Below are positions 1-64,000 of a stretch of DNA of 64,000 nt, piece after piece (the stretch's first letter is position 1; every line of letters starts with the position of its first letter). The notes beneath the pieces were generated by a model. It saw nothing but the letters and a program-made list of their open reading frames with translations. It did no database searches and was not told where the DNA came from. The DNA lies in contig SIAJ01000012.1 in assembly GCA_009691845.1 (NCBI GenBank), positions 1 to 64,000 on the forward strand. Direction: 5' to 3'. This stretch comes from Gemmataceae bacterium (GTDB lineage: Bacteria; Planctomycetota; Planctomycetia; Gemmatales; Gemmataceae). Position numbers and translations under genes: made by a program.

Positions 1-2
1 TC

Positions 3-923
3 GGCAACGTGAGGATCGGTAAGCTGACCGCCTTGCACGTCCAAAACGTATACGCCGAGATGGAACGCAACGGAGTTACCCGAGCCTCCCAACGCCGTGC
101 AGGCGTGACGCTCGGCGTGGCCCTCCAACACGCAGTCCGCATTCGTCTTGTGCCGTTTAACGTGGCCCGCGACATTCCAAAGCCTCGCGTCGAGCGAAAG
201 GAAATCCAGCCCCTCGGACCCGAGGAGGTTCGACGGTTCCTTATCGCCGCGGAATCGGATCGGCTTCACCCGCTGTATTTGGTTTGGATCGATTCAGGGG
301 CACGCGAGGGTGAGTTATTCGCTCTCTCGTGGCAAGACGTGGACTTCGAGGACAATGCCATCACGATCACGAAGAACCTGGAAGAGATCAAAGGTCGGTT
401 TACTGTGCGGGACGTCAAAACGGCCAAGAGCAGGCGTCGGGTTCACCTGTCCGACTTCGCATTCGATGCACTTGTGGAGCACCGCAAGCGAATGCTGGCG
501 GAAGGGAACTACCAGGCAACCGGCCCGGTGTTCTGCGATATACAAGGTGGGTTCCTCAGAAAGTCGAACATGCTTCGGCGATCCTTCAAGCCGATCTTGC
601 TGAAGGCAGGCTTGCCGAAGTCAGTTCGCCCCTACGATCTTCGGCACAGTTCCGCGACGCTTCTCTTGCTCGCCGGTGAGGATGCAAAGATCGTGGCCGA
701 CCGCCTCGGACATAGCACCACGCGACTGACACAGGACGTTTACCAGCACGTCTTGCCGGGCATGCAACAGCGTGCAGCCGCGAAGCTAGACGCCATCTTT
801 CGGATGCCGGAACCAGCGAAAAACCCCGATTGGCTACAGAATGGCTACAAAGGGGAATGGGAAGAGGGGTCTGCCACCCAACAAAAAAAGCCGCAAGCTA
901 TTAACCAAGCGGCGGTTATTTAG
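3..923 (+). CDS. Tyrosine recombinase/phage-type integrase, 5' end outside window
   Basis: Catalyses site-specific recombination of an integrative element. The reading frame is open to the left edge, so the N-terminus is missing; the first visible residues (IGKLTALHVQNVY) match the core-binding domain that precedes the catalytic domain. The catalytic set is complete: Arg in SGAREGELFAL, Lys in KTAKSRRRV, the DLRHSSATLLL box with its His-Arg pair, GHS, and the nucleophile Tyr in DVYQHVLPG. It ends with TAG only 2 bp before the 3' end of a convergent tRNA-Phe gene, the classic place for an integrase of an element inserted at a tRNA 3' end. The visible length (about 305 residues) fits a 370-400 residue phage/ICE integrase. 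The motifs are seen; the mobile-element role is inferred from family and position. Confidence 0.93.
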   Translation, partial: GNVRIGKLTALHVQNVYAEMERNGVTRASQRRAGVTLGVALQHAVRIRLVPFNVARDIPKPRVERKEIQPLGPEEVRRFLIAAESDRLHPLYLVWIDSGAREGELFALSWQDVDFEDNAITITKNLEEIKGRFTVRDVKTAKSRRRVHLSDFAFDALVEHRKRMLAEGNYQATGPVFCDIQGGFLRKSNMLRRSFKPILLKAGLPKSVRPYDLRHSSATLLLLAGEDAKIVADRLGHSTTRLTQDVYQHVLPGMQQRAAAKLDAIFRMPEPAKNPDWLQNGYKGEWEEGSATQQKKPQAINQAAVI

Positions 924-925
924 AA

Positions 926-998
926 TGGGCAGAGCCGGGGTTGAACCGGCGACCTAGCGATTTTCAGTCGCTCGCTCTACCAACTGAGCTATCTGCCC
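926..998 (-). tRNA. tRNA-Phe (anticodon GAA)
   Basis: Read on the minus strand, the 73 bases fold as a full cloverleaf. The acceptor stem GGGCAGA pairs with TCTGCCC, followed by discriminator A and no encoded CCA. The D arm contains AGCTCAGTTGGTAGAGC, the anticodon loop is CTGAAAA with anticodon GAA, and the T arm contains GGTTCAACCCC. Its 3' end lies 2 bp from the stop codon of the neighbouring integrase gene, so this is the likely attachment site, with the 3' half of the gene as the att core. Confidence 0.96.
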
Positions 999-1187
999 TG
1001 AACTCATTTATTAGGCATGTCATCCGGAATGTCAACGGAGCATTGGCCCCTTCCTCGATGACGATCCACTTTTTGCGACCGGCGAAATGTCCGCGACGAT
1101 CCAAACGAATACAACAATAGTCAGTCCAACATACCCTTCTGCCCTGCGTGGGGAGAAACTGGGGCTTCAAACATTCGGAGAGTAGCC

Positions 1188-1955
1188 ATGCGTCGATTGA
1201 TTGCGGGTTTGGCGGTCGCACTCGTCGTTACGAGCGTGACACGGGCCGATGAAAAGGCCGAGGCAATTGTCAAGAAGAGCATCGAGGCCCACGGTGGTGC
1301 CGACGCTTTGAATAAGTACAAGGCTGGCCGGATGAGCATGAAAGGGGAGCTGTCCATTCTTGGCATGGACATCGAATTTTCAGGCAAGATGTCGTACATG
1401 ACCCCCGATCGCTACCGGATGGAGATGGAAGCACAAATCATGGGCCAGAAGCTGCAGATGAAGCAGACGGTCAAAGGCGAAATGGTCAAGTCCGTCATTA
1501 CGATCGCCGGCATGAGCATCCCGGCCGGGGGCGATGCCGAGAAGGACGAACTCAAGCTTGCTTCCGTCATGCAGGAAGCAGAACGGCTGACTCCGCTCTT
1601 GGATTCGACCAAATTCACGCTGAAGGTTGAGAAGGAAGAAGAGGTGGACGGCAAGAAAGTCGACGTCGTGGTCATCACGCCGAAGGCCGTGAAGAGGGAT
1701 GTCAAATTTTTCTTCGACCAAAAAACCGGTTTGCTCGTGAAGACTGCCCATAAAGGCAAGGGCCCAGGCGACGATGGCACCCCGAAGGAAGTCAACGAAG
1801 AAACGTATCGTTCGGACTTCAAGAAGGTCAGCGGCGTGCAGACGGCTCAAAAGCTGGAAGTGAAGCACGACGGCAAGAAATTCATGACCGTCAAGGCGAG
1901 TGACATCGAGTTGCTGGAAAAAATCGATGACAAGGAATTCACCATCGATGACTGA
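1188..1955 (+). CDS. Secreted LolA-like hypothetical protein
   Basis: A 255-residue protein with a clear Sec signal peptide (basic MRR, hydrophobic LIAGLAVALVV, likely cleavage near TRADE). After it comes an AHGGADALNK motif of the kind found at the N-terminus of LolA-fold outer-membrane-associated proteins, followed by alternating beta-strand residues, which would fit a lipid-binding half-barrel in the periplasm. The C-terminus is Lys/Glu-rich. It is a single gene between the tRNA and a palindromic repeat that begins 9 bp after the stop. The substrate is unknown; the LolA comparison is inference from the opening motif and strand pattern only. Confidence 0.75.
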   Translation: MRRLIAGLAVALVVTSVTRADEKAEAIVKKSIEAHGGADALNKYKAGRMSMKGELSILGMDIEFSGKMSYMTPDRYRMEMEAQIMGQKLQMKQTVKGEMVKSVITIAGMSIPAGGDAEKDELKLASVMQEAERLTPLLDSTKFTLKVEKEEEVDGKKVDVVVITPKAVKRDVKFFFDQKTGLLVKTAHKGKGPGDDGTPKEVNEETYRSDFKKVSGVQTAQKLEVKHDGKKFMTVKASDIELLEKIDDKEFTIDD

Positions 1956-1963
1956 GTTTGCCG

Positions 1964-2007
1964 CCTCATCGTAGTAGGCACACTCCGTGTGCCTACTACG
2001 ATGAGGA
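1964..2007. repeat. Perfect palindrome, GCACACTCCGTGTGC family
   Basis: Two 20-base arms (1964-1983 and 1988-2007) are exact reverse complements around the loop TCCG. The core AGGCACACTCCGTGTGCC recurs, sometimes diverged, near 25.1, 29.0, 29.9 and 50.6 kb. It sits between convergent genes and ends 1 bp before the iscX stop codon. It could act as a bidirectional transcript-end hairpin, but there is no T-run. Confidence 0.9.
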
Positions 2008-2008
2008 T

Positions 2009-2221
2009 TCACTTCTTGCCGTACTCGTCCAGCCACTCCTCATGCCAAATCATCTGGATCGCTTCGAGAATCTTTTCGTTGGATCCTTCGGGCTTGCCCT
2101 CAAAACCTTCCAGGTCCAGAATCCACTTGTGCATGTCCGTGAAGCGGACGGTGAGCGGGTCGAGCGTATCGTAACGCTCGAACAATGCTTCGCCAATTTC
2201 GCGTGAGTCGGTCCAGGTCAT
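2009..2221 (-). CDS. iscX: Fe-S cluster assembly protein IscX
   Basis: A 70-residue acidic protein that binds IscS and iron and modulates Fe-S cluster assembly in the cytoplasm. The sequence matches the IscX family over its whole length: [13 protein letters not shown] at the start, then [17 protein letters not shown], then [18 protein letters not shown] at the end. It follows hscA directly, its ATG overlapping the hscA stop (ATGA at 2218-2221), so the two are translationally coupled. In proteobacteria iscX also ends the isc operon after hscA and fdx. No iscS, iscU, hscB or fdx is visible here, so the pair appears split from the rest of the pathway. Confidence 0.95.
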
Positions 2222-4038
2222 TCGCTTTCTCTCCCCGTGATATCTGCTTCCGACTTTCCCGAGAATTCTTGCTTCACGACGGCATTCATCAGGATCTCGG
2301 CCAACGAGCGCGTTACACGCCCAAGCTCTTCGATTGCCTTCACGAGGGTATCGACATCGTTCCCACCCATCGCCGTCTGAAGCTGAGACTTCGCGATCTC
2401 AATCGCATCCCGCTCTTCCTTCGAAATCAGATGCCCCGCTTTGGCCAGGGCTTTCTCCGTGTGTCGCACGTCAGCCTCGCCTCGAATTTTTTGCGTGACG
2501 AATCGTGCCAACTGATAGTCTTCGTGCGCGTGCTCGACGCTTTCGAGCACCATGCGATCGACTTCGCTTTGACTCAAACCATGAGCGGCCTGCACAGTCA
2601 CGCTGGCTTGTTGGCCGCTGCGTTGTTCCTTCGCGCTCACGGTCAACATCCCATTTTCGTTGACGAGAAACGTGATGTCCACTTGCGGCAACCCGGCCGG
2701 CATGGGCGGGATGCCCGCCAGCTTGAATGTGCCGAGCAACCGGCACTCCTTGGTCAACTCCCGTTCTCCCTGATAGATGTTCACGAGGATTGCCGACTGG
2801 CCATCGACCGACGTGCTGTAACGAGTCGTCGCTCGGGCGGGAACCGTCGTGTTGCGATGAATCAGCTTGTCCACCACCCCGCCTAGCGTTTCGAGCCCGA
2901 GGGATAGCGGAACGACATCGAGCAACAACATGTGCCGGCGGCCACCCGTGAGAATATCGGCCTGGACCGCCGCACCGAGCGCGACCACTTCATCTGGATT
3001 CAGGCTCGTGTGCAGGGTTCGTCCGAAGAACTCCGCGACCCGCTGACGCACGAACGGGACGCGTGTCGAACCGCCCACCATCACCACTTCGTCGATCTGA
3101 TCCTTGCGAAGATCGGCATCGCGGAGGGCATTGCGGCATTTTTCCAGCGAGCGATCGACGAGCGGAGCGATGAGGGTTTCGAGTTCGGTCCGCGTGAGGG
3201 TTCGGCGATAAGCGTTCAAGACGAACTCTGCCGAATCACGCGAAGACAACGCGATTTTCACGGCCTCGGCCTGTTCGCGGAGAGCTTGCAGTAGCTGCGG
3301 ATCTTTCTTCGCGTCGAGATCGATTCCCATTTCCCGGGCGGCAAGTTGCATGAGCGTCCGGTCGAAATCGTCGCCGCCCAGGTACGTGTCGCCATTGGTG
3401 CTGAGGACCTTGAACACGCCGTCGGAAATACTGAGGATCGAGCAATCGAAGGTGCCGCCGCCCAGATCGTAGACGGCCACGGTTCCTTCCTGGCGATTGT
3501 CGAGCCCATACGCCAACGCGGCCGCGGTCGGCTCGTTGACGATTCGCAACACATCGAGGCCGGCTATGCGGCCAGCATCGCGCGTCGCCTGGCGCTGGAC
3601 GTCATCGAAATAAGCGGGTACGGTGATGACCGCTTTCGTCGGGTCCCCGGCCCGCTTGCGAACTTCGCGGAGAATCAACGCCGACAGTTCTTCCGGCGTG
3701 TGTTCGCGATCGCCGATGCGAACCGTGAGTACCTTGCGGCCACCCCCCGCATCGCGTTCCGTGATTTGGTGGGGAATGAGCTTCAGCTCCTTCTGAAGAT
3801 CGGCAAGCGTGCGGCCCATGAGCCGTTTGACGCTGAAGATGGTGTGCTCGGGATCGCTCAATGCGCGATCGCGGGCAGCCGAGCCGACGAGCACCGTTCC
3901 ATCAGGATGGAAGCTGACCACGCTGGGGACCAGTGCATTTCCCATCGCATCGCGCACGACCGTGGGCTGGCCGTCTTTCGTAAACGCAGCCAGAGTGTAG
4001 GTTGTGCCAAGATCGATGCCGACGACTGAAGGAGTCAT
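2218..4038 (-). CDS. hscA: Hsp70-type chaperone HscA for Fe-S cluster biogenesis
   Basis: A specialised DnaK-like chaperone that, with HscB, releases the Fe-S cluster from scaffold IscU. At 606 residues it is close to E. coli HscA (616) and shorter than DnaK. Visible motifs are the phosphate-1 loop [12 protein letters not shown] near residue 7, [30 protein letters not shown] and [11 protein letters not shown] in the ATPase domain, the linker/substrate domain start [14 protein letters not shown], and a helical lid. It lacks the long disordered acidic tail of DnaK. It is immediately upstream of iscX with a 4-base overlap, which supports HscA over a DnaK paralogue. Starts at ATG. Confidence 0.92.
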
Positions 4039-4080
4039 GCAGACTGTTTTAGCGAAGAGGCGATTGCGAGGTGAGCAGGC

Positions 4081-5526
4081 TCAGGCCAAAATGCCACGAA
4101 TTGGGATCCCGTCGCCGTACAAGGACATCTGCCGTTGCTGGCGATCGAAGATCACGGCATCCGAACTGATGCCGCTGAGGTGATAGATGGTCGCGAGCAA
4201 ATCCTGGGTGGATACAGGGCTTTCGGTAACGCTCGAGGCAATACGGTCGGTCTTGCCATAAACAACGCCCGGCTTGATGCCCGCTCCGGCGAACATCGCA
4301 CAATAGGCACCGACCCAGTGATCGCGGCCCGACCGTCCGTTGATTTTCGGCGTGCGGCCCATTTCGCTCAGAACCACGACGAGCGTGTCGTCCATCATGC
4401 CGCGTGCTTCGAGATCGTCCAGCAACGACGAAAGGGCGGCATCAAGTCCGGGCAACAGCCAGCCTTCACAGGCCTTAAAGTGGTCCCAGTGCGTATCCCA
4501 GCCCAGGAGGGCGATGTCGTTGTCTTCCTTGGTGCAATCCCAGATGGCCGTCACCAAAGGCACGCCGGCTTCGGCTAATCGTCGCGAGAGCAGCACGCTC
4601 TGGCCAAACAGATTCCAGCCATAGCGATCGCGCAGCTTAGTGGGCTCGGCACTCAGATCGAGCGCCTTGCGGAATCGATCCGAGGTCATGAGATCGAGCG
4701 CACTTTGTCGCGATGCATCCAGCTTGCTCGTCGCTGCGGAACGGAGAGCATTCGCGCGGCTGGATTCAAATTGCTGCAACAGATCGGCACGGCGGCTCAG
4801 ATGATCGAGCGTCACGTCTGGCCCGAGTTCGATGCCAGCCGGAGCAAAGGAAAGCGTGCCGGCCCGAACGCCGGAGGGTTGAAAGAGCCTTTCCCCCGTG
4901 CTGCCAAAGCGGGTACACACGGGATCGTGCTGGGCACCAAGAAAGCCGCCGAACGGGCCGGTGCGGTTGTAGCCTTCTAGCAGCCCAAGCCGATTCGGCA
5001 CGCACATGTTGGTCGGTAGTTTCAAGCCGCGTGGCAACTCGTCTTGCCTGCCACGCAAATGATGAATCGCCGACATGAAGTAGGGCCAATCGTGCGGGAT
5101 GCCCGGGTTGAGGCCCTTGATAGCCGTACCGCCAATGGTTGCATGACGACCGGTGAGAATGTCGCTGGTATTGTGGTTTGCATCGTTGCTGTGAACGCTT
5201 CGCACCACGGATACGCGATTGAGCCACCGACCGATTTGCGGGATATGTTCGCAGACCGGAAAACCCGCTAGCGAGGAGGGAATCGTCTTGTACGGCCCCC
5301 GCACATCAACCGGAGCATCCGGTTTGGGGTCGAACGTTTCCAACTGGCTCCACCCCCCGAAGAGAAACAGGCAGATGACGGACTTGGCTCGTTTGGGTGG
5401 TCCTTCGATCGAAGGAGATGCGGGAAGTCCGGCAGCACCAAGACCTGCGAGCCCGCCGGCAATGAGCAACTCCCGGCGTGTCAAGCCCGTGCAGTTCTGC
5501 TTCGGATTGCCGAGGATGCGGAACAT
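4081..5526 (-). CDS. DUF1501 protein, Tat-exported, sulfatase-like fold
   Basis: A 481-residue protein of the DUF1501 family, which is greatly expanded in planctomycetes and related to the alkaline phosphatase/sulfatase superfamily. The N-terminus carries a twin-arginine signal (TRRELLIAGGLAGLGAAGLP). It then shows the family hallmarks: FLFGGWSQLETFDPKP, HNTSDILTGRHATIGG, VLLSRRLAEAGVPLVT, WDTHWDHF, and near the C-terminus LSEMGRTPKINGRSGRDHW, which carries metal-binding candidates. DUF1501 genes often sit beside a DUF1549/DUF1553 cytochrome-like partner; none is present here. The substrate is unknown. It lies 42 bp downstream of the hscA start on the same strand. Confidence 0.88.
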   Translation of the reverse strand: MFRILGNPKQNCTGLTRRELLIAGGLAGLGAAGLPASPSIEGPPKRAKSVICLFLFGGWSQLETFDPKPDAPVDVRGPYKTIPSSLAGFPVCEHIPQIGRWLNRVSVVRSVHSNDANHNTSDILTGRHATIGGTAIKGLNPGIPHDWPYFMSAIHHLRGRQDELPRGLKLPTNMCVPNRLGLLEGYNRTGPFGGFLGAQHDPVCTRFGSTGERLFQPSGVRAGTLSFAPAGIELGPDVTLDHLSRRADLLQQFESSRANALRSAATSKLDASRQSALDLMTSDRFRKALDLSAEPTKLRDRYGWNLFGQSVLLSRRLAEAGVPLVTAIWDCTKEDNDIALLGWDTHWDHFKACEGWLLPGLDAALSSLLDDLEARGMMDDTLVVVLSEMGRTPKINGRSGRDHWVGAYCAMFAGAGIKPGVVYGKTDRIASSVTESPVSTQDLLATIYHLSGISSDAVIFDRQQRQMSLYGDGIPIRGILA

Positions 5527-5611
5527 TTGCGACGGACTCCGCCTGCTTCTTTTTCACAAATCCATCTTCGCCTGAGCGAACCCGAGAAGCAAGCGAGGAA
5601 TCGAGCCGCCA

Positions 5612-5647
5612 CTTGAAAAGAGCAAGGGAGTCGAAATCTCGACTCCC
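5612..5647 (-). terminator. Likely rho-independent terminator of the coiled-coil gene
   Basis: A perfect 9-bp stem (GGGAGTCGA/TCGACTCCC) with a 4-base loop at 5626-5647. On the minus strand it is followed by TTGCTCTTTT, a moderately T-rich tail. It begins 28 bp downstream of the stop of the 5675-6718 gene. The stem is strong and the tail only fair. Confidence 0.6.
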
Positions 5648-5674
5648 CGCTGTGCGAACTGTGTCGGCCGATCA

Positions 5675-6718
5675 TCACTCGCCGCGGAAGAACTTTCGGA
5701 GCAACCCGGTCGTGTCGCTCTTCTTGGGAGGTGGTGTCGTTGTGGTAGCTGTCGACGTCAGGGCGACAGGGAAGCCGCCGCCGAAAGGCGGGCCGTTGCT
5801 GGGAGCAGAGACGACTTCGGCGTGGCGTCGCTGGAACATTACCATGCGGTCGCGGAGCGTGCCGTCGCCTCGTTGCATGACTTCCAGTTCGTGCTGGATC
5901 TCGGCGTTGAGCCGTTTGAGTTCTTGTTCCTGTCGAGCCAGGATGGCCCGATCGCGTGCCATTTGCACTTCCATGTCGCGCATTTGCCTTTCGAGGCTCT
6001 CTTCGTCTTCTCGCAATTGCTTGCGATCCTGTTCCATCGTCCGCCGTTCCTGTGCGATTTGAAAACTCTCACGTTCCAAGTCATCCGCCCATTCTTCCAG
6101 TTCGGTCTTGGTCTTGGGCTTGGTGTTGAGGAGGGCTTCCAACTCCGTGACACGGTCCTGAACCGTAACCAAACGGGCATCTCGGTCTCCAAGTTCCGCC
6201 TGAACTCGTTGTTCCTGCTCGCTGGCATCCTGTAGCAGCTGCCTCATCTCCTCGATGACGCTTTGGAGTTGCTGGTTCTCGCGTCGCAGCTGGTCGGCTT
6301 CGTGGCGGAACTGCTCGGTAGTAATGTCGTATGTCGGATTTGGTTCCGCATGTCGTGTCGTCATCTGGTCTTGCGGCCGATGCGGAAGGACAGATCGCGG
6401 GTGAAATAGCGAGCTTCGGCCGATCGGTCGGGCCAAATCCGGCGGCGTCAACCGCGAGGCCGGGGCTCCCTGAGAACCGACTGGATCGGGTTGAACGTGA
6501 TCGGTCGGCGTGTCGAATTGCGACAAAAGGTCTTCCGGCATAGGCACTTCTGGAATATTTTGTGCCAAAGGCATGACCAGGCGAGCAACCGAAGTCGGAC
6601 GAAGCAGACCGGTGAGGGATGGCGTACTCAGCTCGGGCAAGGTAGCAACCGGAGCGGAAGACATGAGCAGCCGCCTTCTGAGATCGGCCGTACTTATTCG
6701 GATTGTGTCATTGGCCAT
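5675..6718 (-). CDS. Long coiled-coil hypothetical protein
   Basis: A 347-residue cytoplasmic protein with no recognised enzyme domain. Residues 1-130 are Pro/Ser-rich and probably disordered. Residues about 130-290 form a continuous heptad-rich coiled coil (runs such as EQFRHEADQLRRENQQL and QERRTMEQDRKQLREDEESL). The tail has a Pro/Thr-rich stretch (TSTATTTTPPPKK) ending in GLLRKFFRGE. An AGAGGA ribosome-binding site precedes the ATG by about 6 bases. It is divergent from the large VWA gene across 406 bp. A structural or scaffold role is the only reasonable guess; function unknown. Confidence 0.75.
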   Translation of the reverse strand: MANDTIRISTADLRRRLLMSSAPVATLPELSTPSLTGLLRPTSVARLVMPLAQNIPEVPMPEDLLSQFDTPTDHVQPDPVGSQGAPASRLTPPDLARPIGRSSLFHPRSVLPHRPQDQMTTRHAEPNPTYDITTEQFRHEADQLRRENQQLQSVIEEMRQLLQDASEQEQRVQAELGDRDARLVTVQDRVTELEALLNTKPKTKTELEEWADDLERESFQIAQERRTMEQDRKQLREDEESLERQMRDMEVQMARDRAILARQEQELKRLNAEIQHELEVMQRGDGTLRDRMVMFQRRHAEVVSAPSNGPPFGGGFPVALTSTATTTTPPPKKSDTTGLLRKFFRGE

Positions 6719-7124
6719 AAGTTATCCTCTTAATTGGGGTTAAGCGTAATAACATCTGCCGAATTCGGGGCAGTCCCAGACGCAATGGCACGCCTAGGCA
6801 CTCTGGGGCGCTTCTACGGATTAAGCCTAATGTGCGGAACGAGCAAGTCAAATCAAACCGGCCTGCTCTGGGACTGCTGACGGTCGCACGGAATATCTCT
6901 TCACCAGGTAGGGCCGAGTGACGTTTCCCGCCAACGAAACCCTTGCGTCCGTGTTGTAAAAGTAGAAGATCGAATCATCGAACTTCGTCGCTAGACACCA
7001 GGATTGTGCTGGCGAACCGGACCAAGGACGGATAAGATCGGGCATAAGCCCCTCTCAACGAATCTCATCACATCCTCCGCGGGCTCTAGCGCCCCGAAGG
7101 ATTCGACTCAGGAGTGACAGGTCC
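6719..7124. other. Divergent intergenic region between the coiled-coil gene and the VWA gene
   Basis: This gap of about 400 bp must contain the promoters for both flanking genes. I cannot place convincing -35/-10 boxes. A 65-codon minus-strand frame at 6848-7045 is open, but I see no ribosome-binding site or recognisable domain, so I do not call it. Just before the VWA gene, CAGGAGTGACAGG provides an AGGAG ribosome-binding site 11-15 bases before the ATG. Confidence 0.5.
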
Positions 7125-10100
7125 ATGGCCTTCCTCAATCGCTTCAAACGGGCAACCGTTGGCTGGGCAACCGCGGGCTTGGCAATTGCCGGCGTCATCA
7201 CGTCCGCTGCCGTGTGGGGGGATGTGTCTCGTCCCAAGCCGACCACGACGGTCGCCCCCGCGAATAAGCTCTACTCCGAAGAGGTGGCGGGCAAATTCAC
7301 CCACCGTCCTACCGTCGCCTATCAATCGCTGGATGGCAGTGTCTATTTTGCTCTCCAGGTGAAGGCGGAATTCGCTGCCGCGTCCACACGGCCAAGGGAC
7401 ATCCAGATCCTCATCGATGCCTCGGCCAGCCAGGCCGGTGGCCCGCTGGAGTCCGCACGCCGAATCGCCAAGGAAATCGTCGCCTCCGCTGGTGAGTCCG
7501 ATCGACTTGCCATCTGGGTCGTCTCGACGCCAAAAGCCACGCGGAACCTCGTTCGCGGTGGCGGACTCAAGCCAGTCGCCGATGCTCGGGCTGCCTTCGT
7601 CCCACTCGACAACGAATACGCCTCGGGTGCCGTGGACTTGAAGGACACCCTCGATCGCGTCGTCAAGGAATTCGATGGCAAGACCACCCGGCAACAAGTG
7701 ATCGTGTACCTGGGCGACGGCGAAAGTGCCTTGAACCCGCTCGACGAAAACGCTCGATATAAATTGGCTGCGGAACTTCGAGCCCAGAACGTCGCGTTCT
7801 ATGCGATGCCGCTTGGCTCGCCGATTAATGGCCACAACCTGCACACGCTCGTCACGGGCACCGGCGGCAATGTCTTCCGCACGAACGACGAGAAGACGGA
7901 CGATCCGGTCGTGGCCATCAAGGCCGTGGCCGTTCGCTTCCAAAAAGCACTGGCCGTTCCGGTCCTCGATGCTTCGAAAGTCACGCTCTCGAGCGAAGTG
8001 GCCGAGATGTACCCCGCCAAGCTGCCACCTCTCCGAACCGATGTACCGACTCTCGTGGTCGGCCGTTTCGAGAAGGGCAAAGTGCCTGCGAATCTCGAAC
8101 TGACGATTGAAGGCAAAGTTGCCGGCGTCGCCGTCACGACCAAGGTGACGCACAAGATGCCGGAAGCAACGCCTGACAATTTTTTCCTCGGCTCGGTAGT
8201 CGCCCAATGGCGATCGTCCGGTCGCACCGAAGCCCCCGCAATTCTGCGAGCCGACCGCACGTTGGCTTTGGCCTATGAAGGCACACGGCTCACCCGCGAG
8301 GAATTCCTGGAGCAAGGGAACTGGGCCGTCGGTGCCAAGCGGTACGATGCAGCCAAGGCCCTGTTCGAGGCCGCTCTCAAGATCGACCCGCTCGATCCTC
8401 GAAGCAAGGCCGGAGCCAGGCTCGTCGAACGGCTCGACAAGGGTGAAATTTCGCTCGAAGAGCTTCGCAAGATCAGCATCGCGACCGAGCGAGGCCCACG
8501 CGTGAACCTCGATCAACTCGTCCAGGAAGATCCGAAAAAAGACCTCAAGGCTGAAGTCCCGGTTCCGCCCGCCCCCAAGAAAGTAGACGAAGCTCCTGCC
8601 GATCCGAATGCACTCTTGAAGCAGGCCGAAGCTCAACAGCGGATCCGCGAGCAACAGATGACGGTTGCCGTGGAAGAAACGCTGGCTCGTGCTCGTGCCC
8701 TTTTGAATTCGGGTGATCCGCGTAGCGCGAAAGACCTGCTCGTTTCTCAACGAGACACGGTTCGCGTGGCGGGCGACATCAGCGAAGGGTCACGCATTCG
8801 CCTGGCCAATCGAATCGAACTGCTCCTCTCCGATGTTGGTCAGTCCGGCGACGCGATGATCCGTCAGCGAGCCGAAGAGAACGAGAAAATCGCTCGGGCC
8901 CGGCAGTCGCTGGTTGCCCTCGATCAGTTCGAAGCTCGCCAGGAACGAATTCGCGAACGCATCAAGACATTTGCTTCGCTCATGAACCAGGCCCGTTACG
9001 AGGACGCCTACCGCGAATCGCTGGTGATGGAAAACGAGGCCCTCAACTCAGGTGCCGGCAGCCCCGGTGCGACCTTCGCCGTTGCTCGTATCGGCCAAGC
9101 CGCCAGCAACTTCCGTGATTTCCGCGAACTGGTTCGTCTCCGCGAAGACCGTTATCTCCTGGCCATGATGGAAGTGGAAAAATCCCACATGCCCTACCCC
9201 GACGAACCGTCGGTACACTTCCCGCCGGCGAAAGTTTGGCGTGAGTTGACCACGCGTCGCCGTGAGTTCTCCGGCACGGACTTCGATCGGGACATGAGCC
9301 CGCGAGCGAAACAACGCTACCAGATGTTGCAGAACTCGCTGATCCAGACCCTGGACTTGCGGGAACTCAAGGGGGGCGGCGACTTCGCCTTCGGCTCCCT
9401 TCTCACCGATATCCAACGGCTAGTTTCCATTCGCATGAAGCGCGACGTGACGCTGTACATCAACTACAGCACTTTCCCGATGGACGCTCGTCAAACGCTT
9501 CGCGACCTGAAAGTGAACTTGAATAGCCTGATGGACGCAACCGGCGAAAACCTGCTGCGTGAGATCAGCTTCAAGACCCTCCTGGAAACGCTGTGCCGAC
9601 AGGTGAACGCGTCGTTCTGGGTGACGCCTGACTACATCGAGATCGTGGAAATCAATGCTGCGGCTACCAGCCGCGTCTTCAAGGTTCTGGCTGTCGAAGA
9701 CCTGATCGTGCCGGTTCCGAACGCCGTCAACCAGCTTGCTCTGCAACAGCAGTTGCAGGTGATGGGTCAGCAGTTCAGCCTCGCCGGCGGTAACGCCTTC
9801 GGACAGGTCGGTGCGTTCGGTGGTGGTAACTTCAACGGCCAGCAGCAGCAACAACAGGGTGGTGGCGGTGGCGGTGGTGGTTTCAACGGCCCAGCCGGCC
9901 AGGTTATGCAAGGTGGCGGTGGTGCTCTCGGTTTCGGTGGTGGCAACGTCGGTCAGTTCGGTAACCTCGGCGGCCAGTTCGGCTTCCAGGGTGGCCGGCA
10001 AAGCGTTGACCCCGCCACGGAACTCGTCGTGCTCATTCAAACCGTTGTCGATCCAGGCTTCTGGGACCCGGACGTGAGCTTCTTGAATAAGAGTATGCTC

Positions 10101-11720
10101 ACGGGCCAGGCCGGCGACCCCGCGGTTGGTGGTGAGCCTCAGGTCGAAGCAGGGCTACGAAACAAGATGATGTACAACCTGACCACGCGGTCGCTGGTCA
10201 TCTTCGGACGATCGCGGTTCCATCGCTCGACTCCGGGCAAGGGCCTGAAGAAAGACGAAGTGGCCGCGGGCCCTGGCATTAATCCGGGTGGCCGAGTTAT
10301 CGTGAAGAACGATCCGCCCAAGGCACCGGCCATTGGTGGTGTCAAGCTGCCGTCCGACGCGGTCGTATCCGTTAACAAGCCACGCTCACCGATCGATGCC
10401 GAACGCATCTGGCGTCAAGCGATCGACAAGGGTATTCGCGAGCCGGGCATGGTGATCGCCTGTGCCGAATACCTCGCTCAGTGCCGAGAATTCAAGCACG
10501 CGGCCGAACTGCTCAAGGCGAGCCTGAAGGGTGGCCTTACCCCGGAACGTTGGTTCCAGGAAGCCCTGGCCATCGCCTTGGAAGAAAGTCAGGGTTCAAG
10601 TGAAGAGATCGAACGGGCTTATGTGTCCGCCATCGATCTGGAGCCCAAGAATCCTCAGACTTACCTGCATGTTTCACGGTCGCTGAATGCATTGGGCGAT
10701 CCAGATGCAGCCGTGCGATTGTGCAAGCTGGCCGCGAAGCTGGAGCCGAACATTCCCGACGCCTACGCCAGTGCCCTGGTGTACGCCGAGAACCCGAAGG
10801 CCACGGCGAGCTACGATGTCGCTGCCTTTGCCGCAGGCGGACTGCTGTCTCGCGATTGGCCGTACGACAACGGCAACTTGCATAGTTCCGCACGCAAGCA
10901 TTTGCTCGCTGCGGTGCAAAAGCTCGATGCTTCGAACCAGAAAGCCGAGGCTCAACGCGTCGGTGCCATGTTGGAGGCCGACAAGTACCGCGATATCCAG
11001 ATCGAGTTGTCGCACCACGGCAAGGCCGGCCTGGAACTCAAGGTCACGGAGCCGATTGGCACGGTCTGCAGTTCAGGCATGCCGCTGACAGCCGGTGGTG
11101 GTGCCATGAAGGAGCAGGTCTACGATCGCCAGGATGACGTGACGACCATCATCTACTCAGCCTCGGAGGCATACAGCGGCTCTTACACCGTTGCGGTCGA
11201 TCGGTTGTGGGGCGAACCGCAAGGCGAAAAAGCCCAGCTCAAGATCACTCGTCGCAAGGGAACACCCGAAGAGACGGTTGAGTATCAAACGGTGGAGATC
11301 GGCTCGAAGAAACAGCTTGCCGAATTGAAGATCAGCCTGGACTCTGGACGCCGCAAGGATCTGGCCACGTTGCCGAGCCCGTCGGATCGAGCCAAGTACC
11401 GTACCAATGTCAATGAGTCGGGTCATGTGATGAACAAGCTGCGTGCCCTCGTGAGTGGCACGGGCTCGGTTGGTATGACCGGCGGCATCAGTTCGTCGGC
11501 CAGTGGTTCGATGACAACTGTCCCGACCGGAACCGAAAAGCGGTTCGGTGAAGTAAGCTGGTCCACTCGACTCGGCTCGGAGCGATCTGTCGGCCTCGAC
11601 ATTCGCTCGGAAACGACCATCCGTCAGGATGGCACGGCCGCAGTCAAGGCCACGCCTGTGTTTGACTCCCTGCCCAAGAACGCTCGGGCTCGGCTCGACC
11701 TGATTCCGGGTGGTGAGTAA
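7125..11720 (+). CDS. Giant exported VWA/TPR protein with Gly/Gln-rich linker
   Basis: 1531 residues. A Lys/Arg start and hydrophobic segment (residues 11-32) suggest an export signal or membrane anchor. Residues about 91-270 form a von Willebrand A domain: ILIDASASQ carries the MIDAS DxSxS motif at 98-102 and VIVYLGDGES follows. A short TPR-like unit lies near 395-440, and charged helices run from about 500 to 700. Residues about 760-845 resemble a secretin/TonB N-terminal (STN-like) fold, with VTLYINYSTFPMDARQTL and CRQVNASFWVTPDYIEIVE. A Gly/Gln-rich low-complexity linker lies near 889-955 (DNA 9790-9990). A second TPR block occupies about 1085-1225, and a beta-rich tail follows. Function unknown; the STN resemblance is inference. 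It stands alone, with a strong terminator behind it. Confidence 0.88.
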   Translation: MAFLNRFKRATVGWATAGLAIAGVITSAAVWGDVSRPKPTTTVAPANKLYSEEVAGKFTHRPTVAYQSLDGSVYFALQVKAEFAAASTRPRDIQILIDASASQAGGPLESARRIAKEIVASAGESDRLAIWVVSTPKATRNLVRGGGLKPVADARAAFVPLDNEYASGAVDLKDTLDRVVKEFDGKTTRQQVIVYLGDGESALNPLDENARYKLAAELRAQNVAFYAMPLGSPINGHNLHTLVTGTGGNVFRTNDEKTDDPVVAIKAVAVRFQKALAVPVLDASKVTLSSEVAEMYPAKLPPLRTDVPTLVVGRFEKGKVPANLELTIEGKVAGVAVTTKVTHKMPEATPDNFFLGSVVAQWRSSGRTEAPAILRADRTLALAYEGTRLTREEFLEQGNWAVGAKRYDAAKALFEAALKIDPLDPRSKAGARLVERLDKGEISLEELRKISIATERGPRVNLDQLVQEDPKKDLKAEVPVPPAPKKVDEAPADPNALLKQAEAQQRIREQQMTVAVEETLARARALLNSGDPRSAKDLLVSQRDTVRVAGDISEGSRIRLANRIELLLSDVGQSGDAMIRQRAEENEKIARARQSLVALDQFEARQERIRERIKTFASLMNQARYEDAYRESLVMENEALNSGAGSPGATFAVARIGQAASNFRDFRELVRLREDRYLLAMMEVEKSHMPYPDEPSVHFPPAKVWRELTTRRREFSGTDFDRDMSPRAKQRYQMLQNSLIQTLDLRELKGGGDFAFGSLLTDIQRLVSIRMKRDVTLYINYSTFPMDARQTLRDLKVNLNSLMDATGENLLREISFKTLLETLCRQVNASFWVTPDYIEIVEINAAATSRVFKVLAVEDLIVPVPNAVNQLALQQQLQVMGQQFSLAGGNAFGQVGAFGGGNFNGQQQQQQGGGGGGGGFNGPAGQVMQGGGGALGFGGGNVGQFGNLGGQFGFQGGRQSVDPATELVVLIQTVVDPGFWDPDVSFLNKSMLTGQAGDPAVGGEPQVEAGLRNKMMYNLTTRSLVIFGRSRFHRSTPGKGLKKDEVAAGPGINPGGRVIVKNDPPKAPAIGGVKLPSDAVVSVNKPRSPIDAERIWRQAIDKGIREPGMVIACAEYLAQCREFKHAAELLKASLKGGLTPERWFQEALAIALEESQGSSEEIERAYVSAIDLEPKNPQTYLHVSRSLNALGDPDAAVRLCKLAAKLEPNIPDAYASALVYAENPKATASYDVAAFAAGGLLSRDWPYDNGNLHSSARKHLLAAVQKLDASNQKAEAQRVGAMLEADKYRDIQIELSHHGKAGLELKVTEPIGTVCSSGMPLTAGGGAMKEQVYDRQDDVTTIIYSASEAYSGSYTVAVDRLWGEPQGEKAQLKITRRKGTPEETVEYQTVEIGSKKQLAELKISLDSGRRKDLATLPSPSDRAKYRTNVNESGHVMNKLRALVSGTGSVGMTGGISSSASGSMTTVPTGTEKRFGEVSWSTRLGSERSVGLDIRSETTIRQDGTAAVKATPVFDSLPKNARARLDLIPGGE

Positions 11721-11744
11721 GAGAATCTGAAATCGGAATGCGAA

Positions 11745-11776
11745 CGGCCCCGGACTTTTGTCCGGGGCCGTTTTTG
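11745..11776 (+). terminator. Strong rho-independent terminator
   Basis: An 11-bp perfect GC-rich stem CGGCCCCGGAC/GTCCGGGGCCG with a TTTT loop, followed by TTTTTG, 24 bp after the stop of the large VWA gene. It also separates it from the convergent mug gene. Confidence 0.93.
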
Positions 11777-11795
11777 TTTGCCAGCGAGCCGATCC

Positions 11796-12350
11796 TCACA
11801 CAGCCGCCTCGCGCAACTCCCGAAACAGCTTCGCCAAATCGCGGGCCTGATAGTGGGCGTTCAGGCCGCTCGGATTCGGCAGCACCCAAACCTTAGTCTT
11901 TCCAATCGTTTCTTCCTGAAGCCCGAGCCGAGCCTGCGGGCGCTCGAATGCGTCTCGATAAGCCACGACCCCCAATACGGCTACTAAGCGCGGATGATAG
12001 CGTTTCACCTTGGCCACGAGGATCTTGCCGCCCGCCGTCAGTTCCTCTTTGGTCAACTCGTCCGATCGTGCGGTCGCCCGCTTGACGAGATTGGTGATGC
12101 CAAAATTCCCTTTCAGAAGCTCATGCTTCTCCGAAGGATGAAGCTGCCGATCCGTAAACCCACCCGCATGAACGGCAGGCCAAAAGCGATTGCCAGGCCG
12201 AGCGAAATGATGCCCGGTGAACGCGGAGTAAAGCCCGGGGTTGATGCCGCAAAACAAGACGGAGAGATCGTGAGTGATGATGTCCCGAACTTTGCGGGTC
12301 ACGGCGGCGAGGAGGGCGGCACGGGTGGGCTTGGGGTGATTCCCGATCAC
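11796..12350 (-). CDS. mug: Mismatch-specific (G:U/T) DNA glycosylase
   Basis: A base-excision repair enzyme that removes uracil or ethenocytosine opposite G. The protein is 184 residues. The family active-site motif is seen as FCGINPGL (Asn of GINPG), followed by FARPGNRFWPAVHAGGFTDRQL, nearly as in E. coli Mug, and the second motif is LPNPSGLNAHYQ. The start is GTG at 12350, overlapping the TGA stop of the upstream MATE gene (GTGA). The open frame continues much further 5', but that part lies inside the MATE gene in another frame and has no family similarity. Co-translation with the exporter is likely. Confidence 0.92.
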   Translation of the reverse strand: MIGNHPKPTRAALLAAVTRKVRDIITHDLSVLFCGINPGLYSAFTGHHFARPGNRFWPAVHAGGFTDRQLHPSEKHELLKGNFGITNLVKRATARSDELTKEELTAGGKILVAKVKRYHPRLVAVLGVVAYRDAFERPQARLGLQEETIGKTKVWVLPNPSGLNAHYQARDLAKLFRELREAAV

Positions 12351-13825
12351 ACCTTCACCGTCTTCCACTTGCCGCTGATGAATCGTATCAGGAACAGCAC
12401 GCCACGCACCAGTAGGTCTGCGAACATGGCGAGCCAGGCACCGAAGAGCCCCAGGTCCCAGCCGGGGACGCTGCCCAGTGGGCCGAGATCGACCGTCGAG
12501 CGTGTCAGCAGAAACGCCAGCGGCATGCGGATCACCAGGAAGCCGATCCACGTCAGCAGGATCGGGAAGCGTGCGTCGCCGGCTCCGCGTAAGACACCGG
12601 TAAAGATGATGATGCAAGACAGCGGCGGCATGGCGAAGGCCACCAGTCGCAGGATCGGCACACCGGCATCCACGATGGGCTGTTGATGTTCGTGCGGGCT
12701 GAAGAGACGAAACATGTCCGGTGCGAATGCGAAGAACATCGCCCCCATGAACGACATGGTCGCACAGCCCATGCCGAGTGCGACCCAGGCGACGTGTGCG
12801 GCCTGTCGCGGTTGCCTGGCCCCGAGATTCTGCCCCACCAACGCGGCCGCCGCCGTCGCGAAGGCGTAGCCGCTCATGTAGCCCAGCGACTCCCAGCGAA
12901 TGGCTGTCCCATGTGCAGCCGCCGCGACGTCGCCGAGGGCCGTGACCAGCGTCAGAAACCAAAGCTGACAGACGGCAATGGACAGCGTGTCCACGCTGGC
13001 CGGGATTCCCAATCGCAAGAGACGATAGATGAGCGAGAAGTCGGGAGCGAGTAATGGCAAGCGAATTCTCAGGCCGTAACGACCCCGTCCCAGCACCACC
13101 AGCACGGCCACACAACCAGCCGTGTGACTGAGGGCGGTCCCCATGCCGATGCCGAAAAACCCCAGTTCCGGAATTGGCCCAAATCCGTGGAAGCAGGCCC
13201 AGGCCAAGGGGATGTTGAGCAAGGCTACGCCGCTGAGAACGATTGGCCCGGTTCGTCGATCGCCTGCTCCGATCAGACAGGAAATCCCCGCTTGCGTGAC
13301 CAGCTGACACGTCAGCAGGGCGATAATCGGCTGGAGGAAGCGGACGGCCCCTTCTGCGGTCTCGTCATGAAGCCCCAAGAGACGCACACCTCCCGGCAGA
13401 ATGGTCAGGAAGACGGGTGTCATCACGACGCCGATCAGGATGGCCAGGAGGATCGATTGATTCGTCGTCTTGTTGGCAGCCGCTTCGTCCCCGGCCCCCA
13501 CGAATCGAGCGACCAAGGCGATCCCTCCCACAGAAACCAGTGCCGTACACGAGGAAATCGACCAGGCGATGTAGTTGGCCGTCGTCTGGGCGGCCTGGTA
13601 GCCGATGTGCTTGGACGGGTCGTCCGGCTCATTGTTGCCGGCCAAGAATTGGTCGTAGAGACCAACGCTCAGGATCAGAAATTGCTGAATTAGGGCCGGC
13701 CAGGCGAGGCGGAGGACGAGTCTCCAGGCGGGCTGATGGCCATGAACCAGGTCGGGCGGGTGATCGGCTTCGGGCTCGGTCGGCATCGGCGTCTTGCGTG
13801 TACTAGGCTTCCGGGTGAGGAACAT
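12347..13825 (-). CDS. MATE-family efflux transporter
   Basis: A 492-residue inner-membrane protein with about 12 hydrophobic segments in two homologous halves, as in multidrug and toxin extrusion antiporters coupled to Na+ or H+. The family patterns are visible: LAWPALIQQFLILSVGLYDQFLAG in helix 1, GIALVARFVGAGDEAAANK after helix 2, GIPASVDTLSIAV opening the second half, and AAAALVGQNLGARQPRQA. A GGGGAG ribosome-binding site precedes the ATG. It is divergent from the DUF1080 gene with only 24 bp between starts and overlaps mug downstream. The substrate cannot be read from sequence. Confidence 0.92.
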   Translation of the reverse strand: MFLTRKPSTRKTPMPTEPEADHPPDLVHGHQPAWRLVLRLAWPALIQQFLILSVGLYDQFLAGNNEPDDPSKHIGYQAAQTTANYIAWSISSCTALVSVGGIALVARFVGAGDEAAANKTTNQSILLAILIGVVMTPVFLTILPGGVRLLGLHDETAEGAVRFLQPIIALLTCQLVTQAGISCLIGAGDRRTGPIVLSGVALLNIPLAWACFHGFGPIPELGFFGIGMGTALSHTAGCVAVLVVLGRGRYGLRIRLPLLAPDFSLIYRLLRLGIPASVDTLSIAVCQLWFLTLVTALGDVAAAAHGTAIRWESLGYMSGYAFATAAAALVGQNLGARQPRQAAHVAWVALGMGCATMSFMGAMFFAFAPDMFRLFSPHEHQQPIVDAGVPILRLVAFAMPPLSCIIIFTGVLRGAGDARFPILLTWIGFLVIRMPLAFLLTRSTVDLGPLGSVPGWDLGLFGAWLAMFADLLVRGVLFLIRFISGKWKTVKV

Positions 13826-13849
13826 GATACTCCCCTGAGAGAGGCTTCC

Positions 13850-14461
13850 ATGCGTAAGTTGTTCACCACAATCGCAATCGGCCTGACTGCCGCCCTACTT
13901 TCCGGACCTCATGCCGTGCCTCAGGATGCAGCCAAGTGGGAGGATTTGTTCAGCCAAGATCTGAAGGACTGGTCGCGATCCGGATCCGGCAAAAGCCCCT
14001 GGCGAATGACCACCGATCGCACGCTGATCTGCACCGAGGCGAACGAGGTTTACGTTCCCGATCGCAATTTCACCGATGGCACGCTGAAGTTTGAATTCCG
14101 CTTCCGTCCAACTGCCAAGGATGAAGGCTACCAGGCCGCGGTCTGGGCACGCCGGACGATCAACGGCACCGGTTGCAAGCTCTCCCTCGGTGATGACTGC
14201 GGCAAGATCTCGGCAAGGTACCAGGGGGGTAGCGATCGTGAGAGGACGTATGAGGAGAAACCCGAGGTGAGTCCCGCCAAGAAAATCGGCGAATGGAACG
14301 AGGTCGAACTGACCCTCAAGGACAAAACTGTCCAGGTCCGGGTGAACGGCAAAGAGATCGCGGGCTTCGAAAACTGCGATACGAATCGTGGGCTGTTTGC
14401 ATTGGAGGCGGAAGGATCTGAAGTGGAATTCCGAAATGTGAACTGGAAACAAGGGAAGTGA
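13850..14461 (+). CDS. DUF1080 (3-keto-disaccharide hydrolase-like) secreted protein
   Basis: A 203-residue protein with a Sec signal peptide (MRKLFTTIAIGLTAALLSGPHA). It is followed by a concanavalin-like beta-sandwich of the DUF1080 family: DLFSQDLKDWSR near the start (family pattern LFNGKDLSGW), TDGTLKFEFRFRP, GEWNEVELTLKDKTVQVRVNGKEI, GLFALEAEGSEVEFRNVNWK. The family is strongly expanded in planctomycetes and linked to binding or cleaving sugars outside the cytoplasm. I chose the ATG at 13850 because a GAGAGAGG ribosome-binding site precedes it and the signal peptide begins there; the longer frame would run into the divergent gene. Confidence 0.88.
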   Translation: MRKLFTTIAIGLTAALLSGPHAVPQDAAKWEDLFSQDLKDWSRSGSGKSPWRMTTDRTLICTEANEVYVPDRNFTDGTLKFEFRFRPTAKDEGYQAAVWARRTINGTGCKLSLGDDCGKISARYQGGSDRERTYEEKPEVSPAKKIGEWNEVELTLKDKTVQVRVNGKEIAGFENCDTNRGLFALEAEGSEVEFRNVNWKQGK

Positions 14462-14474
14462 TCGCCGGAACAAC

Positions 14475-14506
14475 TTGTCGCCTTTCGCTCCGCGAAAGGC
14501 GACAAT
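14475..14506. repeat. Hairpin repeat with TTTCGCTCCGCGAAA core
   Basis: TTGTCGCCTTTCG and CGAAAGGCGACAA pair around a short centre between two convergent genes. A copy with the same sequence is at 55386-55418. The core is related to the longer paired elements at 15.6, 19.6, 32.8 and 50.3 kb. No T-run follows, so its role as a terminator is uncertain. Confidence 0.85.
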
Positions 14507-14513
14507 CCGCTGA

Positions 14514-15032
14514 CTAGTTCTTCTTCTTCCCCGTAATCAACTGCAGAGCGGCCTGAATCACCTTTTGCTCACGTTTGCTTTCGGTGTATTTTTTGCGGGC
14601 TTCCATGAGGGCCTCGCGGGCCATCTTCTTGATCGCATCGTCCTCGCTTGTCGCACCCAAAGCTCCCAGCCCTGTCTCCTGCCCTTCACGGGCAGCCTCG
14701 ACCTTTTCGTTCTTGAGCAGATCAGCAATCTGGGTGACGGCCGCCTTCTTGTCTGCCACGTCGATCAGGCCGAGGACTTTGGCTGCCTCGCCGCGAATTT
14801 TAGGGTCGGTGTCGGTCAGGACCTTCGTGATCTCGGAAACGTACGGGGCCGCGAGCTTCTTTTGCAACGACCCAAGCTTTCCGAGTTCGGCGACTGCGGT
14901 CAGTCGAACCTTGGCGTCCTTGCTCTTGAGATCGGCCGCGTACTTCTTCGCATCGTCCTCGCGGCTCGCAGCAAATAGCGTCGCTGATCCGAACAGAACG
15001 AACGACAATCCAAAGAGAAGTCGAATCAACAT
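14514..15032 (-). CDS. Exported HEAT-repeat protein
   Basis: A 172-residue protein. MLIRLLFGLSFVLFGSATLFA forms a signal peptide. The mature part is alpha-helical with HEAT-like units (DAKVRLTAVAELGKLGS, DPKIRGEAAKVLGLIDVADKKAAVTQIADLL), typical of protein-binding solenoids, and a basic tail GKKKN. I chose ATG at 15032 because AGGAAA lies at a suitable distance and the signal peptide begins there; the open frame extends 19 codons further without support. It sits 87 bp downstream of the start of the next secreted gene on the same strand. Partner unknown. Confidence 0.78.
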   Translation of the reverse strand: MLIRLLFGLSFVLFGSATLFAASREDDAKKYAADLKSKDAKVRLTAVAELGKLGSLQKKLAAPYVSEITKVLTDTDPKIRGEAAKVLGLIDVADKKAAVTQIADLLKNEKVEAAREGQETGLGALGATSEDDAIKKMAREALMEARKKYTESKREQKVIQAALQLITGKKKN

Positions 15033-15119
15033 GAGAGTTTCCTGGACAGGGACGTGAATGGCGCCGTGCCGCCGAGTTATGAAACCCAACCATGGAGGGC
15101 GGGTTTCGGTTACGATCGA

Positions 15120-15545
15120 TCAATCTGTCTTGGCTAGGTAGTCCCCTTGCAGGGCCTGCTTCGCGTTGTCGTCGATGTCGTCCCCGTTGAGATCGCTCAT
15201 GACGAGTTTCTTGTCCTTCATTTCCACTTTGAAGCTGAATTTGTAGCCCTTGTCTTTGTTGACGGGGAAGTCCCCTTTCTTCTCGAAGTTCGTCAGCTCA
15301 CATTTGATTGTACCGTCCTTTTCCTTCGTGTACTTGGAGGTCATCACGCAACCGACGTCGGCGGCCGAAACGTGGAACTCCATCACGTTGTCTTTTTTGA
15401 AAACCAGTTTGAGCTCCAGGTCGCCAGCTTTTCGGGTAAAGCTGCCCGTAAGCGGCTTGTCCTTCGCCTTCTCTTTTTCTTCCGCGCTGGCCGGCCCGAG
15501 AACGATCCCGCCAGCGAGCAGAGCAAAAACGGATAGCATGCGCAT
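15120..15545 (-). CDS. Small secreted hypothetical protein
   Basis: A 141-residue protein with a signal peptide (MRMLSVFALLAGGIVLGPASAEE). The mature part is Lys-rich and beta-stranded, resembling a small lipocalin- or TIGR03066-like beta-barrel (LTGSFTRKAGDLELKLVF, GYKFSFKVEMKDKKLVMSDLNGDD). The closing Asp-rich NGDDIDDNAK could bind Ca2+, although this is speculation. An AGGAGG ribosome-binding site lies 6 bases before the ATG. It belongs to a short same-strand run with the HEAT-repeat gene. Function unknown. Confidence 0.75.
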   Translation of the reverse strand: MRMLSVFALLAGGIVLGPASAEEKEKAKDKPLTGSFTRKAGDLELKLVFKKDNVMEFHVSAADVGCVMTSKYTKEKDGTIKCELTNFEKKGDFPVNKDKGYKFSFKVEMKDKKLVMSDLNGDDIDDNAKQALQGDYLAKTD

Positions 15546-15628
15546 GAAAGCCTCCTGTGAAAGGGTGTATTGAATTCATATTCGTTGAGCGTGGTTCGTG
15601 GCCAGTGCCGGACCATTTCTGCCCAATA

Positions 15629-15728
15629 TTGCCCTCTCGCTTCGCGAGAGGGAGGCGCGAGGCGAGGGCATCGAGAGTCGTCGTTTGGGGCGAGCGATGC
15701 CTCCCCCTCGCGGAGCGAGTGGGCTACT
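15629..15728. repeat. Paired hairpin element, copy 1 (CCCTCTCGC/GCGAGAGGG)
   Basis: The left hairpin CCCTCTCGCTTCGCGAGAGGG is at 15632-15652 and a partly degraded right hairpin (CCCTCGCGGAGCGAGTGGG) at about 15704-15723, separated by about 50 bp containing GGAGGCG and GCCTCC in inverted order. It is the same layout as copies at 19621, 32770 and 50319. It abuts the stop codon of the pseudouridine synthase gene. Confidence 0.8.
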
Positions 15729-16445
15729 TTAACTCACTCGCTTCAGCAAATGTGCAAATCGCCCGCGCCAAATTTTGGGCACATCCGCCTTCAACGTGAT
15801 CGGCTCCTTCTGAACCGGATGCAAGAATGTTACCGAACGAGCATGCAGCCCGATTCCCGTTCCGAGCGAGAACGGCGAGCCGTATTTTGAATCCCCGTAA
15901 ATCGCCCGGGCTCGCGATGAAAGCTGCACGCGTAGCTGGTGCGTGCGGCCCGTCTGCGGCAGGATCTCCAAAAGGACTAACCCGTCGTGTTCTGCTTTCA
16001 CGGTGTAGTGCAAGAGTGCCTGCTTCGCACCTTCCGTCTCGGGCGGCACGACTTCCACCATCCCCTTGACCGCGTCTTTCTTCAGCCAATCCTCCAGAGT
16101 TCCGGCCGGTGCGAACGACCCTTTGCTCCCACTTGGCTTGGATTCGACCACGGCCCAGTAGACCTTTTCGACGAGGTTCTCTCGAAACTGTTCGCACAGC
16201 CTCGCCGCGGATTTGCTGGTTCTTGCAAAAAGTAGCACTCCGGAAACCGGCTTATCGAGCCGATGCACCACCCCCAGGAACACGTTGCCGGGCTTCTGGT
16301 GCATTTCCTTTACGTAGGCTTTGACCACACGGTCCATGGTCTCATCCTGTCCATCGAAGTGCGCGCTTGGCCAGCCGCACGGCTTGTTGACCGCGATCAC
16401 GTGATTGTCTTCGTGAAGAATGTCGAGCACATCGGCAAAGGACAT
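15729..16445 (-). CDS. RluA-family RNA pseudouridine synthase
   Basis: Isomerises specific uridines in rRNA or tRNA to pseudouridine. The product is 238 residues. The catalytic motif is GVVHRLDKPVSGVLLFA with the essential Asp. It is followed by the family segments EKVYWAVVE, LLEILPQTGRTHQLRVQLS and GDSKYG, and ends in GIGLHARSVTFLHPV. No S4 domain is present, so this is the short RluA/RluC-like catalytic form. The open frame extends 106 codons upstream, but that part lies antisense to the GNAT gene and has no family similarity; I place the start at MSFADVLDILHEDNHVIAVNKP (16445), which begins the domain. The ribosome-binding site there (AAGGA) is very close to the ATG, so the start is uncertain. 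Confidence 0.87.
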   Translation of the reverse strand: MSFADVLDILHEDNHVIAVNKPCGWPSAHFDGQDETMDRVVKAYVKEMHQKPGNVFLGVVHRLDKPVSGVLLFARTSKSAARLCEQFRENLVEKVYWAVVESKPSGSKGSFAPAGTLEDWLKKDAVKGMVEVVPPETEGAKQALLHYTVKAEHDGLVLLEILPQTGRTHQLRVQLSSRARAIYGDSKYGSPFSLGTGIGLHARSVTFLHPVQKEPITLKADVPKIWRGRFAHLLKRVS

Positions 16446-16532
16446 TCCTTCATGGTACTCGAAATGCCGATTTTGCACCTCGGCGTGGAGGTGATACGAT
16501 GACCGAAGCCATTCCTCCAACCCGCACCCAAG

Positions 16533-17084
16533 ATGCTCGTCCGCAACTACGTCAAGCGGCAGTGCATGGAAGTCACGCTTCGCGATCTCGACATTCCCGA
16601 TCCTCCACAGGGCGTGGAACTTGTGCCCTGGAGCCCGGCGTTGATCGAAGCTCATGCCGAGGTAAATTGGCAGAGTTTTCGGCACTCCGTCGATGGCACA
16701 TTGTTCCCGAACCTCGGCAATTTTTCCGGCTGCATATACTTGATGGGAGAGATTGCTGACCATCCGGGCTTTCTCCCGTCGGCTACCTGGCTAGCCAGGG
16801 GGCCGGATGGAGATTGTGGCTGTATCCAGGGCATTGCAGCACCGCGTGGGTGCGGAATGATTCAGAACCTCGCGGTGATCCCTGGAAGCCGTGGCCGAGG
16901 GATCGGCAAGGCCCTCCTCGCTGCGACGCTGCTCGGGTTTCAACGAGCAGGCCTGAGGAAGGCCGAACTGGAAGTGAGTACACGCAATACGACTGCCGTG
17001 CGTTTGTACCACACGGCCGGCTTCCAGATTCGGAAGACCTACTATCGTGAAGTCCAGTCCGAGTTCGCCGAATACGCTATTTGA
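16533..17084 (+). CDS. GNAT-family N-acetyltransferase
   Basis: A 183-residue acetyl-CoA-dependent transferase. The acetyl-CoA pyrophosphate-binding motif A is seen as IQNLAVIPGSRGRGIGKALL (Arg/Gly loop R-G-R-G-I-G), followed by motif B AELEVSTRNTTAVRLYHTAGFQIRKTYYR. The N-terminal half is less conserved. It starts about 90 bp from the divergent pseudouridine synthase and is followed 36 bp later by the M16 peptidase genes on the same strand. The substrate cannot be inferred. An alternative ATG lies 11 codons downstream. Confidence 0.85.
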   Translation: MLVRNYVKRQCMEVTLRDLDIPDPPQGVELVPWSPALIEAHAEVNWQSFRHSVDGTLFPNLGNFSGCIYLMGEIADHPGFLPSATWLARGPDGDCGCIQGIAAPRGCGMIQNLAVIPGSRGRGIGKALLAATLLGFQRAGLRKAELEVSTRNTTAVRLYHTAGFQIRKTYYREVQSEFAEYAI

Positions 17085-17120
17085 GTCGTTTGTTCCCCGA
17101 CCTTTCACTCCATCTCAACC

Positions 17121-18350
17121 GTGCCCCAGGATATTCAATCTTTTACTCTGTCGAACGGCCTGACTCTCCTGACCGAGCGAATGCCGCACGTCCGCTCGAC
17201 CTCATTCAATATTCTGCTTCCCGCTGGGGCCGCCCACGACCCTGATGGCCGTCAGGGCCTGGCTTCGCTCGTCTGCGATCTGATGACGCGTGGGGCAGGC
17301 TCACGCGACAATCGCGAATTGACAGACGCGTTGGATAACCTGGGCGTGGATCGCGGCGAGAGTTCCGGCACGCTGAACGTGCAGCTTTCAGGTGCGATGT
17401 TATCGCGGAATTTGGTGCCTACTTTTGAGATCTACGCGGACATCCTGCGTCGCCCGCATCTGCCCGAGGATGAACTCGACGCGGCCAAGTCGCTCAGCAT
17501 TCAGGACATTCAGTCGCTTGAAGACGATCCGCAGCGAAAAGTCATGGTCGAACTTCGCAAGCGGTATTACCCCGATCCCCTCGGTCGCGATCAACGGGGT
17601 ACGATCGAAGGCGTCGAAGCAGTCACGATCGAGGATGTACGCCGGCAACATGCCGAGCTGTACCATCCCCGCGATGTGATCTTGTCGGTGGCCGGGGAAC
17701 TTGACCCCGAGGCCGTAAAGAAAGAAGTCGAGCGATTGTTCGGCGACTGGAAGCCGCTGCCGCGACCGCCGATGCGAGTGGCCACACATGTCCCGACCTC
17801 CGGACATATCGAGAAAGAACTCGACCAAACACAAATATCGCTGGCATTTCCGAGCGTGCCGATCGGCCATCCGGATTTTTACAACGTGCGTGGTGCCATC
17901 GGCGTGCTGTCGCAAGATATGAGTTCGCGGTTGTTCACGAATGTTCGCGAAAAACACGGGTTGTGTTACTCGGTTTATGCCAGCTACGAATCGTTCCGCG
18001 ACCGAGCCACGATTATCGGCTATGCAGGTGCCCGGCCCGAGTTGGCCCAGGAAACGCTCGATCGAACGCTCGAGGAGTTTCGCAATCTCGTGAACGGTAT
18101 CGAGGAGGAAGAACTCGATCGCGTGAAGATTGGCCTGAAGTCCTCGCTGATTATGCGACAAGAATCGACGGCCGCGAGGGCAGGTTCGATCGCGTCCGAC
18201 TGGTACTTCCTGGGCCGCGTCCGTTCGCTGGAAGAGATTCAAGCCTCAATTGACGGCCTGCAAGTTGAGAAGATTCTCGATTATCTGCGACGAAACCCGG
18301 CCAAGGATTTTACGGTGGTGACTCTGGGGCCGGCGGCATTGAAGCATTGA
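17121..18350 (+). CDS. M16-family peptidase homologue, catalytic motif lost
   Basis: A 409-residue insulinase-like protein. The N-terminal M16 fold is clear (LSNGLTLLTERMPHVRSTSFNILLPAGAAHDP), but where the zinc motif HxxEH should be it reads GLASLVCDLMTRGAG, so it cannot bind zinc in the usual way. The C-terminal half (SLAFPSVPIGHPDFYNVRGAIGVLSQDMSSRLFTNVREKHGLCYSVYA) is the typical M16_C domain with its conserved R-x-x-x-G-L-x-Y segment. It is followed 23 bp later by a paralogue that keeps HxxEH, so the two probably form a heterodimer, as known for bacterial and mitochondrial M16B pairs. Start is GTG. Confidence 0.9.
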   Translation: MPQDIQSFTLSNGLTLLTERMPHVRSTSFNILLPAGAAHDPDGRQGLASLVCDLMTRGAGSRDNRELTDALDNLGVDRGESSGTLNVQLSGAMLSRNLVPTFEIYADILRRPHLPEDELDAAKSLSIQDIQSLEDDPQRKVMVELRKRYYPDPLGRDQRGTIEGVEAVTIEDVRRQHAELYHPRDVILSVAGELDPEAVKKEVERLFGDWKPLPRPPMRVATHVPTSGHIEKELDQTQISLAFPSVPIGHPDFYNVRGAIGVLSQDMSSRLFTNVREKHGLCYSVYASYESFRDRATIIGYAGARPELAQETLDRTLEEFRNLVNGIEEEELDRVKIGLKSSLIMRQESTAARAGSIASDWYFLGRVRSLEEIQASIDGLQVEKILDYLRRNPAKDFTVVTLGPAALKH

Positions 18351-18373
18351 TCATCTACCTCACTCATTAAACC

Positions 18374-19612
18374 ATGACGTTCCATCAACACACGCTTCCG
18401 AATGGCCTGACGATCCTGGGCGAGACGAACCCGGCAGCCTTGTCCGTGGCCGTCGCGTTCTGGGTGAAGACCGGCGCACGCGACGAGACCCCGGACGTGT
18501 GCGGTGTCTCGCACTTCCTGGAACACATGGTCTTCAAGGGGACTCCGCGTCGCGACGCCTTTGCCGTCAACCGCGATTTCTCCCGCATCGGTGCGGATAA
18601 CAACGCCTGGACTTCCGAAGAAAACACGGTCTTTCACGCAGTCGTGCTGCCAGAGTTCCTGCCGCATGTCGTCGATGTGCTGGCGGACATCATGCGACCA
18701 AGCTTGCGTGGCGAGGATTTCGCAACCGAGAAGAAAGTCATTCTCGACGAGATCGTTCGCTATGAGGTGCAGCCGGGCTGGGCATCCTACGACTTGGCCC
18801 GCAAGAACTTCTATGCCAGCCATCCCTTGGGCAACTCGATCCTCGGCACCTCCGAGAGCATCAACGCTCTCACACGCGATCAGATGGAGGGCTACTTCCG
18901 CAAGCGTTATCTGGCCTCGAATATCGTGGCCGTCGCCTCGGGAAACTTTGACTTCAAACGCTTCGTCGATCTGGTCGGTAACGCCTGTTCGGACTGGCCT
19001 ACTGGAGAAGTATCGCGGACCAACCGAACCGAGCCGCCCGGCGCAGGAGGCATGCACCTCGTCACCAAGCCGGCCGACAAGGTGGCCCAGGAATACGTGA
19101 CCCTGATCGCGCCAGCCGCACCGGCCGATCACGAACTCGGCTACGCGGGCTCGCTTCTGGCGACCGTGATGGGAGATTACACCGGTAGCCGCATGTTCTG
19201 GTCACTGATCGACCCCGGCCTGGTGGATGAAGCGGGCATGGGCATCGACGAGTGCGATGGGGCAGGTGCCTACTACACCTCGTTCAATTCCGATCCCGAG
19301 CATGCCGAGGAATGCTTCAAGATCGTACGCGAACTTCTGGACGACGTGCAGGCAAATGGCATCACGCCGGAAGAGTTTCTGCAAGCGAAGACCAAGATCC
19401 TCTCGAGGGAAATTCGTGCCGGCGAGCGCAGCGCCCGCCGCATGTTCACGATTGCGAAGGACTGGGTTTATCGCGGCGGATACCGCAGCGTGGACGACGA
19501 ACTCGCCGCCTGGGACGCGGTGACGATGAAAGACGTGCGTGCCGTGCTCGATCGGTATCCGCTGAGCAATCAGACGGTGTCGGCATATGGGCCGCTCGAA
19601 AAACTATCCTAA
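18374..19612 (+). CDS. M16-family zinc peptidase, active subunit
   Basis: 412 residues. The inverted zinc motif HxxEH is intact in VSHFLEHMVFKGTPRR, and the downstream Glu is present in NAWTSEENTVFHAVVLPEF. M16_C follows (EYVTLIAPAAPADHELGYAGSLLATVMGDYTGSRMFWSLIDPGLVDEAGM). It degrades peptides or processes proteins, probably cytoplasmic since no signal peptide is seen. It pairs with the motif-less homologue directly upstream on the same transcript. The gene ends 8 bp before a paired hairpin repeat. Confidence 0.92.
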   Translation: MTFHQHTLPNGLTILGETNPAALSVAVAFWVKTGARDETPDVCGVSHFLEHMVFKGTPRRDAFAVNRDFSRIGADNNAWTSEENTVFHAVVLPEFLPHVVDVLADIMRPSLRGEDFATEKKVILDEIVRYEVQPGWASYDLARKNFYASHPLGNSILGTSESINALTRDQMEGYFRKRYLASNIVAVASGNFDFKRFVDLVGNACSDWPTGEVSRTNRTEPPGAGGMHLVTKPADKVAQEYVTLIAPAAPADHELGYAGSLLATVMGDYTGSRMFWSLIDPGLVDEAGMGIDECDGAGAYYTSFNSDPEHAEECFKIVRELLDDVQANGITPEEFLQAKTKILSREIRAGERSARRMFTIAKDWVYRGGYRSVDDELAAWDAVTMKDVRAVLDRYPLSNQTVSAYGPLEKLS

Positions 19613-19620
19613 TCTTTCCA

Positions 19621-19719
19621 ATGTCGCCCTCTCGCGGAGCGAGAGGGTTGTGGACGCCCCTAGAGAAACAATTGGCGGGCAGGATCTCGCCGCCCTCTCG
19701 CGGAGCGAGAGGGCGACAT
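19621..19719. repeat. Paired hairpin element, copy 2
   Basis: The outermost 15 bases ATGTCGCCCTCTCGC and GCGAGAGGGCGACAT are perfect inverted repeats at the two ends of a 99-bp unit. Each end forms its own CCCTCTCGCGGAGCGAGAGGG hairpin (19626-19646 and about 19693-19713). The spacer has no reading frame. It lies between the M16 pair and a convergent phosphatase gene. Confidence 0.9.
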
Positions 19720-19890
19720 TGGGAGCCAAGTTCTACGGCTGGCACATTTCTGATTGGCCGCAAGATTGAACAACCGGAACGACTCCGCGTGGGCGACCGA
19801 ATCCAGTCTCGGACACACATCATATCGCGGGCGAACCGACGCCAAACGCCTCACCAGAACGACACGACGAATGTTCGCCGGGAATGAAAC

Positions 19891-21663
19891 TCACTCCTTG
19901 AACAAACTCTCCGGCACGGGATACTCCGCTTTCGCGGGCGGAGCAATTCCGAGCGCCTTCGCGAAGATGCTCGCGATCATCGCTGGCACCACTTCCTCCC
20001 GACGAATGCCCGGCTTCACGTTTGGCCCGAAGACCAGCAATGGCACATGCGTATCGTAGGGGTGCGGGCTGCCGTGCGACGTGCCTGTTGAGTATTGCGG
20101 ATCGCTCTCCAGCCAGTAGGGCTTGAGCACAATCGCCAGATCGCCACTTCGATCGGGATGGTAGGCCTTCCTCATTCGTTTGCCGATGGCATCGTAAGCA
20201 TCAGCCGGCTGATCCAAATCGGTCCGCGTGAAGCACCGGTCGATACCGTCAAATCGCTCGACAAAACGTGCGAGTGCATGAGCCACATCGGCGTTGCGAA
20301 GTTTCATGCTCTCGATCAACTTGTGATTGAGATACACCCAGTGGCCTGTCACATTTTCGATGAACCGAGCCTTGGGATCGAGCTTGGAATCGCGGTCGAA
20401 TTCGGCATGGAGGAATTCCTCTCCCTGGGCTAGCACCTTCCGGACTGGAAGTCGATGTGCATTCAGTCCCCGCTTGGCCGACAGTTCTGGCAACGGACAT
20501 ACACCGTGATCGGCCGTGAGGCAGACAAGGTATTTCCCCTTGCCCACTTTCTCGTCGAGAAACTTCAACAGGTCCGCCAAGATTCGATCGGAACGCAGCG
20601 TGATGTCGAGCACTTCTTGCGAGTCTGGTCCCCAGGCGTGGCCGACGAGGTCGTTGCTCGAAAAGCTCACGCTGAGCAAGTCCGGCACATCGTCCTGGCC
20701 GAGTTTCTCGGCAACAATCGCGTCCTTGGCGAGCTGCAGGAGGAATTCGTTCCCGAAAGGAGAATTCGCCAGAGCCTCGTAGTAGGACTTGCCGGGACGC
20801 TTGAGGCCGCCGTTCATGGGGTGGGGAAAAGTGGAGCCTTGACGAACGCCTTTACCTTCGCCGTTCACAACATCCGGCCCGGCAAGCTTGGCATAGTCGA
20901 GTTCCGGCCGGTCGTGCTTCCAAACAGTGTTGAACCAGGCATCCGCAGCGCGTTTCTTGTTCAGTTCGGCAACCCACGGATGCACCGTGTCTCGGAAAAA
21001 AGTGGAACTGACGATCATGCCATCGGTGCTGTCAACCCAGTAGGCCCCATCCGCTTTCGCGCCCACGGGCAGCACCGCGGAGCGATCCTTGAACGAGAGC
21101 CCGATGGCTTTGCCCTTTCCCCCGGTCGCACCCTTGAGAGCATCGCCGAAGGTCGGAGCAAGCAAGCGATCGGATGTGCCGTAGGCTCGAACGACTGGCT
21201 TGGCCGGGGTCGTGTCTTTTATTGACGGCTCCTCGTCTTTCTTGTTCTTTACCTCAAGGTCCTGCGGCTCGTCGATCAGTTCTTCCTTTGGCAGGTCTTT
21301 CGCGATCGGTGGAATGCGCGTGTACCGCGTGCTCTCGGAGCAATTCACCACAGAGCCGCTTTTGCGGTCGTACCAGTTGTTGCCGATGATGCCATGCACG
21401 TCCGGCCCGCAACCGGTCAGCATCGACGAATGCCCAGGACCCGTGGCCGTGATGGAGTAGGGATAGTGGCAGTTCGTGTACCAGGCCCCTTCGGACTGCA
21501 AGCGGGCAAACCCATCCTTGCCGAAAAGCGGCTGCCACTTCGCGATGTAGTCCCCACGCATCTGATCGAAAACGATCAGGACGACGAGCCGAGGTTTCTC
21601 GGACTCGGCGGCGAGAAGGGGAGCGGAAACGAATGCGAGAAGAATAACAGCGCTGCGGGTCAT
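19891..21663 (-). CDS. Alkaline phosphatase superfamily enzyme (PafA-like), exported
   Basis: 590 residues with a signal peptide (MTRSAVILLAFVSAPLLAAE). The superfamily metal motif is LVVLIVFDQMRGDYI with its Asp. The nucleophile is the Thr in SITATGPGHSSMLTG (TGPGHS pattern of Thr-dependent phosphatases such as PafA). The other metal ligands are in VSFSSNDLVGHAWGPDS and LVCLTADHGVCPLPE, with a C-terminal TGTSHGSPHPYDTHVPLLVFG. It probably hydrolyses phosphate monoesters in the periplasm for phosphate scavenging. It is convergent with the M16 genes and on the same strand as the isomerase/kinase group. Confidence 0.9.
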   Translation of the reverse strand: MTRSAVILLAFVSAPLLAAESEKPRLVVLIVFDQMRGDYIAKWQPLFGKDGFARLQSEGAWYTNCHYPYSITATGPGHSSMLTGCGPDVHGIIGNNWYDRKSGSVVNCSESTRYTRIPPIAKDLPKEELIDEPQDLEVKNKKDEEPSIKDTTPAKPVVRAYGTSDRLLAPTFGDALKGATGGKGKAIGLSFKDRSAVLPVGAKADGAYWVDSTDGMIVSSTFFRDTVHPWVAELNKKRAADAWFNTVWKHDRPELDYAKLAGPDVVNGEGKGVRQGSTFPHPMNGGLKRPGKSYYEALANSPFGNEFLLQLAKDAIVAEKLGQDDVPDLLSVSFSSNDLVGHAWGPDSQEVLDITLRSDRILADLLKFLDEKVGKGKYLVCLTADHGVCPLPELSAKRGLNAHRLPVRKVLAQGEEFLHAEFDRDSKLDPKARFIENVTGHWVYLNHKLIESMKLRNADVAHALARFVERFDGIDRCFTRTDLDQPADAYDAIGKRMRKAYHPDRSGDLAIVLKPYWLESDPQYSTGTSHGSPHPYDTHVPLLVFGPNVKPGIRREEVVPAMIASIFAKALGIAPPAKAEYPVPESLFKE

Positions 21664-21772
21664 CGAGTCTGCCCCCCAGAATGAGACGGTACAAGGATCA
21701 GAATAAGGCCGATGCTCCGACTGCCCAAGAAATCCGCTTGAAGAACGGCATCACGCCAGTTGGTTCGCCACG

Positions 21773-22579
21773 CTATTCCACCACTCTTCGCAACGCCATC
21801 AACCCCAGTTCCGCCATCTGCGTCCGTTTCATCTGCCAGAGCACCGGGTTCATCACTTCCAGTGAAACGTAGCGTTCGTAGCCGATCCTTTTAAGTGTTT
21901 CGACGAGCGGAGCAAACTGGAAGTCGCCATCGCCTGGCAGAATGCGATCCGAATCGGTCATCAGTTCACGCGGAATGCCGGCGACATCGCTGAACTGCAC
22001 GTGGGCGAGATTTTCTCGGGTGAGGCCAGCTAAATCCTCAAACTTGCTGGGCCCCTTGTAGTAGTGGAACAGGTCGAGACAGACGCCGACGTTCGGCTCG
22101 CCACATTCGGATACCAAACCAAGGGCCGTGTCCAGACTCGTGCAGAAAGCATCTCCGCCCCGAAACTCAAGAGCAAGCCTGACATCGAACCCGGCAGCCC
22201 ATTGAGCGGCTTGAGTCAGCGAAACCACGGCACGCTGAAGGGCCGTTGCATCCGGGCGTTGTGCAAAGTCGGCCACGAGAACCAGTGTCGGAATGCCGAG
22301 AGACTGACAAAGGCCCAGACGGGTGCGAAAGTGCTCGAAGTGCGCCTGGCGTTGCTCACCTTGAGACAGCAACAAGCCGCCCTGATAGGAAGCCGCGACC
22401 GGCGTGAGTTTCAGCTTCGAGAACAGTCGACGTGTATCGTCGAGCGTGTTGCTCACCAGGTGTTTTTCGAGCTTGGTGAGCCAGAGTTCCACGGCCTGCC
22501 AACCGACATCGGCAAATGCCGTCAGGTCGTCCTCGAATTTTGCAGGAAGCGTGGTTGCCTGGCTAATGCAGAGTTGCAT
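21773..22579 (-). CDS. Sugar phosphate isomerase/epimerase (xylose isomerase-like TIM barrel)
   Basis: 268 residues with the AP endonuclease 2/xylose-isomerase-like barrel. Seen are LCISQATTLPAKFEDDLTAFADVGWQAVELW at strand 1, LALEFRGGDAFCTSLDTAL with a metal-binding Glu, VGVCLDLFHYYKGPS with Asp and His, AHVQFSDVAGIPRELM, and a closing YERYVSLEVMNPVLWQ with Glu. These fit divalent-metal-dependent isomerases or epimerases of small sugars or polyols. It begins 9 bp after the stop of the degenerate kinase gene, so they share a transcript. The substrate is unknown. Confidence 0.87.
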   Translation of the reverse strand: MQLCISQATTLPAKFEDDLTAFADVGWQAVELWLTKLEKHLVSNTLDDTRRLFSKLKLTPVAASYQGGLLLSQGEQRQAHFEHFRTRLGLCQSLGIPTLVLVADFAQRPDATALQRAVVSLTQAAQWAAGFDVRLALEFRGGDAFCTSLDTALGLVSECGEPNVGVCLDLFHYYKGPSKFEDLAGLTRENLAHVQFSDVAGIPRELMTDSDRILPGDGDFQFAPLVETLKRIGYERYVSLEVMNPVLWQMKRTQMAELGLMALRRVVE

Positions 22580-22588
22580 GCGATCCGA

Positions 22589-24148
22589 TCAGTCCCGTTT
22601 GGTCTTTCCTTTGTACTTCGTCGTGGCCTTCTTTTCTTCCTTGTGCTCCGGTGGCGTGGGCGTGCTTGAGGAGGCAAACCAGTTCGTCATGTAGCCGATG
22701 AGCAGGATCACGGCCGAGACGTGGAGGCACAAGCCAGCCACAATCCAGACCATGTTCTTGCCGGTGGCCTTCGCTTTCGGCCGCGTTGCCAGCGGTGCGT
22801 TGGCGCCCATTGCGGAGTGCTCGAACGTATCGAGGTGCCCATCATCGTGTGCGTGATGTTCGTCAAGCGGATGAATCTCCGGCAGCAGCCCCGCGTGCTT
22901 CGCCAACGAAGTCGAGGACATCGGTTCTACTAACGGCATATCGCTCGACTGCGGAATCTCTTCCGCGAATGGGTCGTCGTCCTCGTGGGTCGGTTGATCC
23001 AGGTTGCGAGCCACTGGCACCGCGTTGGGCACGTCATCTGGCGTGAACGCCTCGTGGGCCAGGAGAATATCTTGCGGGACGGGTGCGGCCAATCGCTCGC
23101 AGTACGGCAGCAACGTAGTCACCACATCGGATGCGGAGGGACGCGAGTATGGGTTGCTGTCGAGAAGGCGACCGACCAATTGAGCAACCTTGGACGGCAC
23201 ACCGGACTTGATACTTTCGAGCGGAGCCGGCTGGCCTTGCTGAATGTCGAGCATCACTTCCAGGTTGGAGTCCCCCGAATGGGGAGGTCGCGTTGTCAGC
23301 AGGAAATACAACGAGCCGCCCAGCCCGTACAAATCGCCTGGCTGCGTGCGTTCACCGTCGGTCATTCGTTCCGGCGGAAGGAACCCGAGCGTGCCGAGTC
23401 GATCCGATTCGCCGAAGGTGAGTTCGCCGATCGCGGGCCTCTTCGGAGCCAATCCGAACTCGGCCAATTTGACGGACGCACCAGGCCATGGCCGGATCGA
23501 GACGTCGCCGTTCGTCCCCGCAACGCGTTTCACGGGTGTTAGCAGCAAGTTGTGCGGCGTAACATCGCCGTGAGCCACACCTTTTTCATGTGCGGCTTGC
23601 ACTGCCAATGCAGCCTGGCGAATGTATTCACACGCCAAGCCCAACGGCAAAGCCCCCATCTCGTTGACCATGCGGAACAGGTCGCAGCCGTCCACGAATT
23701 CATGCACCACAAACGGGCCGCTATCGAGAGTCCCACCATCGAGCAGGTTCGCCAGGTGTGGACTTTGGGCCAGGCTGGCCGCCTGAGTTCGTGTCACATA
23801 CGCGGAAATTGAATCGGCAGGACTCAGCCACTCGCCACGCAAGAGCCGAATGGAGACGGGCTGTCGCAACGCGGGGTGGAGAGCCTTATAGTGCGTTCCG
23901 AACGCCCCTTCTTCGATCTTGTCGAAGATGCGATAGCCGGCAATGTTGAGACGATCGCCACGCCCTGCGATCAATTCCGTGGACTGATAAGGCGTGAGCC
24001 AACCACGATCCTGTGCATACTTGGCCAGAGAATCGACATCGCTCCAGAGTGCCTCCGGCCGGGCTTGAAGCTCTGCAATGGAGGGTTCGTCCAACAATTG
24101 GCTGGAGCGAATACCGTCTAAAAATTGGCTCGCGGAGAGTTGGGACAT
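22589..24148 (-). CDS. Membrane-anchored Ser/Thr kinase-like protein with degenerate active site
   Basis: 519 residues counting from the ATG at 24148 (a TTG six codons upstream is possible). A short N-terminal helical region is followed by a kinase fold from about residue 70. Key residues differ from active kinases: the VAIK lysine is Arg101 (PVSIRLL), HRD reads HGDVTPHN (Asp195 and Asn200 kept, the usual Lys is Thr197), and DFG reads AEFG (Glu230). The activation-segment end LGFLPPERM and the GDLYGLGGSLYFLLT helix are normal. The acidic/His linker leads to one transmembrane helix (MVWIVAGLCLHVSAVILLIGY) and a Lys-rich tail. It may be a pseudokinase or a very weak kinase. The isomerase gene follows by 9 bp. 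Confidence 0.88.
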   Translation of the reverse strand: MSQLSASQFLDGIRSSQLLDEPSIAELQARPEALWSDVDSLAKYAQDRGWLTPYQSTELIAGRGDRLNIAGYRIFDKIEEGAFGTHYKALHPALRQPVSIRLLRGEWLSPADSISAYVTRTQAASLAQSPHLANLLDGGTLDSGPFVVHEFVDGCDLFRMVNEMGALPLGLACEYIRQAALAVQAAHEKGVAHGDVTPHNLLLTPVKRVAGTNGDVSIRPWPGASVKLAEFGLAPKRPAIGELTFGESDRLGTLGFLPPERMTDGERTQPGDLYGLGGSLYFLLTTRPPHSGDSNLEVMLDIQQGQPAPLESIKSGVPSKVAQLVGRLLDSNPYSRPSASDVVTTLLPYCERLAAPVPQDILLAHEAFTPDDVPNAVPVARNLDQPTHEDDDPFAEEIPQSSDMPLVEPMSSTSLAKHAGLLPEIHPLDEHHAHDDGHLDTFEHSAMGANAPLATRPKAKATGKNMVWIVAGLCLHVSAVILLIGYMTNWFASSSTPTPPEHKEEKKATTKYKGKTKRD

Positions 24149-24234
24149 CGGCGTCTGGTCGCTCAACGGCGAGGGTGGGAGGGCGGTGCGAAACTATTCT
24201 ACAAGTCACGGGCCAGAGTTCGAGGGTTCGTGAT

Positions 24235-25122
24235 TCATGCCGCAGTGCCCGGAAGTACACTCCCTTCCGGGCTCGTGTCCATGGTCATCGATCGATACCA
24301 ATTCTTCAAGGCTCGAATGGCAAACGAAATGACCACGATTCCCGTGGCACACAACACGATGGTAGGCCCAGTGGGCACGCTGCGCCCCGGTCCGCTGAGC
24401 ACGTGGCTGAGGTACGATCCCCCTGCCCCCGATATCGCTCCGAACATACCGGCGATCAACGTCATGCAGTGTAGTCGATCCGTCCATTGTCGTGCGGCCG
24501 CTGCGGGCGCGACTACCAGGGCACTCATCAGAACCACGCCCACGCTTTCCAGGCCGATTACGATTGCCAGGACCATCAGGGCCTTGAGCAGAGCATCCAG
24601 CCCCCGGACCGGCAGGCCCAGCCCAGCCGCGAATTCGCGATCGAATGTCAGGACCGCGAATTCCTTCCAGAAGACTAGCAGCAGAGTGAGCGCGATAGCC
24701 CCGGCTCCCGAAATGAGCCACAAGTCACGCGGCAACAGCGTCGCGGCCTGGCCAAACAAATAGCGATCGATGCCCGCTGCTCCGGAACCAGGATTCAGGC
24801 TCTTGAGAAGCAAGCCCGCACCGAAGAACACGGCCAAGGCACCTGCCAGAGCACTATCGAACGGCACCCGGCTCGTGCGTGTGATTCCCGTGACAAAAAA
24901 CATGGCCAGCAACCCGGATGCAGCCGCCCCGATGAGCAGTACGAACGGCCACTTGCCGAAGAGCAAAAATCCCAGCACGACGCCGGGCAAGGCTGCGTGC
25001 GAGACCGCATCCCCCAGCAAACTTTGTTTGCGAAGAACTGCAAACGTGCCCAGGCAACCGGCGATGAATCCAAGCATCGCCGTGCCGAGCATGACCGTTT
25101 GTAGGGAGGTTTCAATCCACAT
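24235..25122 (-). CDS. Metal ABC transporter permease (ZnuB/MntB family)
   Basis: 295 residues and about eight hydrophobic helices. The ABC-3 permease motif SLLGDAVSHAALPGVVLGFLL, which contacts the ATPase, is intact, as are GLESVGVVLMSALVVAPAAAARQ and the late GGSYLSHVLSGPGRSVPTGPTIVL. It would transport zinc, manganese or iron with an ATPase and a binding protein, but neither is in the window. The frame runs 22 codons upstream through a GCACACTCCGTGTGC repeat; the ATG at 25122 begins the conserved protein and is preferred, although no good ribosome-binding site precedes it. The upstream neighbour is a repeat plus a decayed transposase, so the operon may have been broken there. Confidence 0.88.
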   Translation of the reverse strand: MWIETSLQTVMLGTAMLGFIAGCLGTFAVLRKQSLLGDAVSHAALPGVVLGFLLFGKWPFVLLIGAAASGLLAMFFVTGITRTSRVPFDSALAGALAVFFGAGLLLKSLNPGSGAAGIDRYLFGQAATLLPRDLWLISGAGAIALTLLLVFWKEFAVLTFDREFAAGLGLPVRGLDALLKALMVLAIVIGLESVGVVLMSALVVAPAAAARQWTDRLHCMTLIAGMFGAISGAGGSYLSHVLSGPGRSVPTGPTIVLCATGIVVISFAIRALKNWYRSMTMDTSPEGSVLPGTAA

Positions 25123-25135
25123 GGGAGGCTCATTG

Positions 25136-25182
25136 TAGCCCGCACACTCCGTGTGCGTAGGTTCGGCACACTCCGAGCGTGA
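25136..25182. repeat. Hairpin repeat GCACACTCCGTGTGC plus half-site, left of transposase remnant
   Basis: GCACACTCCGTGTGC is at 25142-25156. It is followed by CGGCACACTCCGAGC at 25164-25178, whose perfect inverted copy is at 25871-25885. It belongs to the family with palindromes at 1964 and 50551. Confidence 0.85.
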
Positions 25183-25316
25183 GAACAAATGCCACTGTCG
25201 TGCCCTCGCTTCCCGCTCCAGGCGAGGTTGTTCAAAAACTCCGTTGGGAGCCGGCTGGGCAGTCCGCTGGCCACCCTCATCTCGGTTCCGCCCTCCCGGG
25301 CGGTCGCGAGCTCTTG

Positions 25317-25868
25317 TTAACTCCTCGTGGGGCTTGATTCCACCGGATTTCCCTCATGCTCCTGAGCCTGCTGCAAATGCTCTTGCAGCGAAGCTTCGCT
25401 ACGGAACGAATCACTGCCGGCACTGGCGCGCATGCGCATGCCATCGTGAGCCACGAGGTTCACATCGACCAGACCTTCATGCGACAGGCTGGCAATCGAT
25501 TGAGCGAAGAGTTGTTCGAGAAACTCGGTGGGTTGAACGCGGGAGTCGGCGAGCGTGTGATGCTCCCGGCACAGACGATCGAGTTCGCGAGCACTGCCAA
25601 CCCCTCTGTCGTACAGCCACCCAGGTTGCTCGACAAAGGCCCAAACGTTGCGAACGGGATGGTTGGCGTCGAGACGTTGGTCGAGGGACTCGGTGTTCAT
25701 CCGGCCCTGCGAACGTTCGGCAAGTCGCAGCCGAGGGGCGGACTCGGCTTTGGGAACACTGTCATCCAAGGGGTGCATCCTGCGAGGAAAGTCCGCTTCC
25801 ATAAGAAGACTAACGCCCCGCTCCCCATCCGCGAGTGACCCTCGGTAGGAATCGACCTGAACATTCAC
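25317..25868 (-). pseudogene. Decayed transposase N-terminal fragment (IS1182-like)
   Basis: The minus-strand frame contains blocks typical of IS1182/IS5-group transposases of planctomycetes: PRLRLAERSQ, LDANHPVRNVWAFVEQ, GVGSARELDRLCREH, TEFLEQLFAQSIASLSHEGLVDVNLVAHDGMRMRASAGSDSFR. The blocks are joined with pieces missing: WLYDRGVGSAREL is fused and the segment expected between CREH and HTLAD is absent. The DDE catalytic C-terminus is gone. No intact insertion sequence remains. Perfect 15-bp inverted copies of a dispersed hairpin repeat flank it. The family assignment is from remembered motif patterns. Confidence 0.65.
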
Positions 25869-25870
25869 AA

Positions 25871-25896
25871 GCTCGGAGTGTGCCGACTACTATGAG
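25871..25896. repeat. Inverted half-site of the hairpin repeat, right of transposase remnant
   Basis: GCTCGGAGTGTGCCG (25871-25885) is the exact reverse complement of 25164-25178 and is followed by ACTACTATGAGG, as at the end of other copies of this repeat (GACTACTATG at 29032-29041). Confidence 0.8.
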
Positions 25897-26084
25897 GTAC
25901 TTCACCGCAACTTGCAGAGAAGTTCACAGGTGAGAATCTAATCTGGATCCATTCGCGACAACTCGTCCTCTACGCTTCCGATGCAAAAAAAATTCTCTCC
26001 GTCCACGAACCTTTGGCCGGGAAGTGGTGTTTCATATAGTGCTGGACCCCCACCCCGAACCTCTCGCGATGTTGCGAGGCGGTC

Positions 26085-26579
26085 GTGACTGAAATCGGCC
26101 TTTTTCTACGGAGATTTGAGTTGTTTCTCACCTTGCGCACGCTGTTCTTCAGCGTCCCCGCTCTCATCGTGCTCATCGGCGGCTACTTCGTCTCCCCAGA
26201 AGGTCGGACACTCGATGAAACGCTCGAACCCGGCAGCTCTTCCATGTTGTCGAACGAATGGCCTTCAAATAAGGACGAAGATTTGGTTCGTTGCGTGGCA
26301 ATCAAGCATGAGACGATCCTCGATCTTCTCGAAGGTCGCCTGACGTTCGAAGAGGCTATCGATCGTTTCCGCCTGAACTCGACTACGAATCCGGCGGGTG
26401 CAAATGAAGCGGATGCCCGATTTATACAGCAAGTAATCTCCTTTGCTCGAGTCCATGCCGCACGAGACCCACGCCGGCATCAAACAGCCTGCTCCGAAAT
26501 CGAATCCGCCGCACGAACTCTGATTCGCTCGACCGAGAACGCGGGCCGGGATGATTCTGGCGTTCCGTTCGGGTCTTAA
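26085..26579 (+). CDS. Single-pass membrane protein with a planctomycete helix motif
   Basis: 164 residues. A hydrophobic segment near residues 18-35 (LRTLFFSVPALIVLIGGYFV) would anchor it. The soluble part contains IKHETILDLLEGRLTFEEAIDRFRLNS followed by ADARFIQQVISFARVHA. This layout (xxVIAGRLTLxEAAxxFRxLN, then a short VIxWVRA helix) recurs in many small planctomycete proteins of unknown role; that is from memory, not a search. The start is GTG at 26085, although a TTG about 11 codons in is possible. It precedes the cyclophilin gene on the same strand. Confidence 0.62.
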   Translation: MTEIGLFLRRFELFLTLRTLFFSVPALIVLIGGYFVSPEGRTLDETLEPGSSSMLSNEWPSNKDEDLVRCVAIKHETILDLLEGRLTFEEAIDRFRLNSTTNPAGANEADARFIQQVISFARVHAARDPRRHQTACSEIESAARTLIRSTENAGRDDSGVPFGS

Positions 26580-26715
26580 TTGTTGTTTTGACGTTTTTAT
26601 CCCACCTTTGGGCAAGAATCGCCCACGTTTCGTGTGTATAATTGGGGGTAGATCGGTGCCCCCTCTACCGGTATCGGACTCGCACTCCTTGCCGTTGTTT
26701 CACACGAGCTTTGCC

Positions 26716-28125
26716 ATGAATCGCTTCAGCCGTTTTTTCATCTCATCTCCCACGAAATCGGCTCGACAAAAGCGGCTCGCATTCGATTCGTTGGAGCTTC
26801 GCGAGACTCCAGCAGCACGTCTGGGATTGTTCTCCTCTCAGGTGAATTACATCCAGACCACCTTCAATGGTTCTTCTAATTTGATTCGGGTGCAGGTTCC
26901 TGCCGAAACGCCCAGCACGCCTCCCGTTGTGGTGCCACCTCCGGCCCTGCCGACGTTCGATCTCAACGCGGCCTCGGACACCGGCATCCTGGGCGATCAT
27001 GCTACTAGCCTTGTCAGTGTGACATTGAGCGGAACCACTTCGCCAAATACCACTGTCAAGCTCCTCCAAACGAACGCGACGGTACAGTCCGACACCCAGG
27101 GAATATTTTCCTTCACGGCCGTTCCGCTGGCAACCGCGAGCACAAGCTTCACCGTTCGGGCAACCGGACCAACTGGTGTTTCTCGATCGTCCTCGCAAAC
27201 GATCGTGAAAACCGCTGCACCTACAATTCTCTCGGCCCTGGCACCGGTTTCGCTGCCTGCTGGCGATTCCACTACGCTTGACCTTGCGGACAATTTCGAC
27301 GACGCGGACATCACCAATAGTCTTGTACGGCTGAATACTTCACTCGGTCCTGTTAACATCGAGTTGCTCGACCGGCAAGCTCCGCAAACCGTGGCGAATT
27401 TCTTCAACTATGTCGAAGACGGCAAGTACACGGACGCCATCTTCCATCGGTCGGCCAAACTTAGCGGCGGAACGCCGTTCGTGCTTCAAGGTGGCGGTTT
27501 CTCGTTCGAGACGAATCCTTCGTCCATCGCGGCCATCCCGACCGATCCAGCCGTGCAGAATGAGCCAGACGCGACAAATCGTTCCAACCTGCGTGGCACG
27601 GTCGCCATGGCGAAACTGGGTGGCAACCCGAATAGTGCCACCAACCAATTCTTCTTCAATCTTTCGGACAACGCGTCAATTCTCGACGGGCAGAACGGAG
27701 GATTCACCGTCTTCGCGCGGACGGCATCCCCCGCCGATCAGGCTATCGTGGATGAACTGGCGGCGATCCCGACCCAAAACCAAGGGTCGGCGGCAGCCCT
27801 CCCGGTAGCACAACAAGGAGTGTTCGGCGAAATCCCGCTGCGTAATTACACGGGCACCTCATTCCCGACGGATACGACGGCCACGAACTATGCCCTCATC
27901 ACGGGTGCCACGATTGTGCGCCGCACGGAAGAATTGACCTGGAGCGTAACGTCCAACACCAATGTGGCGGTCGCGACGCCGTCAATCGCCGATAACCGGC
28001 TAACGATCCAGGCCATCGCCGGGCAAACGGGCAGTGCGATGATCACCGTCCGCGCAACCGATCGTGCGGGCAACTTCGTTGAGTCCAACGTGACCGTGAA
28101 CGTTACCAGCACACCTCCTGATTGA
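26716..28125 (+). CDS. Exported peptidyl-prolyl isomerase (cyclophilin) with Ig-like domain
   Basis: 469 residues. The start at 26716 gives the exported-protein N-terminus common in planctomycetes (basic stretch, then LAFDSLELRETPAARLG, an LExRxTPA-type motif). Residues about 65-155 form an Ig-like strand repeat (TDLNAASDTGILGDH-like opening, SVTLSGTTSPNTTVKL, FTVRATGPTG). The cyclophilin domain covers about 195-385: VNIELLDRQAPQTVANFFNYVEDGKYTDAIFHR, LQGGGFSFE, RGTVAMAKLGGNPNSATNQFFFNLSDNASILDGQNGGFTVFAR. The F-H-R, Q-G-G and Q-F-F-F-N residues of the active site are present. A further beta domain closes it. It would assist folding outside the cytoplasm or at the cell surface. Confidence 0.9.
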   Translation: MNRFSRFFISSPTKSARQKRLAFDSLELRETPAARLGLFSSQVNYIQTTFNGSSNLIRVQVPAETPSTPPVVVPPPALPTFDLNAASDTGILGDHATSLVSVTLSGTTSPNTTVKLLQTNATVQSDTQGIFSFTAVPLATASTSFTVRATGPTGVSRSSSQTIVKTAAPTILSALAPVSLPAGDSTTLDLADNFDDADITNSLVRLNTSLGPVNIELLDRQAPQTVANFFNYVEDGKYTDAIFHRSAKLSGGTPFVLQGGGFSFETNPSSIAAIPTDPAVQNEPDATNRSNLRGTVAMAKLGGNPNSATNQFFFNLSDNASILDGQNGGFTVFARTASPADQAIVDELAAIPTQNQGSAAALPVAQQGVFGEIPLRNYTGTSFPTDTTATNYALITGATIVRRTEELTWSVTSNTNVAVATPSIADNRLTIQAIAGQTGSAMITVRATDRAGNFVESNVTVNVTSTPPD

Positions 28126-28304
28126 GTGATCGGGGGGGCCGCACATCAGGACGGGGAACACGCCGTGCGTGGGCAAGAATCTTCTTTGTGTCTTCAGGCC
28201 CGGAATGTTCCAGTGCTATGCGTGAGATGTAATAGCGTTTTTGGGGTGTTGCCCTTGGCAAGCCAGGAGGCCTGCCGCCACTTTTGGCTTTGTGAGCAGA
28301 GTAC
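28126..28304. other. Intergenic, no feature identified
   Basis: Separates two convergent genes. CCTGAT at 28119 and ATCAGG at 28145 could pair across a G-rich centre near the cyclophilin stop, but no terminator-like T-run is seen. Confidence 0.4.
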
Positions 28305-28919
28305 TCACTGGCATTTCTTGAGTTTCTTCATGATTGCTTGCTCAATGGCGGTATCTCGTCCCTTGAGTATCCAGCGTTCGCCAGGCTTGTCGATTGGGGA
28401 TGTTGCAAGCGGATCGACAACCAGGAAGCGGTCGCGGTCGTAAGATCCCGCTTGACCGAACAGCGGCACGGAAGGAACCTGGCCTCCGACCGACGGGTAG
28501 TCCTTCAGTTCTTTTCGAACCGTGACCTGTACGAAGTATCCAGCAGGATCCGCTTCCCTAATTCGAACCTCACAGCGGTAGCGGTACGACTGCAACATCA
28601 CGAGCGTTCGCTCGTATGGATCCGGAGAGCCAGGCTTCCAGAACTGCTCGAATCCAGGGGCAAGGGTTGTCTTGCCGAGGATTCGGCCTTCGTAGCGATT
28701 TGTGTACTCAATCGGGAAAAAGTCGTCGACGGCGTCAAGGACTGCCTCAAACAGATCGGAATAAGCCTCGCCCGGAGGACGATTCTGGAGCACAAGAATC
28801 GGGTTGTCGTCCGAGACCGACGTGACATCTCCTGGAATACGCGTGGGATTGTCGAATTGCGGGCCGGTCATGCACCCAGCTAGAACGAGTATCGGTAAGC
28901 AGGCGATCGGCCAGCGCAT
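28305..28919 (-). CDS. Lipoprotein of unknown function
   Basis: 204 residues from the ATG at 28919. The signal peptide MRWPIACLPILVLAGC ends in a lipobox LAGC, so it is lipid-anchored, probably to the outer membrane. The mature protein has a conserved-looking alpha/beta part (AYSDLFEAVLDAVDDFFPIEYTNRYEGRILGKTTLAPGFEQFWKPGSPDPYERTLVMLQSYRYRCEVRI) and ends in a basic KKLKKCQ. The frame extends 11 codons further without support. Proteins of this type occur in planctomycetes; I know of no assigned role. Confidence 0.78.
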   Translation of the reverse strand: MRWPIACLPILVLAGCMTGPQFDNPTRIPGDVTSVSDDNPILVLQNRPPGEAYSDLFEAVLDAVDDFFPIEYTNRYEGRILGKTTLAPGFEQFWKPGSPDPYERTLVMLQSYRYRCEVRIREADPAGYFVQVTVRKELKDYPSVGGQVPSVPLFGQAGSYDRDRFLVVDPLATSPIDKPGERWILKGRDTAIEQAIMKKLKKCQ

Positions 28920-28988
28920 AGCGTCCCCCAGGAAGCCGCACCATGCCGTCAACAGTCCGGACTGTCAAGAGGGTTAGTCCAATAGGAG

Positions 28989-29040
28989 CCCGCACACTCC
29001 GTGTGCGGAGAGTCGGCACACGGAGTGTGCCGACTACTAT
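28989..29040. repeat. Double hairpin of the GCACACTCCGTGTGC family
   Basis: CCGCACACTCCGTGTGCGG at 28990-29008 is followed 2 bases later by the inverse-oriented hairpin at 29011-29035 (AGTCGGCACAC then GTGTGCCGACT). It overlaps the stop codon of the ymdB gene. A further single copy lies on the other side of ymdB at 29901. Confidence 0.9.
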
Positions 29041-29858
29041 GTAGCAGCACGATTTTCAGCTTCCCAGCCTGCCAACTCGCCCTCATTAACCGAGATTCGC
29101 CGAATCAACGTGGCCTTTCCCGTCGATCCGTCCACATCCACAATCGCGCCGCCAAGCCGCACATCGCCGGAGGCAACGTCGAAGGGCATCGGGACGAACG
29201 TGATCGCGGTTGCAAGAACGCGATCCACTCTTCGACCAAGGATGCTGTCGTAAGGCCCGGACATCCCAACGTCGCAGATGAATGCCGTGCCTTCCGGAAA
29301 GACTTGCTCGTCGGCCGTGGGAACATGAGTGTGCGTTCCCAGCACGGCACTCACCCTGCCCTTGAGATGATGTACCATCAAGTACTTGTCGGCCGTCGCC
29401 TCGGCATGAATGTCGACCAGAATGCAACGCACATCGCTCGGCAAGTGTTTCAGAATTCGGTCGGCCGCTTCATATGGGCAATCGACTGGCCGCATGAACG
29501 TTCGCCCGAGCAGAGAAACAACTGCCAGCTTTTCGCCCGCTCGGCTCGTGACGATCAGATGATTTTTTCCGGGAGCAGACGCCGGAAAATTCGCCGGCTT
29601 CACGATGGGCTCGTCACCTTCGAGAGCAGAGGTCAGGTCGTTTTTTTTGTAAATGTGATCGCCCATCGTGATGGCGTCGACGCCTGCGGTCTTGAGTTGT
29701 CGCAACGCGTTCGGGTACAAACCCGAGCCTCCCGAAGCGTTCTCGGCATTGGCTACGACAAAGTCGAGTTGCTCGCGAATGCGCAGCAAGGGAACCGCCC
29801 GCCGCACGAACTGCAGGCCAGGCGTTCCGACGATATCGCCGATGAAGAGAATTCGCAT
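29037..29858 (-). CDS. ymdB: YmdB-family metallophosphoesterase (2',3'-cyclic nucleotide phosphodiesterase)
   Basis: 273 residues. In Bacillus YmdB hydrolyses 2',3'-cAMP-type nucleotides and affects biofilm and RNA turnover. The family motifs are seen: MRILFIGDIVGTPGL (metal Asp), VANAENASGGSGL (Asn/Glu), GDHIYKKND where most members have GNHxWD, VSLLGRTFM, ILVDIHAEATADK, and VLGTHTHVPTADE with paired His. Gly-Asp-His replaces Gly-Asn-His at the third motif, a small change worth noting. I chose ATG at 29858; the 19 extra codons upstream have no similarity. The rny gene lies upstream on the same strand, a conserved pairing in many phyla. The TAG stop falls inside a hairpin repeat. Confidence 0.92.
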   Translation of the reverse strand: MRILFIGDIVGTPGLQFVRRAVPLLRIREQLDFVVANAENASGGSGLYPNALRQLKTAGVDAITMGDHIYKKNDLTSALEGDEPIVKPANFPASAPGKNHLIVTSRAGEKLAVVSLLGRTFMRPVDCPYEAADRILKHLPSDVRCILVDIHAEATADKYLMVHHLKGRVSAVLGTHTHVPTADEQVFPEGTAFICDVGMSGPYDSILGRRVDRVLATAITFVPMPFDVASGDVRLGGAIVDVDGSTGKATLIRRISVNEGELAGWEAENRAAT

Positions 29859-29900
29859 CAATCGACCATCGCTCCGTTGATTCTCGAAAGAGCGATTGCT

Positions 29901-29927
29901 CATAGTAGCCCGCACACTCCGTGTGCA
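29901..29927. repeat. Single GCACACTCCGTGTGC hairpin between rny and ymdB
   Basis: GCACACTCCGTGTGC at 29912-29926, preceded by CATAGTAGCCC as in other copies. It sits about 45 bp upstream of the ymdB start, between it and rny, so it could cap or process the message. Confidence 0.85.
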
Positions 29928-30002
29928 GGAAGCCTGTTCGCTCAGTAACCCTTAGGCTTTCACCCCTAATGGAGCGAGCGTTCACACGAGGCGTTCTAGT
30001 AA

Positions 30003-31622
30003 CTATCGTGCAATCTCAATTGTCCGCATCTCCCTCACCACGGTCACCTTGATCTCGCCGGGATAATCGAGTTGCTGCTCGATGGCCCGGGCGATGTCGT
30101 GGCAAACCTTGTGGGCCTCTGCATCGGTGGTGCGCTGGGCACTCGCTATGACACGCAGCTCGCGGCCGGCTTGAATCGCGAAGGCTTGCTCCACGCCGGG
30201 GAAACCACATGCCACCGCTTCCAACTCTTCCAATCGCTTCACGTACTTCTCAAGCGTCTCTCGGCGAGCGCCCGGCCGCGACGCGCTGATCGCATCCGCT
30301 GCCGCAACCAGCACCGTGTAGGGATGATCAACCGTGATATCGTCGTGATGCCCGATAATCGCGTGCAGCACGTCTTTGTTGGTCTCGCCGTATCGTTTGG
30401 CTAGTTCAGCCCCGATCTTGGGATGGCCCCCTTCCATCTCGTGGTCGGCCGCCTTGCCGATGTCGTGCAACAGCGCACAACGTCGTGCCAAGCGCGGGTC
30501 CAGGCCAATCTCCGACGCCATCATCCCGGTCAAGTGGCACACTTCCAGGCTGTGATTCAGGACGTTCTGCGAATAGCTCGTGCGGAATCGCAGCCGGCCA
30601 AGGAGATGAGTCAGCTTCTCGTGAACCGGCCCAACGTCGGCCTCGGTCACGGCTGCCTTGCCGATCTCCATGATGTGTTTTTCCATCTCCTTCTGCGTTT
30701 CGATCACCACTTCTTCAATCCGCGTCGGATGAATGCGGCCATCCTGAATGAGCTTCGTCAACGACAAGCGGGCAATTTCCCGTCGCACCGTGTCGAAGGC
30801 GCTCACGATAACTATGCCTGGCGTATCGTCGACAATGACATCGACACCCGTGGCTTTCTCGAACGTGCGAATATTTCGACCTTCGCGACCGATGATTCGA
30901 CCCTTCATGTCGTCCGAGGGAATATCGACCGTGCTGACCGTAGCCTCCGCCGTGTGCGGAGCAGCATAACGTTGAATGGCCGTGGCGAGAATCTCGCGCG
31001 CCTTCGACTCGGAATCCGAACGAAACTTGTCTTCGTGACGTTGCAACTTCGCGGCAATGTGCTCGGTCAAGTCTCGCTCGATCCGTTCGAGCAGCAATTT
31101 TTCCGCGACGTCCCGGCTCAGGCCGGAAAGCTGGTACAGTCGTTCCGTCTCCTCGCGGATCATTTCCTCGAGTTCTTTTTCACGCAGATCGACCGCTTCC
31201 TTGCGATCGTTCACTTTCTTCTGGCTGCTCTCCAGTAATTTGTCTTTCTTAACAATGTCCCGGTGCCGTAGTTCGAGTGCGGACTCCTTCTTTTCCAATT
31301 TGCGTTCGACGTCGCGGATTTCGTTCCGTGCTTGCTCGGTTTCTCGGCTGAACTGCTCACGTTTGTGGAACAGGTCGTCCTTGGCCTGAAGCTCGGCATC
31401 CTTGGTGATGCGCTCGGCATCCTTAGTGATGCGCTCGGCATCCTTGCGTGCCTGATCGTGGATTTCGCGAGCCCGATCCTGGGCGGCGGATTCTTGATCG
31501 CGAGCCTGGGCGTTCGCGTCTTGAACCTTACCTTTCATTTGCTGTCGGCCAAAGGCATAACCGGCACCGGCCCCACAAATCAGGGCCAGCACGATGCCGA
31601 GGACGGCGACCTCGGGTAGCAT
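30003..31622 (-). CDS. rny: Ribonuclease Y
   Basis: An endoribonuclease that starts mRNA decay at the membrane. 539 residues. An N-terminal membrane helix ([21 protein letters not shown]) is followed by a long coiled coil (about residues 25-190), with three near-identical 7-residue repeats [24 protein letters not shown] domain (about 225-290) has [25 protein letters not shown], and the HD domain has [32 protein letters not shown] and IGHHDDI. It ends in [14 protein letters not shown] chose ATG at 31622 because AAGGAG lies 8 bases before it; a GTG three codons upstream overlaps that site. It is followed by ymdB. Confidence 0.96.
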
Positions 31623-31631
31623 GGGGGACAC

Positions 31632-32103
31632 TCCTTCGCGTGTCCACCGGGTGTCTCGGGGAAGGTTCGGAGACGGCGCAGTCGCACCGAGATCGGCAAG
31701 CCGACCGCAGCCAACACATTAAGGCGCACAAGAGTTCCGCGAGGAACACGTCCAACCGCCCTTCCAATTTCAACGGATATCAGGCCGCCACTAGCCCAAG
31801 CGGCATTTTGGGATTGAGAGACTCGGAGGATCTGCGTGTAACTAGGTCATCTATATCGACGAGTGCAAACGCACCGCAACCGTGCCAAGCCCGAAAGCCA
31901 GGCCGATCCGTCGCCCTTCCCGAATTGGGTCGGTGAACTGGTATTATGCAAACTGGTTAAGATTTGGTTAGTCCGCAACTTCGGCGAAAGTACCTTCGTA
32001 CAATTTCCGACAACGCGTGTCCGCTCACGCTCGAAAATGCAATCGTGCTGTGCGGCGCTACATCCGTGCCGCTGACTTTGTCCTCCAATCAAGGAGATTC
32101 GAG
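31632..32103. other. Intergenic region between rny and a secreted-protein gene
   Basis: This gap of about 470 bp between divergent genes should hold both promoters. I see no supported coding frame or RNA gene. AAGGAG is the rny ribosome-binding site at its left end, and AAGGAG with 8-base spacing precedes the gene at 32104. Confidence 0.5.
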
Positions 32104-32673
32104 ATGCGCCGTACAAACTTGTTGACCGCCGTAGTCATCGCCGCGCTTGCCTCGGGTTCGGCACTCGCACAAGAAACTCTGGATAACCCCGAGTTCGCGA
32201 ACTGGAAGAAGTTCAAGGTTGGTGCCTCCATCACAGTCCGAACCACGTCCACGATAGCTGGCCTGACTTCAGAAATCCTCATGACGACCCGTCTGGTCGA
32301 ACTGGGAGCCGACAAGCACGTCGTCGAAACGTCCACGGTGAGCAAATTTGGAGGCATGGAGTTCAAAGCGCCTGCCACGAAGCGTGATGTGCTCAAGTCG
32401 ATCGCTTTGCCGAAGGGAACTCCGAAACCCGATCCGAAAGCGGCCAAGCCTGAAGGGACCTACGAAGAGGGAACGGAAACTCTCAAGATCGGCGGCGTCG
32501 AAGTGAAAACCAAGTGGTACAAGTACAAATCCGACTCGGGCGGGCTCAAGATCGAAGCCAAGACCTGGATGTCCGACGATGTTCCCGGATCCCTGGTCAA
32601 GATGGAAGCCGCGACGGGCGGCCTCGCTGTAGGGACCACGAAGGTGGAACTGATCGAGTTCAAGAAGCCGTAG
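32104..32673 (+). CDS. Secreted hypothetical protein
   Basis: 189 residues. The signal peptide MRRTNLLTAVVIAALASGSALA ends in a typical ALA-Q cleavage site. The mature part is beta-rich, with a conserved-looking core (NWKKFKVGASITVRTTSTIAGLTSEILMTTRLVELGADKHVVETSTV) and a Lys/Pro stretch (PKGTPKPDPKAAKPEG). It is similar in style to the 1188-1955 protein, but I see no clear homology. ATG at 32104 is supported by AAGGAG 8 bases upstream. Function unknown. Confidence 0.78.
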   Translation: MRRTNLLTAVVIAALASGSALAQETLDNPEFANWKKFKVGASITVRTTSTIAGLTSEILMTTRLVELGADKHVVETSTVSKFGGMEFKAPATKRDVLKSIALPKGTPKPDPKAAKPEGTYEEGTETLKIGGVEVKTKWYKYKSDSGGLKIEAKTWMSDDVPGSLVKMEAATGGLAVGTTKVELIEFKKP

Positions 32674-32769
32674 TCGTCGACAGTGTACGCTTCACGCTCC
32701 GCGTGATGAGTTGACAGAACACGCTCCAAGCCAGTGTTTCGTCAAACTTGGGCTGAGGGATGTACTTAA

Positions 32770-32876
32770 ATGTAGCTTTCTCGCTCCGCGAGAGGGAGGC
32801 CGAAGCACTGCTGAACGCTGAATCGTCGCGCCAACGCTCTGGCAAGCCTCCCTCTCGCGGAGCGAGAGGGCTACAT
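32770..32876. repeat. Paired hairpin element, copy 3
   Basis: A 107-bp unit with ATGTAGC at the left end and GCTACAT at the right end. Left hairpin TTCTCGCTCCGCGAGAG is followed by GGAGGC, and GCCTCC precedes the right hairpin CTCTCGCGGAGCGAGAGGG, so the inner bases are also inverted. Same plan as copies at 15629, 19621 and 50319. Confidence 0.9.
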
Positions 32877-32966
32877 TGGGGCTCTGTAGGGTGGACAACC
32901 CACCAGGGCGATTTTCGCTGTTGCTGCCGTGTCTCACGTGGAGCGTGATGAGTACTGCGCGATCAG

Positions 32967-34757
32967 TTACGCGGCATTTTCGATCAACTCGTTCAACTCG
33001 ACCCAGCGATCTTCTGCCTCGGTGAGTTGCGAGGACACCGCCATGACTTCATTGTGCAGCCGGAGTGCCTCGTTCGCGTTCGACGTATTCATCAACTGGC
33101 CGTTGAGAGTTTTTTTCTGTTCGTCCAGTTGAGCAATCGTCTTCTCGACGATCTTGAGTTGCTTGCGGGCATCCTTTTCGTTTTTGAAGGCCGCACGCGA
33201 AGCGGACTTGGCAGGCTTCGCCACTTCTGCTGGTAACTTTGTGCGTGCGCTGGCTAATTCTCTCTCGCCGGCCTCGATCTCTTCATTCACCTTGTCGAGA
33301 TACGCCTGATACTGGCCGCTGTAGTTAATCACCCGGCCGTCGCGAACTTCCACGATGCACGAGGCCACCTTGTTCGTAAAGTGTCGATCGTGGCTCGTGA
33401 AAATCACGGTCCCTTCGTAGGCCACCAACGCGTCAGCCAGCGCCTCGATGGTGTCAACGTCGAGATGGTTTCCGGGCTCGTCGAGAATCAGGATGTTGTA
33501 ATCGCTCAGGAGCAAGCCAGCCAAACAAAGGCGGGCCCGTTCACCGCCAGATAGGACGGAGATCGCCTTCTGAGCTGCTGGCCCGCTAAAGAGAAACGCT
33601 CCGGCCAAATCGAGAATCTCTTGTTCCTTCTTGCCGCGAGCAGCCTGCGAACGCAGATACTCCAGCACGGTAAAGTTCTCTGGCAAGCTCGTGTAAACGT
33701 GCTGAGCATACACGCCGAGCTTGCAGCCGAACCCCCAGCGGACCTCGCCGGAAAGCGGTTTCAACGAATCGACCACGGTCCTCAGGAAAGTCGTCTTGCC
33801 CTGGCCGTTATCGCCGACGATCGCTGCACGCACGCCGTGATCGATCTCCAGTTGAACGTCGGACGCAATCTCGCGTTCGGGATAACCGATCGACAAATTC
33901 TTGCAGCGAAGGGCGATGCCCTTGCGTGGGTCGATGCGTGGGGCCCGGATGTTCGCACTCGGTCCGTCGCTGATCGATTCCGGCACGATCAGTTTTTCGA
34001 GCATCTTGGCCTTGGACTGTGCCAGTGCCGCGGTGGCCGCTCGAGCCTTGTTGCGGGCAACGAAGTCTTCGAGGTGCCGCCGCTTCGTCAGAATGGCCTC
34101 CCGCTCCCGTTCCCAGCGTGCACGGCTCTCCTTTTCAAACTCCAGGAAGGCATCGATCTTGCCCGGATAGGAAGTTAGCTTTCCTCGCGACAGATCGAGC
34201 GTGTGGGTGCAGGTCGAATTCAAGAACGACCGATCGTGCGAGACGACAAGAGCCGCGGCCCGATGGTCTCGCAAAAAATGCTCCAGGAGAATCTGCGTAC
34301 GAAGGTCGAGGAAGTTCGTCGGCTCGTCGAGAAGAAGCAGATTGGGCTCGTGCAAGAGCAGGGCCGACAGCTTGACTCGCGTCTGCCAGCCACCGGAGAG
34401 CTTGGCAATTGGCCCATCGAGATAGGCCCCCTTCAACTCGAACTGGCCCGCGACCTCGCCGCATTTCCAACTCGGCTGCCCGCTATCACGCATCAGGTAT
34501 TCGAGCGATGTTTCGCCGGGCAAAAACGGATCGTGCTGCCGGAGATAGCCCAGCCGCAAGGTGGGATGGCGAATCACTTCGCCTGAGTCGAGTTCTTCTT
34601 CACCAAGCAGGATGCGAAGCAAGGTGCTCTTGCCGGCCCCGTTTCGACCAATGAAGCCAACGTTGATGTTGTCGTTTAGAGTGGCCTCGGCACCATCGAG
34701 TAGAATCTGTTCCCCGTAACGCTTGGAGGCTTTGGTGATTTGCAGCAGACTAGCCAT
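32967..34757 (-). CDS. ABC-F family ATP-binding protein
   Basis: 596 residues with two ABC ATPase domains and no membrane segments, the ABC-F layout of ribosome-associated translation factors or antibiotic-resistance proteins. Domain 1: GRNGAGKSTLLRILLG (Walker A), LSGGWQTRVKLSALLL (signature), LLLLDEPTNFLDL (Walker B). Domain 2: GDNGQGKTTFLRTV, LSGGERARLCLAGLLL, ILILDEPGNHLDV. The linker (about 240-290) is helical and basic. The C-terminus is a coiled coil (EEIEAGERELASARTKL to the end), as in Uup/YfmR-type members. I prefer ATG at 34757; a TTG three codons upstream is possible. Confidence 0.93.
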   Translation of the reverse strand: MASLLQITKASKRYGEQILLDGAEATLNDNINVGFIGRNGAGKSTLLRILLGEEELDSGEVIRHPTLRLGYLRQHDPFLPGETSLEYLMRDSGQPSWKCGEVAGQFELKGAYLDGPIAKLSGGWQTRVKLSALLLHEPNLLLLDEPTNFLDLRTQILLEHFLRDHRAAALVVSHDRSFLNSTCTHTLDLSRGKLTSYPGKIDAFLEFEKESRARWEREREAILTKRRHLEDFVARNKARAATAALAQSKAKMLEKLIVPESISDGPSANIRAPRIDPRKGIALRCKNLSIGYPEREIASDVQLEIDHGVRAAIVGDNGQGKTTFLRTVVDSLKPLSGEVRWGFGCKLGVYAQHVYTSLPENFTVLEYLRSQAARGKKEQEILDLAGAFLFSGPAAQKAISVLSGGERARLCLAGLLLSDYNILILDEPGNHLDVDTIEALADALVAYEGTVIFTSHDRHFTNKVASCIVEVRDGRVINYSGQYQAYLDKVNEEIEAGERELASARTKLPAEVAKPAKSASRAAFKNEKDARKQLKIVEKTIAQLDEQKKTLNGQLMNTSNANEALRLHNEVMAVSSQLTEAEDRWVELNELIENAA

Positions 34758-34952
34758 CGCGGACAAGACCCTCGGGTAAAGGCTAGATTATAGGGAAAAT
34801 TGCCGAATTGGCCGAATGCAGACGTGAAGATCTCACGAAAAGACAAGGGCTAGGACTCAACCGGTGTCTAAATGGGGAAGGCAGTATACCGAAAAGCCCA
34901 GGATTCGACGCGAAGCGGCGGACCCTGGGTCTGACTTGAAAACACACCGAGC

Positions 34953-35082
34953 TTACCGCTTCCGCTCGATCGTAAAATGATCGACTTTCCAACCCGTCCC
35001 GACCTTGACCATTGTCACCAATGTAGCCAGAAAATCTGGTCCTACGCTATCGACAAACCGAGCTATTGTTGCGTCACGGTTG
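34953..35082 (-). pseudogene. Possible C-terminal remnant of an older gene
   Basis: On the minus strand, in a different frame from the metalloprotease and starting at or inside its end, the sequence reads RFVDSVGPDFLATLVTMV then KVGTGWKVDHFTIERKR and stops at TAA (34953-34955). The last part has the look of a genuine protein C-terminus, and no start codon or ribosome-binding site accompanies it. It may be what is left of a gene truncated by the neighbouring metalloprotease gene. Evidence is only composition and the amino-acid pattern. Confidence 0.35.
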
Positions 35083-37699
35083 CCGAGAGCACTTTTGCGA
35101 TCTGCTCCTTGGTTTCTTCCAGGTGGGCCCTGACTGTATCCTCCGCAAACGGGCCCTTCATGTTCAGAGAGAGTTCGATACGCTTGATGACTTCGCGGAG
35201 GTGCATTCTTGCTAGTGCACGAGCATCAGGTACCGTTCCTCGAAGCACCAGACGCGAGAGTGCCGCGATATAAGCACGCTGCAGGTTGCGTCGGGAGATA
35301 CTGGTTTTCTCGGTGCTGGGCTTGTCCGCGGCCGTGGACAAATCCGCAAAGGTCGAATCGCTGATCGCACGCATCACCTCGGCAATCGTTAACGGCTGCT
35401 CGGCCCCTTCAGTCTTCATCGTCAGATCCTGCATGCGGGCAAGCGTGCCGTCGTTGAGCAACTCGGTCAGGCAAACTCGCTGAATGCCCAAGATGCGATC
35501 GTTGACCGGAAATGTGACCGAAGCGAAAAAGACCTGCTCGTTGCCCCAGTGCAACCAGCGGTCGGCAGCCAGCTTGCGTAACAAGTCGGGAGGAAAGCCG
35601 AAGGACTTGTCTGTCAGAATGCGATCCTGAAGAAACTTCAAGGCCTCGCGTTGGCGGGCGGCCTTCACGGGCACGAATGGATCGCGGGCATCTTTATCTC
35701 CCTTGTGATCGCGATAAAGATGCTCACCGCCGACGAACTGGGCAGCAAGAAATGCCGAGTTCCCATATTGCTGCAGCATCAGGTTGAAGGCGACCCGGGC
35801 ACGTTGATAGCCCTCGCCTTTCTCGACTACGCGATCGGCCAGGCCCTTCATTAACTCCTCGGAAAGAGCCATCCGCTCTTGAGCAAACTTGAGCGGATCG
35901 CTGCCGAGGTCCCATTGATTGATGTGCGGATCGGCCGACGAAAGATCCTCATCCGTGCCGTAGTCGAGTCCAGGCTCGGCACTTCGGCCCGCGATCTTGC
36001 CCAGTTCCTCCTTCTCGTTGCCAGTCACCGGCTTGTAGCCGAACTCGATCGCCCAGTAGTCGTATGGCCCGAGCGTTGAAGTGAAGAAATCCCCCTGCTT
36101 TTGGCCCTTCGCTGAGAGATTCACCGGGTTGTAGTCCATCACGCTTCCAACCAGGCCCTTCGAGCGGGTGATGCCAACATCGTGAAGTTGAGCGTTCGGC
36201 AACATCGTGCTGGCTTTGAAATTGTGCCGCAAGCCGAGCGTGTGACCGACCTCGTGCATGACGGTTTCTTTGACGGCCTGCTGAACCATCTCGTCGGGGA
36301 GTTTATCCCCAGGCTTCAAATCGAGGCGAGCGGCAATCGCAGCCAATGCGAGGCCGAGTTCGCTCTGCTTGTGAGAGGCACACTGACAGAGTCCTGCGCG
36401 ATATGCCTTGAACTGTGCCCGCATTTCGCTGTAGGCATCTTCCCCACCGGCCTTGTTGTTCCAACTGGACGCTGATCCATGATTGGCCGTCATCGGCACG
36501 GTCCAACCGCGACGGGCCGCCTGGATCGGGCTATCGGGTTCCGTGGTCAGCCCCTTCTCGTTCTTGAAGAGCGTTTGAGAGCCCTTGTAATAGCGGACCA
36601 TACTCGCATCGAACACGATGTCCGCGTCGATGATTTCGCCCGTGAACGGATTCGCCCGAGAGGGGCCCATTGCATAACCGATATCAGTCGCGATCCAACG
36701 GAACGTGCTGTAGTTCACGTCCTCCGGATCGAACTCTTCACCCTCCTGTTGCCGAACTTCGATGGCGTCGCGAAAGCCGACTTTCTCGAAAGCCTTGTTC
36801 CATTCGAGAATGCCTTCGCGAACGGCCGCCCGGAATTCGTCCGGCACGGATTTTTCGATCCAGAAGACGATCTTCTTCTTGGGCGGAACGAGTTTGTCTC
36901 CTGGCTTCCAGGGGGAACCGTCGGTCCGCTCCAATCGCCAGCGCGTGATGTAGCGGACGAAAGAAGTGTCCTTGCTCTCGCTCGCAAAATCCTTCATGGC
37001 GGTGAGGAAGTAGCCCACGCGATCGTCAGCCTCGCGTGGACGGTAGCCGCCGTCTGGCAACTCGACGATGCCGTAATGAATGATGACCGTGTTGCCACGA
37101 GCATCGATTACCGAGTCCGGAACGGGTCGCCCCGTAAAGACTGCGGCGACCTGCAACTCCACGTTCCGTGGAAACGTTTTGATCTTGGCCCATGAGGTCC
37201 GATTGGGGTCCAATAAACCGAAGTTCAAGTCGGCAAAATTCGTGAAGAACACTTCGTTGAAGTCGATCAACACCGACTGGCGAGTCGGATGAACCGACTT
37301 GATACGTAGAGCGAGCAAGACGGAATCGGTGTACGTTGTTTCGAGAGCGCGAGCGATCGGTCCACTGCCAATCTTGTAGCGAACATTGCGGCGAATGACA
37401 TGTACCTTGTCGCCGACCCGCTTGAAGGAGATGACCCACTGCTCGTCGCCATTGAGCGTGTGGCCCGCCTGATCCATGCCGCCGCGAGCCAGCGAGATCG
37501 CACACAGATACGGCCGATCGAACTGGAACGGCTGAATCTCGGCGAACACGTGTTCGTCCTTCTGGTGCAGCCGGAACAGCCCCTCGTGAACCTTGGCTCC
37601 CACGACGAGCTTGTCGAATTCCTCGAATTTCTGCGGCTGCTGAGCCTGGGTGACGACGACAATAACGAGCGAAATGAAACACGCAAGGAAGCGAGACAT
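35063..37699 (-). CDS. Large exported zinc metalloprotease (metzincin type, DUF5117-like)
   Basis: 878 residues from the ATG at 37699. The signal peptide is MSRFLACFISLVIVVVTQAQQ. The N-terminal 300 residues resemble the DUF5117/DUF5118 region of exported bacterial proteases (FRLHQKDEHVFAEIQPFQFDRPYLCAISLARGG). The catalytic motif is VMHEVGHTLGLRHNFKAS, an extended HExxHxxGxxHN zinc motif, with the Met-turn candidate SVMDYNPVNL about 35 residues later. A long helical C-terminal domain follows. The frame extends 19 codons upstream without support. It is transcribed towards the ABC-F gene. It probably degrades proteins outside the cytoplasm. Confidence 0.9.
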   Translation of the reverse strand: MSRFLACFISLVIVVVTQAQQPQKFEEFDKLVVGAKVHEGLFRLHQKDEHVFAEIQPFQFDRPYLCAISLARGGMDQAGHTLNGDEQWVISFKRVGDKVHVIRRNVRYKIGSGPIARALETTYTDSVLLALRIKSVHPTRQSVLIDFNEVFFTNFADLNFGLLDPNRTSWAKIKTFPRNVELQVAAVFTGRPVPDSVIDARGNTVIIHYGIVELPDGGYRPREADDRVGYFLTAMKDFASESKDTSFVRYITRWRLERTDGSPWKPGDKLVPPKKKIVFWIEKSVPDEFRAAVREGILEWNKAFEKVGFRDAIEVRQQEGEEFDPEDVNYSTFRWIATDIGYAMGPSRANPFTGEIIDADIVFDASMVRYYKGSQTLFKNEKGLTTEPDSPIQAARRGWTVPMTANHGSASSWNNKAGGEDAYSEMRAQFKAYRAGLCQCASHKQSELGLALAAIAARLDLKPGDKLPDEMVQQAVKETVMHEVGHTLGLRHNFKASTMLPNAQLHDVGITRSKGLVGSVMDYNPVNLSAKGQKQGDFFTSTLGPYDYWAIEFGYKPVTGNEKEELGKIAGRSAEPGLDYGTDEDLSSADPHINQWDLGSDPLKFAQERMALSEELMKGLADRVVEKGEGYQRARVAFNLMLQQYGNSAFLAAQFVGGEHLYRDHKGDKDARDPFVPVKAARQREALKFLQDRILTDKSFGFPPDLLRKLAADRWLHWGNEQVFFASVTFPVNDRILGIQRVCLTELLNDGTLARMQDLTMKTEGAEQPLTIAEVMRAISDSTFADLSTAADKPSTEKTSISRRNLQRAYIAALSRLVLRGTVPDARALARMHLREVIKRIELSLNMKGPFAEDTVRAHLEETKEQIAKVLSATVTQQ

Positions 37700-37914
37700 G
37701 GTGCAACCTCTTGGGAAAGGCGTGAGCAATGCGTGTAGGTTAGCGGAAGGAAGCACTGACGGACAAGCCGGCTATGCCGGATTTGTGGCCTGGCGAGAAC
37801 GAATAGGTGGCGTAATCGATACAGAAGGAACCTGAATTGGTCCAGCAACCAGGGAACGATCTCCTGATTGTCAAAGAAACAAAGGCCAACCAGGAGATTG
37901 GCGTTTCCAGGAGC

Positions 37915-38700
37915 CTACCTCAGAGCGGCAGAGAGTTCCCGCACACTATCAATCACCGCCTGCGTACCCCCCTGTTCCAGTTTCTTGATCAGGGCACTTC
38001 CCACAATCACGCCGTCGGCGATGTCCTTCAGGTGCCGCACGTGTTCCGGTCGGCTTACACCAAAGCCGACGCACAATGGCAGGTCCGACATGGTTCGCAG
38101 GCGGGCCAGTTGCTGGGTCAACTCGGCCGGCAACTTGTCGCGTTCCCCGGTGATGCCCACCACGCTCACGCAATACACGAATCCGCTACAGAGTTTCACG
38201 ATCTTGGCTGCACGTTCCGGCGTCGTGGTCGGCGTCACCAGCAGGATCAATTTCATGTCACTCTTGCGGCAGAGAGCCGCGAAGTGGTCCGCCTCGTCGG
38301 CAACCAGGTCGGGCACAATCAAGCCGCTCAGGCCCGAGTCCTTTGCTGTCGACACGAACGCTTCCGCACCCCGCCGATGAATCAGCGAGTACGATACCAT
38401 GCCGACAATGGGCGTCGTGAAGTTGGGCAGGGAAGTAACCGAGCGAATGGCCGCGAACAGGTTGGCAATCTTGAAGCCGTTGTTCAAGGCCCGCGTATAC
38501 GACGCCTGAATCACCGGCCCATCGGCAATCGGGTCGCTGAACGGGAAGCCGAGTTCGATTAGGTCGGCTCCCGCGGCCGCGACTTGGGAAAACAATCTGG
38601 CGGTCGTGCCGACATCGGGATCGCCAGCCGTCAGGAACGGCATAAAGGCTTTGCGACCCTCGGCCCGCAGGCGAGTGAATAGTGTGTCGACGAGATTCAT
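37915..38700 (-). CDS. trpA: Tryptophan synthase alpha subunit
   Basis: Cleaves indole-3-glycerol phosphate to indole, which passes to the beta subunit. 261 residues, the usual length. The TIM-barrel motifs are in place: FMPFLTAGDPD, ADLIELGFPFSDPIADGPVIQ (catalytic Glu and Asp), GLIVPDLVADEADHFAA, VYCVSVVGITGERDKLP, LCVGFGVSRPEHVRHL and ADGVIVGSALIKKLEQGG. No trpB or other trp gene is adjacent, so the pathway is dispersed. No strong ribosome-binding site is seen before the ATG. Confidence 0.96.
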   Translation of the reverse strand: MNLVDTLFTRLRAEGRKAFMPFLTAGDPDVGTTARLFSQVAAAGADLIELGFPFSDPIADGPVIQASYTRALNNGFKIANLFAAIRSVTSLPNFTTPIVGMVSYSLIHRRGAEAFVSTAKDSGLSGLIVPDLVADEADHFAALCRKSDMKLILLVTPTTTPERAAKIVKLCSGFVYCVSVVGITGERDKLPAELTQQLARLRTMSDLPLCVGFGVSRPEHVRHLKDIADGVIVGSALIKKLEQGGTQAVIDSVRELSAALR

Positions 38701-39197
38701 ATGTGTGGTTTATCGGCAAGGGCGGTTGGAGGCGAGCATGCAAGGAGTACCCATCTCGTCCGCAAATCCCCAACGGTCTATAGTTCGCGGAACAGCGTGC
38801 CGCGAACCACGGAGAATGAGGCGACTTTCTGTTCGCAGACCCACGGCCAGAGCAGCAAGGCAAAGACACGGCGAAAGAAGCGTAAGAAGAAAGATCAATG
38901 CCCGCGTGTGCTTTGGAAAAAAGCCGAGCCACAAGGACCGCAAATTTGGACGACATTGCTGTGGCATATTGGCATGCACATGCCGTGGAACTCGCGAACG
39001 GGTCCATCCACCGCCAGTGAACGGATGCACTTCAAGGAGATTCTCGCCGAGGAGAAATAACGGTTGCCCACGTACCCCATTCCGACCAGTTCGACCAACT
39101 GTTCCCTCACGACTCAAGTCTCACTATTCTCACTCGAACGACGGCAGGTTTCAGTACATACTTCGCTTGCGCGTCAAGCTCCAACCCGGTATCCCAC
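38701..39197. other. Intergenic region between trpA and the POT transporter gene
   Basis: About 500 bp between divergent genes. A plus-strand frame (38701-39060, 119 codons) and a minus-strand frame are open, but their composition is unlike neighbouring genes and neither has a ribosome-binding site or recognisable domain. I call no gene. The promoters of trpA and of the transporter must lie here. Confidence 0.45.
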
Positions 39198-40829
39198 GTG
39201 TCACAATCGGCCGACTACGCTGAGCTACCCGACAAAGCTCGGCCTCGCTTGCCACGGCAGATTGCCTACATCATCGGCAACGAGGGCTGCGAGCGGTTTT
39301 CGTTCTACGGGATGCGCAACATCCTCACGCAGTTCCTTGTCTCGTCGGCACTGCTGTTCAGCGCGTCGGAACTCATTCCCCAGGCGGAGCGTGAGGGTAC
39401 GGCAAAGGAAGTCTTTCACACGTTTGTGCTGGGCGTTTATTTCTTCCCGCTTCTCGGCGGCTGGCTCTCGGATCGGTTCCTGGGCAAGTATCGCACCATT
39501 CTATATCTCAGCCTCGTTTACTGCGTCGGCCAGGGCTTTCTGGCGATGTTCGTGAACGACAAGGCCGGCTTCTTCTTCGGGCTGTTCCTGATCGCTCTGG
39601 GCTCAGGCGGAATCAAGCCGTGCGTCTCGGCATTCGTTGGGGATCAATTCGACCAGACGAACAAATCGCTTGCGCGGTATGTTTTCGACGCCTTTTACTG
39701 GATCATCAACTTCGGCTCCTTCTTCGCGTCGCTATTGATGCCGGCGATCTTGAAGCACTGGGGGCCGGTGTTCGCGTTCGGCATTCCCGGCGTGCTGATG
39801 TTCATTTCGACCGTGATCCTTTGGCTGGGTCGCCGGCTCTACATCGACGTGCCGCCGTCACCGGCACATCCCAATTCCTTCGTGCGGGTCGTTCGAAGTG
39901 CGTTACTCGCACGAGGGCCTGTCGGTTCTGGCCGGCCAGGCCTCATGCTCGCAATCCTCGGGGGAATCATAGCCGTGGCGTGCATGGTCATGGGCTTTGT
40001 CGATCTGCATCGAATGCTGCTGACCGAGGCGAGCCCGCTACTCGGGGTCGCTCAGTGGTGGTGCCTCGCTCTGGTCGTGGCCATCGGCTTTGCGGGCGTG
40101 GGGACTTGGTGGCAACTGGAACGAGCAAAATCAACGCACCCAGCCGAGGCCGTGGATGGTGCCCGCAGCGTACTTCGCATTCTCGTGCTCTTTGCGTTGG
40201 TCACGCCGTTCTGGTCGCTGTTCGATCAGAAAGCGTCCACGTGGGTCCTTCAGGCAAAAGGGATGACGAAACCGAGTTGGTTCGAGCCATCGCAGATGCA
40301 GGCTCTCAATCCGCTGCTTGTGATGCTGCTGATCCCGTTCAACAATCTGGTGTTGTACCCTGCCCTTCGCCGTTGGGGAGTCGAACCCACCGCACTCCGG
40401 CGCATGACGGCCGGAATCGCGTTCTCCGGTCTGTCGTGGGTCGTGATCGGCTTGTTGCAGTCCAGCATGGATGGCGGCGAGCCGCTGTCGATTGCGTGGC
40501 AGATTCTTCCCTATGCCCTGCTCACGTTCGGCGAAGTACTCGTCTCCGCAACGGGACTGGAATTCGCGTATAGCCAAGCTCCAGGTCCGATGAAGAGCGC
40601 GATCATGGCCTTCTGGAGTTTGTCCGTAACGGTCGGCAATCTGTGGGTATTGCTCGTGAACACGGCCGTTCGCAACGATGGGGTGACGCGGAATATCGAG
40701 AGTTCCGGGCTTGGAGTGATGACCTTCCAGATGTTCTTCTTTGCCGCGTTCGCGTTCCTTGCTGCACTCGCATTTGGAGTGTACGCGGCGCGATATCCAT
40801 TGGCGGACCATTACCGAAAATCGGAGTAG
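39198..40829 (+). CDS. POT/PTR2-family proton-coupled peptide transporter
   Basis: 543 residues with about 12-14 hydrophobic helices. The family signature is the NEGCERFSFYGMRNIL motif (ExxERFxYYG) in helix 1 that couples protons, followed by FFPLLGGWLSDRFLGKYRTIL and the second signature GLFLIALGSGGIKPCVSAFVGDQFD. The later EVLVSATGLEFAYSQAPGPMKSAIMAFW segment is also typical. It imports di- and tripeptides across the inner membrane. The start is a GTG at 39198; an upstream alternative is not evident. Confidence 0.93.
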   Translation: MSQSADYAELPDKARPRLPRQIAYIIGNEGCERFSFYGMRNILTQFLVSSALLFSASELIPQAEREGTAKEVFHTFVLGVYFFPLLGGWLSDRFLGKYRTILYLSLVYCVGQGFLAMFVNDKAGFFFGLFLIALGSGGIKPCVSAFVGDQFDQTNKSLARYVFDAFYWIINFGSFFASLLMPAILKHWGPVFAFGIPGVLMFISTVILWLGRRLYIDVPPSPAHPNSFVRVVRSALLARGPVGSGRPGLMLAILGGIIAVACMVMGFVDLHRMLLTEASPLLGVAQWWCLALVVAIGFAGVGTWWQLERAKSTHPAEAVDGARSVLRILVLFALVTPFWSLFDQKASTWVLQAKGMTKPSWFEPSQMQALNPLLVMLLIPFNNLVLYPALRRWGVEPTALRRMTAGIAFSGLSWVVIGLLQSSMDGGEPLSIAWQILPYALLTFGEVLVSATGLEFAYSQAPGPMKSAIMAFWSLSVTVGNLWVLLVNTAVRNDGVTRNIESSGLGVMTFQMFFFAAFAFLAALAFGVYAARYPLADHYRKSE

Positions 40830-40838
40830 GTACACAGG

Positions 40839-42212
40839 CTACCACCCCACCGAACTCGCCCCCTTCGGCAGATCGAAGCACACGCTCACCGAGTCTTTCT
40901 CCTGGACCCACGTCCCGGCTTTCAGCTCGAGCGGCTTCGTTACTTCCTTGAGGGCAGTCGGCTTGCCGTCAATAACGATCTTCACTGCTCCGCCCGCACG
41001 ACCGGCCATTCGCACCGTGAAGGCCGGGCAAGCATACGGAGCTTTGAACGTGAGTGTGTTGTCCGCCTTGTCGATCCGCGTCAGCTCTTTCGCGGCCCAG
41101 TAACGGGCAATCTCGCTGTTTTTCATCCAGAACAGATTCTGGTAGTGATTGTTCAATCGCTGCACGACTTCCTTGAAAATGTTGAAGCCGACCTTCTCGC
41201 CATTGAAGTAGATGCCTGGCCAGTGGCAGACGAGGATTGTGGGTTCGCCGGCCTCGATAACCTGCGGCAATCGGCCACCTTTGCCATCCTTGGTGATGAA
41301 CTGATCGACAGTCCCGCGTTCCAGACCGTCCCAGCCGCCGAACCAGTCGCCCGTGCAGCCAACGACGGAGACTACGCATTCGGGCTTGTCGGTATCGATC
41401 CCGGCCGCAAATTCGACTCGCGGGGCCACGCTCTGCTTCGGGTCGGTAAATAAGTGCCGAAAGTAATGCGGAATCTCGGTCTTGAAGACATCGCGACAAG
41501 CCTGATAAGTCGCCCGTGCCAGAGCATCGCGGTTCTTGTTGCCGAACCCGCCCGGCGTCGTGATCCCTTCGCAAACCAGGCCAGCTTTCTTCAGCGGCTT
41601 CAGGGCATAGGCGATGTAGTTGGCAAGTTCATCGGCCGACTTATTCTGGCTGAACTCCCAGTTCTCCATGTGCTTGTCGTCCCGCTCGTCGTAAGCCCGG
41701 CCAGTTTTCGTGTCGATCGCCCAGGTGTGCGTGACCATCTCGGGATGAATGTCCCAGTTCGGCATCATGAATTCGCGGACGAGCTTGACGCTTTCAAGCA
41801 GTTCGCTTTTCGACCAGCCCGGCATATCGCGATCAATCCAGCCGACGCAGGCGGGGTATGGAATGCAGGAGTATTTTCCCTTGATCTCGCGTTCCCGGCA
41901 CCATTCGCCGAATTCGCGCACGAAGGAATCGGGGATTCCTCGTGGGAGCTTCTTCCAGTCCTGCTTGTACTTGTCCGGAAACACATCTGCGAAGTGTGGG
42001 ATGCAGAAATGGGCCAGGTTCACCAGGCACGTCGAGTCGTCAATGATGAAGCTGACCGGCACCCGGCCACGCGGATTGAGGACGGTGACGCCCTCCGCCT
42101 GCTTGGGGCGTTCGCCTTTGAATTGCGCGAAGGATGGCACGGACCCGATGGACGAGCCGGCCAGCGTGGCGGCTGAGGTTCGGAGAAAGTCGCGGCGGGA
42201 GGGAGAATTCAT
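40839..42212 (-). CDS. Tat-exported protein, possible polysaccharide deacetylase-like fold
   Basis: 457 residues. A twin-arginine signal (SRRDFLRTSAATLAGSSIGSVPSFA) directs it out of the cytoplasm. The core begins VPVSFIIDDSTCLVN with an Asp pair as in NodB-like deacetylases, continues with MVTHTWAIDTKTGRAYDERDD, and has ILVCHWPGIYFNG later; His-containing segments HPEMVTHTW could be metal ligands. The C-terminal 80 residues form a small beta domain (FTVRMAGRAGGAVKIVIDGKPT). The enzyme class is inference from a few motif-like spots; it may be a distinct family. It is convergent with the POT gene, 9 bp apart. Confidence 0.72.
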   Translation of the reverse strand: MNSPSRRDFLRTSAATLAGSSIGSVPSFAQFKGERPKQAEGVTVLNPRGRVPVSFIIDDSTCLVNLAHFCIPHFADVFPDKYKQDWKKLPRGIPDSFVREFGEWCREREIKGKYSCIPYPACVGWIDRDMPGWSKSELLESVKLVREFMMPNWDIHPEMVTHTWAIDTKTGRAYDERDDKHMENWEFSQNKSADELANYIAYALKPLKKAGLVCEGITTPGGFGNKNRDALARATYQACRDVFKTEIPHYFRHLFTDPKQSVAPRVEFAAGIDTDKPECVVSVVGCTGDWFGGWDGLERGTVDQFITKDGKGGRLPQVIEAGEPTILVCHWPGIYFNGEKVGFNIFKEVVQRLNNHYQNLFWMKNSEIARYWAAKELTRIDKADNTLTFKAPYACPAFTVRMAGRAGGAVKIVIDGKPTALKEVTKPLELKAGTWVQEKDSVSVCFDLPKGASSVGW

Positions 42213-42652
42213 GCTTCACCTGCAGATTCGTTTGCTTCTGTCACTGTATTAATCTCTGAGAACTCCGAGATTTCGTCAACCTAGCGAAACAATTGGGCGA
42301 GGCGTTGCCGCATCGATTGAGATTGCAGATTGGAAACCGCTGGCACGACCAGGGCATGTCTTTCATCTTCGTCCAACCGATCGGGTCGAAGTCCCAGACC
42401 CAGGCTTCGCAAACCCGACGCCTTGCAGGCAGCCACTTTTGAACCTTTCGAAATCGAACCCGCTCTCGACAAGAGTTGATGGGGTGACCTTGGCGGAAAC
42501 CGAGTGAAGGAAAGACCGTCTTCACCGTCTCTCACCTTGAAGTTTTCGCTCGCAATCGGCTTGTCGGGCGGATTCTGAAAGTGGATTCCCCGGGAATGTG
42601 GCGAAGAATCCACTCATCATTCAAGATCGGTGTGGGCTCGGTCATTTCGACC
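42213..42652. other. Intergenic, no feature identified
   Basis: About 440 bp downstream of the pseudogene and upstream of the Tat-protein gene. Open frames on the minus strand have no ribosome-binding site or recognisable pattern. The promoter of the 40839-42212 gene should be at the left end. Confidence 0.4.
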
Positions 42653-43025
42653 TCAGGCGTGGATGAGTGTCAAGTTCTCCGCGATGATGGATTTCAACTC
42701 CTCCGGCAATCGAGCGATCGTGGTTCCGAGAACGAAGTCCACTTCGATAGCCTCGTCCGTCTCCGTATTCAAATATGCAAATCCTGCTTGAGTTGGCGAA
42801 TCGACTTCGAGGTCAAGACTATGCGGCCCCGCATGCCATGCAAACAATACGCCGCCAGTGCGCGTCGCATCAGATAAGGGCTGCCGAGTTGTCGAATCTC
42901 GGCGTGCTGCTGCCACAGTCGAATTGCCCCGTCAACGCAATCCGAGTTCGAACGGCTGCCCCGTAGCCGTCCCAGTTTGCGACGGTCTTGCGGGTCAGTT
43001 CGAGTTGTTCAAGGACGTTCGGCAT
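42653..43025 (-). pseudogene. Frameshifted small gene remnant
   Basis: An ATG at 43025 opens MPNVLEQLELTRKTVANWDGYGAA, the start of a small-protein type with a WDGxGA motif. That frame meets a stop about 50 codons in. The plausible continuation is in another frame, ending GGVLFAWHAGPHSLDLEV, then DSPTQAGFAYLNTETDEAIEV, and closing SIIAENLTLIHA at the stop 42653. The two parts together look like one roughly 110-120 residue protein damaged by at least one frameshift. It lies just before acs on the same strand. The family is unnamed; I recognise the WDGxGA pattern only as recurrent in planctomycete small proteins. Confidence 0.45.
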
Positions 43026-43065
43026 CTTGGACCTCCCCCATCTTACCAGAGATCAATCTCAAACG

Positions 43066-45015
43066 CTATTCCTCATCCTCCCGCAACTTCGCCAGCACGC
43101 CGACATCTTCCAGCGTCGTCGTATCCGAGGTGGTCGCTCGGCCTGCCGCAATATCTCGAAGTAATCGCCGCATGATTTTGCCCGAACGTGTCTTGGGTAG
43201 CGTCGGCGTGAAGCGAATATCATCCGGGCGGGCCAATGCGCCGATCTCCCTCGTCACATGATCGCGGAGTTCCTTCTTTAACTCGTCCGTGCCTTCGATA
43301 CCGCCCTTTAATGTGACAAACGCGGCAATGCCCTCGCCCTTGATGTCGTCGGGCCTGCCCACGACCGCGGCCTCTGCCACTTTTGCGTGACCCACTAACG
43401 CGCTTTCGACCTCCATCGTGCTCAAGCGATGGCCGGAAACGTTCAACACATCGTCCACACGGCCCATGATCCAGAAGTAGCCGTCGCTATCACATCTCGC
43501 ACCGTCAGCAGTAAAGTAGTTGCCTGGCACCTGGCTCCAGTATTGCTCCTGGTAACGACTGTCGTCGTTGAAGATCGTTCGCAACATTGCCGGCCAGGGC
43601 TTGCGGACGACGAGGAATCCCCCTTCGTTCGGCTTCACCGTATTGCCGGCCTTATCGACGACCTCAGCAACGATGCCGGGAAACGCTCGCGTGGCACTGC
43701 CGGGCTTGGTTGCAATCGCACCAGGCAACGGCGAGATCATGATCGCACCGGTTTCCGTTTGCCACCACGTATCCACGATCGGGCATTTCTTGTTGCCGAT
43801 CACTTCGTGATACCACATCCACGCTTCAGGATTGATTGGCTCGCCGACAGAACCGAGTAGCCGCAACGAGGACAGATCGCGCCCCTTCGGCCACTGATCG
43901 CCCCACTTGATAAACGCCCGGATGGCCGTTGGGGCCGTGTAGAACACGTTCACGCCGTATTTTTCGATGATCGCCCAGAACCGGTCCTGCTTCGGATAGT
44001 CGGGGGCACCTTCGTACATCACAACTGTGCTGCCGTTCGCCAGTGGGCCATAAACGATATACGTGTGTCCCGTCACCCAGCCGACGTCTGCCGTACACCA
44101 GTAAACGTCTTCTTCCTTGCTGTCGAAGACCCACTCGTGCGTGAGGGCGGCCCCAAGCAGGTAGCCCGCGGTTGAATGCTGAATGCCTTTCGGCTTGCCC
44201 GTCGAACCCGAGGTGTAAAGCACGAAGAGGGGATGTTCACTGTCGAGTTCCTCGGCCGGACAATCCGGGGAGGCATCGTTCATCAGCTCGTGCCACCAGA
44301 AATCGCGGCCCGCCTTCATGTCCACGGCCTGGTTGCAACGATTGAAGACCACGCACTTCTCGACCGTCGGCGACTTCAGAAGTGCCGCATCGACGTTGGC
44401 CTTGAGTGGCACGACCTTGCCACGCCGCCAGCCGCCGTCGGCCGTGATGACAAGTTTGGATTTCGCGTCGTTATTGCGGTCGGCCACAGCCTCCGCCGAG
44501 AAGCCTCCGAAAACGACTGAGTGCGTTGCTCCGATACGGGCACAAGCCAGCATCGCAATCGCCGCTTCCGGAACCATCGGCATGTAGATGGTGACGCGAT
44601 CGCCTTTCACCACGCCGAGCTTTTTCAGTGCGTTCGCGAATTTGCACGTCTCGCGATGAAGCTGGTGATAGGTCAGCACACGCGAATCGCCGGGCTCCCC
44701 TTCCCAGATGATGGCGGCCTTGTTCTTGCGTGGCCCGGCAAGATGCCGATCGAGGCAGTTAAAGCTTGCGTTGGTCGTTCCGCCCACAAACCATTCGCAG
44801 CGCGGCGGCTTCCAGTCGAGCACGCGATCCCACGGCTTGAACCAGTGTAACTTGCGTTTCGCCTGCTCGGCCCAGAACCCCTCAGGATCGTCCTTGCCGC
44901 GTTTGTAGAGTGCCTCGTAATCGGGAAGTGAAGGCACATGAGCCGCAGCAGCAAATTCGGCAGACGGCGGAAAGACGCGTGTTTCCTTGAGAACGCTTTC
45001 AATGGGAGAGGACAT
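43066..45015 (-). CDS. acs: Acetyl-CoA synthetase (AMP-forming)
   Basis: Activates acetate to acetyl-CoA through acetyl-AMP. 649 residues, full length. Seen are the N-terminal ACAS region ([23 protein letters not shown]), the P-loop-like [17 protein letters not shown], the [12 protein letters not shown] adenylation motif, the [27 protein letters not shown] hinge, and the regulatory/catalytic Lys in [14 protein letters not shown], which is the target of acetylation in well-studied members. AGGAG precedes the ATG. Neighbours are unrelated. Confidence 0.97.
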
Positions 45016-45085
45016 CTCGGCTCCTGAGGTTCCGTAACTGGGAATTATTCAGGATATTGACGTAAAGGTTAGCGGAGCGGCCGAA

Positions 45086-45784
45086 TTACACCACATCAAA
45101 CACCAACGATTCCCCTTCCTCGACACCAACCAACTCCAATTCCGTCTCATCCGTGATCGCCGCACCGTCGCCGGTCTTCAACGTCTTGCCATTCAGCGTG
45201 ACGCTGCCGGTTGCCACCTGCACCCAGGCGGCTCGTCCCCTGGCCAGCGTGTGCTTCACACTTTGCCCTGGCGAGAGGGCAGTCGCATACAAGCTGGCAT
45301 CCTGGTGAAAACTCAGCGAGCCATCTCGGCCATCCTGGCTGGCCACGAGCTTCAACTGTCCCTTTCGCTCGGCCGCCGGATAATTCGTCTGAGCGTAGCC
45401 GGGCTTCAGACCTCGCTTGTCCGGGAAGATCCAAATTTGCAGCAAATGCACCGGTTCGGTCTTCGAGGCATTGAACTCGCTGTGTTGAATGCCCGTGCCG
45501 GCAGTCATGCGTTGCAAATCGCCTGCACGAATCACGGAGCCGGTCCCCAGGCTATCCTTGTGCTCCAACGCACCCGAAAGAACCCAGGTGATGATTTCCA
45601 TGTCGCGATGCGGATGTGTGGGAAACCCACCGCCCCCCGCGATCTCGTCGTCGTTAATCACCCGTACGGAATGAAATCCCATGTGGTTGAAATCCTGATA
45701 CTCGCCAAATGAGAACGTGTGCGAACTCTTCAGCCAACCAAAGTCAACCTGGCCGCGCTCAGCAGCCGGTCGGATGGTAATCAT
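45086..45784 (-). CDS. Pirin-family bicupin protein
   Basis: 232 residues. The N-terminal cupin carries the pirin metal motif FPTHPHRDMEIITWVLSGALEHKDSLGTG with two His and a Glu, followed by MTAGTGIQHSEFN with a third His. The opening FGWLKSSHTFSFGEYQDFNHMGFHSVRVINDD is also characteristic. Some family members oxidise quercetin; others act in regulation. An AAGGAG ribosome-binding site lies 7 bases before the ATG at 45784; the frame extends 29 codons further without support. It is upstream of nothing obviously related. Confidence 0.93.
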   Translation of the reverse strand: MITIRPAAERGQVDFGWLKSSHTFSFGEYQDFNHMGFHSVRVINDDEIAGGGGFPTHPHRDMEIITWVLSGALEHKDSLGTGSVIRAGDLQRMTAGTGIQHSEFNASKTEPVHLLQIWIFPDKRGLKPGYAQTNYPAAERKGQLKLVASQDGRDGSLSFHQDASLYATALSPGQSVKHTLARGRAAWVQVATGSVTLNGKTLKTGDGAAITDETELELVGVEEGESLVFDVV

Positions 45785-45930
45785 GTTCCATCTCCTTTCG
45801 CTCTCTCGGATGCGGGAGAAGAGAATCGGATTCAAGACGGTACTGCGATGAACATGTGTCACGAAAAGCACTTGTACTTATGGAACGAGTTCCCGACCTT
45901 ACCCAGGCGGGATGGAAGCTGCGGGCGGGA

Positions 45931-47427
45931 CTACTCGTACTTGTACTTCACGACCCATGGGTCGCCTGTGCGCTCTTGGAACGTCTTGAGTTTCTCCTGC
46001 AGTTCCTTGAGTGTCGCGGCGTGCTTCGGATTGTCGGCCAGGTTCTTTACCTCGTCAGCATCAGCCGTCAGGTCATAAAGTTCGTAACGAGGCCGCTGGA
46101 CAAGATCCTTTACGAGCCGCTTGCCGTACCGGGCGTCCGCATCCTTCGAGACACTCCGCCAGGTGGCCGACGCTTCCAGGTCCGAGGCGAAAGGGAACGG
46201 GAGTTGGTGGGCCAGGTTCAGGGTCAGCTTGTACCGCGCCGTGCGGATAACACGCATTGGATAGTACATCGTAATTTCGTGGAATGTGTGCGAGGCATAA
46301 GCTTCGCCTCTCCCTGTGGCCTTGGGAGTGTCGAGCACATCGAGAAACGACCGACCGTGGAACTCATAGGGCTTTGTTTTCGCGGCGGTCTTTGCCTTGG
46401 GGGCCGGACGGCCAGGAAGGTCCGGCCCCGGCTGGCCAACGGCTGGAGGCCCGGCCACTTCCTTGACTCCGGCGAATGCCAAAACCGTCGGCGTAAGGTC
46501 CACCCACGACACCATCGCATCGGTCGCCTTGCCGCGGGTCTTCTGGTCGGGACTGCGGACAATCAGCGGCAGTCTCATGCCGGGCTCGTAGAGCGTTGTC
46601 TTCGATCCCGGAAACGCCATCCCGTTGTCGGACAGGTACAGGATCAGCGTGTTGTCGTACTCCCCAGACTCCTTCAAGATCTCGATTAACCGGCCGACGC
46701 CTTGATCGACGCGTGACACGGACTGGTAGTACTGGGCGAGTTCGGCACGGCAGGCTGGCGTGTTCGGCAGGAACGGGGGGACGGCTAGTTTCGCCGGGTC
46801 GTACGGGACTTCAGTTACCCCATCGTACTTCGGTCCGTTCCCGAACCGGTCCGGCTTGTGTGGGTCGTCCTCGACCGTGCCTCCACCACGATGCGGGTCG
46901 GCTGTGGCGAAGTACAGGAAGAACGGACGGTCGTCCTTGGCCGCGATCACGCCACGACACTTCTCGGCCATCGAGATGGAATTTCGGCCACCGCCCTGAT
47001 TGCCAGTCAGGTAAGTCTGGAACCGGTAGATCTCCTCCGGGGCGACGTGGAACTTGCCAATCTGAGCGGTTCGATAGCCCGCCCCGGCAAGGATGACCGG
47101 CAGGCTCTTGACCGACGGAAACGAGCTGAAGTGATGGAAGTGGTGCTGGTGGCCATACTGGCCGTTCAAGTGATTGTGCAAACCGCTCAGGATGACCGAC
47201 CGGCTGGCGCTGCAACTGGCCGTGGTGCAGAAGGCATACTCGAACCATGTGCCGTCTGACGCGAGTTTATCGAGGTTTGGGGTGTGAACGTCGGCGTTGC
47301 CGTAGCACCCGGCATCGCGGCCATGATCGTCGGCCACGATCATCACAACGTTCCGCTTACCAGCGGCCGCAGCGGTGGTCGACCCGATGAGTATCAAGCC
47401 CACGGCAAATAGAATCGGTAATCGCAT
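45931..47427 (-). CDS. Exported sulfatase (heparan N-sulfatase-like)
   Basis: 498 residues with signal peptide MRLPILFAVGLILIGSTTAAAA. The sulfatase motifs are VVMIVADDHGRDAGCYG (metal Asp pair) and TTASCSASRSVILSGLHNHLNG, where C-x-A-x-R is the site for conversion of Cys to formylglycine. It also has FLYFATADPHRGGGTVEDDPHKPDRFG and LILYLSDNGMAFPGSKTTLYEPGMRLPLIV. It hydrolyses sulfate esters or sulfamates of polysaccharides in the periplasm. A formylglycine-generating enzyme would be needed and is not in the window. Same strand and orientation as the mutarotase-like and LarA-like genes. Confidence 0.93.
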   Translation of the reverse strand: MRLPILFAVGLILIGSTTAAAAGKRNVVMIVADDHGRDAGCYGNADVHTPNLDKLASDGTWFEYAFCTTASCSASRSVILSGLHNHLNGQYGHQHHFHHFSSFPSVKSLPVILAGAGYRTAQIGKFHVAPEEIYRFQTYLTGNQGGGRNSISMAEKCRGVIAAKDDRPFFLYFATADPHRGGGTVEDDPHKPDRFGNGPKYDGVTEVPYDPAKLAVPPFLPNTPACRAELAQYYQSVSRVDQGVGRLIEILKESGEYDNTLILYLSDNGMAFPGSKTTLYEPGMRLPLIVRSPDQKTRGKATDAMVSWVDLTPTVLAFAGVKEVAGPPAVGQPGPDLPGRPAPKAKTAAKTKPYEFHGRSFLDVLDTPKATGRGEAYASHTFHEITMYYPMRVIRTARYKLTLNLAHQLPFPFASDLEASATWRSVSKDADARYGKRLVKDLVQRPRYELYDLTADADEVKNLADNPKHAATLKELQEKLKTFQERTGDPWVVKYKYE

Positions 47428-47528
47428 GACAAGTCCCCATCAGTTCCGAGAAGGACTGGATGGCGCGCTATCCAGGTGACACGCTCCGGGTCTCGGTCGA
47501 ACATCGAGTCGGGCCGCCCCACGAACTG

Positions 47529-48539
47529 CTACTTCATCTCGCTCGTCTGCTTCGCGACTTGCTCGCGTAGGGCCTTCAGGTCTAAGCGTTGCCCGTCCTT
47601 CGGGAACGGGTGCTTCAACAGCCACCAGTCCTCGGTGAATGCTGCCGACTCGCCAGGCTTCAGGCGTTCGCGTGGGCCGATCGGTTCGAGTTCGATTCTC
47701 GCTCCGGTCGGATACCAGACCGAGAGCGTGAGGCCGGCCGCCTCGTTGTAGACGCGGTCGGGGAAAGTCGGGAATCGCTTGACGAACACGGTGTCGTTGG
47801 GCAGCACATAGCCGAGCCAACCGGCATACGTATCGAAGCCGAGTTTCGGCTTCCGTGGTGGGGACAGAATTTCGAGAAACCCGTCGCGATCGCGGATTCG
47901 TTCGTCGGTCGCTTTCACGTTGATGATGGCACTATCTTCGTACATCGCATACTTGCTCGGGAACCGGCTGGGACAGTCGCCAAGCGGAATCACGCAAATG
48001 CCACCGCCGGGCGAAAACGACCGGCCCCAGTGGCACACTACGCGAATCTCCATGGAGATATTGGTCATCGTTTGCTTGCATGATAGGCCCACGAATTTGT
48101 CGTGCACGACGAAGCTGAACTCTCGCACGAGTTGAATCCCGCCGTCGTCGCGGGGGCTCGTTAGCTTCGCAGACTTCGTCTTGGTGATCTCGCCAGTCCA
48201 TTCACCGGACCATGCTTTCGGGTGCGGCACCACGGTTAACTCCGGCCCGTAGTCGAACCGGCCAGCCGTGATCGGCCCCGGTTTCCCCGGCTGCCAGTTC
48301 TTCTCGGCCTCGTCGAGGTACATGGCATCCACGCCGTCAACCGAGAATTCCAGCACGCGGCCGCCAGCCTGCGGGCAGAGCACGGCCCGCGTCTTCCCGA
48401 GTTTGAGTTCGATTGCCTGGGTGTAGCCGTGAAAGGGGACGACACGCGCGGATGGCTCTTCGGCGGACAAATTTCCGACTAACCACCACATGGTGGAGAA
48501 CGAAGCGAGCAGTAGCAATCTCGCGGAGGCAAGTGTCAT
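47529..48539 (-). CDS. Exported galactose mutarotase-like (DUF4380-type) protein
   Basis: 336 residues with a signal peptide (ARLLLLASFSTMWWLVGNLSAEE). The body is a beta-sandwich resembling aldose epimerases: LKLGKTRAVLCPQAGGRVLEFSVDG near the start, FDYGPELTVVP, LVREFSFVVHDKFVGLSCKQTMTN, and LGYVLPNDTVFVKRFP. The catalytic His/Glu of true mutarotases are not obvious, so it may bind rather than convert sugars. Its ATG overlaps the TGA of the LarA-like gene (48536-48539), so they are co-translated. It precedes the sulfatase by about 100 bp, which hints at shared polysaccharide use. Confidence 0.78.
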   Translation of the reverse strand: MTLASARLLLLASFSTMWWLVGNLSAEEPSARVVPFHGYTQAIELKLGKTRAVLCPQAGGRVLEFSVDGVDAMYLDEAEKNWQPGKPGPITAGRFDYGPELTVVPHPKAWSGEWTGEITKTKSAKLTSPRDDGGIQLVREFSFVVHDKFVGLSCKQTMTNISMEIRVVCHWGRSFSPGGGICVIPLGDCPSRFPSKYAMYEDSAIINVKATDERIRDRDGFLEILSPPRKPKLGFDTYAGWLGYVLPNDTVFVKRFPTFPDRVYNEAAGLTLSVWYPTGARIELEPIGPRERLKPGESAAFTEDWWLLKHPFPKDGQRLDLKALREQVAKQTSEMK

Positions 48540-49792
48540 GAAGTCGCTCCTGTAGTGAGTTCCGGCAAATTGCCCTGAGCATCAAAACTCCAGCTAACCG
48601 GCCCGAGGCTCTCAAACTTCGTCGTCGGCTTGAGTTCATGGAAGCACGGCTCCGAGACTTCGACGTATTCGAGTTCGAGCGTGTTCTTGATGCGGATAAT
48701 CCGGGCGTTCTGCGGCTCGCGCAGTCCTAGGATGCTGAGCGCCGCTTCAATCGCCTGTCGATCGTCATCATACCGCACAGGCAGATTGGCCCCCGACGCG
48801 AAGCCGGACGTCACGCAGTTGACTCGCGTGTCAGCGTAGTTCATGCTTTCGATCAAGCGAGTAGTCGTGAAGTCCGCGAAGCCAATGCCGGCCGCATTCC
48901 CATGCGTGTGCTTCGACAGGCCACGCACGAAGATAAATCGCATGTCCGGCTGGTTCTCCAACGTGTCGGTTCGCATCGCCCGCTTGCGCCCGGTGACGTT
49001 TGTGTCGAGGCCGGAACCGCTGATTTCCTTGCCGATTTCGTCGATGATGAGCAAGTCCGCTTGCCCGAACGGCAGCCGGGCCAGCCATTCCTTGGCCTGG
49101 ATCAGCAGCCTCTCTTCCACCGATTCAAAATCAGCGGGCAGGGCCGACTCGATGCGAGCGGTCTGCTCGTAACCGTTTTCAACCGTGGCCAGCCCGAACG
49201 CGATCGGTGCATTCTGTCGAATCGTCCTGCCGACGGAACGAACGACGGGGTCGTAAGAGTGATCGAGGAAAACGCGATGATACCACGCAGCCCCCTCGCG
49301 CTTGCCCAGGCCGATCGCCATCATCTTCAGCCAGCCACTCTCAATCGGCCCACTGTAATTGGTGTGCGGCTTGATGCGGGCGACGACACCGATGTGATCT
49401 GCGTTGGCCGCGTGTTTGTCGAGATACACGGGCCAATCTTGCGGAGTTCGGCCAATCTCGACGACCTCCATCGAACTGCGAATCGGCGCGCCGATGAACT
49501 CCTCCGTGATACCGTAACTTTCGAGAACCTTCCGCTGCCCCTCGGCCGTACTCCCGCCATGCGTGCCCATGGATGGCACGATGAACGGCTGAGCACCCAA
49601 GCCGCGGAGATAGTGGACCGTACTCTTGAGGATGACGGGGATGTTGGCGATACCACGACTGCCGGCAGTCAGAGCAACCGTTTGGCCAGGGCGAATGCGT
49701 GTACCAAGTTCACGTTTCGCCAGGGCGTCATGAACGGCAGCAGGAACATCGTCGATGCGAGGTCCGGAGAACGATTGGCGAATCCGGAACAT
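48536..49792 (-). CDS. Lactate racemase-domain (LarA N-terminal, DUF2088) protein
   Basis: 418 residues. The LarA N-terminal domain binds a nickel-pincer nucleotide in racemases and epimerases of 2-hydroxy acids. Seen are TVALTAGSRGIANIPVILKSTVHYLRGLGAQPFIVPSMGTHGGSTAEGQRKVLESYGI and ARIKPHTNYSGPIESGWLKMMAIGLGKREGA, the segments around the cofactor His/Lys residues. The larB, larC and larE cofactor genes are not in the window. The start at ATG 49792 begins the conserved protein; the frame extends 25 codons through the end of an overlapping gene fragment. Its stop overlaps the next start, ATGA style. Confidence 0.82.
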   Translation of the reverse strand: MFRIRQSFSGPRIDDVPAAVHDALAKRELGTRIRPGQTVALTAGSRGIANIPVILKSTVHYLRGLGAQPFIVPSMGTHGGSTAEGQRKVLESYGITEEFIGAPIRSSMEVVEIGRTPQDWPVYLDKHAANADHIGVVARIKPHTNYSGPIESGWLKMMAIGLGKREGAAWYHRVFLDHSYDPVVRSVGRTIRQNAPIAFGLATVENGYEQTARIESALPADFESVEERLLIQAKEWLARLPFGQADLLIIDEIGKEISGSGLDTNVTGRKRAMRTDTLENQPDMRFIFVRGLSKHTHGNAAGIGFADFTTTRLIESMNYADTRVNCVTSGFASGANLPVRYDDDRQAIEAALSILGLREPQNARIIRIKNTLELEYVEVSEPCFHELKPTTKFESLGPVSWSFDAQGNLPELTTGATS

Positions 49793-50255
49793 GCTGGGAA
49801 GCAACACGGTATAACTCTCGATCGGTAATGCGATATATCGGAATACTTTCAGCGAGACCCAGGCCATTCCACTTCGCCGTGCCGATGGCGAAATAAAAAC
49901 TGCTCGACGGGGGCTGCTTGCGACCGACGTACCAAACCCGAAAGCTGCCCTCCGGTAACTGCATCAGCGCGTGGCTGGTCGTGAAGATCGACTCCCAGTC
50001 ATGCTTCGGCTCGGGACGAAACACCGGATTGTCGGCGTGCTTGGTCCAGGCGTGACTATCGTTGCTCACTGCGTAGCCGAGTGCCGTGCGATTGTCGTCG
50101 TTCCAGTAGCAGCCGTACAGCATGATATAGACGCCGTCGGACTTGATTACCAGCGGATAGACCTGATCCTTCACTTCCTACTTCTGATCCATGACGACGC
50201 ACGGCTGCTCGCCAATGGTCCCTTTCGTGGCGACGAGATTCCGATCTGGTTGTGA
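49728..50255 (-). pseudogene. C-terminal fragment of a five-bladed beta-propeller glycosidase-like gene
   Basis: The minus strand reads SQPDRNLVATKGTIGEQPCVVMDQK, then an in-frame TAG (50178-50180), then EVKDQVYPLVIKSDGVYIMLYGCYWNDDNRTALGYAVSNDSHAWTKHADNPVFRPEP and on to SFRVWYVGRKQPPSSSFYFAIGTAKW. The repeated x-x-Y-x-M-x-Y and ALGYAVSxDxxxWTK pattern is typical of GH43/GH32-like propeller proteins. The N-terminal blades are absent, with only a hairpin element upstream, and the 3' end runs into the LarA-like start. Truncation plus the stop codon point to a dead gene. Confidence 0.65.
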
Positions 50256-50318
50256 AGCTGATCGAGATCGGAATCTTGAGCCACGGAAAGAGTGAACACA
50301 GGAACGTGATTCGTTGAA

Positions 50319-50421
50319 ATGTCGCCCTCTCGCTCCGCAAGAGGGAGGCGAGACACTTCAAGTACCAGAGGCCCGCACCACGGCCAGCCTCGCTTCCCTC
50401 TCGCGGAGCGAGAGGGCTACA
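50319..50421. repeat. Paired hairpin element, copy 4
   Basis: A 103-bp unit with ATGTCGCCCTCTCGCTCCGC at the left, GAGGGAGGCGAG next, a spacer, then CCTCGCTTCCCTC and the right hairpin CTCTCGCGGAGCGAGAG followed by GGCTACA. The left hairpin has one mismatch (GCAAGAGGG). Same plan as copies at 15629, 19621 and 32770. Confidence 0.88.
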
Positions 50422-50550
50422 CAGAATTTCGGCCCGGGGAGGTGAACGGTCGAACCGGGGCACCACGGCGACCGCGATCGGCGAGACCGTCTTCTAGGGC
50501 TCGACTACTTACGTTCGGATAGGACCCCAGGCCTGCGGCCGGATTGTTCT

Positions 50551-50618
50551 CCAAAGTAGTAGGCACACTCCGTGTGCCGTTAGACACAACGGCACACGGA
50601 GTGTGCCTACTACTTTGG
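50551..50618. repeat. Long perfect inverted repeat containing two GCACACTCCGTGTGC cores
   Basis: Arms 50551-50581 and 50588-50618 are exact reverse complements (31 bp each) around the 6-base loop AGACAC. Each arm contains GTAGTAGGCACACTCCGTGT, itself a hairpin, so the element is a hairpin made of hairpins. It is the most complete member of the family seen here. Confidence 0.93.
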
Positions 50619-50621
50619 CCG

Positions 50622-51097
50622 ACCGGACGAACATCATTGACCATTTGGACCATCGCCCACCCGATGTAGACCGACGACCAAGTGCAGACTAACTGTACCG
50701 ACGCGATCGAGGGAAGTCGCCCCGAATGCACGCAGGTCTCGATTCTTCCGGCATTCCCCTTCTCAAAGTCTTTACCTTTTGGGGGGCGAGTTCGCCGTTT
50801 TGCTTGACCGACTCGTCGTCACGGAAAGGTTTTTCAAGTGCGAATGGGGCCTGACCTCGCAAAGCTGTTTGGTGCCACTCGGAGAACCCGAGTGCGATGC
50901 CGTAGCGTAAAATCGGAGCCTGGCCAACGAGGTTGATCCATAACAACGACACACGACGTTAGTCCCTTCGGACTAATCGCCGCGGACGGAATCATTATTT
51001 CTTCTCCCGTGGATGGGGCCAGAAAGCGGTTCGGCTCGATCCAGTTGCCTGTCCGTCACGGTTCAGCCACAGGACTCGGCTCGCATTCGTGAGTGCC
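50622..51097. other. Intergenic with small hairpins, no gene called
   Basis: Contains CACTCGG/CCGAGTG (near 50877-50895, loop AGAAC) and a 7-bp stem TTAGTCC/GGACTAA with loop CTTC at 50959-50976. Open frames here lack ribosome-binding sites and recognisable domains. It may be a mosaic of dispersed repeats. Confidence 0.5.
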
Positions 51098-53311
51098 TTA
51101 TAGGGACTTGAGGATCGCCTGAAATCGCGGATGGCTGTGCAACGCATTCAAGTCGGAGTCGTGCTGGACCCACTTTTTGTGGGCGTAGCTGTGTTTGAGA
51201 GCACTTTCCAGACAATCAAGCCCCTTTTCGATCTGACTTTGTAGTGCATAAACACAGGCAACATTGTACAGCGTCACGGGTTCTTCAGGGTCCATCGCCA
51301 GAGCACGGCCCGCCCATTCGAGGCCCCGTTCCGTCTCCCCGGACATACACAGGACCACGGCACCCAGATACAGGGCACGAGCATCGTCCCGATGAAGTTC
51401 CAGATGCTGGGAGATCACATCCGTCGCACGTCGGCACGCGACCTGGGCGTCCGCCGCTCGGCCCAGGCCGCTGTAAATCGACACGAGGTGGGTGAGAGCC
51501 TGGTAATCGTCAGGATCCTGCTGACACGCTTGCTCGAATAGGATCGCCGCTTCCACGAGTTTACCCTGGACCAGGCATCTGCGTCCGTAAAAATAACGGG
51601 CAGCAAACAGGGTCGGGTCCAGGCGGATGGCGGTTTGGAACTCCCGTTCCGCCTCGGCAAAATTTTTCACGAGCGCGATGGCCATGCCACGCGCGACATG
51701 GGCCTCGGCCAGTTCCGCATCCAGTTCCAAGGCTTTGCGGCTCAGTTCGTCGGCCAGTTGGACGTTAACCGTACTGCGATCCCAGTTTTGGAACAACAGC
51801 GAATGGCAATCCGCGATGCCAGCGTAGGCCAGGGCATAGCCTGGATCAATCGCGATGGCCCGAGCAAACATCTCCTGGGCAAACTCAAATGCTTTACGGC
51901 GAAACTGATGAAAGTACTGCCGTCCGCGCAGGTAGCATTCATAGGCCTTGACATCGGTGGTCGTCGTCTTCTCAATGGCCCGTTTGTCCTTCTCGCTCAG
52001 GATCACCTGCAACGCTTTGGCGATGCTGAGAGCAATCTCGTCCTGGATGGCGAAGACGTCTTCCAGTTCGCGGTTGTAAGTCTCGGACCAGAGTTGATAT
52101 CCGTCGGTGACGTTCACGAGTTGGGCACTGATACGCAAACGGGCGCCGGACTTGCGGACACTTCCTTCAAGGACCGTAAGCACATTAAGTTGCTCGCCGA
52201 TCTTGCGAAAATCCTCATTCTTGCCTTTGAAGGCGAATGCCGATGTCCGCGACGTGACGCGCAAGCCCTCCACCTTGGCCAGAACATTGATGAGTTCTTC
52301 GGCGAGGCCGTCGCTGAAGAACTCATTCTCCGCGTCGGAACTCATGTTTCGGAACGGCAGAACCGCAAGCGACGGAGCGAGGGTTGGCTGTGCGGGCGGG
52401 TGGGACACTCCCAAATATACAGCCGTTTCAAGTTGTGGCTGAGTTCGGGTTGTCGCGGTCAGGGCGTGTTGGCCCAGACCCCGGAGGGCCTGGGCGAGTT
52501 CGTGGGCGTACTGAAAGCAGCGAGCGGGGTCCTTCTCGAGGCAGCGGCTGATCACGCGGTCCAACTTGGCCGGGCGATCCCGACCCGTCTGACTGAGTGC
52601 AGGAACCGGGTCGTTGAGAATTGCAGCCATCGTATCGGCAGTTGACTGACCGAGGAACGGACGACGGCCCACGAGCATTTCGTACAACACGCAGCCAAAC
52701 GCAAACAGATCGCTCCGGGCATCTGCCGAGTGCCCACGCACCTGCTCCGGAGACATGTACGCCACGGTGCCCAGTAGCAGACCCGGTTGGGTCTCCAGCA
52801 TCGGAAACCCGGCTTGTGGGGTCGCGTTCTGGGACTCCAGACGCGCGAGGCCGAAGTCAAGAATCTTCACCACGCCGTCCGTCGTGAGAAAGATGTTTTC
52901 TGGTTTGATATCGCGGTGGACGATCCCCTTGGAGTGTGCAACGGCCAGGCCATCGGCAATGGCCGTGGCAATTTCCACGGCTTTACGCTACTCCATGATC
53001 CCTTGTTTCATCCGGCTACCGAGGGTCTGGCCCTCCAGCAGTTCCATGACCGCAAACGTGACGCCCTAGTCCGTGCCGATGTCGTAGATGGCGAGAATAT
53101 TTGGATGGGACAAGGCCGCAACCGCTCGAACCTCGCGGTAAAAGCGAGCCAGGGCACTCGCGTCCTGGGAGAACCGCGCGGGCAGCACTTTAACAGCCAC
53201 GTCACGTTCCAGTCGTGCGTCCCTGGCTCGATAGACCTCGCCCATTCCTCCTGCGCCGAGCGAGGCCAAGATCTGATACGGGCCGAAGTGGCCATGAATT
53301 GCGAGGCTCAT
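51098..53311 (-). pseudogene. Ser/Thr protein kinase-TPR gene interrupted by two in-frame TAG codons
   Basis: Read through, this is a 737-residue protein. The kinase domain runs from the first residues: [17 protein letters not shown], then DVAVKVL (Lys), [13 protein letters not shown], then TAG (53066-53068), GVTFAVMELLEGQTL, TAG (52988-52990), [41 protein letters not shown] and [21 protein letters not shown]. All catalytic residues are present. It continues with a TolB/adenylate-cyclase-associated-like domain ([46 protein letters not shown]) and C-terminal TPRs. No transmembrane helix is obvious. The frame is otherwise undamaged, so the stops are recent, sequence errors, or suppressed. Translation restarting after the second stop would lack the ATP-binding lobe. 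Confidence 0.85.
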
Positions 53312-53915
53312 CGTTGTTTGCGCTAAAGCGAACCGTTAAATTTTGAGGGGTATCGAAAATTCCGGCGAGCCTGCAAAGTCGTGAGGCTTATCTCAATTCG
53401 ATCGACGTTCCCAATTGCGGGATGGGGTGGCGACGCCCCGGAATGACAATTTTCCGAATTGGTATCTGCACCCGAGAGTAACTCGCACGACAACGGCATT
53501 GGATGGCGGTCTCGGGCTACCGGCCGAGGCGAGTGCGATCACATTCGTGTATTGCACGTGCGGATTGGACCGGTCCGGGAGGTTGTGGCGATCCCGTTGC
53601 CCGCGTTGGGAGTGGACGGGAGGGCGAGGCCACTGCTGCGAACATCTTCCCCGGTAGCCTTCGGGCGTCGGTGGTTCTCCAGAATCCGAGAGACTGAGGT
53701 TTGAGCCCCAGACTTTTTCGCTGGCTCGGCTTTGGGACGTGGCTTCTTGTTGACCGCCTCGCATCAGAGAGGATGTCGCAGGCCGGTCAATCGGTCGCGC
53801 ATCTGCTGGATCGCGCGCCGGTGGAATCAAGGCCGCGAGGTCCAGGAGGCGAGTCACGTCGAACCTGCGGACGATTCTACGGCAAGGTCCATTGAACAGG
53901 CCCAGCCTTGCAAAC
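53312..53915. other. Intergenic, no gene called
   Basis: About 600 bp between the kinase pseudogene and the caspase-like gene. Long overlapping open frames exist on both strands, but none has a ribosome-binding site, signal or recognisable motif, and they look like GC-driven chance frames. The promoter of the kinase gene should be near 53320-53400. Confidence 0.45.
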
Positions 53916-55316
53916 TCATCCACGCAACCTCGGCAGGCCCTTCTTTCCGCCGAACTGATTCTGAAACTCGAAGAACTGCTCCACCAACGAATCGGGTGTG
54001 GCACCGGGCCGGCCTTCGATGCGAAGGCGGCTTCGTTCGATGTGAATCTTGCCGACAAAACCCGTCACTGTCACGTCACAGGAACTGGCATCACTGGTCA
54101 CGCGAACAGAAACCCCGGGTGGTGAATCGTCCTCGATGCGGTCGACGAGGGCCTCGACGTCGATTGGTTTGTCAAACTCGAATTCGAGCGATGAGAGAAA
54201 GCTGCCGAATACTTTGCGGAAGCCCGCGGAACGCAATACATCCGCGTTCGAGATCTGGCTGACTTCGCGTCGCCAGATAACGCTCGACAGATCCTCGGGG
54301 TCAAGACTCACACTCACGGTGAAATCAAAAGCGGGTGTGCGAATGATCGCGAGACCACCAGCCTCCACCGTGGATTCCAGGTCTTTTCGTTTGAAGCCGA
54401 GTTGCTCGCGGAGGGAGTTGTAGGTCTCCTCCACGATGGCTTTCAGGTTCTCGGCCGCGAGACGATACGTCCATTTCTGCGAAGCGGGCGACGCGGAAGT
54501 CGGGAGTTCAAAGTTCTTCTGATAACCCGCCAGGTTCTTCCACTTGTCCCGCTTCTCGCCACGAAAGACGATCCGCTTGAGCTTCTTCAAGTCGAGTTTC
54601 GCCGTGGCTGGGTTCGCTGCGAGGGTCACGTTTGCCAGAACGGCGTCCCTGGGACCGAACACCTGTGGAGTCTGCGCTTCGGGGGAAGAGATCGCCTTAC
54701 GAATGGCACGCGGCATCTCCTCGTGCGTCCAAGCGAGCAGTGTCTCCGCACGGACTTGCCCGTCCACGATCGCCTTCGGGGCTTTCCCCGCGAGTGCATC
54801 GCCGACGAGTTGCAACCAGAGCCGTCGAGCCTTGGCCACGTAGGAAACTTCGCCCTCCATGCAAGCGGTGAGAGCGACAGCCGACCCGTTGTTCGGGAAC
54901 AGTTCACGCAGTTCTTCGTCACTCGAGCCCGGTGCGTCGACGATGAAACGGCACGTCACATCGGATACACTCAAGACGCGAACCACATCACCAAGTGCAA
55001 ACGATGTCGCCTCACGATCGTCCGCCAACGTATCCGCACAGGCCAGGAAACTACGATCCGTCGCCACGAAAGCGGGACCCGCGTAGATGAACCAAAGAGT
55101 ATCGCCGAGCTTGAGGAGTTTTGCGACTTTGCGTAGCCGCGATTCGGCCGCGGAGCGGGTCGCCGTTGGACCGGCAAGAACAAACTGCTGAGCTTTGGCG
55201 AAGCCGACTAATTCGAGCTGGCTCGCGAAGGCTAAAACCTCCGCCTCCGCGAATGGGCACGGAGGCAGGCCTTCGGATGCCTCAACTCCCATCAGGATGG
55301 CGTATTGCGTGCTCAC
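53916..55316 (-). CDS. Caspase-fold (peptidase C14-like) protein lacking the catalytic dyad
   Basis: 466 residues. The N-terminal 140 residues follow the prokaryotic caspase/metacaspase pattern: QYAILMGVEASEGLPPCPFAEAEVLAFASQLELVGF (strand, helix), GPTATRSAAESRLRKVAKLLKLGDTLWFIYAG, RSFLACADTLAD, and RFIVDAPGSS. In active members IYAG is followed by His-Gly and VDA by Cys; here they are Pro81 (YAGPAF) and Pro129 (VDAPGS), so both catalytic residues are gone. The remaining 300 residues are unrecognised: a basic helical stretch and a beta-rich end (DFTVSVSLDPEDLSS, GVSVRVTSDASSCDVTVTGFVG). No signal peptide. The fold assignment is inference from pattern. Confidence 0.72.
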   Translation of the reverse strand: MSTQYAILMGVEASEGLPPCPFAEAEVLAFASQLELVGFAKAQQFVLAGPTATRSAAESRLRKVAKLLKLGDTLWFIYAGPAFVATDRSFLACADTLADDREATSFALGDVVRVLSVSDVTCRFIVDAPGSSDEELRELFPNNGSAVALTACMEGEVSYVAKARRLWLQLVGDALAGKAPKAIVDGQVRAETLLAWTHEEMPRAIRKAISSPEAQTPQVFGPRDAVLANVTLAANPATAKLDLKKLKRIVFRGEKRDKWKNLAGYQKNFELPTSASPASQKWTYRLAAENLKAIVEETYNSLREQLGFKRKDLESTVEAGGLAIIRTPAFDFTVSVSLDPEDLSSVIWRREVSQISNADVLRSAGFRKVFGSFLSSLEFEFDKPIDVEALVDRIEDDSPPGVSVRVTSDASSCDVTVTGFVGKIHIERSRLRIEGRPGATPDSLVEQFFEFQNQFGGKKGLPRLRG

Positions 55317-55385
55317 TCGGTTCCTCGATTACCTTCGATCGCTATTGAGTATCCTACAAGTGTAAGGTTAACGAAGATTCGCCGA

Positions 55386-55418
55386 TTGTCGCCTTTCGCT
55401 CCGCGAAAGGCGACAATC
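55386..55418. repeat. 33-bp perfect palindrome, second copy of the TTTCGCTCCGCGAAA hairpin
   Basis: ATTGTCGCCTTTCGC and GCGAAAGGCGACAAT pair exactly around TCC. It matches the repeat at 14475-14506. It lies 15 bp upstream of the thymidine phosphorylase start, so it may form a leader hairpin in that message. Confidence 0.9.
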
Positions 55419-55432
55419 AAGCGGAGTGTGAT

Positions 55433-56752
55433 ATGCGTGCCGTCGATGTGATCCGCCGAAAACGCGATGGCAAGGAACTCACACACGAGGAAGTCGAGGC
55501 CTTCGCGCGCGCGGCCGCCGATGGTTCCTGGTCGGACTATCAACTTTCCGCACTGCTCATGGCCATCTTCCTGAATGGAATGACGCCGGCCGAAGCGGCA
55601 ACGCTGACCGGTGCGATGGCAAATTTCGGCACACGCTACCGTTGGGACGATGTTCCCGGACCAAAGGTAGATAAACACAGCACTGGCGGCGTCGGGGACA
55701 AGACCTCCCTCATCCTGGCCCCACTCGCGGCAGCGTGCGGGGCGATCGTGCCGATGATGTCGGGTCGCGGGCTTGGGCACACGGGGGGAACTCTCGACAA
55801 GCTCGAAGCGATCCCCGGCTTCCGCGTCGGCCTCGACGAACAGGAACTGCGAACCGCGTTGAAAACCATCGGCGTCGGCATGATCGGCCAGACGCCGACG
55901 GTTGCGCCAGCGGATCGCAAGTTGTATTCGCTGCGTGACGTGACTGGCACGGTCGAGAGTATTCCGCTCATCACTGCGTCGATTCTTAGCAAGAAACTCG
56001 CGGAAGGAATCGACTCGCTTGTCATGGACGTGAAGGCGGGCCGCGGTGCGTTCATGAAAACGCACGCGGAAGCCCGAGCCCTAGCCGAGTCGATCGTACG
56101 CGTGGGCACCGCGAATGGCCTACGAACGGAGGCCCTGATTACGGAGATGGAATTCCCACTCGGCCGGGCGATTGGCAACTCGCTTGAGGTCATCGAGTGT
56201 CTAGAAACGTTGAAAGGTCGCGGCCCGAAGGACCTGGAAGATCTCTCGGTTACCCTCGCGGCCCGCATGATTCGCCTGGCCGGCCTGGCGGATTCGGATA
56301 ACGAGGCCCAGGCGAAAATCCGCCAGGCACTTACGAGCGGGGCCGGTCTGGAAAAATTCCGGCAGATCGTGCAACAACAAGGAGGTGATCCCCGCATCGT
56401 TGACGATTACACTCTTTTCCCGACCGCACCACATCGAACGACCATCGTTGCTGATCGCTCTGGGTATATCACGGACCTCCACGCCGAGAAAATCGGCATG
56501 GGCGGCATGATTCTCGGTGCAGGCCGCCAGCGGGCTGAAGACCGCGTGGATCATGTCGTGGGCGTGATCGTGAGAGCTCACCTCGGCGAACAAGTCGCGA
56601 ATGGTGATGTCGTGCTCGATGTGCACTACCGCGATGAATCAACCTTGGCGAATGCGTTGCCACTGCTTCGAAAGTCGGTAACGATAGGAAACGAGGCACC
56701 AGCGTGGAGAGAACTGGTACTGGAAACTATTCGGGGGAACAGTGTATCGTAG
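55433..56752 (+). CDS. deoA: Thymidine/pyrimidine-nucleoside phosphorylase
   Basis: Splits thymidine (and possibly uridine) with phosphate in nucleoside salvage. 439 residues, the family length. The signature VDKHSTGGVGDKTSL is present, as are SGRGLGHTGGTLDKLEAIPGF, LYSLRDVTGTVESIPLI, SKKLAEGIDSLVMDVKAGRGAFM, and a C-terminal PYNP domain (GYITDLHAEKIGMGGMILGAGRQRAEDRVDHVVGV). It cannot be said whether it prefers thymidine (DeoA) or several pyrimidines (Pdp). The GTG-rich hairpin region upstream leaves little room for a promoter. Confidence 0.94.
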   Translation: MRAVDVIRRKRDGKELTHEEVEAFARAAADGSWSDYQLSALLMAIFLNGMTPAEAATLTGAMANFGTRYRWDDVPGPKVDKHSTGGVGDKTSLILAPLAAACGAIVPMMSGRGLGHTGGTLDKLEAIPGFRVGLDEQELRTALKTIGVGMIGQTPTVAPADRKLYSLRDVTGTVESIPLITASILSKKLAEGIDSLVMDVKAGRGAFMKTHAEARALAESIVRVGTANGLRTEALITEMEFPLGRAIGNSLEVIECLETLKGRGPKDLEDLSVTLAARMIRLAGLADSDNEAQAKIRQALTSGAGLEKFRQIVQQQGGDPRIVDDYTLFPTAPHRTTIVADRSGYITDLHAEKIGMGGMILGAGRQRAEDRVDHVVGVIVRAHLGEQVANGDVVLDVHYRDESTLANALPLLRKSVTIGNEAPAWRELVLETIRGNSVS

Positions 56753-56892
56753 TGCCGAGACCCGATGAATTGCTATGATTCGCTCGTTTCCCTTGCACAT
56801 GGCCTGAACTCGGGATAGAGTTAACTTACCTTCCTGGCCGATCTTCTGGTTGTCGGCCAAGCCACGCCTTCCTCAAAACGAGGCACCTGCCA

Positions 56893-58236
56893 ATGTTAAG
56901 CATCTACGGTCGCTCGCATACGCTTTGCGACGGCATTTCCCGACGTTCCGCCCTCAAAATCGGGGCCTTCGCCTTCGGTGCGGCTACCCAGTTCACACTG
57001 GCGGATGTTCTGCGTGCCGAGCAAAGCCAGGGCAAGACGTCGCATAAGGCCGTCATCAATATCTTCCTTGGCGGCGGTCCACCACATCAAGACATGTGGG
57101 AGATCAAGACCGAAGCTCCGGCCGACGTTAAGGGCGAATTCAAGCCCATCTCGACCAAGGTACCGGGCCTCCAGATCGGCGAGTGCTTCCCGAAAATCGC
57201 CTCGATGGCTGACAAGTTCGCGTTCCTCCGCTCCGTCGTTGGCGCGAAGGGCGGGCATGACGGCATCCAGTGCACAACGGGCCGCGACGACCAGGCCTTC
57301 CGTGCCGTGGGCGGTTGGCCGAGCATGGGGGCGTTGCTCTCCAAGATGTACGGCCCAGTTGATCTTTCCGTTCCGCCTTTCGTTGGCCTTGCCGCCAAGA
57401 CGCAGCACGGGCCATGGGGCGACTCGGGCAAGCCCGGTTTCCTCGGTGCGCCGTTCACGGCCTTCAAGCCCGAAGGCGACGGCATGTCCGACATGAAACT
57501 GAACGGCGTGAACAAAGGCCAACTCGGCGACCGCAAGACGCTGCTAACGAGCTTCGATCGCCTGCGACGCGAAATCGATGCGAACCCGGCTTTCCGTGGT
57601 GCCGACTCCGCTACCGAGAAGGCGCTCGACGTACTGACTTCGAGCCGCTTGATCGAGGCACTTGATGTCTCCAAAGAACCGGAGAAAGTGCGTGCCCGTT
57701 ATGGCGATGGCAAGCCTTACCAGTTCCAGTACGACGGAGCGCCGACCTGCAACGATCAGTTGCTCATGGCTCGTCGTTTGGTCGAGGCGGGTGCCCGTTG
57801 CGTGACCCTGAGTTACGGCCGTTGGGATAGTCACGGCAAGAACTTTGATCTCGTCCGCGATCACGGTGCCAAGCTCGATCAAGGCGTGACCGCACTTGTC
57901 GAAGATTTGGACGCTCGTGGCATGTTGCAAGACGTGACCGTGATTGCCTGGGGCGAATTCGGCCGCACGCCGCGAATCAACAAGGACGCGGGACGCGACC
58001 ACTGGCCACAAGTCAGTTGTGCGTTGCTTGCGGGCGGCAACCTGAAGACTGGCCAGGCCATCGGTAGCACCAACCGCCTAGGCGAACATGCCGCGACGCG
58101 ACCGGTGACCTTTGGCGACATCTTCGCGACACTATGGCAGTCGATGGGAATCAATCCAGAGACGACGACGATCGATGACCCGAGTGGTCGACCGACGCAC
58201 TTGGTGGAAGGACATGCAATCCGCGAGTTGGTGTGA
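56893..58236 (+). CDS. DUF1501 protein, Tat-exported (second copy)
   Basis: 447 residues. Twin-arginine signal in SRRSALKIGAFAFGAATQF. The family motifs are INIFLGGGPPHQDMWEIKTEAP, VVGAKGGHDGIQCTTGRD, LMARRLVEAGARCVTLSYGRWDSHGKNFDLVRD and IAWGEFGRTPRINKDAGRDHWPQV. It is only moderately similar to the copy at 4081-5526, so they are separate paralogues. There is no DUF1549/DUF1553 partner next to it. It probably acts on an unknown sulfate- or phosphate-containing or other substrate outside the cytoplasm. A strong hairpin terminator follows. Confidence 0.9.
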   Translation: MLSIYGRSHTLCDGISRRSALKIGAFAFGAATQFTLADVLRAEQSQGKTSHKAVINIFLGGGPPHQDMWEIKTEAPADVKGEFKPISTKVPGLQIGECFPKIASMADKFAFLRSVVGAKGGHDGIQCTTGRDDQAFRAVGGWPSMGALLSKMYGPVDLSVPPFVGLAAKTQHGPWGDSGKPGFLGAPFTAFKPEGDGMSDMKLNGVNKGQLGDRKTLLTSFDRLRREIDANPAFRGADSATEKALDVLTSSRLIEALDVSKEPEKVRARYGDGKPYQFQYDGAPTCNDQLLMARRLVEAGARCVTLSYGRWDSHGKNFDLVRDHGAKLDQGVTALVEDLDARGMLQDVTVIAWGEFGRTPRINKDAGRDHWPQVSCALLAGGNLKTGQAIGSTNRLGEHAATRPVTFGDIFATLWQSMGINPETTTIDDPSGRPTHLVEGHAIRELV

Positions 58237-58274
58237 GAGTGGCAGTTTTTGAACGTAAGCCAAAATGGGACCAA

Positions 58275-58320
58275 TGGGGCAGAGGGGACAGATTTGTCCC
58301 CTCTGCCCCATCTTTTTTCA
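58275..58320 (+). terminator. Strong hairpin terminator
   Basis: A stem of about 17 bp (GGGGCAGAGGGGACA at 58277-58291 pairs with TGTCCCCTCTGCCCC at 58296-58310, extended by AT/AT) with loop GATT is followed by CTTTTTT. It closes the DUF1501 gene and lies against the end of the convergent Hint-domain gene. Confidence 0.92.
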
Positions 58321-58914
58321 CTTCGCTTGGGTCACCGCACTTTCCTCCGTCGCTGGCGGTTTGCCCTTGGCCAGGAATCCACCGGCCACGAAGACGGCCG
58401 ATTCGCCAACAACAAGATTGAACACCGGGGCATCTTCCTCGGTCTGGACCACAGACATTACGCGGGTTTCTTGTCGCTTTCCTTCAAGCCACCGCCAGAT
58501 CACATCGCCCGTCTTTAGATTGCCCGCTGTTTGAAACCCGCCGGAGGCCAGGCATAAAGGCTGCAAACCAGTGGTGCGAAGGGTGCCCGACTCGGTTCGA
58601 AGATTAACCAGCCGGTTCGTTGAGCGAAAGACTGAGAGTACGGGCCCGCGAATCGTTGAACCGTCCGAAGCAACCAGAGTCAGGATCTCACCCGGCTTGA
58701 TGGTCTCGATGGCACGCAAGCCATCCGGAGTGGCGATTGCCGTGCCGCCCGGGAAACAACCGGGGTGGCATGGCGGATATAGATTCTCCTTCTTGGGGGT
58801 CGTTTTCTCGCTAGAAGTAGCGGAAGTCTGATTTCCAGACTTGCTCGGCTTGTTGTCGTTGCAAGCCGAGACGCCGATGAGCACGGCGACTGCGAGGAAC
58901 GGGATTCGATACAT
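58318..58914 (-). CDS. Lipoprotein with a solitary Hint (hedgehog/intein) domain
   Basis: 198 residues. The signal peptide (MYRIPFLAVAVLIGVSAC) has a lipobox VSAC. A Ser/Thr/Lys linker leads to a Hint domain at about residues 53-186: it begins CFPGGTAIATPDGLRAIETIKPGEILTL (Cys53 as in intein block A), has LVNLRTESGTLRTTGLQPL at block B and QTAGNLKTGDVIW, and closes with APVFNLVVGESAVFVAGGFLAKGK. The TxxH histidine of block B is Gln118, and the terminal His-Asn is replaced (FLAKGK), so self-cleavage is probably impaired. GGAG lies 8 bases before the ATG. Its function on the cell surface is unknown. Confidence 0.85.
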   Translation of the reverse strand: MYRIPFLAVAVLIGVSACNDNKPSKSGNQTSATSSEKTTPKKENLYPPCHPGCFPGGTAIATPDGLRAIETIKPGEILTLVASDGSTIRGPVLSVFRSTNRLVNLRTESGTLRTTGLQPLCLASGGFQTAGNLKTGDVIWRWLEGKRQETRVMSVVQTEEDAPVFNLVVGESAVFVAGGFLAKGKPPATEESAVTQAK

Positions 58915-58962
58915 ACGAGGAACTCCGGCCTGGTAGACATGTAGTATCGTTCGGTTTAGAAC

Positions 58963-59346
58963 TCACCCTGCCTCAAAGGAAGTCAATCGCTTCATCTCTC
59001 GCGCATCCACGACTACCCCTCGTTTCGGTTCTTCCGTCGCGCGACCTTCGAGCCAGGTGATTTTCATGATCACGTTCTTAACGCACGTGTTCACAGACCG
59101 ATTATCGTACCACGGGTAATACAGTGCAGAGCCCCAGACGTTGTAGTACGGGCTGCGCATAGCGCCCGCACGCACATTGGCGAGTGATTGATCGAACGTC
59201 ATGTGCTGCAACGGCGAGCTTGGCGACGGCAGCGATGGAGCTTGGATGACCCCGGCCGGCCTCGGCCCTATTCGGAAAATGAGTTGGGCATTCGCTTACG
59301 AACAGGCGGCGAATAAAAGTGCCGAGACGGCCAGGGTGCGGATCAT
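58963..59346 (-). pseudogene. Short secreted-protein gene with a stop codon in its signal peptide
   Basis: From ATG 59346 the minus strand reads MIRTLAVSALLFAACS, then TAA (59296-59298), then ANAQLIFRIGPRPAG and an open frame through MTFDQSLANVRAGAMRSPYYNVWGSALYYPWYDN to KRLTSFEAG. The stop splits what is otherwise an obvious signal peptide with an ANA-Q cleavage site. It lies 15 bp after the zinc-ribbon gene on the same strand, so it was probably co-transcribed. A shorter product from an internal start would not be exported. Confidence 0.72.
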
Positions 59347-59361
59347 GGTGTTGCCGAGCAA

Positions 59362-59661
59362 TCAGTTTTCGCTGAAGTCGAATTTCTGGGCTTCGCGGCT
59401 CAGCGGGTCCGCGAGAAACTTTCGATGACAGGATGGGCACATGTCGAAACGCATTTTCTTGAATGCCGGAGCCGGCTCAAGATCCATCTCTTCGGCCTCG
59501 CGGAGAAGCTGGCCCATTTCTTCCAGATGATCGTCGCCCAGATCGCACTCGTTGATCTCGGCAGGATCGTGTGCGGCAAAAACCTCCATTTGCAAAACGA
59601 ATCGAGCGGCCAATCCGTCCGCCAGGTCTTTTCCGCACAGGTCGCACGAATAATGCTTCAT
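59362..59661 (-). CDS. Small zinc-ribbon protein
   Basis: 99 residues with two CxxC knuckles: CDLCGKDL at residues 6-9 and CPSCHRKF at about 75-78, giving four Cys for one zinc, with an acidic helical insert (EINECDLGDDHLEEMGQLLREAEEM) between. The C-terminus ends AQKFDFSEN. An AGGAGAT ribosome-binding site is placed well before the ATG. It could bind nucleic acid or protein; no partner is evident. The adjacent short secreted gene follows. Confidence 0.78.
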   Translation of the reverse strand: MKHYSCDLCGKDLADGLAARFVLQMEVFAAHDPAEINECDLGDDHLEEMGQLLREAEEMDLEPAPAFKKMRFDMCPSCHRKFLADPLSREAQKFDFSEN

Positions 59662-59909
59662 GCCTCAACATCTCCTATTGGGTCGCCGGGGAGGGTTCTG
59701 GTCCCGGTTGGCAAGGAAAGTCTATCCCTCTATGGGTTGCAGTTTTTGGGGCCGTTGTCAAGTTGATTCTCAATCAAAATCGACACAACAACGATCAGCA
59801 GAAAAACGACTTGACCAGCGATGGGCGAGTTGATTCATTGCGGACGGGTCGGCACATACTTCGAGGCTCGACAGTCTCCCGCTTTCCAGTCTTGGCATAG
59901 GATGATCGG
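59662..59909. other. Divergent intergenic region
   Basis: Lies between the zinc-ribbon gene and the PQQ-propeller gene. It contains a 15-bp palindrome TTGATTCTCAATCAA (59763-59777) that might be a repressor site, with no other supporting evidence. Promoters for both genes should lie here. Confidence 0.4.
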
Positions 59910-62900
59910 GTGATCTACTTGCTGCGATTTGCGTTCCTCTGCATTATCGGCGCGTGGGCCTTTTTCGCACCCGGCTCGCAGAAGTCCATTTCTCAGGAAC
60001 GCCCTCCCGACAATGCGACGGCCGCCCAAATCGAGGACGGGCTCGAAAAGGTTCGGGGCGGCAAGTGGCTGGACGCCATCGAGCAATTTCAAAAAGTGAT
60101 CGACACCGCCGGCGATGAACTCGTTCCCATCGATCGCAACCATCACGCACCGGCCCGACTTGTCGTCCAGGGACACATCGCAAAAATGGGTGCCGAAGGC
60201 GTGACGCTCTATCGACGACGCGTGGATGGTCAGGCCGCGACACGATTGCTAGAAGCCAAGAAATCTCACGACGACACGGCACTGCAACGCCTGGTTGCGG
60301 ACATGTTCGCGGCCAAACCGACCGAAGGGGCGATCCTCGAACTTGCCCAGCACGCGTTCCTTCGTGGCGACTTCGATGCCGCCGAGCATTATTGGCGAAT
60401 GCTGTTGCCAGCCGTCGAGCACGACGAACGGATCTTGCGTTACCCAAGTCCGGAAACCTCGACCGCCGAGATTCAGGCTCGTTTGCTAATGCTCCAACTA
60501 TTCCGCGGCGAACGTGCGGAAGTGCAAGCTGGTTTGAAGGAGTTTCGTGCCAAACACGCGGATGCATCCGGAACACTTGCGGGTAAGACCGGAAAATATC
60601 TGGATACGCTGACGCATCTGTTGAACAACCCGAACGAAACCACGTTGGCCAAGCCGCCGGAACAAGCGGGCTGGCCGACCTTCGCGGGTTCGCCCAGTCG
60701 GCTAGGCAACACGCGGATGCGGCTGCCGTATTTTTGGCCGGACACGCCCACCTGGAAATCGCCGTTGCCGTTCTTGCGTGGCGGGCGGTTTGACAGCCCG
60801 CCTCCTGATGGCACGCATCCCCGTTCGCTGGCGTTTCATCCCGTCGTTGCGGATGGCCGGGCGTACCTCCCCGATGGTTCGCGAGTGCTCTCGATCGACC
60901 TCATGACGGGCAAGGTTTCCGGTGCCGCCTGGCCGAAGGGGGGCGAGGACACACGAATCCCCACACGGCAAGACATTCGCCATACGCTCACGGAACACGA
61001 GGGTATTCTCTACGCTCGCTTCGGTCCGTCGGCCCTCAAGGCTGGCGAAGGGGCCGAGGTGAAGAGTTTCATAGTGGGGCTTGGTCAACCAACTGGTGCG
61101 ACCGCCGCACGCCGAGGTTGGTGGCTTAGAACTTTAGGAGAATGGCGTGAAACGCTTTGGCAACTCGATCCACCGCTTCTAGCCAACGCGATGACGCATT
61201 TTGAAGGTGCCCCACTCATTCACAATGATCGGCTCTACGTCGGCCTTTGGCGGCAATCGGCAGGTGATGCAATTGCGGGTGTGGCCTGTTATCGCATCGA
61301 CGATTTGAAAACGGCGCCCGAACTGGTTTGGCAGCAGTGGGTCGGCAAGGCTGGCAGCGAGCCGAACGGCGAGACACGCTTTCGGCACGCCCTGCTGAGC
61401 GTCTCCGGTCCCAACGTGATTTACTGCACCGATGGAGGAGCGGTGGTCGCTCTGAACGCGAACGATAGCAAGACGGCCTGGGAATATCGCTACCCACGCA
61501 TCGAACGGCCGACGCTGCCCCGCTATCGCGATCTCTGCCCGCCCCTCTGCGATGGTGGTCGCATCTACGCCGCCCCTACAGACACGGATCGCTTGCTCTG
61601 TCTCGATGCCTTCACTGGCAAGCTCATCTGGGATCGAGAAGGAATCGAAGTCGTCCACCTGCTAGGCGTTTCGCAGGGCCGCTTGATCGCAACGATTGCC
61701 GGGCAGGTGAAAGGCATCCGCGGCTTCAACCTACGAACCGGTGCCGACAGCGGCGAGAACGGATGGACCATCCACGACGATGGCGGCGAAGCCACATTCG
61801 GCCGGGGCCTGGTAAGCGAGGAAGCACTCGTTTGGCCCACCAAGCACGGCCTGCATTTCCTGAACCCCGCCGATGGATCGCCACTCCGCTCGCCCATTCG
61901 CGGCAGCTTTGGCAATCTCTGCTACGCCGACGGCGTGCTGCTCGTCACAACCGCCATGGAAATCTGGGGCTATGTGAGCGAGGCGAAGAAACTCAGCGAT
62001 CGCCGCAAAGCGATCGAGAAGGAACCCGAGAGCCCCACCCTTCACGCGGACCTGTGCCAATCGTTAATCGACGCGGGCCACTATTCGGAAGCCGAGAAAA
62101 CAGCGGCGAAAGCGGGCGAGGCGGAGGAACGTCTACTGTGGCTGTTGGCGGAACGAGTGATTCGCGAAGGGAACATGACTGAAGCGAGGCGAATCTACGA
62201 GGGGCTGGCGAAAGGCGACGGCTCGTTTGCGGCGGCGGGGGCAGTTCGGTTGGCGGAATTATGCAACGACCCGGCCAAGGTTCGCGAAGCGTGGCGACAA
62301 GTATTCACGAAGCAAGCGACTATTCGAGATCGGCATGGCGTACCCTGGCCTGCCAAGACGTACGCAGAGATGCATTCACGCGAATTGCTGGTGATGCGTG
62401 GAGCAGGCGTGAGGGATGACGATGTTGGAGCTAGTAATATTCGAAGTTCGCCAGAACCTATACCCGGACTCGTTCGCACTGCCGCTGCGTCTTCGGCTGA
62501 TAGTTCACGAAGGATAATGGAAACGTCGCAATCGGGAATCGTCGCGAGCGGTGAACGATGGCTTGTGTTTCCTGGTGAAGTCGTAGTCTCAGTTCGGGGA
62601 ACGCCCATCGCCGCCGCGTTTCAGCATGGCTACCTTGCCATCGCTAGTTCAACGGTCATCACTTGCAAGCGAGTCGATGCGGATCGAATCCGCTGGGAAC
62701 TTAATTATCAGCCGCGTGGCCCGATCCTAACAGGGGTCGACAACACGACGATCCCGGCAGCATCAGGTCATGATGGGCCCGATGAACTGACACAAATCCG
62801 GCTAAGCTCGGAAACCGCCTCATTCGTGTACGACAATCGCTTTTTGGTCAAATTGGTTCCACTCGAAGGAGGTGGCTTTGTCAAACCGCTTCCGCGACAA

Positions 62901-63479
62901 CGGGACATCGGGACCCACCATGAACTGAGGAATCGAAATGGCCTCAGAGTGATCCCTGTCGATCACGGCGTCACTGTAGATCGAATCGAGGGCAAGCGAA
63001 GAGCGTGGAAACGCGAACCCATTTTCGTCGGCCGCGAACTCGATGACCTGGCCATGTCCGGCGAGCAGTTTTTCACGGCCTCCGCTGGCATACTAACCGC
63101 ATACGACTGGAAGGATGGCGAACGGCAATGGGAGATTCCGCTTCCCGACGCGGTAGACACGAAGTGGAAGATCACGACCTCGCCGCAGGGATTGCTGGTT
63201 CATCCGGCCGAGGCGATCATGACGAAGACCGACTTCGATGCCATCGGCGAGATTCGCAAGGCCGGCTGGCGATGGGACAAACTCCTGCAAGCCGTGGGCA
63301 AATCGTATGATGTGTGGACCGCCCGCGAGTTGCCGATCCTCGTGATTGACCCCGCCGACGGACGGTTGATTCAGCGACTCAACTTCCCCGCACTTGGCCC
63401 GTCCGCCGGTGTGGCCGTCACGCCGAAAGGCGTGGTCGTGGTCACGGGAAAAGGAAGCTGGACCCTCGCGGCTCGTTAA
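59910..63479 (+). CDS. Large TPR/PQQ-type beta-propeller exported protein
   Basis: 1189 residues. The N-terminus (LLRFAFLCIIGAWAFFAPG) is a signal peptide or anchor. Residues about 40-230 form TPR-like helices (LEKVRGGKWLDAIEQFQKVI, AILELAQHAFLRGDFDAAEHYW). A BamB/PQQ-dehydrogenase-like beta-propeller follows: VLSIDLMTGKVSGAAWP, GAVVALNANDSKTAWEYRYP, DRLLCLDAFTGKLIWDREG. A second helical segment lies near 705-820, then more propeller-like blades (ILTAYDWKDGERQWEI) to the end. The start is GTG at 59910. It precedes a MoxR ATPase gene by 90 bp, which may be an operon. Role unknown; probably a scaffold or binding protein at the cell envelope. Confidence 0.86.
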   Translation: MIYLLRFAFLCIIGAWAFFAPGSQKSISQERPPDNATAAQIEDGLEKVRGGKWLDAIEQFQKVIDTAGDELVPIDRNHHAPARLVVQGHIAKMGAEGVTLYRRRVDGQAATRLLEAKKSHDDTALQRLVADMFAAKPTEGAILELAQHAFLRGDFDAAEHYWRMLLPAVEHDERILRYPSPETSTAEIQARLLMLQLFRGERAEVQAGLKEFRAKHADASGTLAGKTGKYLDTLTHLLNNPNETTLAKPPEQAGWPTFAGSPSRLGNTRMRLPYFWPDTPTWKSPLPFLRGGRFDSPPPDGTHPRSLAFHPVVADGRAYLPDGSRVLSIDLMTGKVSGAAWPKGGEDTRIPTRQDIRHTLTEHEGILYARFGPSALKAGEGAEVKSFIVGLGQPTGATAARRGWWLRTLGEWRETLWQLDPPLLANAMTHFEGAPLIHNDRLYVGLWRQSAGDAIAGVACYRIDDLKTAPELVWQQWVGKAGSEPNGETRFRHALLSVSGPNVIYCTDGGAVVALNANDSKTAWEYRYPRIERPTLPRYRDLCPPLCDGGRIYAAPTDTDRLLCLDAFTGKLIWDREGIEVVHLLGVSQGRLIATIAGQVKGIRGFNLRTGADSGENGWTIHDDGGEATFGRGLVSEEALVWPTKHGLHFLNPADGSPLRSPIRGSFGNLCYADGVLLVTTAMEIWGYVSEAKKLSDRRKAIEKEPESPTLHADLCQSLIDAGHYSEAEKTAAKAGEAEERLLWLLAERVIREGNMTEARRIYEGLAKGDGSFAAAGAVRLAELCNDPAKVREAWRQVFTKQATIRDRHGVPWPAKTYAEMHSRELLVMRGAGVRDDDVGASNIRSSPEPIPGLVRTAAASSADSSRRIMETSQSGIVASGERWLVFPGEVVVSVRGTPIAAAFQHGYLAIASSTVITCKRVDADRIRWELNYQPRGPILTGVDNTTIPAASGHDGPDELTQIRLSSETASFVYDNRFLVKLVPLEGGGFVKPLPRQRDIGTHHELRNRNGLRVIPVDHGVTVDRIEGKRRAWKREPIFVGRELDDLAMSGEQFFTASAGILTAYDWKDGERQWEIPLPDAVDTKWKITTSPQGLLVHPAEAIMTKTDFDAIGEIRKAGWRWDKLLQAVGKSYDVWTARELPILVIDPADGRLIQRLNFPALGPSAGVAVTPKGVVVVTGKGSWTLAAR

Positions 63480-63569
63480 TGCATCCATCCGCAGATTTCA
63501 CAGATAAGAACAAAGAGCATTTCATCTGTGAAATGTGCGTAACCTGTGGATAAGTCCCTTGGAGCATGT

Positions 63570-64000
63570 GTGTCCCCACCTGAACTACCCCGTATCGACG
63601 TTGATCTCGAACCCGACGACCTGGCTGCTGCCGATCGGCTGCGGGAAGGGGCCGAGCGCATTCTGGCCGAGTGTTCCAAGGTCATCGTTGGCCAGAAGGA
63701 TGTCCTCGAGCAGTTGCTCATCGCCCTGTTCGCTCAGGGGCATTGCCTGCTCGTCGGCGTGCCGGGCCTGGCGAAGACGCTGATGATTCGGACCTTGGCC
63801 GACGCGATGGATCTCTCCTTCAATCGGATTCAGTTCACGCCGGACTTGATGCCGTCAGACATCACCGGCACGGACATCCTCCAGGGCGATCCAACGACGG
63901 GCCATCGGGCGTTCAAGTTCCTCAGAGGCCCGCTGTTCGCGAACATGGTGCTCGCGGATGAGATTAACCGCACGCCGCCCAAGACTCAGGCGGCTCTTCT
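63570..64000 (+). CDS. MoxR-family AAA+ ATPase, 3' end outside window
   Basis: The first 143 residues of a MoxR ATPase, a chaperone that activates metal-dependent or VWA-containing proteins. Walker A is GVPGLAKT and Walker [19 protein letters not shown]; between them is the MoxR pattern [18 protein letters not shown]. The N-terminus has a charged helix ([33 protein letters not shown]). The start is taken as GTG at 63570; no in-frame ATG precedes the conserved part. Downstream genes of such operons (DUF58, VWA proteins) would be to the right of the window. Confidence 0.93.

Follow-up and report, generated by a model that had tools for sequence, protein, structure and literature searches.

A putative membrane-anchored pseudokinase conserved in part of the Gemmataceae and encoded beside an IolI-like sugar isomerase

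The locus and its gene products

The DNA analysed here, referred to as the window, is a stretch of 64,000 nucleotides from a Gemmataceae bacterium (contig SIAJ01000012.1, positions 1 to 64,000). Its reverse strand carries a gene for a kinase-like protein, followed directly by a gene for a sugar isomerase (Table 1). The two are separated by 9 nt between stop and start, the distance given in the initial annotation. In the window translation the kinase-like frame is intact, beginning with ATG at 24148 and ending with a stop codon at 22589, and an alternative TTG start at 24166 would yield a protein of 525 aa. The promoter scan found none (1.2 expected), and 8 terminator-like sites were seen against 5.0 expected.

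Table 1. Coordinates of the pseudokinase gene, its sites and the neighbouring isomerase gene in the window
Feature	Position	Strand	Basis or conservation
Pseudokinase gene	22589..24148	-	519 aa; open frame and translation; PF00069, 85 bits
N-terminal helical region, residues 1-65, preceding the kinase lobe	23954..24148	-	AlphaFold2 helices
Kinase-fold domain, residues 72-350	23099..23935	-	Pfam 72-344; pLDDT mostly >90; PknA 4ow8 match
R101, beta3 Lys site	23846..23848	-	Arg 39/41 orthologues; Lys 40/40 active kinases
R120, alphaC Glu site	23789..23791	-	Arg 40/41 orthologues; Glu 38/40 active kinases
G194-D195 of HGD, HRD site	23564..23569	-	Gly 40/41; Asp 21/41
Residues 205-220, catalytic loop to DFG, clade-specific insertion (G214, R219, P220)	23489..23536	-	
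E230 of EFG, DFG site	23459..23461	-	Glu 31, Asp 7, Gly 3 of 41
C-terminal membrane helix, residues 462-487, then Lys-rich tail	22688..22765	-	AlphaFold2 helix, hydropathy
IolI-like TIM-barrel sugar isomerase/epimerase gene, 268 aa	21773..22579	-	PF01261, 112 bits; 9 nt downstream

The protein has a Hanks-type Ser/Thr kinase fold, as judged from the Pkinase profile match (PF00069, E 7.5e-24), the two-lobed predicted fold and the structural residues, which are also conserved among the orthologues described below: the APE Glu in 38/41, the F-helix Asp in 40/41 and the I-helix Arg in 40/41. AlphaFold2, drawing on 34 orthologues, predicts N-terminal helices at residues 6-16, 21-29, 38-47 and 53-60 (block pLDDT 78-97) and gives pLDDT above 90 across most of residues 1-350, which include both these helices and the kinase lobes. 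The best match of this model among solved structures is PknA (4ow8; Z 29.4, rmsd 2.5, 264 residues aligned), which agrees with the earlier description of a fold that is otherwise well kept. A low-confidence linker leads from the kinase lobes to a single C-terminal helix, whose hydrophobicity is sufficient for a membrane anchor according to AlphaFold2 and hydropathy. The C-terminal hydropathy peak recurs in 38 of the 41 orthologues, the three without it (L100, L195 and L206) all having broken, cut or seemingly frameshifted sequences.

Several kinase motifs are altered in this protein. The VAIK site reads VSIR (R101), HRD reads HGD (G194, with D195 kept) and DFG reads EFG (E230), so that the initial annotation correctly described a membrane-anchored kinase with Lys, HRD Arg and DFG Asp replaced. 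Further changes, absent from that annotation, are the replacement of the alphaC Glu by R120, of the HRD+2 Lys by T197 and of the first glycine of the glycine loop by Glu, together with PPE in place of APE. N200, like D195, is retained.

Other genes of the window were also recorded. A second kinase gene at 51098-53539 (-) has two in-frame TAG codons inside its kinase domain, while VAVK, HRD and DFG are intact, and the region after this domain is TPR-like by eye. This gene is either decaying or misassembled, a pattern opposite to that of the pseudokinase. On the forward strand, 26551-28125 encodes a bacterial Ig-like domain followed by a cyclophilin domain, and 17121-19612 holds two adjoining M16 peptidase genes, the first with a weak match of its N-terminal domain.

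Distribution of the pseudokinase in the family

Orthologues occur in 41 of 95 Gemmataceae genomes and in 13 of 39 genus codes, and the idea that the substitutions are confined to the window copy was rejected on this basis. A profile search that scored 16 candidates per genome returned one match each in 40 of the 95 genomes, all of at least 353.9 bits, the next best match of any kind reaching 293. The remaining orthologue, L159 (G118), was found by its position; it matches weakly and deviates at beta3, alphaC and HRD. Incomplete members entered the set as follows: L100 (G032), with a broken frame, is counted for its N-terminal part only; L195 (G104) is cut by a contig end, its placement before the isomerase being taken from the C-terminal fragment L133; and L206 (G115) has an apparent frameshift near its end. 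A 24-bit fragment, L149 (G060), was left out of the counts.

No match at E 1e-85 was found outside the Gemmataceae in a search of 102 genomes of the order, just 7 of which lie outside the family. Among 31 genomes that belong to the same class but to different families, the best matches to the single pseudokinase protein range from 1e-24 to 1e-38. A scan of genome contigs with the same protein revealed three remote loci, L061, L062 and L063; the first two entered some of the alignments and the third none.

Conservation of the altered active site

Motif counts over the 41 sequences derive from one MAFFT alignment, and lone deviating cells in them may for this reason be misalignments. The active kinases used for comparison (n=40) were chosen non-randomly, by similarity to the pseudokinase, with 25 from the same genome and 15 from elsewhere and with L062 removed from their counts. 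They have the beta3 Lys in 40, the alphaC Glu in 38, the HRD Arg in 39, the catalytic Asp in 40, the Asn in 40 and the DFG Asp in 40. The genome of the window has 41 Pkinase matches in all, the pseudokinase included; the other 40 keep the catalytic Asp in 39 cases and show the beta3 Lys in 35, the remaining five being truncated or poorly aligned and one of them, L219, degenerate.

The initial annotation had proposed an alignment with orthologues as the means of distinguishing a conserved pseudokinase from a decaying copy with canonical relatives. This alignment supports conservation: Arg occupies the beta3 site in 39, Arg the alphaC site in 40 and Gly the place of the HRD Arg in 40 of the 41 sequences. 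Both arginines occur together in 39/41. Neither the beta3 Lys nor the complete Lys-Asp-Asp set is found in any of the 41, which classifies the family as pseudokinases by sequence. Because identical changes recur in 41 genomes, they are not due to chance.

Decay of the gene would by itself fit the loss of motifs and the dN/dS values near 1 in some distant pairs, but it is argued against by the conservation of the replacements as specific residues (beta3 Arg, alphaC Arg and Gly after His), by the intact frame and by the maintenance of the C-terminal helix and overall architecture. The 41 relatives with common substitutions already make decay hard to hold, and it was rejected as an explanation of the window copy, with next to no probability left to it. 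In the closest orthologue pair (G100/G101) dN/dS is 0.096 (NG86). The other pairs listed, which are the first 25 by dS among those below 2.5, range from 0.35 to 1.1, several lying near 1 with synonymous sites probably saturated, and the values are informative for the closest pair only. Since drift is not expected to fix identical unusual residues, the different pocket has probably been kept by selection in the pseudokinase clade, to judge from these sequences.

The remaining catalytic residues are less uniform. HG is present in 39/41 orthologues and HG[D/E] in 34/41; the catalytic Asp persists in 21/41 and is replaced by Glu in 13, the HRD+2 Lys is found in 0/41, and the catalytic-loop Asn is kept in 14/41. 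The DFG Gly is present in all 41, while the DFG Asp is gone in 34/41. HG instead of HR need not by itself mark a dead kinase. For this reason, and since D195 and the Asp of 21/41 orthologues are retained, the case for a pseudokinase rests on the beta3, alphaC and DFG sites and not on HRD.

The retained residues could also indicate a kinase that is atypical or has weak activity, or a different kind of transferase, in place of a dead enzyme. Besides D195 and N200 the window copy has an acidic residue at the DFG site, a combination shared by 12/41 orthologues, itself among them, and WNK, which is without the usual Lys, can be active according to a 2025 review (PMC12599244). The absence of the catalytic Asp from 20/41 orthologues and of the Asn from 27/41, as well as the lack of a single Lys-Asp-Asp set, makes such activity very unlikely for the family.

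The pocket of the pseudokinase looks remodelled, not randomly filled. Beyond the nearly invariant R101 and R120, an acid is present at the DFG site ([E/D]xG) in 38/41 orthologues, and acid and both arginines are combined in 37/41. In addition, the beta2 Val is Ala in 31/41 and the beta3 Ala is Val in 31/41, two positions that we take to be kinase spine residues. Columns 214, 219 and 220 of the alignment are occupied in 40/41 pseudokinases and empty in 31/40 active kinases.

This pattern is also what would be expected of a membrane sensor whose pocket still binds a ligand, either through altered ATP binding or by holding an anion such as a phosphorylated metabolite, with the Arg pair in place of Lys-Glu. 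The near-invariant arginines, the DFG-site acid and the spine replacements are consistent with such a sensor, as are the bacterial families with a beta3 Arg that have been modelled with ATP, as the review describes (PMC12599244). It is weakened by the altered glycine loop (second Gly replaced by Cys in 28/41) and by the frequent loss of the Asn and of the DFG Asp, and sensing of this kind is a possible, secondary explanation.

Linkage to the isomerase gene

The neighbouring gene product shares its fold with IolI of Bacillus subtilis (1i60; Z 36.3, 25% identity), its best match among solved structures. It is present, with one match each, in 82/95 genomes of the family. Residues E138, D169, Q195 and E241, presumably those of the metal site, are kept in 38, 39, 38 and 39 of the 39 sequences (of 82) aligned for the fold.

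The pseudokinase gene lies directly upstream of the isomerase gene on the same strand in 34/41 genomes and 11 genus codes, the G104 pair being deduced from the C-terminal piece that lies on the contig with the isomerase. The gap is at most 30 nt in 29 of these 34 loci, 9 of which overlap. Setting aside frames that overlap the two genes, no flanking gene family occurs in more than 9 of the 34 loci; the stretches compared reach at most 4 kb before the isomerase and 2.5 kb beyond it. The pseudokinase is encoded away from the isomerase in 7/41 genomes, and no pseudokinase was found in 41 of the 82 genomes with the isomerase, so neither gene strictly needs the other. On an isomerase tree built by a quick method, the presence of the pseudokinase requires 7 changes, 3 of them forced by well-supported branches, for a group without it, which implies that the pseudokinase was lost, gained or moved several times.

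The linkage might reflect shared transcription only, with the pseudokinase serving other proteins, for example as a dimer partner or decoy of an active kinase. The 7 separate copies are compatible with this arrangement, as are the other upstream neighbours of the isomerase in other genera and the abundance of potential kinase partners among the 41 Pkinase matches of the genome. The tight spacing, preserved in 11 genus codes despite turnover of the other neighbours, argues in the opposite direction, together with a canonical kinase at the same place in genome G009, and shared transcription as the whole account seems rather unlikely.

Other arrangements around these genes were noted as well. In 11 genomes without the pseudokinase (L161-L166, L169-L173), a molybdopterin oxidoreductase gene precedes the isomerase, with an overlap of 4 nt or a gap of at most 18 nt (assigned by Pfam on two). 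In L120, L126, L132, L136 and L150, from two genera, a canonical-type kinase frame of another kinase clade lies upstream on the opposite strand, with 185-337 nt between its end and the isomerase. The frame after the pseudokinase in G005 (L034 3350-4000 (+)) resembles endonuclease IV by eye; endonuclease IV and the isomerase belong to the same TIM-barrel superfamily. A release factor-like gene (by eye) and a dual-specificity phosphatase gene (assigned by Pfam for L148 only) form a pair in L034, L129, L148, L153 and L222. In G005 and G001 this pair lies upstream of the pseudokinase, and in G034 and G051 it immediately precedes the isomerase. In the genome of the window this pair is on another contig, and a link of the phosphatase to the pseudokinase was set aside since the pair is absent from the window.

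Probable origin from an active kinase

With the motif columns removed, a single branch separates 29 pseudokinases from 30 active kinases (100/100); five closely related pseudokinases and seven later additions are outside this tree. In a second tree, built with 12 of the 41 pseudokinases and a distant-kinase outgroup that is not one clean side, all 12 together form the sister group of the canonical G009 kinase (97/93). Support values are rough in both trees, the bootstrap being not fully settled.

Active Gemmataceae Ser/Thr kinases, chiefly that of G009 (L043, L155), have the kinase fold and sequence kinship in common with the pseudokinase. The G009 gene occupies the same place before the isomerase, overlapping its start by 4 nt. 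Its product differs in being fully canonical (K, E, HRD, N, D) and in its C-terminal WD40 repeats. It is also the sole one of the 40 active kinases with Arg directly after the beta3 site, where Arg or Lys is found in 37/41 pseudokinases. As this canonical sister stands in the same position, the isomerase linkage is probably older than the loss of catalysis, as far as the sequences indicate. The simplest history is that an active kinase already preceded the isomerase and that phosphotransfer was then lost in the lineage of the window.

Proposed function

The explanation preferred here, with about an even chance of being right, is that the protein is a conserved membrane-anchored pseudokinase that acts by binding, as the initial annotation had suggested, and most likely as a partner of the isomerase. 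Holding or sensing, as opposed to phosphorylating, is probable because replaced catalytic parts are kept across part of the family and the isomerase gene adjoins. The ancestor would have been an active Ser/Thr kinase, its gene probably already directly upstream of the IolI-like isomerase gene. Phosphotransfer would then have been lost along with the beta3 Lys and the alphaC Glu, and mostly also the metal-binding Asp and the Asn, while the fold and the structural residues of alphaF and alphaI were kept and the pocket acquired a new charge pattern. Anchored in the membrane by its one C-terminal helix, the pseudokinase would most likely serve the neighbouring isomerase as a scaffold or an allosteric partner, positioning or tuning it. 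This action is perhaps set by the occupant of the altered pocket, in which, judging from sequence, the acid at the DFG site could pair with R101 and R120.

A more specific version is speculative and put forward with considerable doubt. In it, the change from Lys-Glu to Arg-Arg creates a pocket for an anionic metabolite, through which the membrane-held pseudokinase, having lost phosphotransfer, tunes or tethers the isomerase. If this were true, the canonical G009 kinase would mirror to this day the ancestral state, in which the protein still phosphorylated. Little work has been done on bacterial pseudokinases, and a likely partner gene together with a canonical relative in the same position would make the transition from kinase to noncatalytic partner, and the ligand of the pocket, directly testable on two small genes.

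Comparison with known bacterial pseudokinases

Bacterial pseudokinase families are already known, the 2025 review (PMC12599244) listing ActPs1-3, GLW, CP1, DYD and DLHK as established. No description of a Gemmataceae pseudokinase was found in the literature searched, but the primary atlas behind this review, which the search did not bring up, may contain one. Papers on planctomycetes and pseudokinases, judged by title and opening of the abstract, gave nothing on such a family, and the review makes no mention of planctomycetes. Compared by the descriptions in this review, the Gemmataceae pseudokinase has single features of the DYD and ActPs2 families without their defining motifs.

The DYD pseudokinases, reported from Actinobacteria and Firmicutes in the review, are likewise membrane-associated, with the beta3 Lys replaced by Arg and the alphaC Glu absent, and their beta3 Arg is said there to pair with an acid (PMC12599244). 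The Gemmataceae protein shares the beta3 Arg without the alphaC Glu (R101, R120). It differs from the DYD family as described there in belonging to another phylum, in having specifically Arg at the alphaC Glu site and in its adjoining isomerase gene (PMC12599244), and it has EFG in the window copy and [E/D]xG in 38/41 orthologues in place of Asp-Tyr-Asp.

ActPs2 also has a conserved beta3 Arg, and its ATP model places two arginines at the phosphates; unlike the Gemmataceae pseudokinase, it is described in the review as carrying Asn where HRD has its Asp and, for the most part, as having a deletion in DFG (PMC12599244). Among the Gemmataceae orthologues, HG[D/E] and the DFG Gly instead predominate, in the numbers given above.

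A functional likeness is offered by ActPs3/MviN, which the review presents as membrane-linked, non-catalytic and acting as a scaffold by recruitment (PMC12599244). Its residue signature is different, with aromatic residues occupying the MviN pocket and a deletion in the activation loop (PMC12599244). ActPs3/MviN is marked by this deletion together with degradation of all motifs; in a comparison that covers the motifs, the Gemmataceae pseudokinase keeps HG and the DFG Gly.

Follow-up and report, generated by a model that had tools for sequence, protein, structure and literature searches.

The window analysed here, a 64,000-nucleotide stretch of Gemmataceae DNA, contains a gene for a 466-residue protein in which a predicted caspase fold without its catalytic dyad is followed by a conserved C-terminal domain (CTD). 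We interpret this protein as a pseudo-orthocaspase of Gemmataceae whose dead caspase fold would serve as a regulatory or docking module for a function-bearing CTD, an explanation to which we give a probability of roughly 0.55. Both the CTD family and its fusion to a dead caspase appear to be undescribed so far. The gene starts with a GTG codon; its parts and its neighbours are listed in Table 1.

Table 1. Features of the fusion gene and its surroundings, in positions of the window.
Feature	Position	Strand	Basis
Pseudo-caspase/CTD fusion gene, 466 residues	53916..55316	-	Open reading frame and translation; relatives aligned end to end
Predicted caspase-fold domain without catalytic dyad, residues 1-232	54621..55316	-	AlphaFold2, Foldseek, homologues matching PF00656
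Pro81 at the position of the catalytic His	55074..55076	-	Aligned to the His of L024, L028 and L038
Pro129 at the position of the catalytic Cys, loop shortened	54930..54932	-	Residue position
CTD, residues 241-455, predicted alpha+beta domain; invariant R310, P328 and D392	53952..54596	-	Conservation, AlphaFold2
Pyrimidine/thymidine nucleoside phosphorylase, conserved divergent neighbour	55433..56752	+	Pfam; adjacency in 21 genomes of 11 genera
Intergenic region of 116 bp between the two divergent genes	55317..55432	.	Open reading frame coordinates
Ser/Thr kinase-TPR gene with two in-frame TAG codons	51098..53311	-	Pfam; reading frame; not conserved

A sequence-only reading of the window had recognised a caspase-like core in this protein and proposed structure prediction as a check. 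The motifs ILMGV, LWFIYAG and RFIVDA are all present, and the predicted structure is a caspase-clan fold rather than a different one. The protein itself has no match in Pfam, including PF00656 at its curated cut-off, and it matches the NCBIfam model caspase_w_EACC1 weakly (E 7.5e-4, 19 bits against a cut-off of 140), therefore the assignment rests on the relatives and on the predicted structure. Homologues that align over the full length match Pfam Peptidase_C14 with E-values down to 1.8e-16; PF00656 is matched by L024, L028, L020 and L004. L024 aligns to positions 2-225 of the 233 in PF00656, and a p10-like part may thus be present.

The full-length AlphaFold2 model, built from a 26-row alignment, has a mean pLDDT of 87.7. 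In residues 1-230 every ten-residue block reaches a pLDDT of at least 85, with values mostly above 90 in the caspase domain. With a pTM of 0.53, the model does not fix how the two halves are arranged. When the model is compared with the PDB using Foldseek, the top match is the MALT1 paracaspase (3uo8_B, E 2.5e-12; 3v4o_A has a TM-score of 0.69 on the target), followed by GSU0716, metacaspases, caspases and legumain, and the best 50 PDB matches listed are all caspase-clan structures. A sequence search of the PDB with the single 466-residue sequence gave no match. Residues 1-232 are accordingly modelled as a caspase-fold domain (clan CD, C14). The domain takes in the second half of the fold and stops near residue 232, and between it and the CTD lies a linker of low model confidence (residues 234-240, approximately). 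The C-terminal part that had been described as 300 residues long and unassignable is indeed unassigned, but it is shorter, about 220 residues (approximately 241-456), since the caspase domain reaches further than was thought.

The loss of the catalytic histidine is unambiguous, YAGHGF reading YAGPAF around Pro81. For the cysteine, Pro129 is the second residue after the conserved Asp127, and there is no cysteine within six residues after Asp127. The loop that carries the cysteine is shortened and the aligner is free to put APGS before or after the gap, so that the replacement by Pro129 is a statement on position and not a proven point substitution. The claim that both catalytic residues are replaced by proline thus stands for Pro81 and in a positional sense for Pro129. 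Judged by its sequence, the protein is predicted to be a caspase homologue without catalytic activity that is joined to a so far undescribed domain, as had been proposed, and the family is kept under selection (see below).

The prolines are not conserved in orthologues. Pro/Pro is found only in the window protein and its nearest relative, Zavarzinella formosa DSM 19928 (G010, 49% identical). The main Gemmataceae clade (SH-aLRT 96) has 40 members, 38 of them with a caspase half; a cysteine at or near the expected place is found in none of these 38, and the histidine is kept in two. Arginine at the histidine position together with aspartate or glutamate at the cysteine position occurs in 23 main-clade members, Arg/Asp being the commonest pair, and the arginine is fixed in all 23 Gemmata-type members. 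Orthologues with an intact dyad, which the sequence-only reading would have counted against itself, do exist: His-Cys and the same CTD are combined in L024 (G080), L028 (the second copy in G032) and L038 (G154), but all three fall outside the main Gemmataceae clade in the tree. Also outside it are L036, with Tyr-Ser, and L020, L037 and L040, each of which has lost one of the two residues. Because the members outside the clade show Tyr-Ser or single losses as well as intact dyads, the aligned sequences indicate that the dyad is lost more than once. Two dyad states are found within one genus, His-Cys in L024 (G080) and Tyr-Ser in L036 (G461), a difference that suggests a fairly recent loss. That the ancestor was active we infer from which clades keep the dyad, in a tree whose root is not known.

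Modelled alone with AlphaFold2 from 40 sequences, the CTD comes out as a compact domain with a pLDDT of 92.2 and a pTM of 0.88. It has no match in Pfam, NCBIfam or PADLOC, and a CTD profile finds nothing convincing among the PDB sequences (best E 0.47). Compared by structure with the PDB using Foldseek, its best E-value is 4.7e-4 with a query TM-score of 0.21, and the TM-score is at most 0.27 among the best 50 matches. The order of elements in the model reads as two beta-alpha-beta4-alpha units, an arrangement shared with the TBP-like and helix-grip folds. In BFVD, viral TATA-box-binding proteins are weakly matched (E 1e-3 to 3e-2, TM-score about 0.3). We leave the CTD without a fold assignment, as it gave no significant superposition on a known TBP-like or helix-grip member. 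The order of secondary structures also suggests an internal duplication, against a profile comparison of the two halves, in which hhalign gives a probability of 0.2%.

By protein search, 26 of 99 genomes contain the family, a count that takes in the genome of the window. With the CTD profile the family is present in 46 of 95 Gemmataceae genomes, in one copy each except for G032, which has two; three more genomes have two partial matches on short contigs, as would be expected if the assembly had split a single gene. In a phylum-wide sample the gene is present in 11 of 392 genomes, again counting the window's genome. In a motif scan that covered 84,980 species, 27 loci came up, and almost all of them carry planctomycete titles (Gemmataceae, Gemmata, Fimbriiglobus, Zavarzinella and unclassified Planctomycetota); this alignment-based contig scan mostly returned sequences already collected (24 of the 27), and a contig scan with the single protein as query gave no locus. 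One Gemmataceae-type member, L115, is on a contig titled 'Bacteroidales bacterium', probably a mislabelled bin. Genomes rarely have more than one copy of the gene, whose tree follows the Gemmataceae genera. No relatives were found in plasmid and viral collections at the sensitivity used.

In close pairs of relatives, the window protein itself having no close relative, approximate dN/dS values (Nei-Gojobori) are about 0.04-0.30 for the caspase half and 0.01-0.28 for the CTD. Both halves are under purifying selection in these relatives, and the dead domain is constrained, although less than the CTD. The mean over all pairs is 47% alike for the CTD versus 41% for the caspase half, and for the window protein against all others it is 39% versus 30%. 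Given the low dN/dS in close pairs, the dead caspase domain is not decaying freely.

The CTD also occurs in open frames that contain no caspase domain, in eight Planctomycetota genomes (G001, G015, G095, G392, G426, G331, G442 and G235). The CTD-only genes of G001 and G015 are at the locus of the fusion gene, divergent to the phosphorylase and followed by purE (and purK in G001); in G008 the purE-purK pair likewise lies behind the fusion gene. These loci are most simply read as a loss of the caspase half in G001 and G015, with the direction unproven and the branches long. In G331 a CTD-only gene (L125, G331:C15:1-14000) is located close upstream of a CHAT-TPR gene, a single case. CHAT is a caspase-clan protease domain, and in this genome the CTD may be linked in trans to caspase-clan proteins.

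The CTD-only genes bring up the main rival explanation, in which all of the function resides in the CTD and the caspase half would be a leftover that still folds, does little and is on its way to loss, as in G001 and G015. It would account for the lower conservation of the caspase half and for the many different residues that replace the dyad. We consider it unlikely, as purifying selection clearly acts on the caspase half, which is of full length in 38 of the 40 clade members, and as every Gemmata-type member has the same arginine at the histidine position, paired with aspartate or glutamate.

Three other caspase-like open reading frames are found in the window's genome, and none of them has an intact dyad; the assembly has a completeness of 94%, and a distant caspase might escape such searches. 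The first (L141, G000:C11:58000-64000, minus strand, 879 residues) is a second dead caspase of this genome, with His replaced by Gln and Cys by Asn. It has a signal-peptide-like start, the caspase-like domain and then an apparent PDZ and S41-type protease sequence; open reading frames of similar length with a caspase-like match are present in G033, G055, G472, G480 and others. The second (L142, G000:C40, 756 residues) keeps the histidine and has Asn for the cysteine, with a zinc-ribbon-like N-terminus and a probable membrane helix before the caspase-like part. In the third (L001, G000:C52:2428-5709) a formylglycine-generating-enzyme-like sequence is joined to a caspase-like domain; the His-Gly is kept and the frame ends before the cysteine, so it is probably truncated or frameshifted.

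These proteins bear on the possibility that the dead caspase acts as a decoy or dominant-negative, restraining or activating an active caspase in the way animal cFLIP does with caspase-8. Other caspase-like proteins are usual in Gemmataceae genomes, being found in all 12 genomes that were rechecked with other profiles. A dead copy (L007) and a copy with an intact dyad (L028), both with the same CTD, are present together in G032, yet this is the sole such pair in the 46 genomes. A cFLIP-like partnership is unlikely in the window's genome because none of its three other caspase-like open reading frames is intact, and as a general explanation we find it quite improbable. The absence of PF00656 matches in 10 genomes was discarded as a sign that a partner caspase is missing, since that scan missed L028 (54 bits).

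The conserved neighbour of the gene is the divergent nucleoside phosphorylase. It is located within 5 kb of the fusion or CTD gene in 21 of the 46 genomes (11 genera), in the same orientation in all, and it is often followed by cytidine deaminase and uracil phosphoribosyltransferase genes. In 17 of the 46 genomes the phosphorylase is elsewhere or on another contig, and in eight it was not found. Among the 95 genomes, 38 have both the CTD and the phosphorylase, 8 the CTD only, 21 the phosphorylase only and 28 neither (Fisher p 1e-4, ignoring kinship). The link looks ancestral and not obligatory, because the two are both present but apart in 17 genomes. From gene order alone, a role of the CTD in nucleotide metabolism is suggested. 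Elsewhere in the window, a 198-residue protein (58318-58914, minus strand) has a weak Hint/PT-HINT match, an intein-like autoprocessing domain, and a lipoprotein-like start.

A signalling role had earlier been argued from the adjacent kinase gene, and a defence setting had been considered. The kinase gives no such support: both of its TAG stops lie inside the kinase domain, it is likely a pseudogene, and it is not a recurrent neighbour of the orthologues in the loci compared. It is probably not part of the same system. Membership in a caspase-centred conflict system (defence or cell death) related to the EACC1 type would fit the NCBIfam model of EACC1-associated caspases, which is matched by 20 of 26 members (best E 3.8e-27), the generic PADLOC caspase model, matched by 11 members, and the TRADD-N/caspase conflict proteins that passages of PMC8195603 place in Gemmata. 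But the NCBIfam scores are below the cut-off (0 of 12 genomes reach it), the 5' gene is the phosphorylase and not EACC1, and there are no variable effector domains. A near single-copy gene whose tree follows the genera, which adjoins nucleotide-salvage genes and for which the plasmid and viral collections gave no relatives, also speaks against a defence setting, and we regard this explanation as very improbable. That the gene is an ordinary decaying one or an annotation artefact, as the broken kinase next to it might hint, is hardly credible for a frame that is open in dozens of genomes, with purifying selection in the relatives and a confident predicted structure.

In the explanation we prefer, a regulatory or docking caspase fold, the ancestor would have been an active caspase fused to the conserved CTD. 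The protease chemistry would have been lost in the Gemmataceae lineage and the fold kept, controlling or docking the CTD in a non-catalytic manner, presumably by binding a partner or a ligand. The main function would be carried by the CTD as the effector or ligand-binding half, perhaps tied to nucleotide metabolism. Because the relatives have a working-looking caspase, a dead one or none at all, it is probably the C-terminal half on which the function depends.

A bolder version, which we hold to be rather improbable, is that the CTD is an undescribed domain family, possibly with a new fold arrangement, with a sensing or controlling role in the nucleotide metabolism of Planctomycetota. The initial fusion would have given it the caspase as a protease switch, and in Gemmataceae the caspase would then have become a purely structural regulator, its former active site rebuilt as Arg-Asp/Glu (Gemmata) or Pro-Pro (this lineage). 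If true, a bacterial caspase has been recruited from proteolysis into housekeeping regulation. The relatives form a natural series on a constant CTD (intact dyad, one residue lost, both lost, the whole caspase domain lost), and a non-catalytic role of the caspase fold is therefore testable by comparing them. With one member in the named and sequenced type strain of Zavarzinella formosa and others in Gemmata, the question is open to bench work.

Dead caspase homologues of planctomycetes are already known as a class. According to Asplund-Samuelsson et al. 2012 (PMC3501461), in the passages that deal with the dyad, it is kept in 84% of bacterial caspase homologues and in only 64% of planctomycete ones; the fusion, the CTD, the locus and the series from active through dead to lost are absent from those passages. 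The window protein, without a Pfam C14 match, may be too divergent for such surveys. A literature search on orthocaspase and Planctomycetes found no paper, and in the titles and passages returned by one on caspase and Gemmata this fusion is not described.

The closest comparison is with the pseudo-orthocaspases, which have been surveyed in Cyanobacteria and Rhizobiales (PMC6426788, where the word 'Planctomycetes' is absent from the main text) and of which one, SyOC, has a knock-out phenotype (PMC7889975). They share with the window protein a prokaryotic p20 fold, a replaced dyad and often a long C-terminal part without known domains. With a predicted p20 fold and a substituted dyad, the window protein probably belongs among them and not among the active orthocaspases and metacaspases, which have His-Cys where it has Pro81 and Pro129. 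Pseudo-orthocaspases are also characterised by the lack of a p10 domain; in this family a p10-like part may be present, given how far L024 aligns with PF00656. The substitutions differ, as those of Cyanobacteria and Rhizobiales are mostly Tyr-Ser, Tyr-Ala, Tyr-Asn or similar and here they are Pro-Pro or Arg-Asp/Glu. Unlike the C-terminal parts seen there, the CTD forms a defined family, which is found on its own as well.

By profile, the nearest named caspase subfamily is that of the EACC1-associated caspases (NF047832; PMC7159879), from which the window protein differs in a score below the NF047832 cut-off, in the lack of the two-gene arrangement (a 5' co-directional EACC1 membrane gene is absent) and in having no known effector domain. 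The MALT1 paracaspase, the best structural match of the N-terminal domain at about 10-14% identity, differs from the window protein in being an active enzyme that also carries Ig, death and other domains. Like cFLIP, the protein has an inactive caspase domain fused to another domain, but cFLIP acts on caspase-8 through death-effector domains and here there is no consistent active partner. What appears to be new here is the family of the CTD, together with the residue pairs that replace the dyad and the series from active to dead to lost caspase at a conserved locus.
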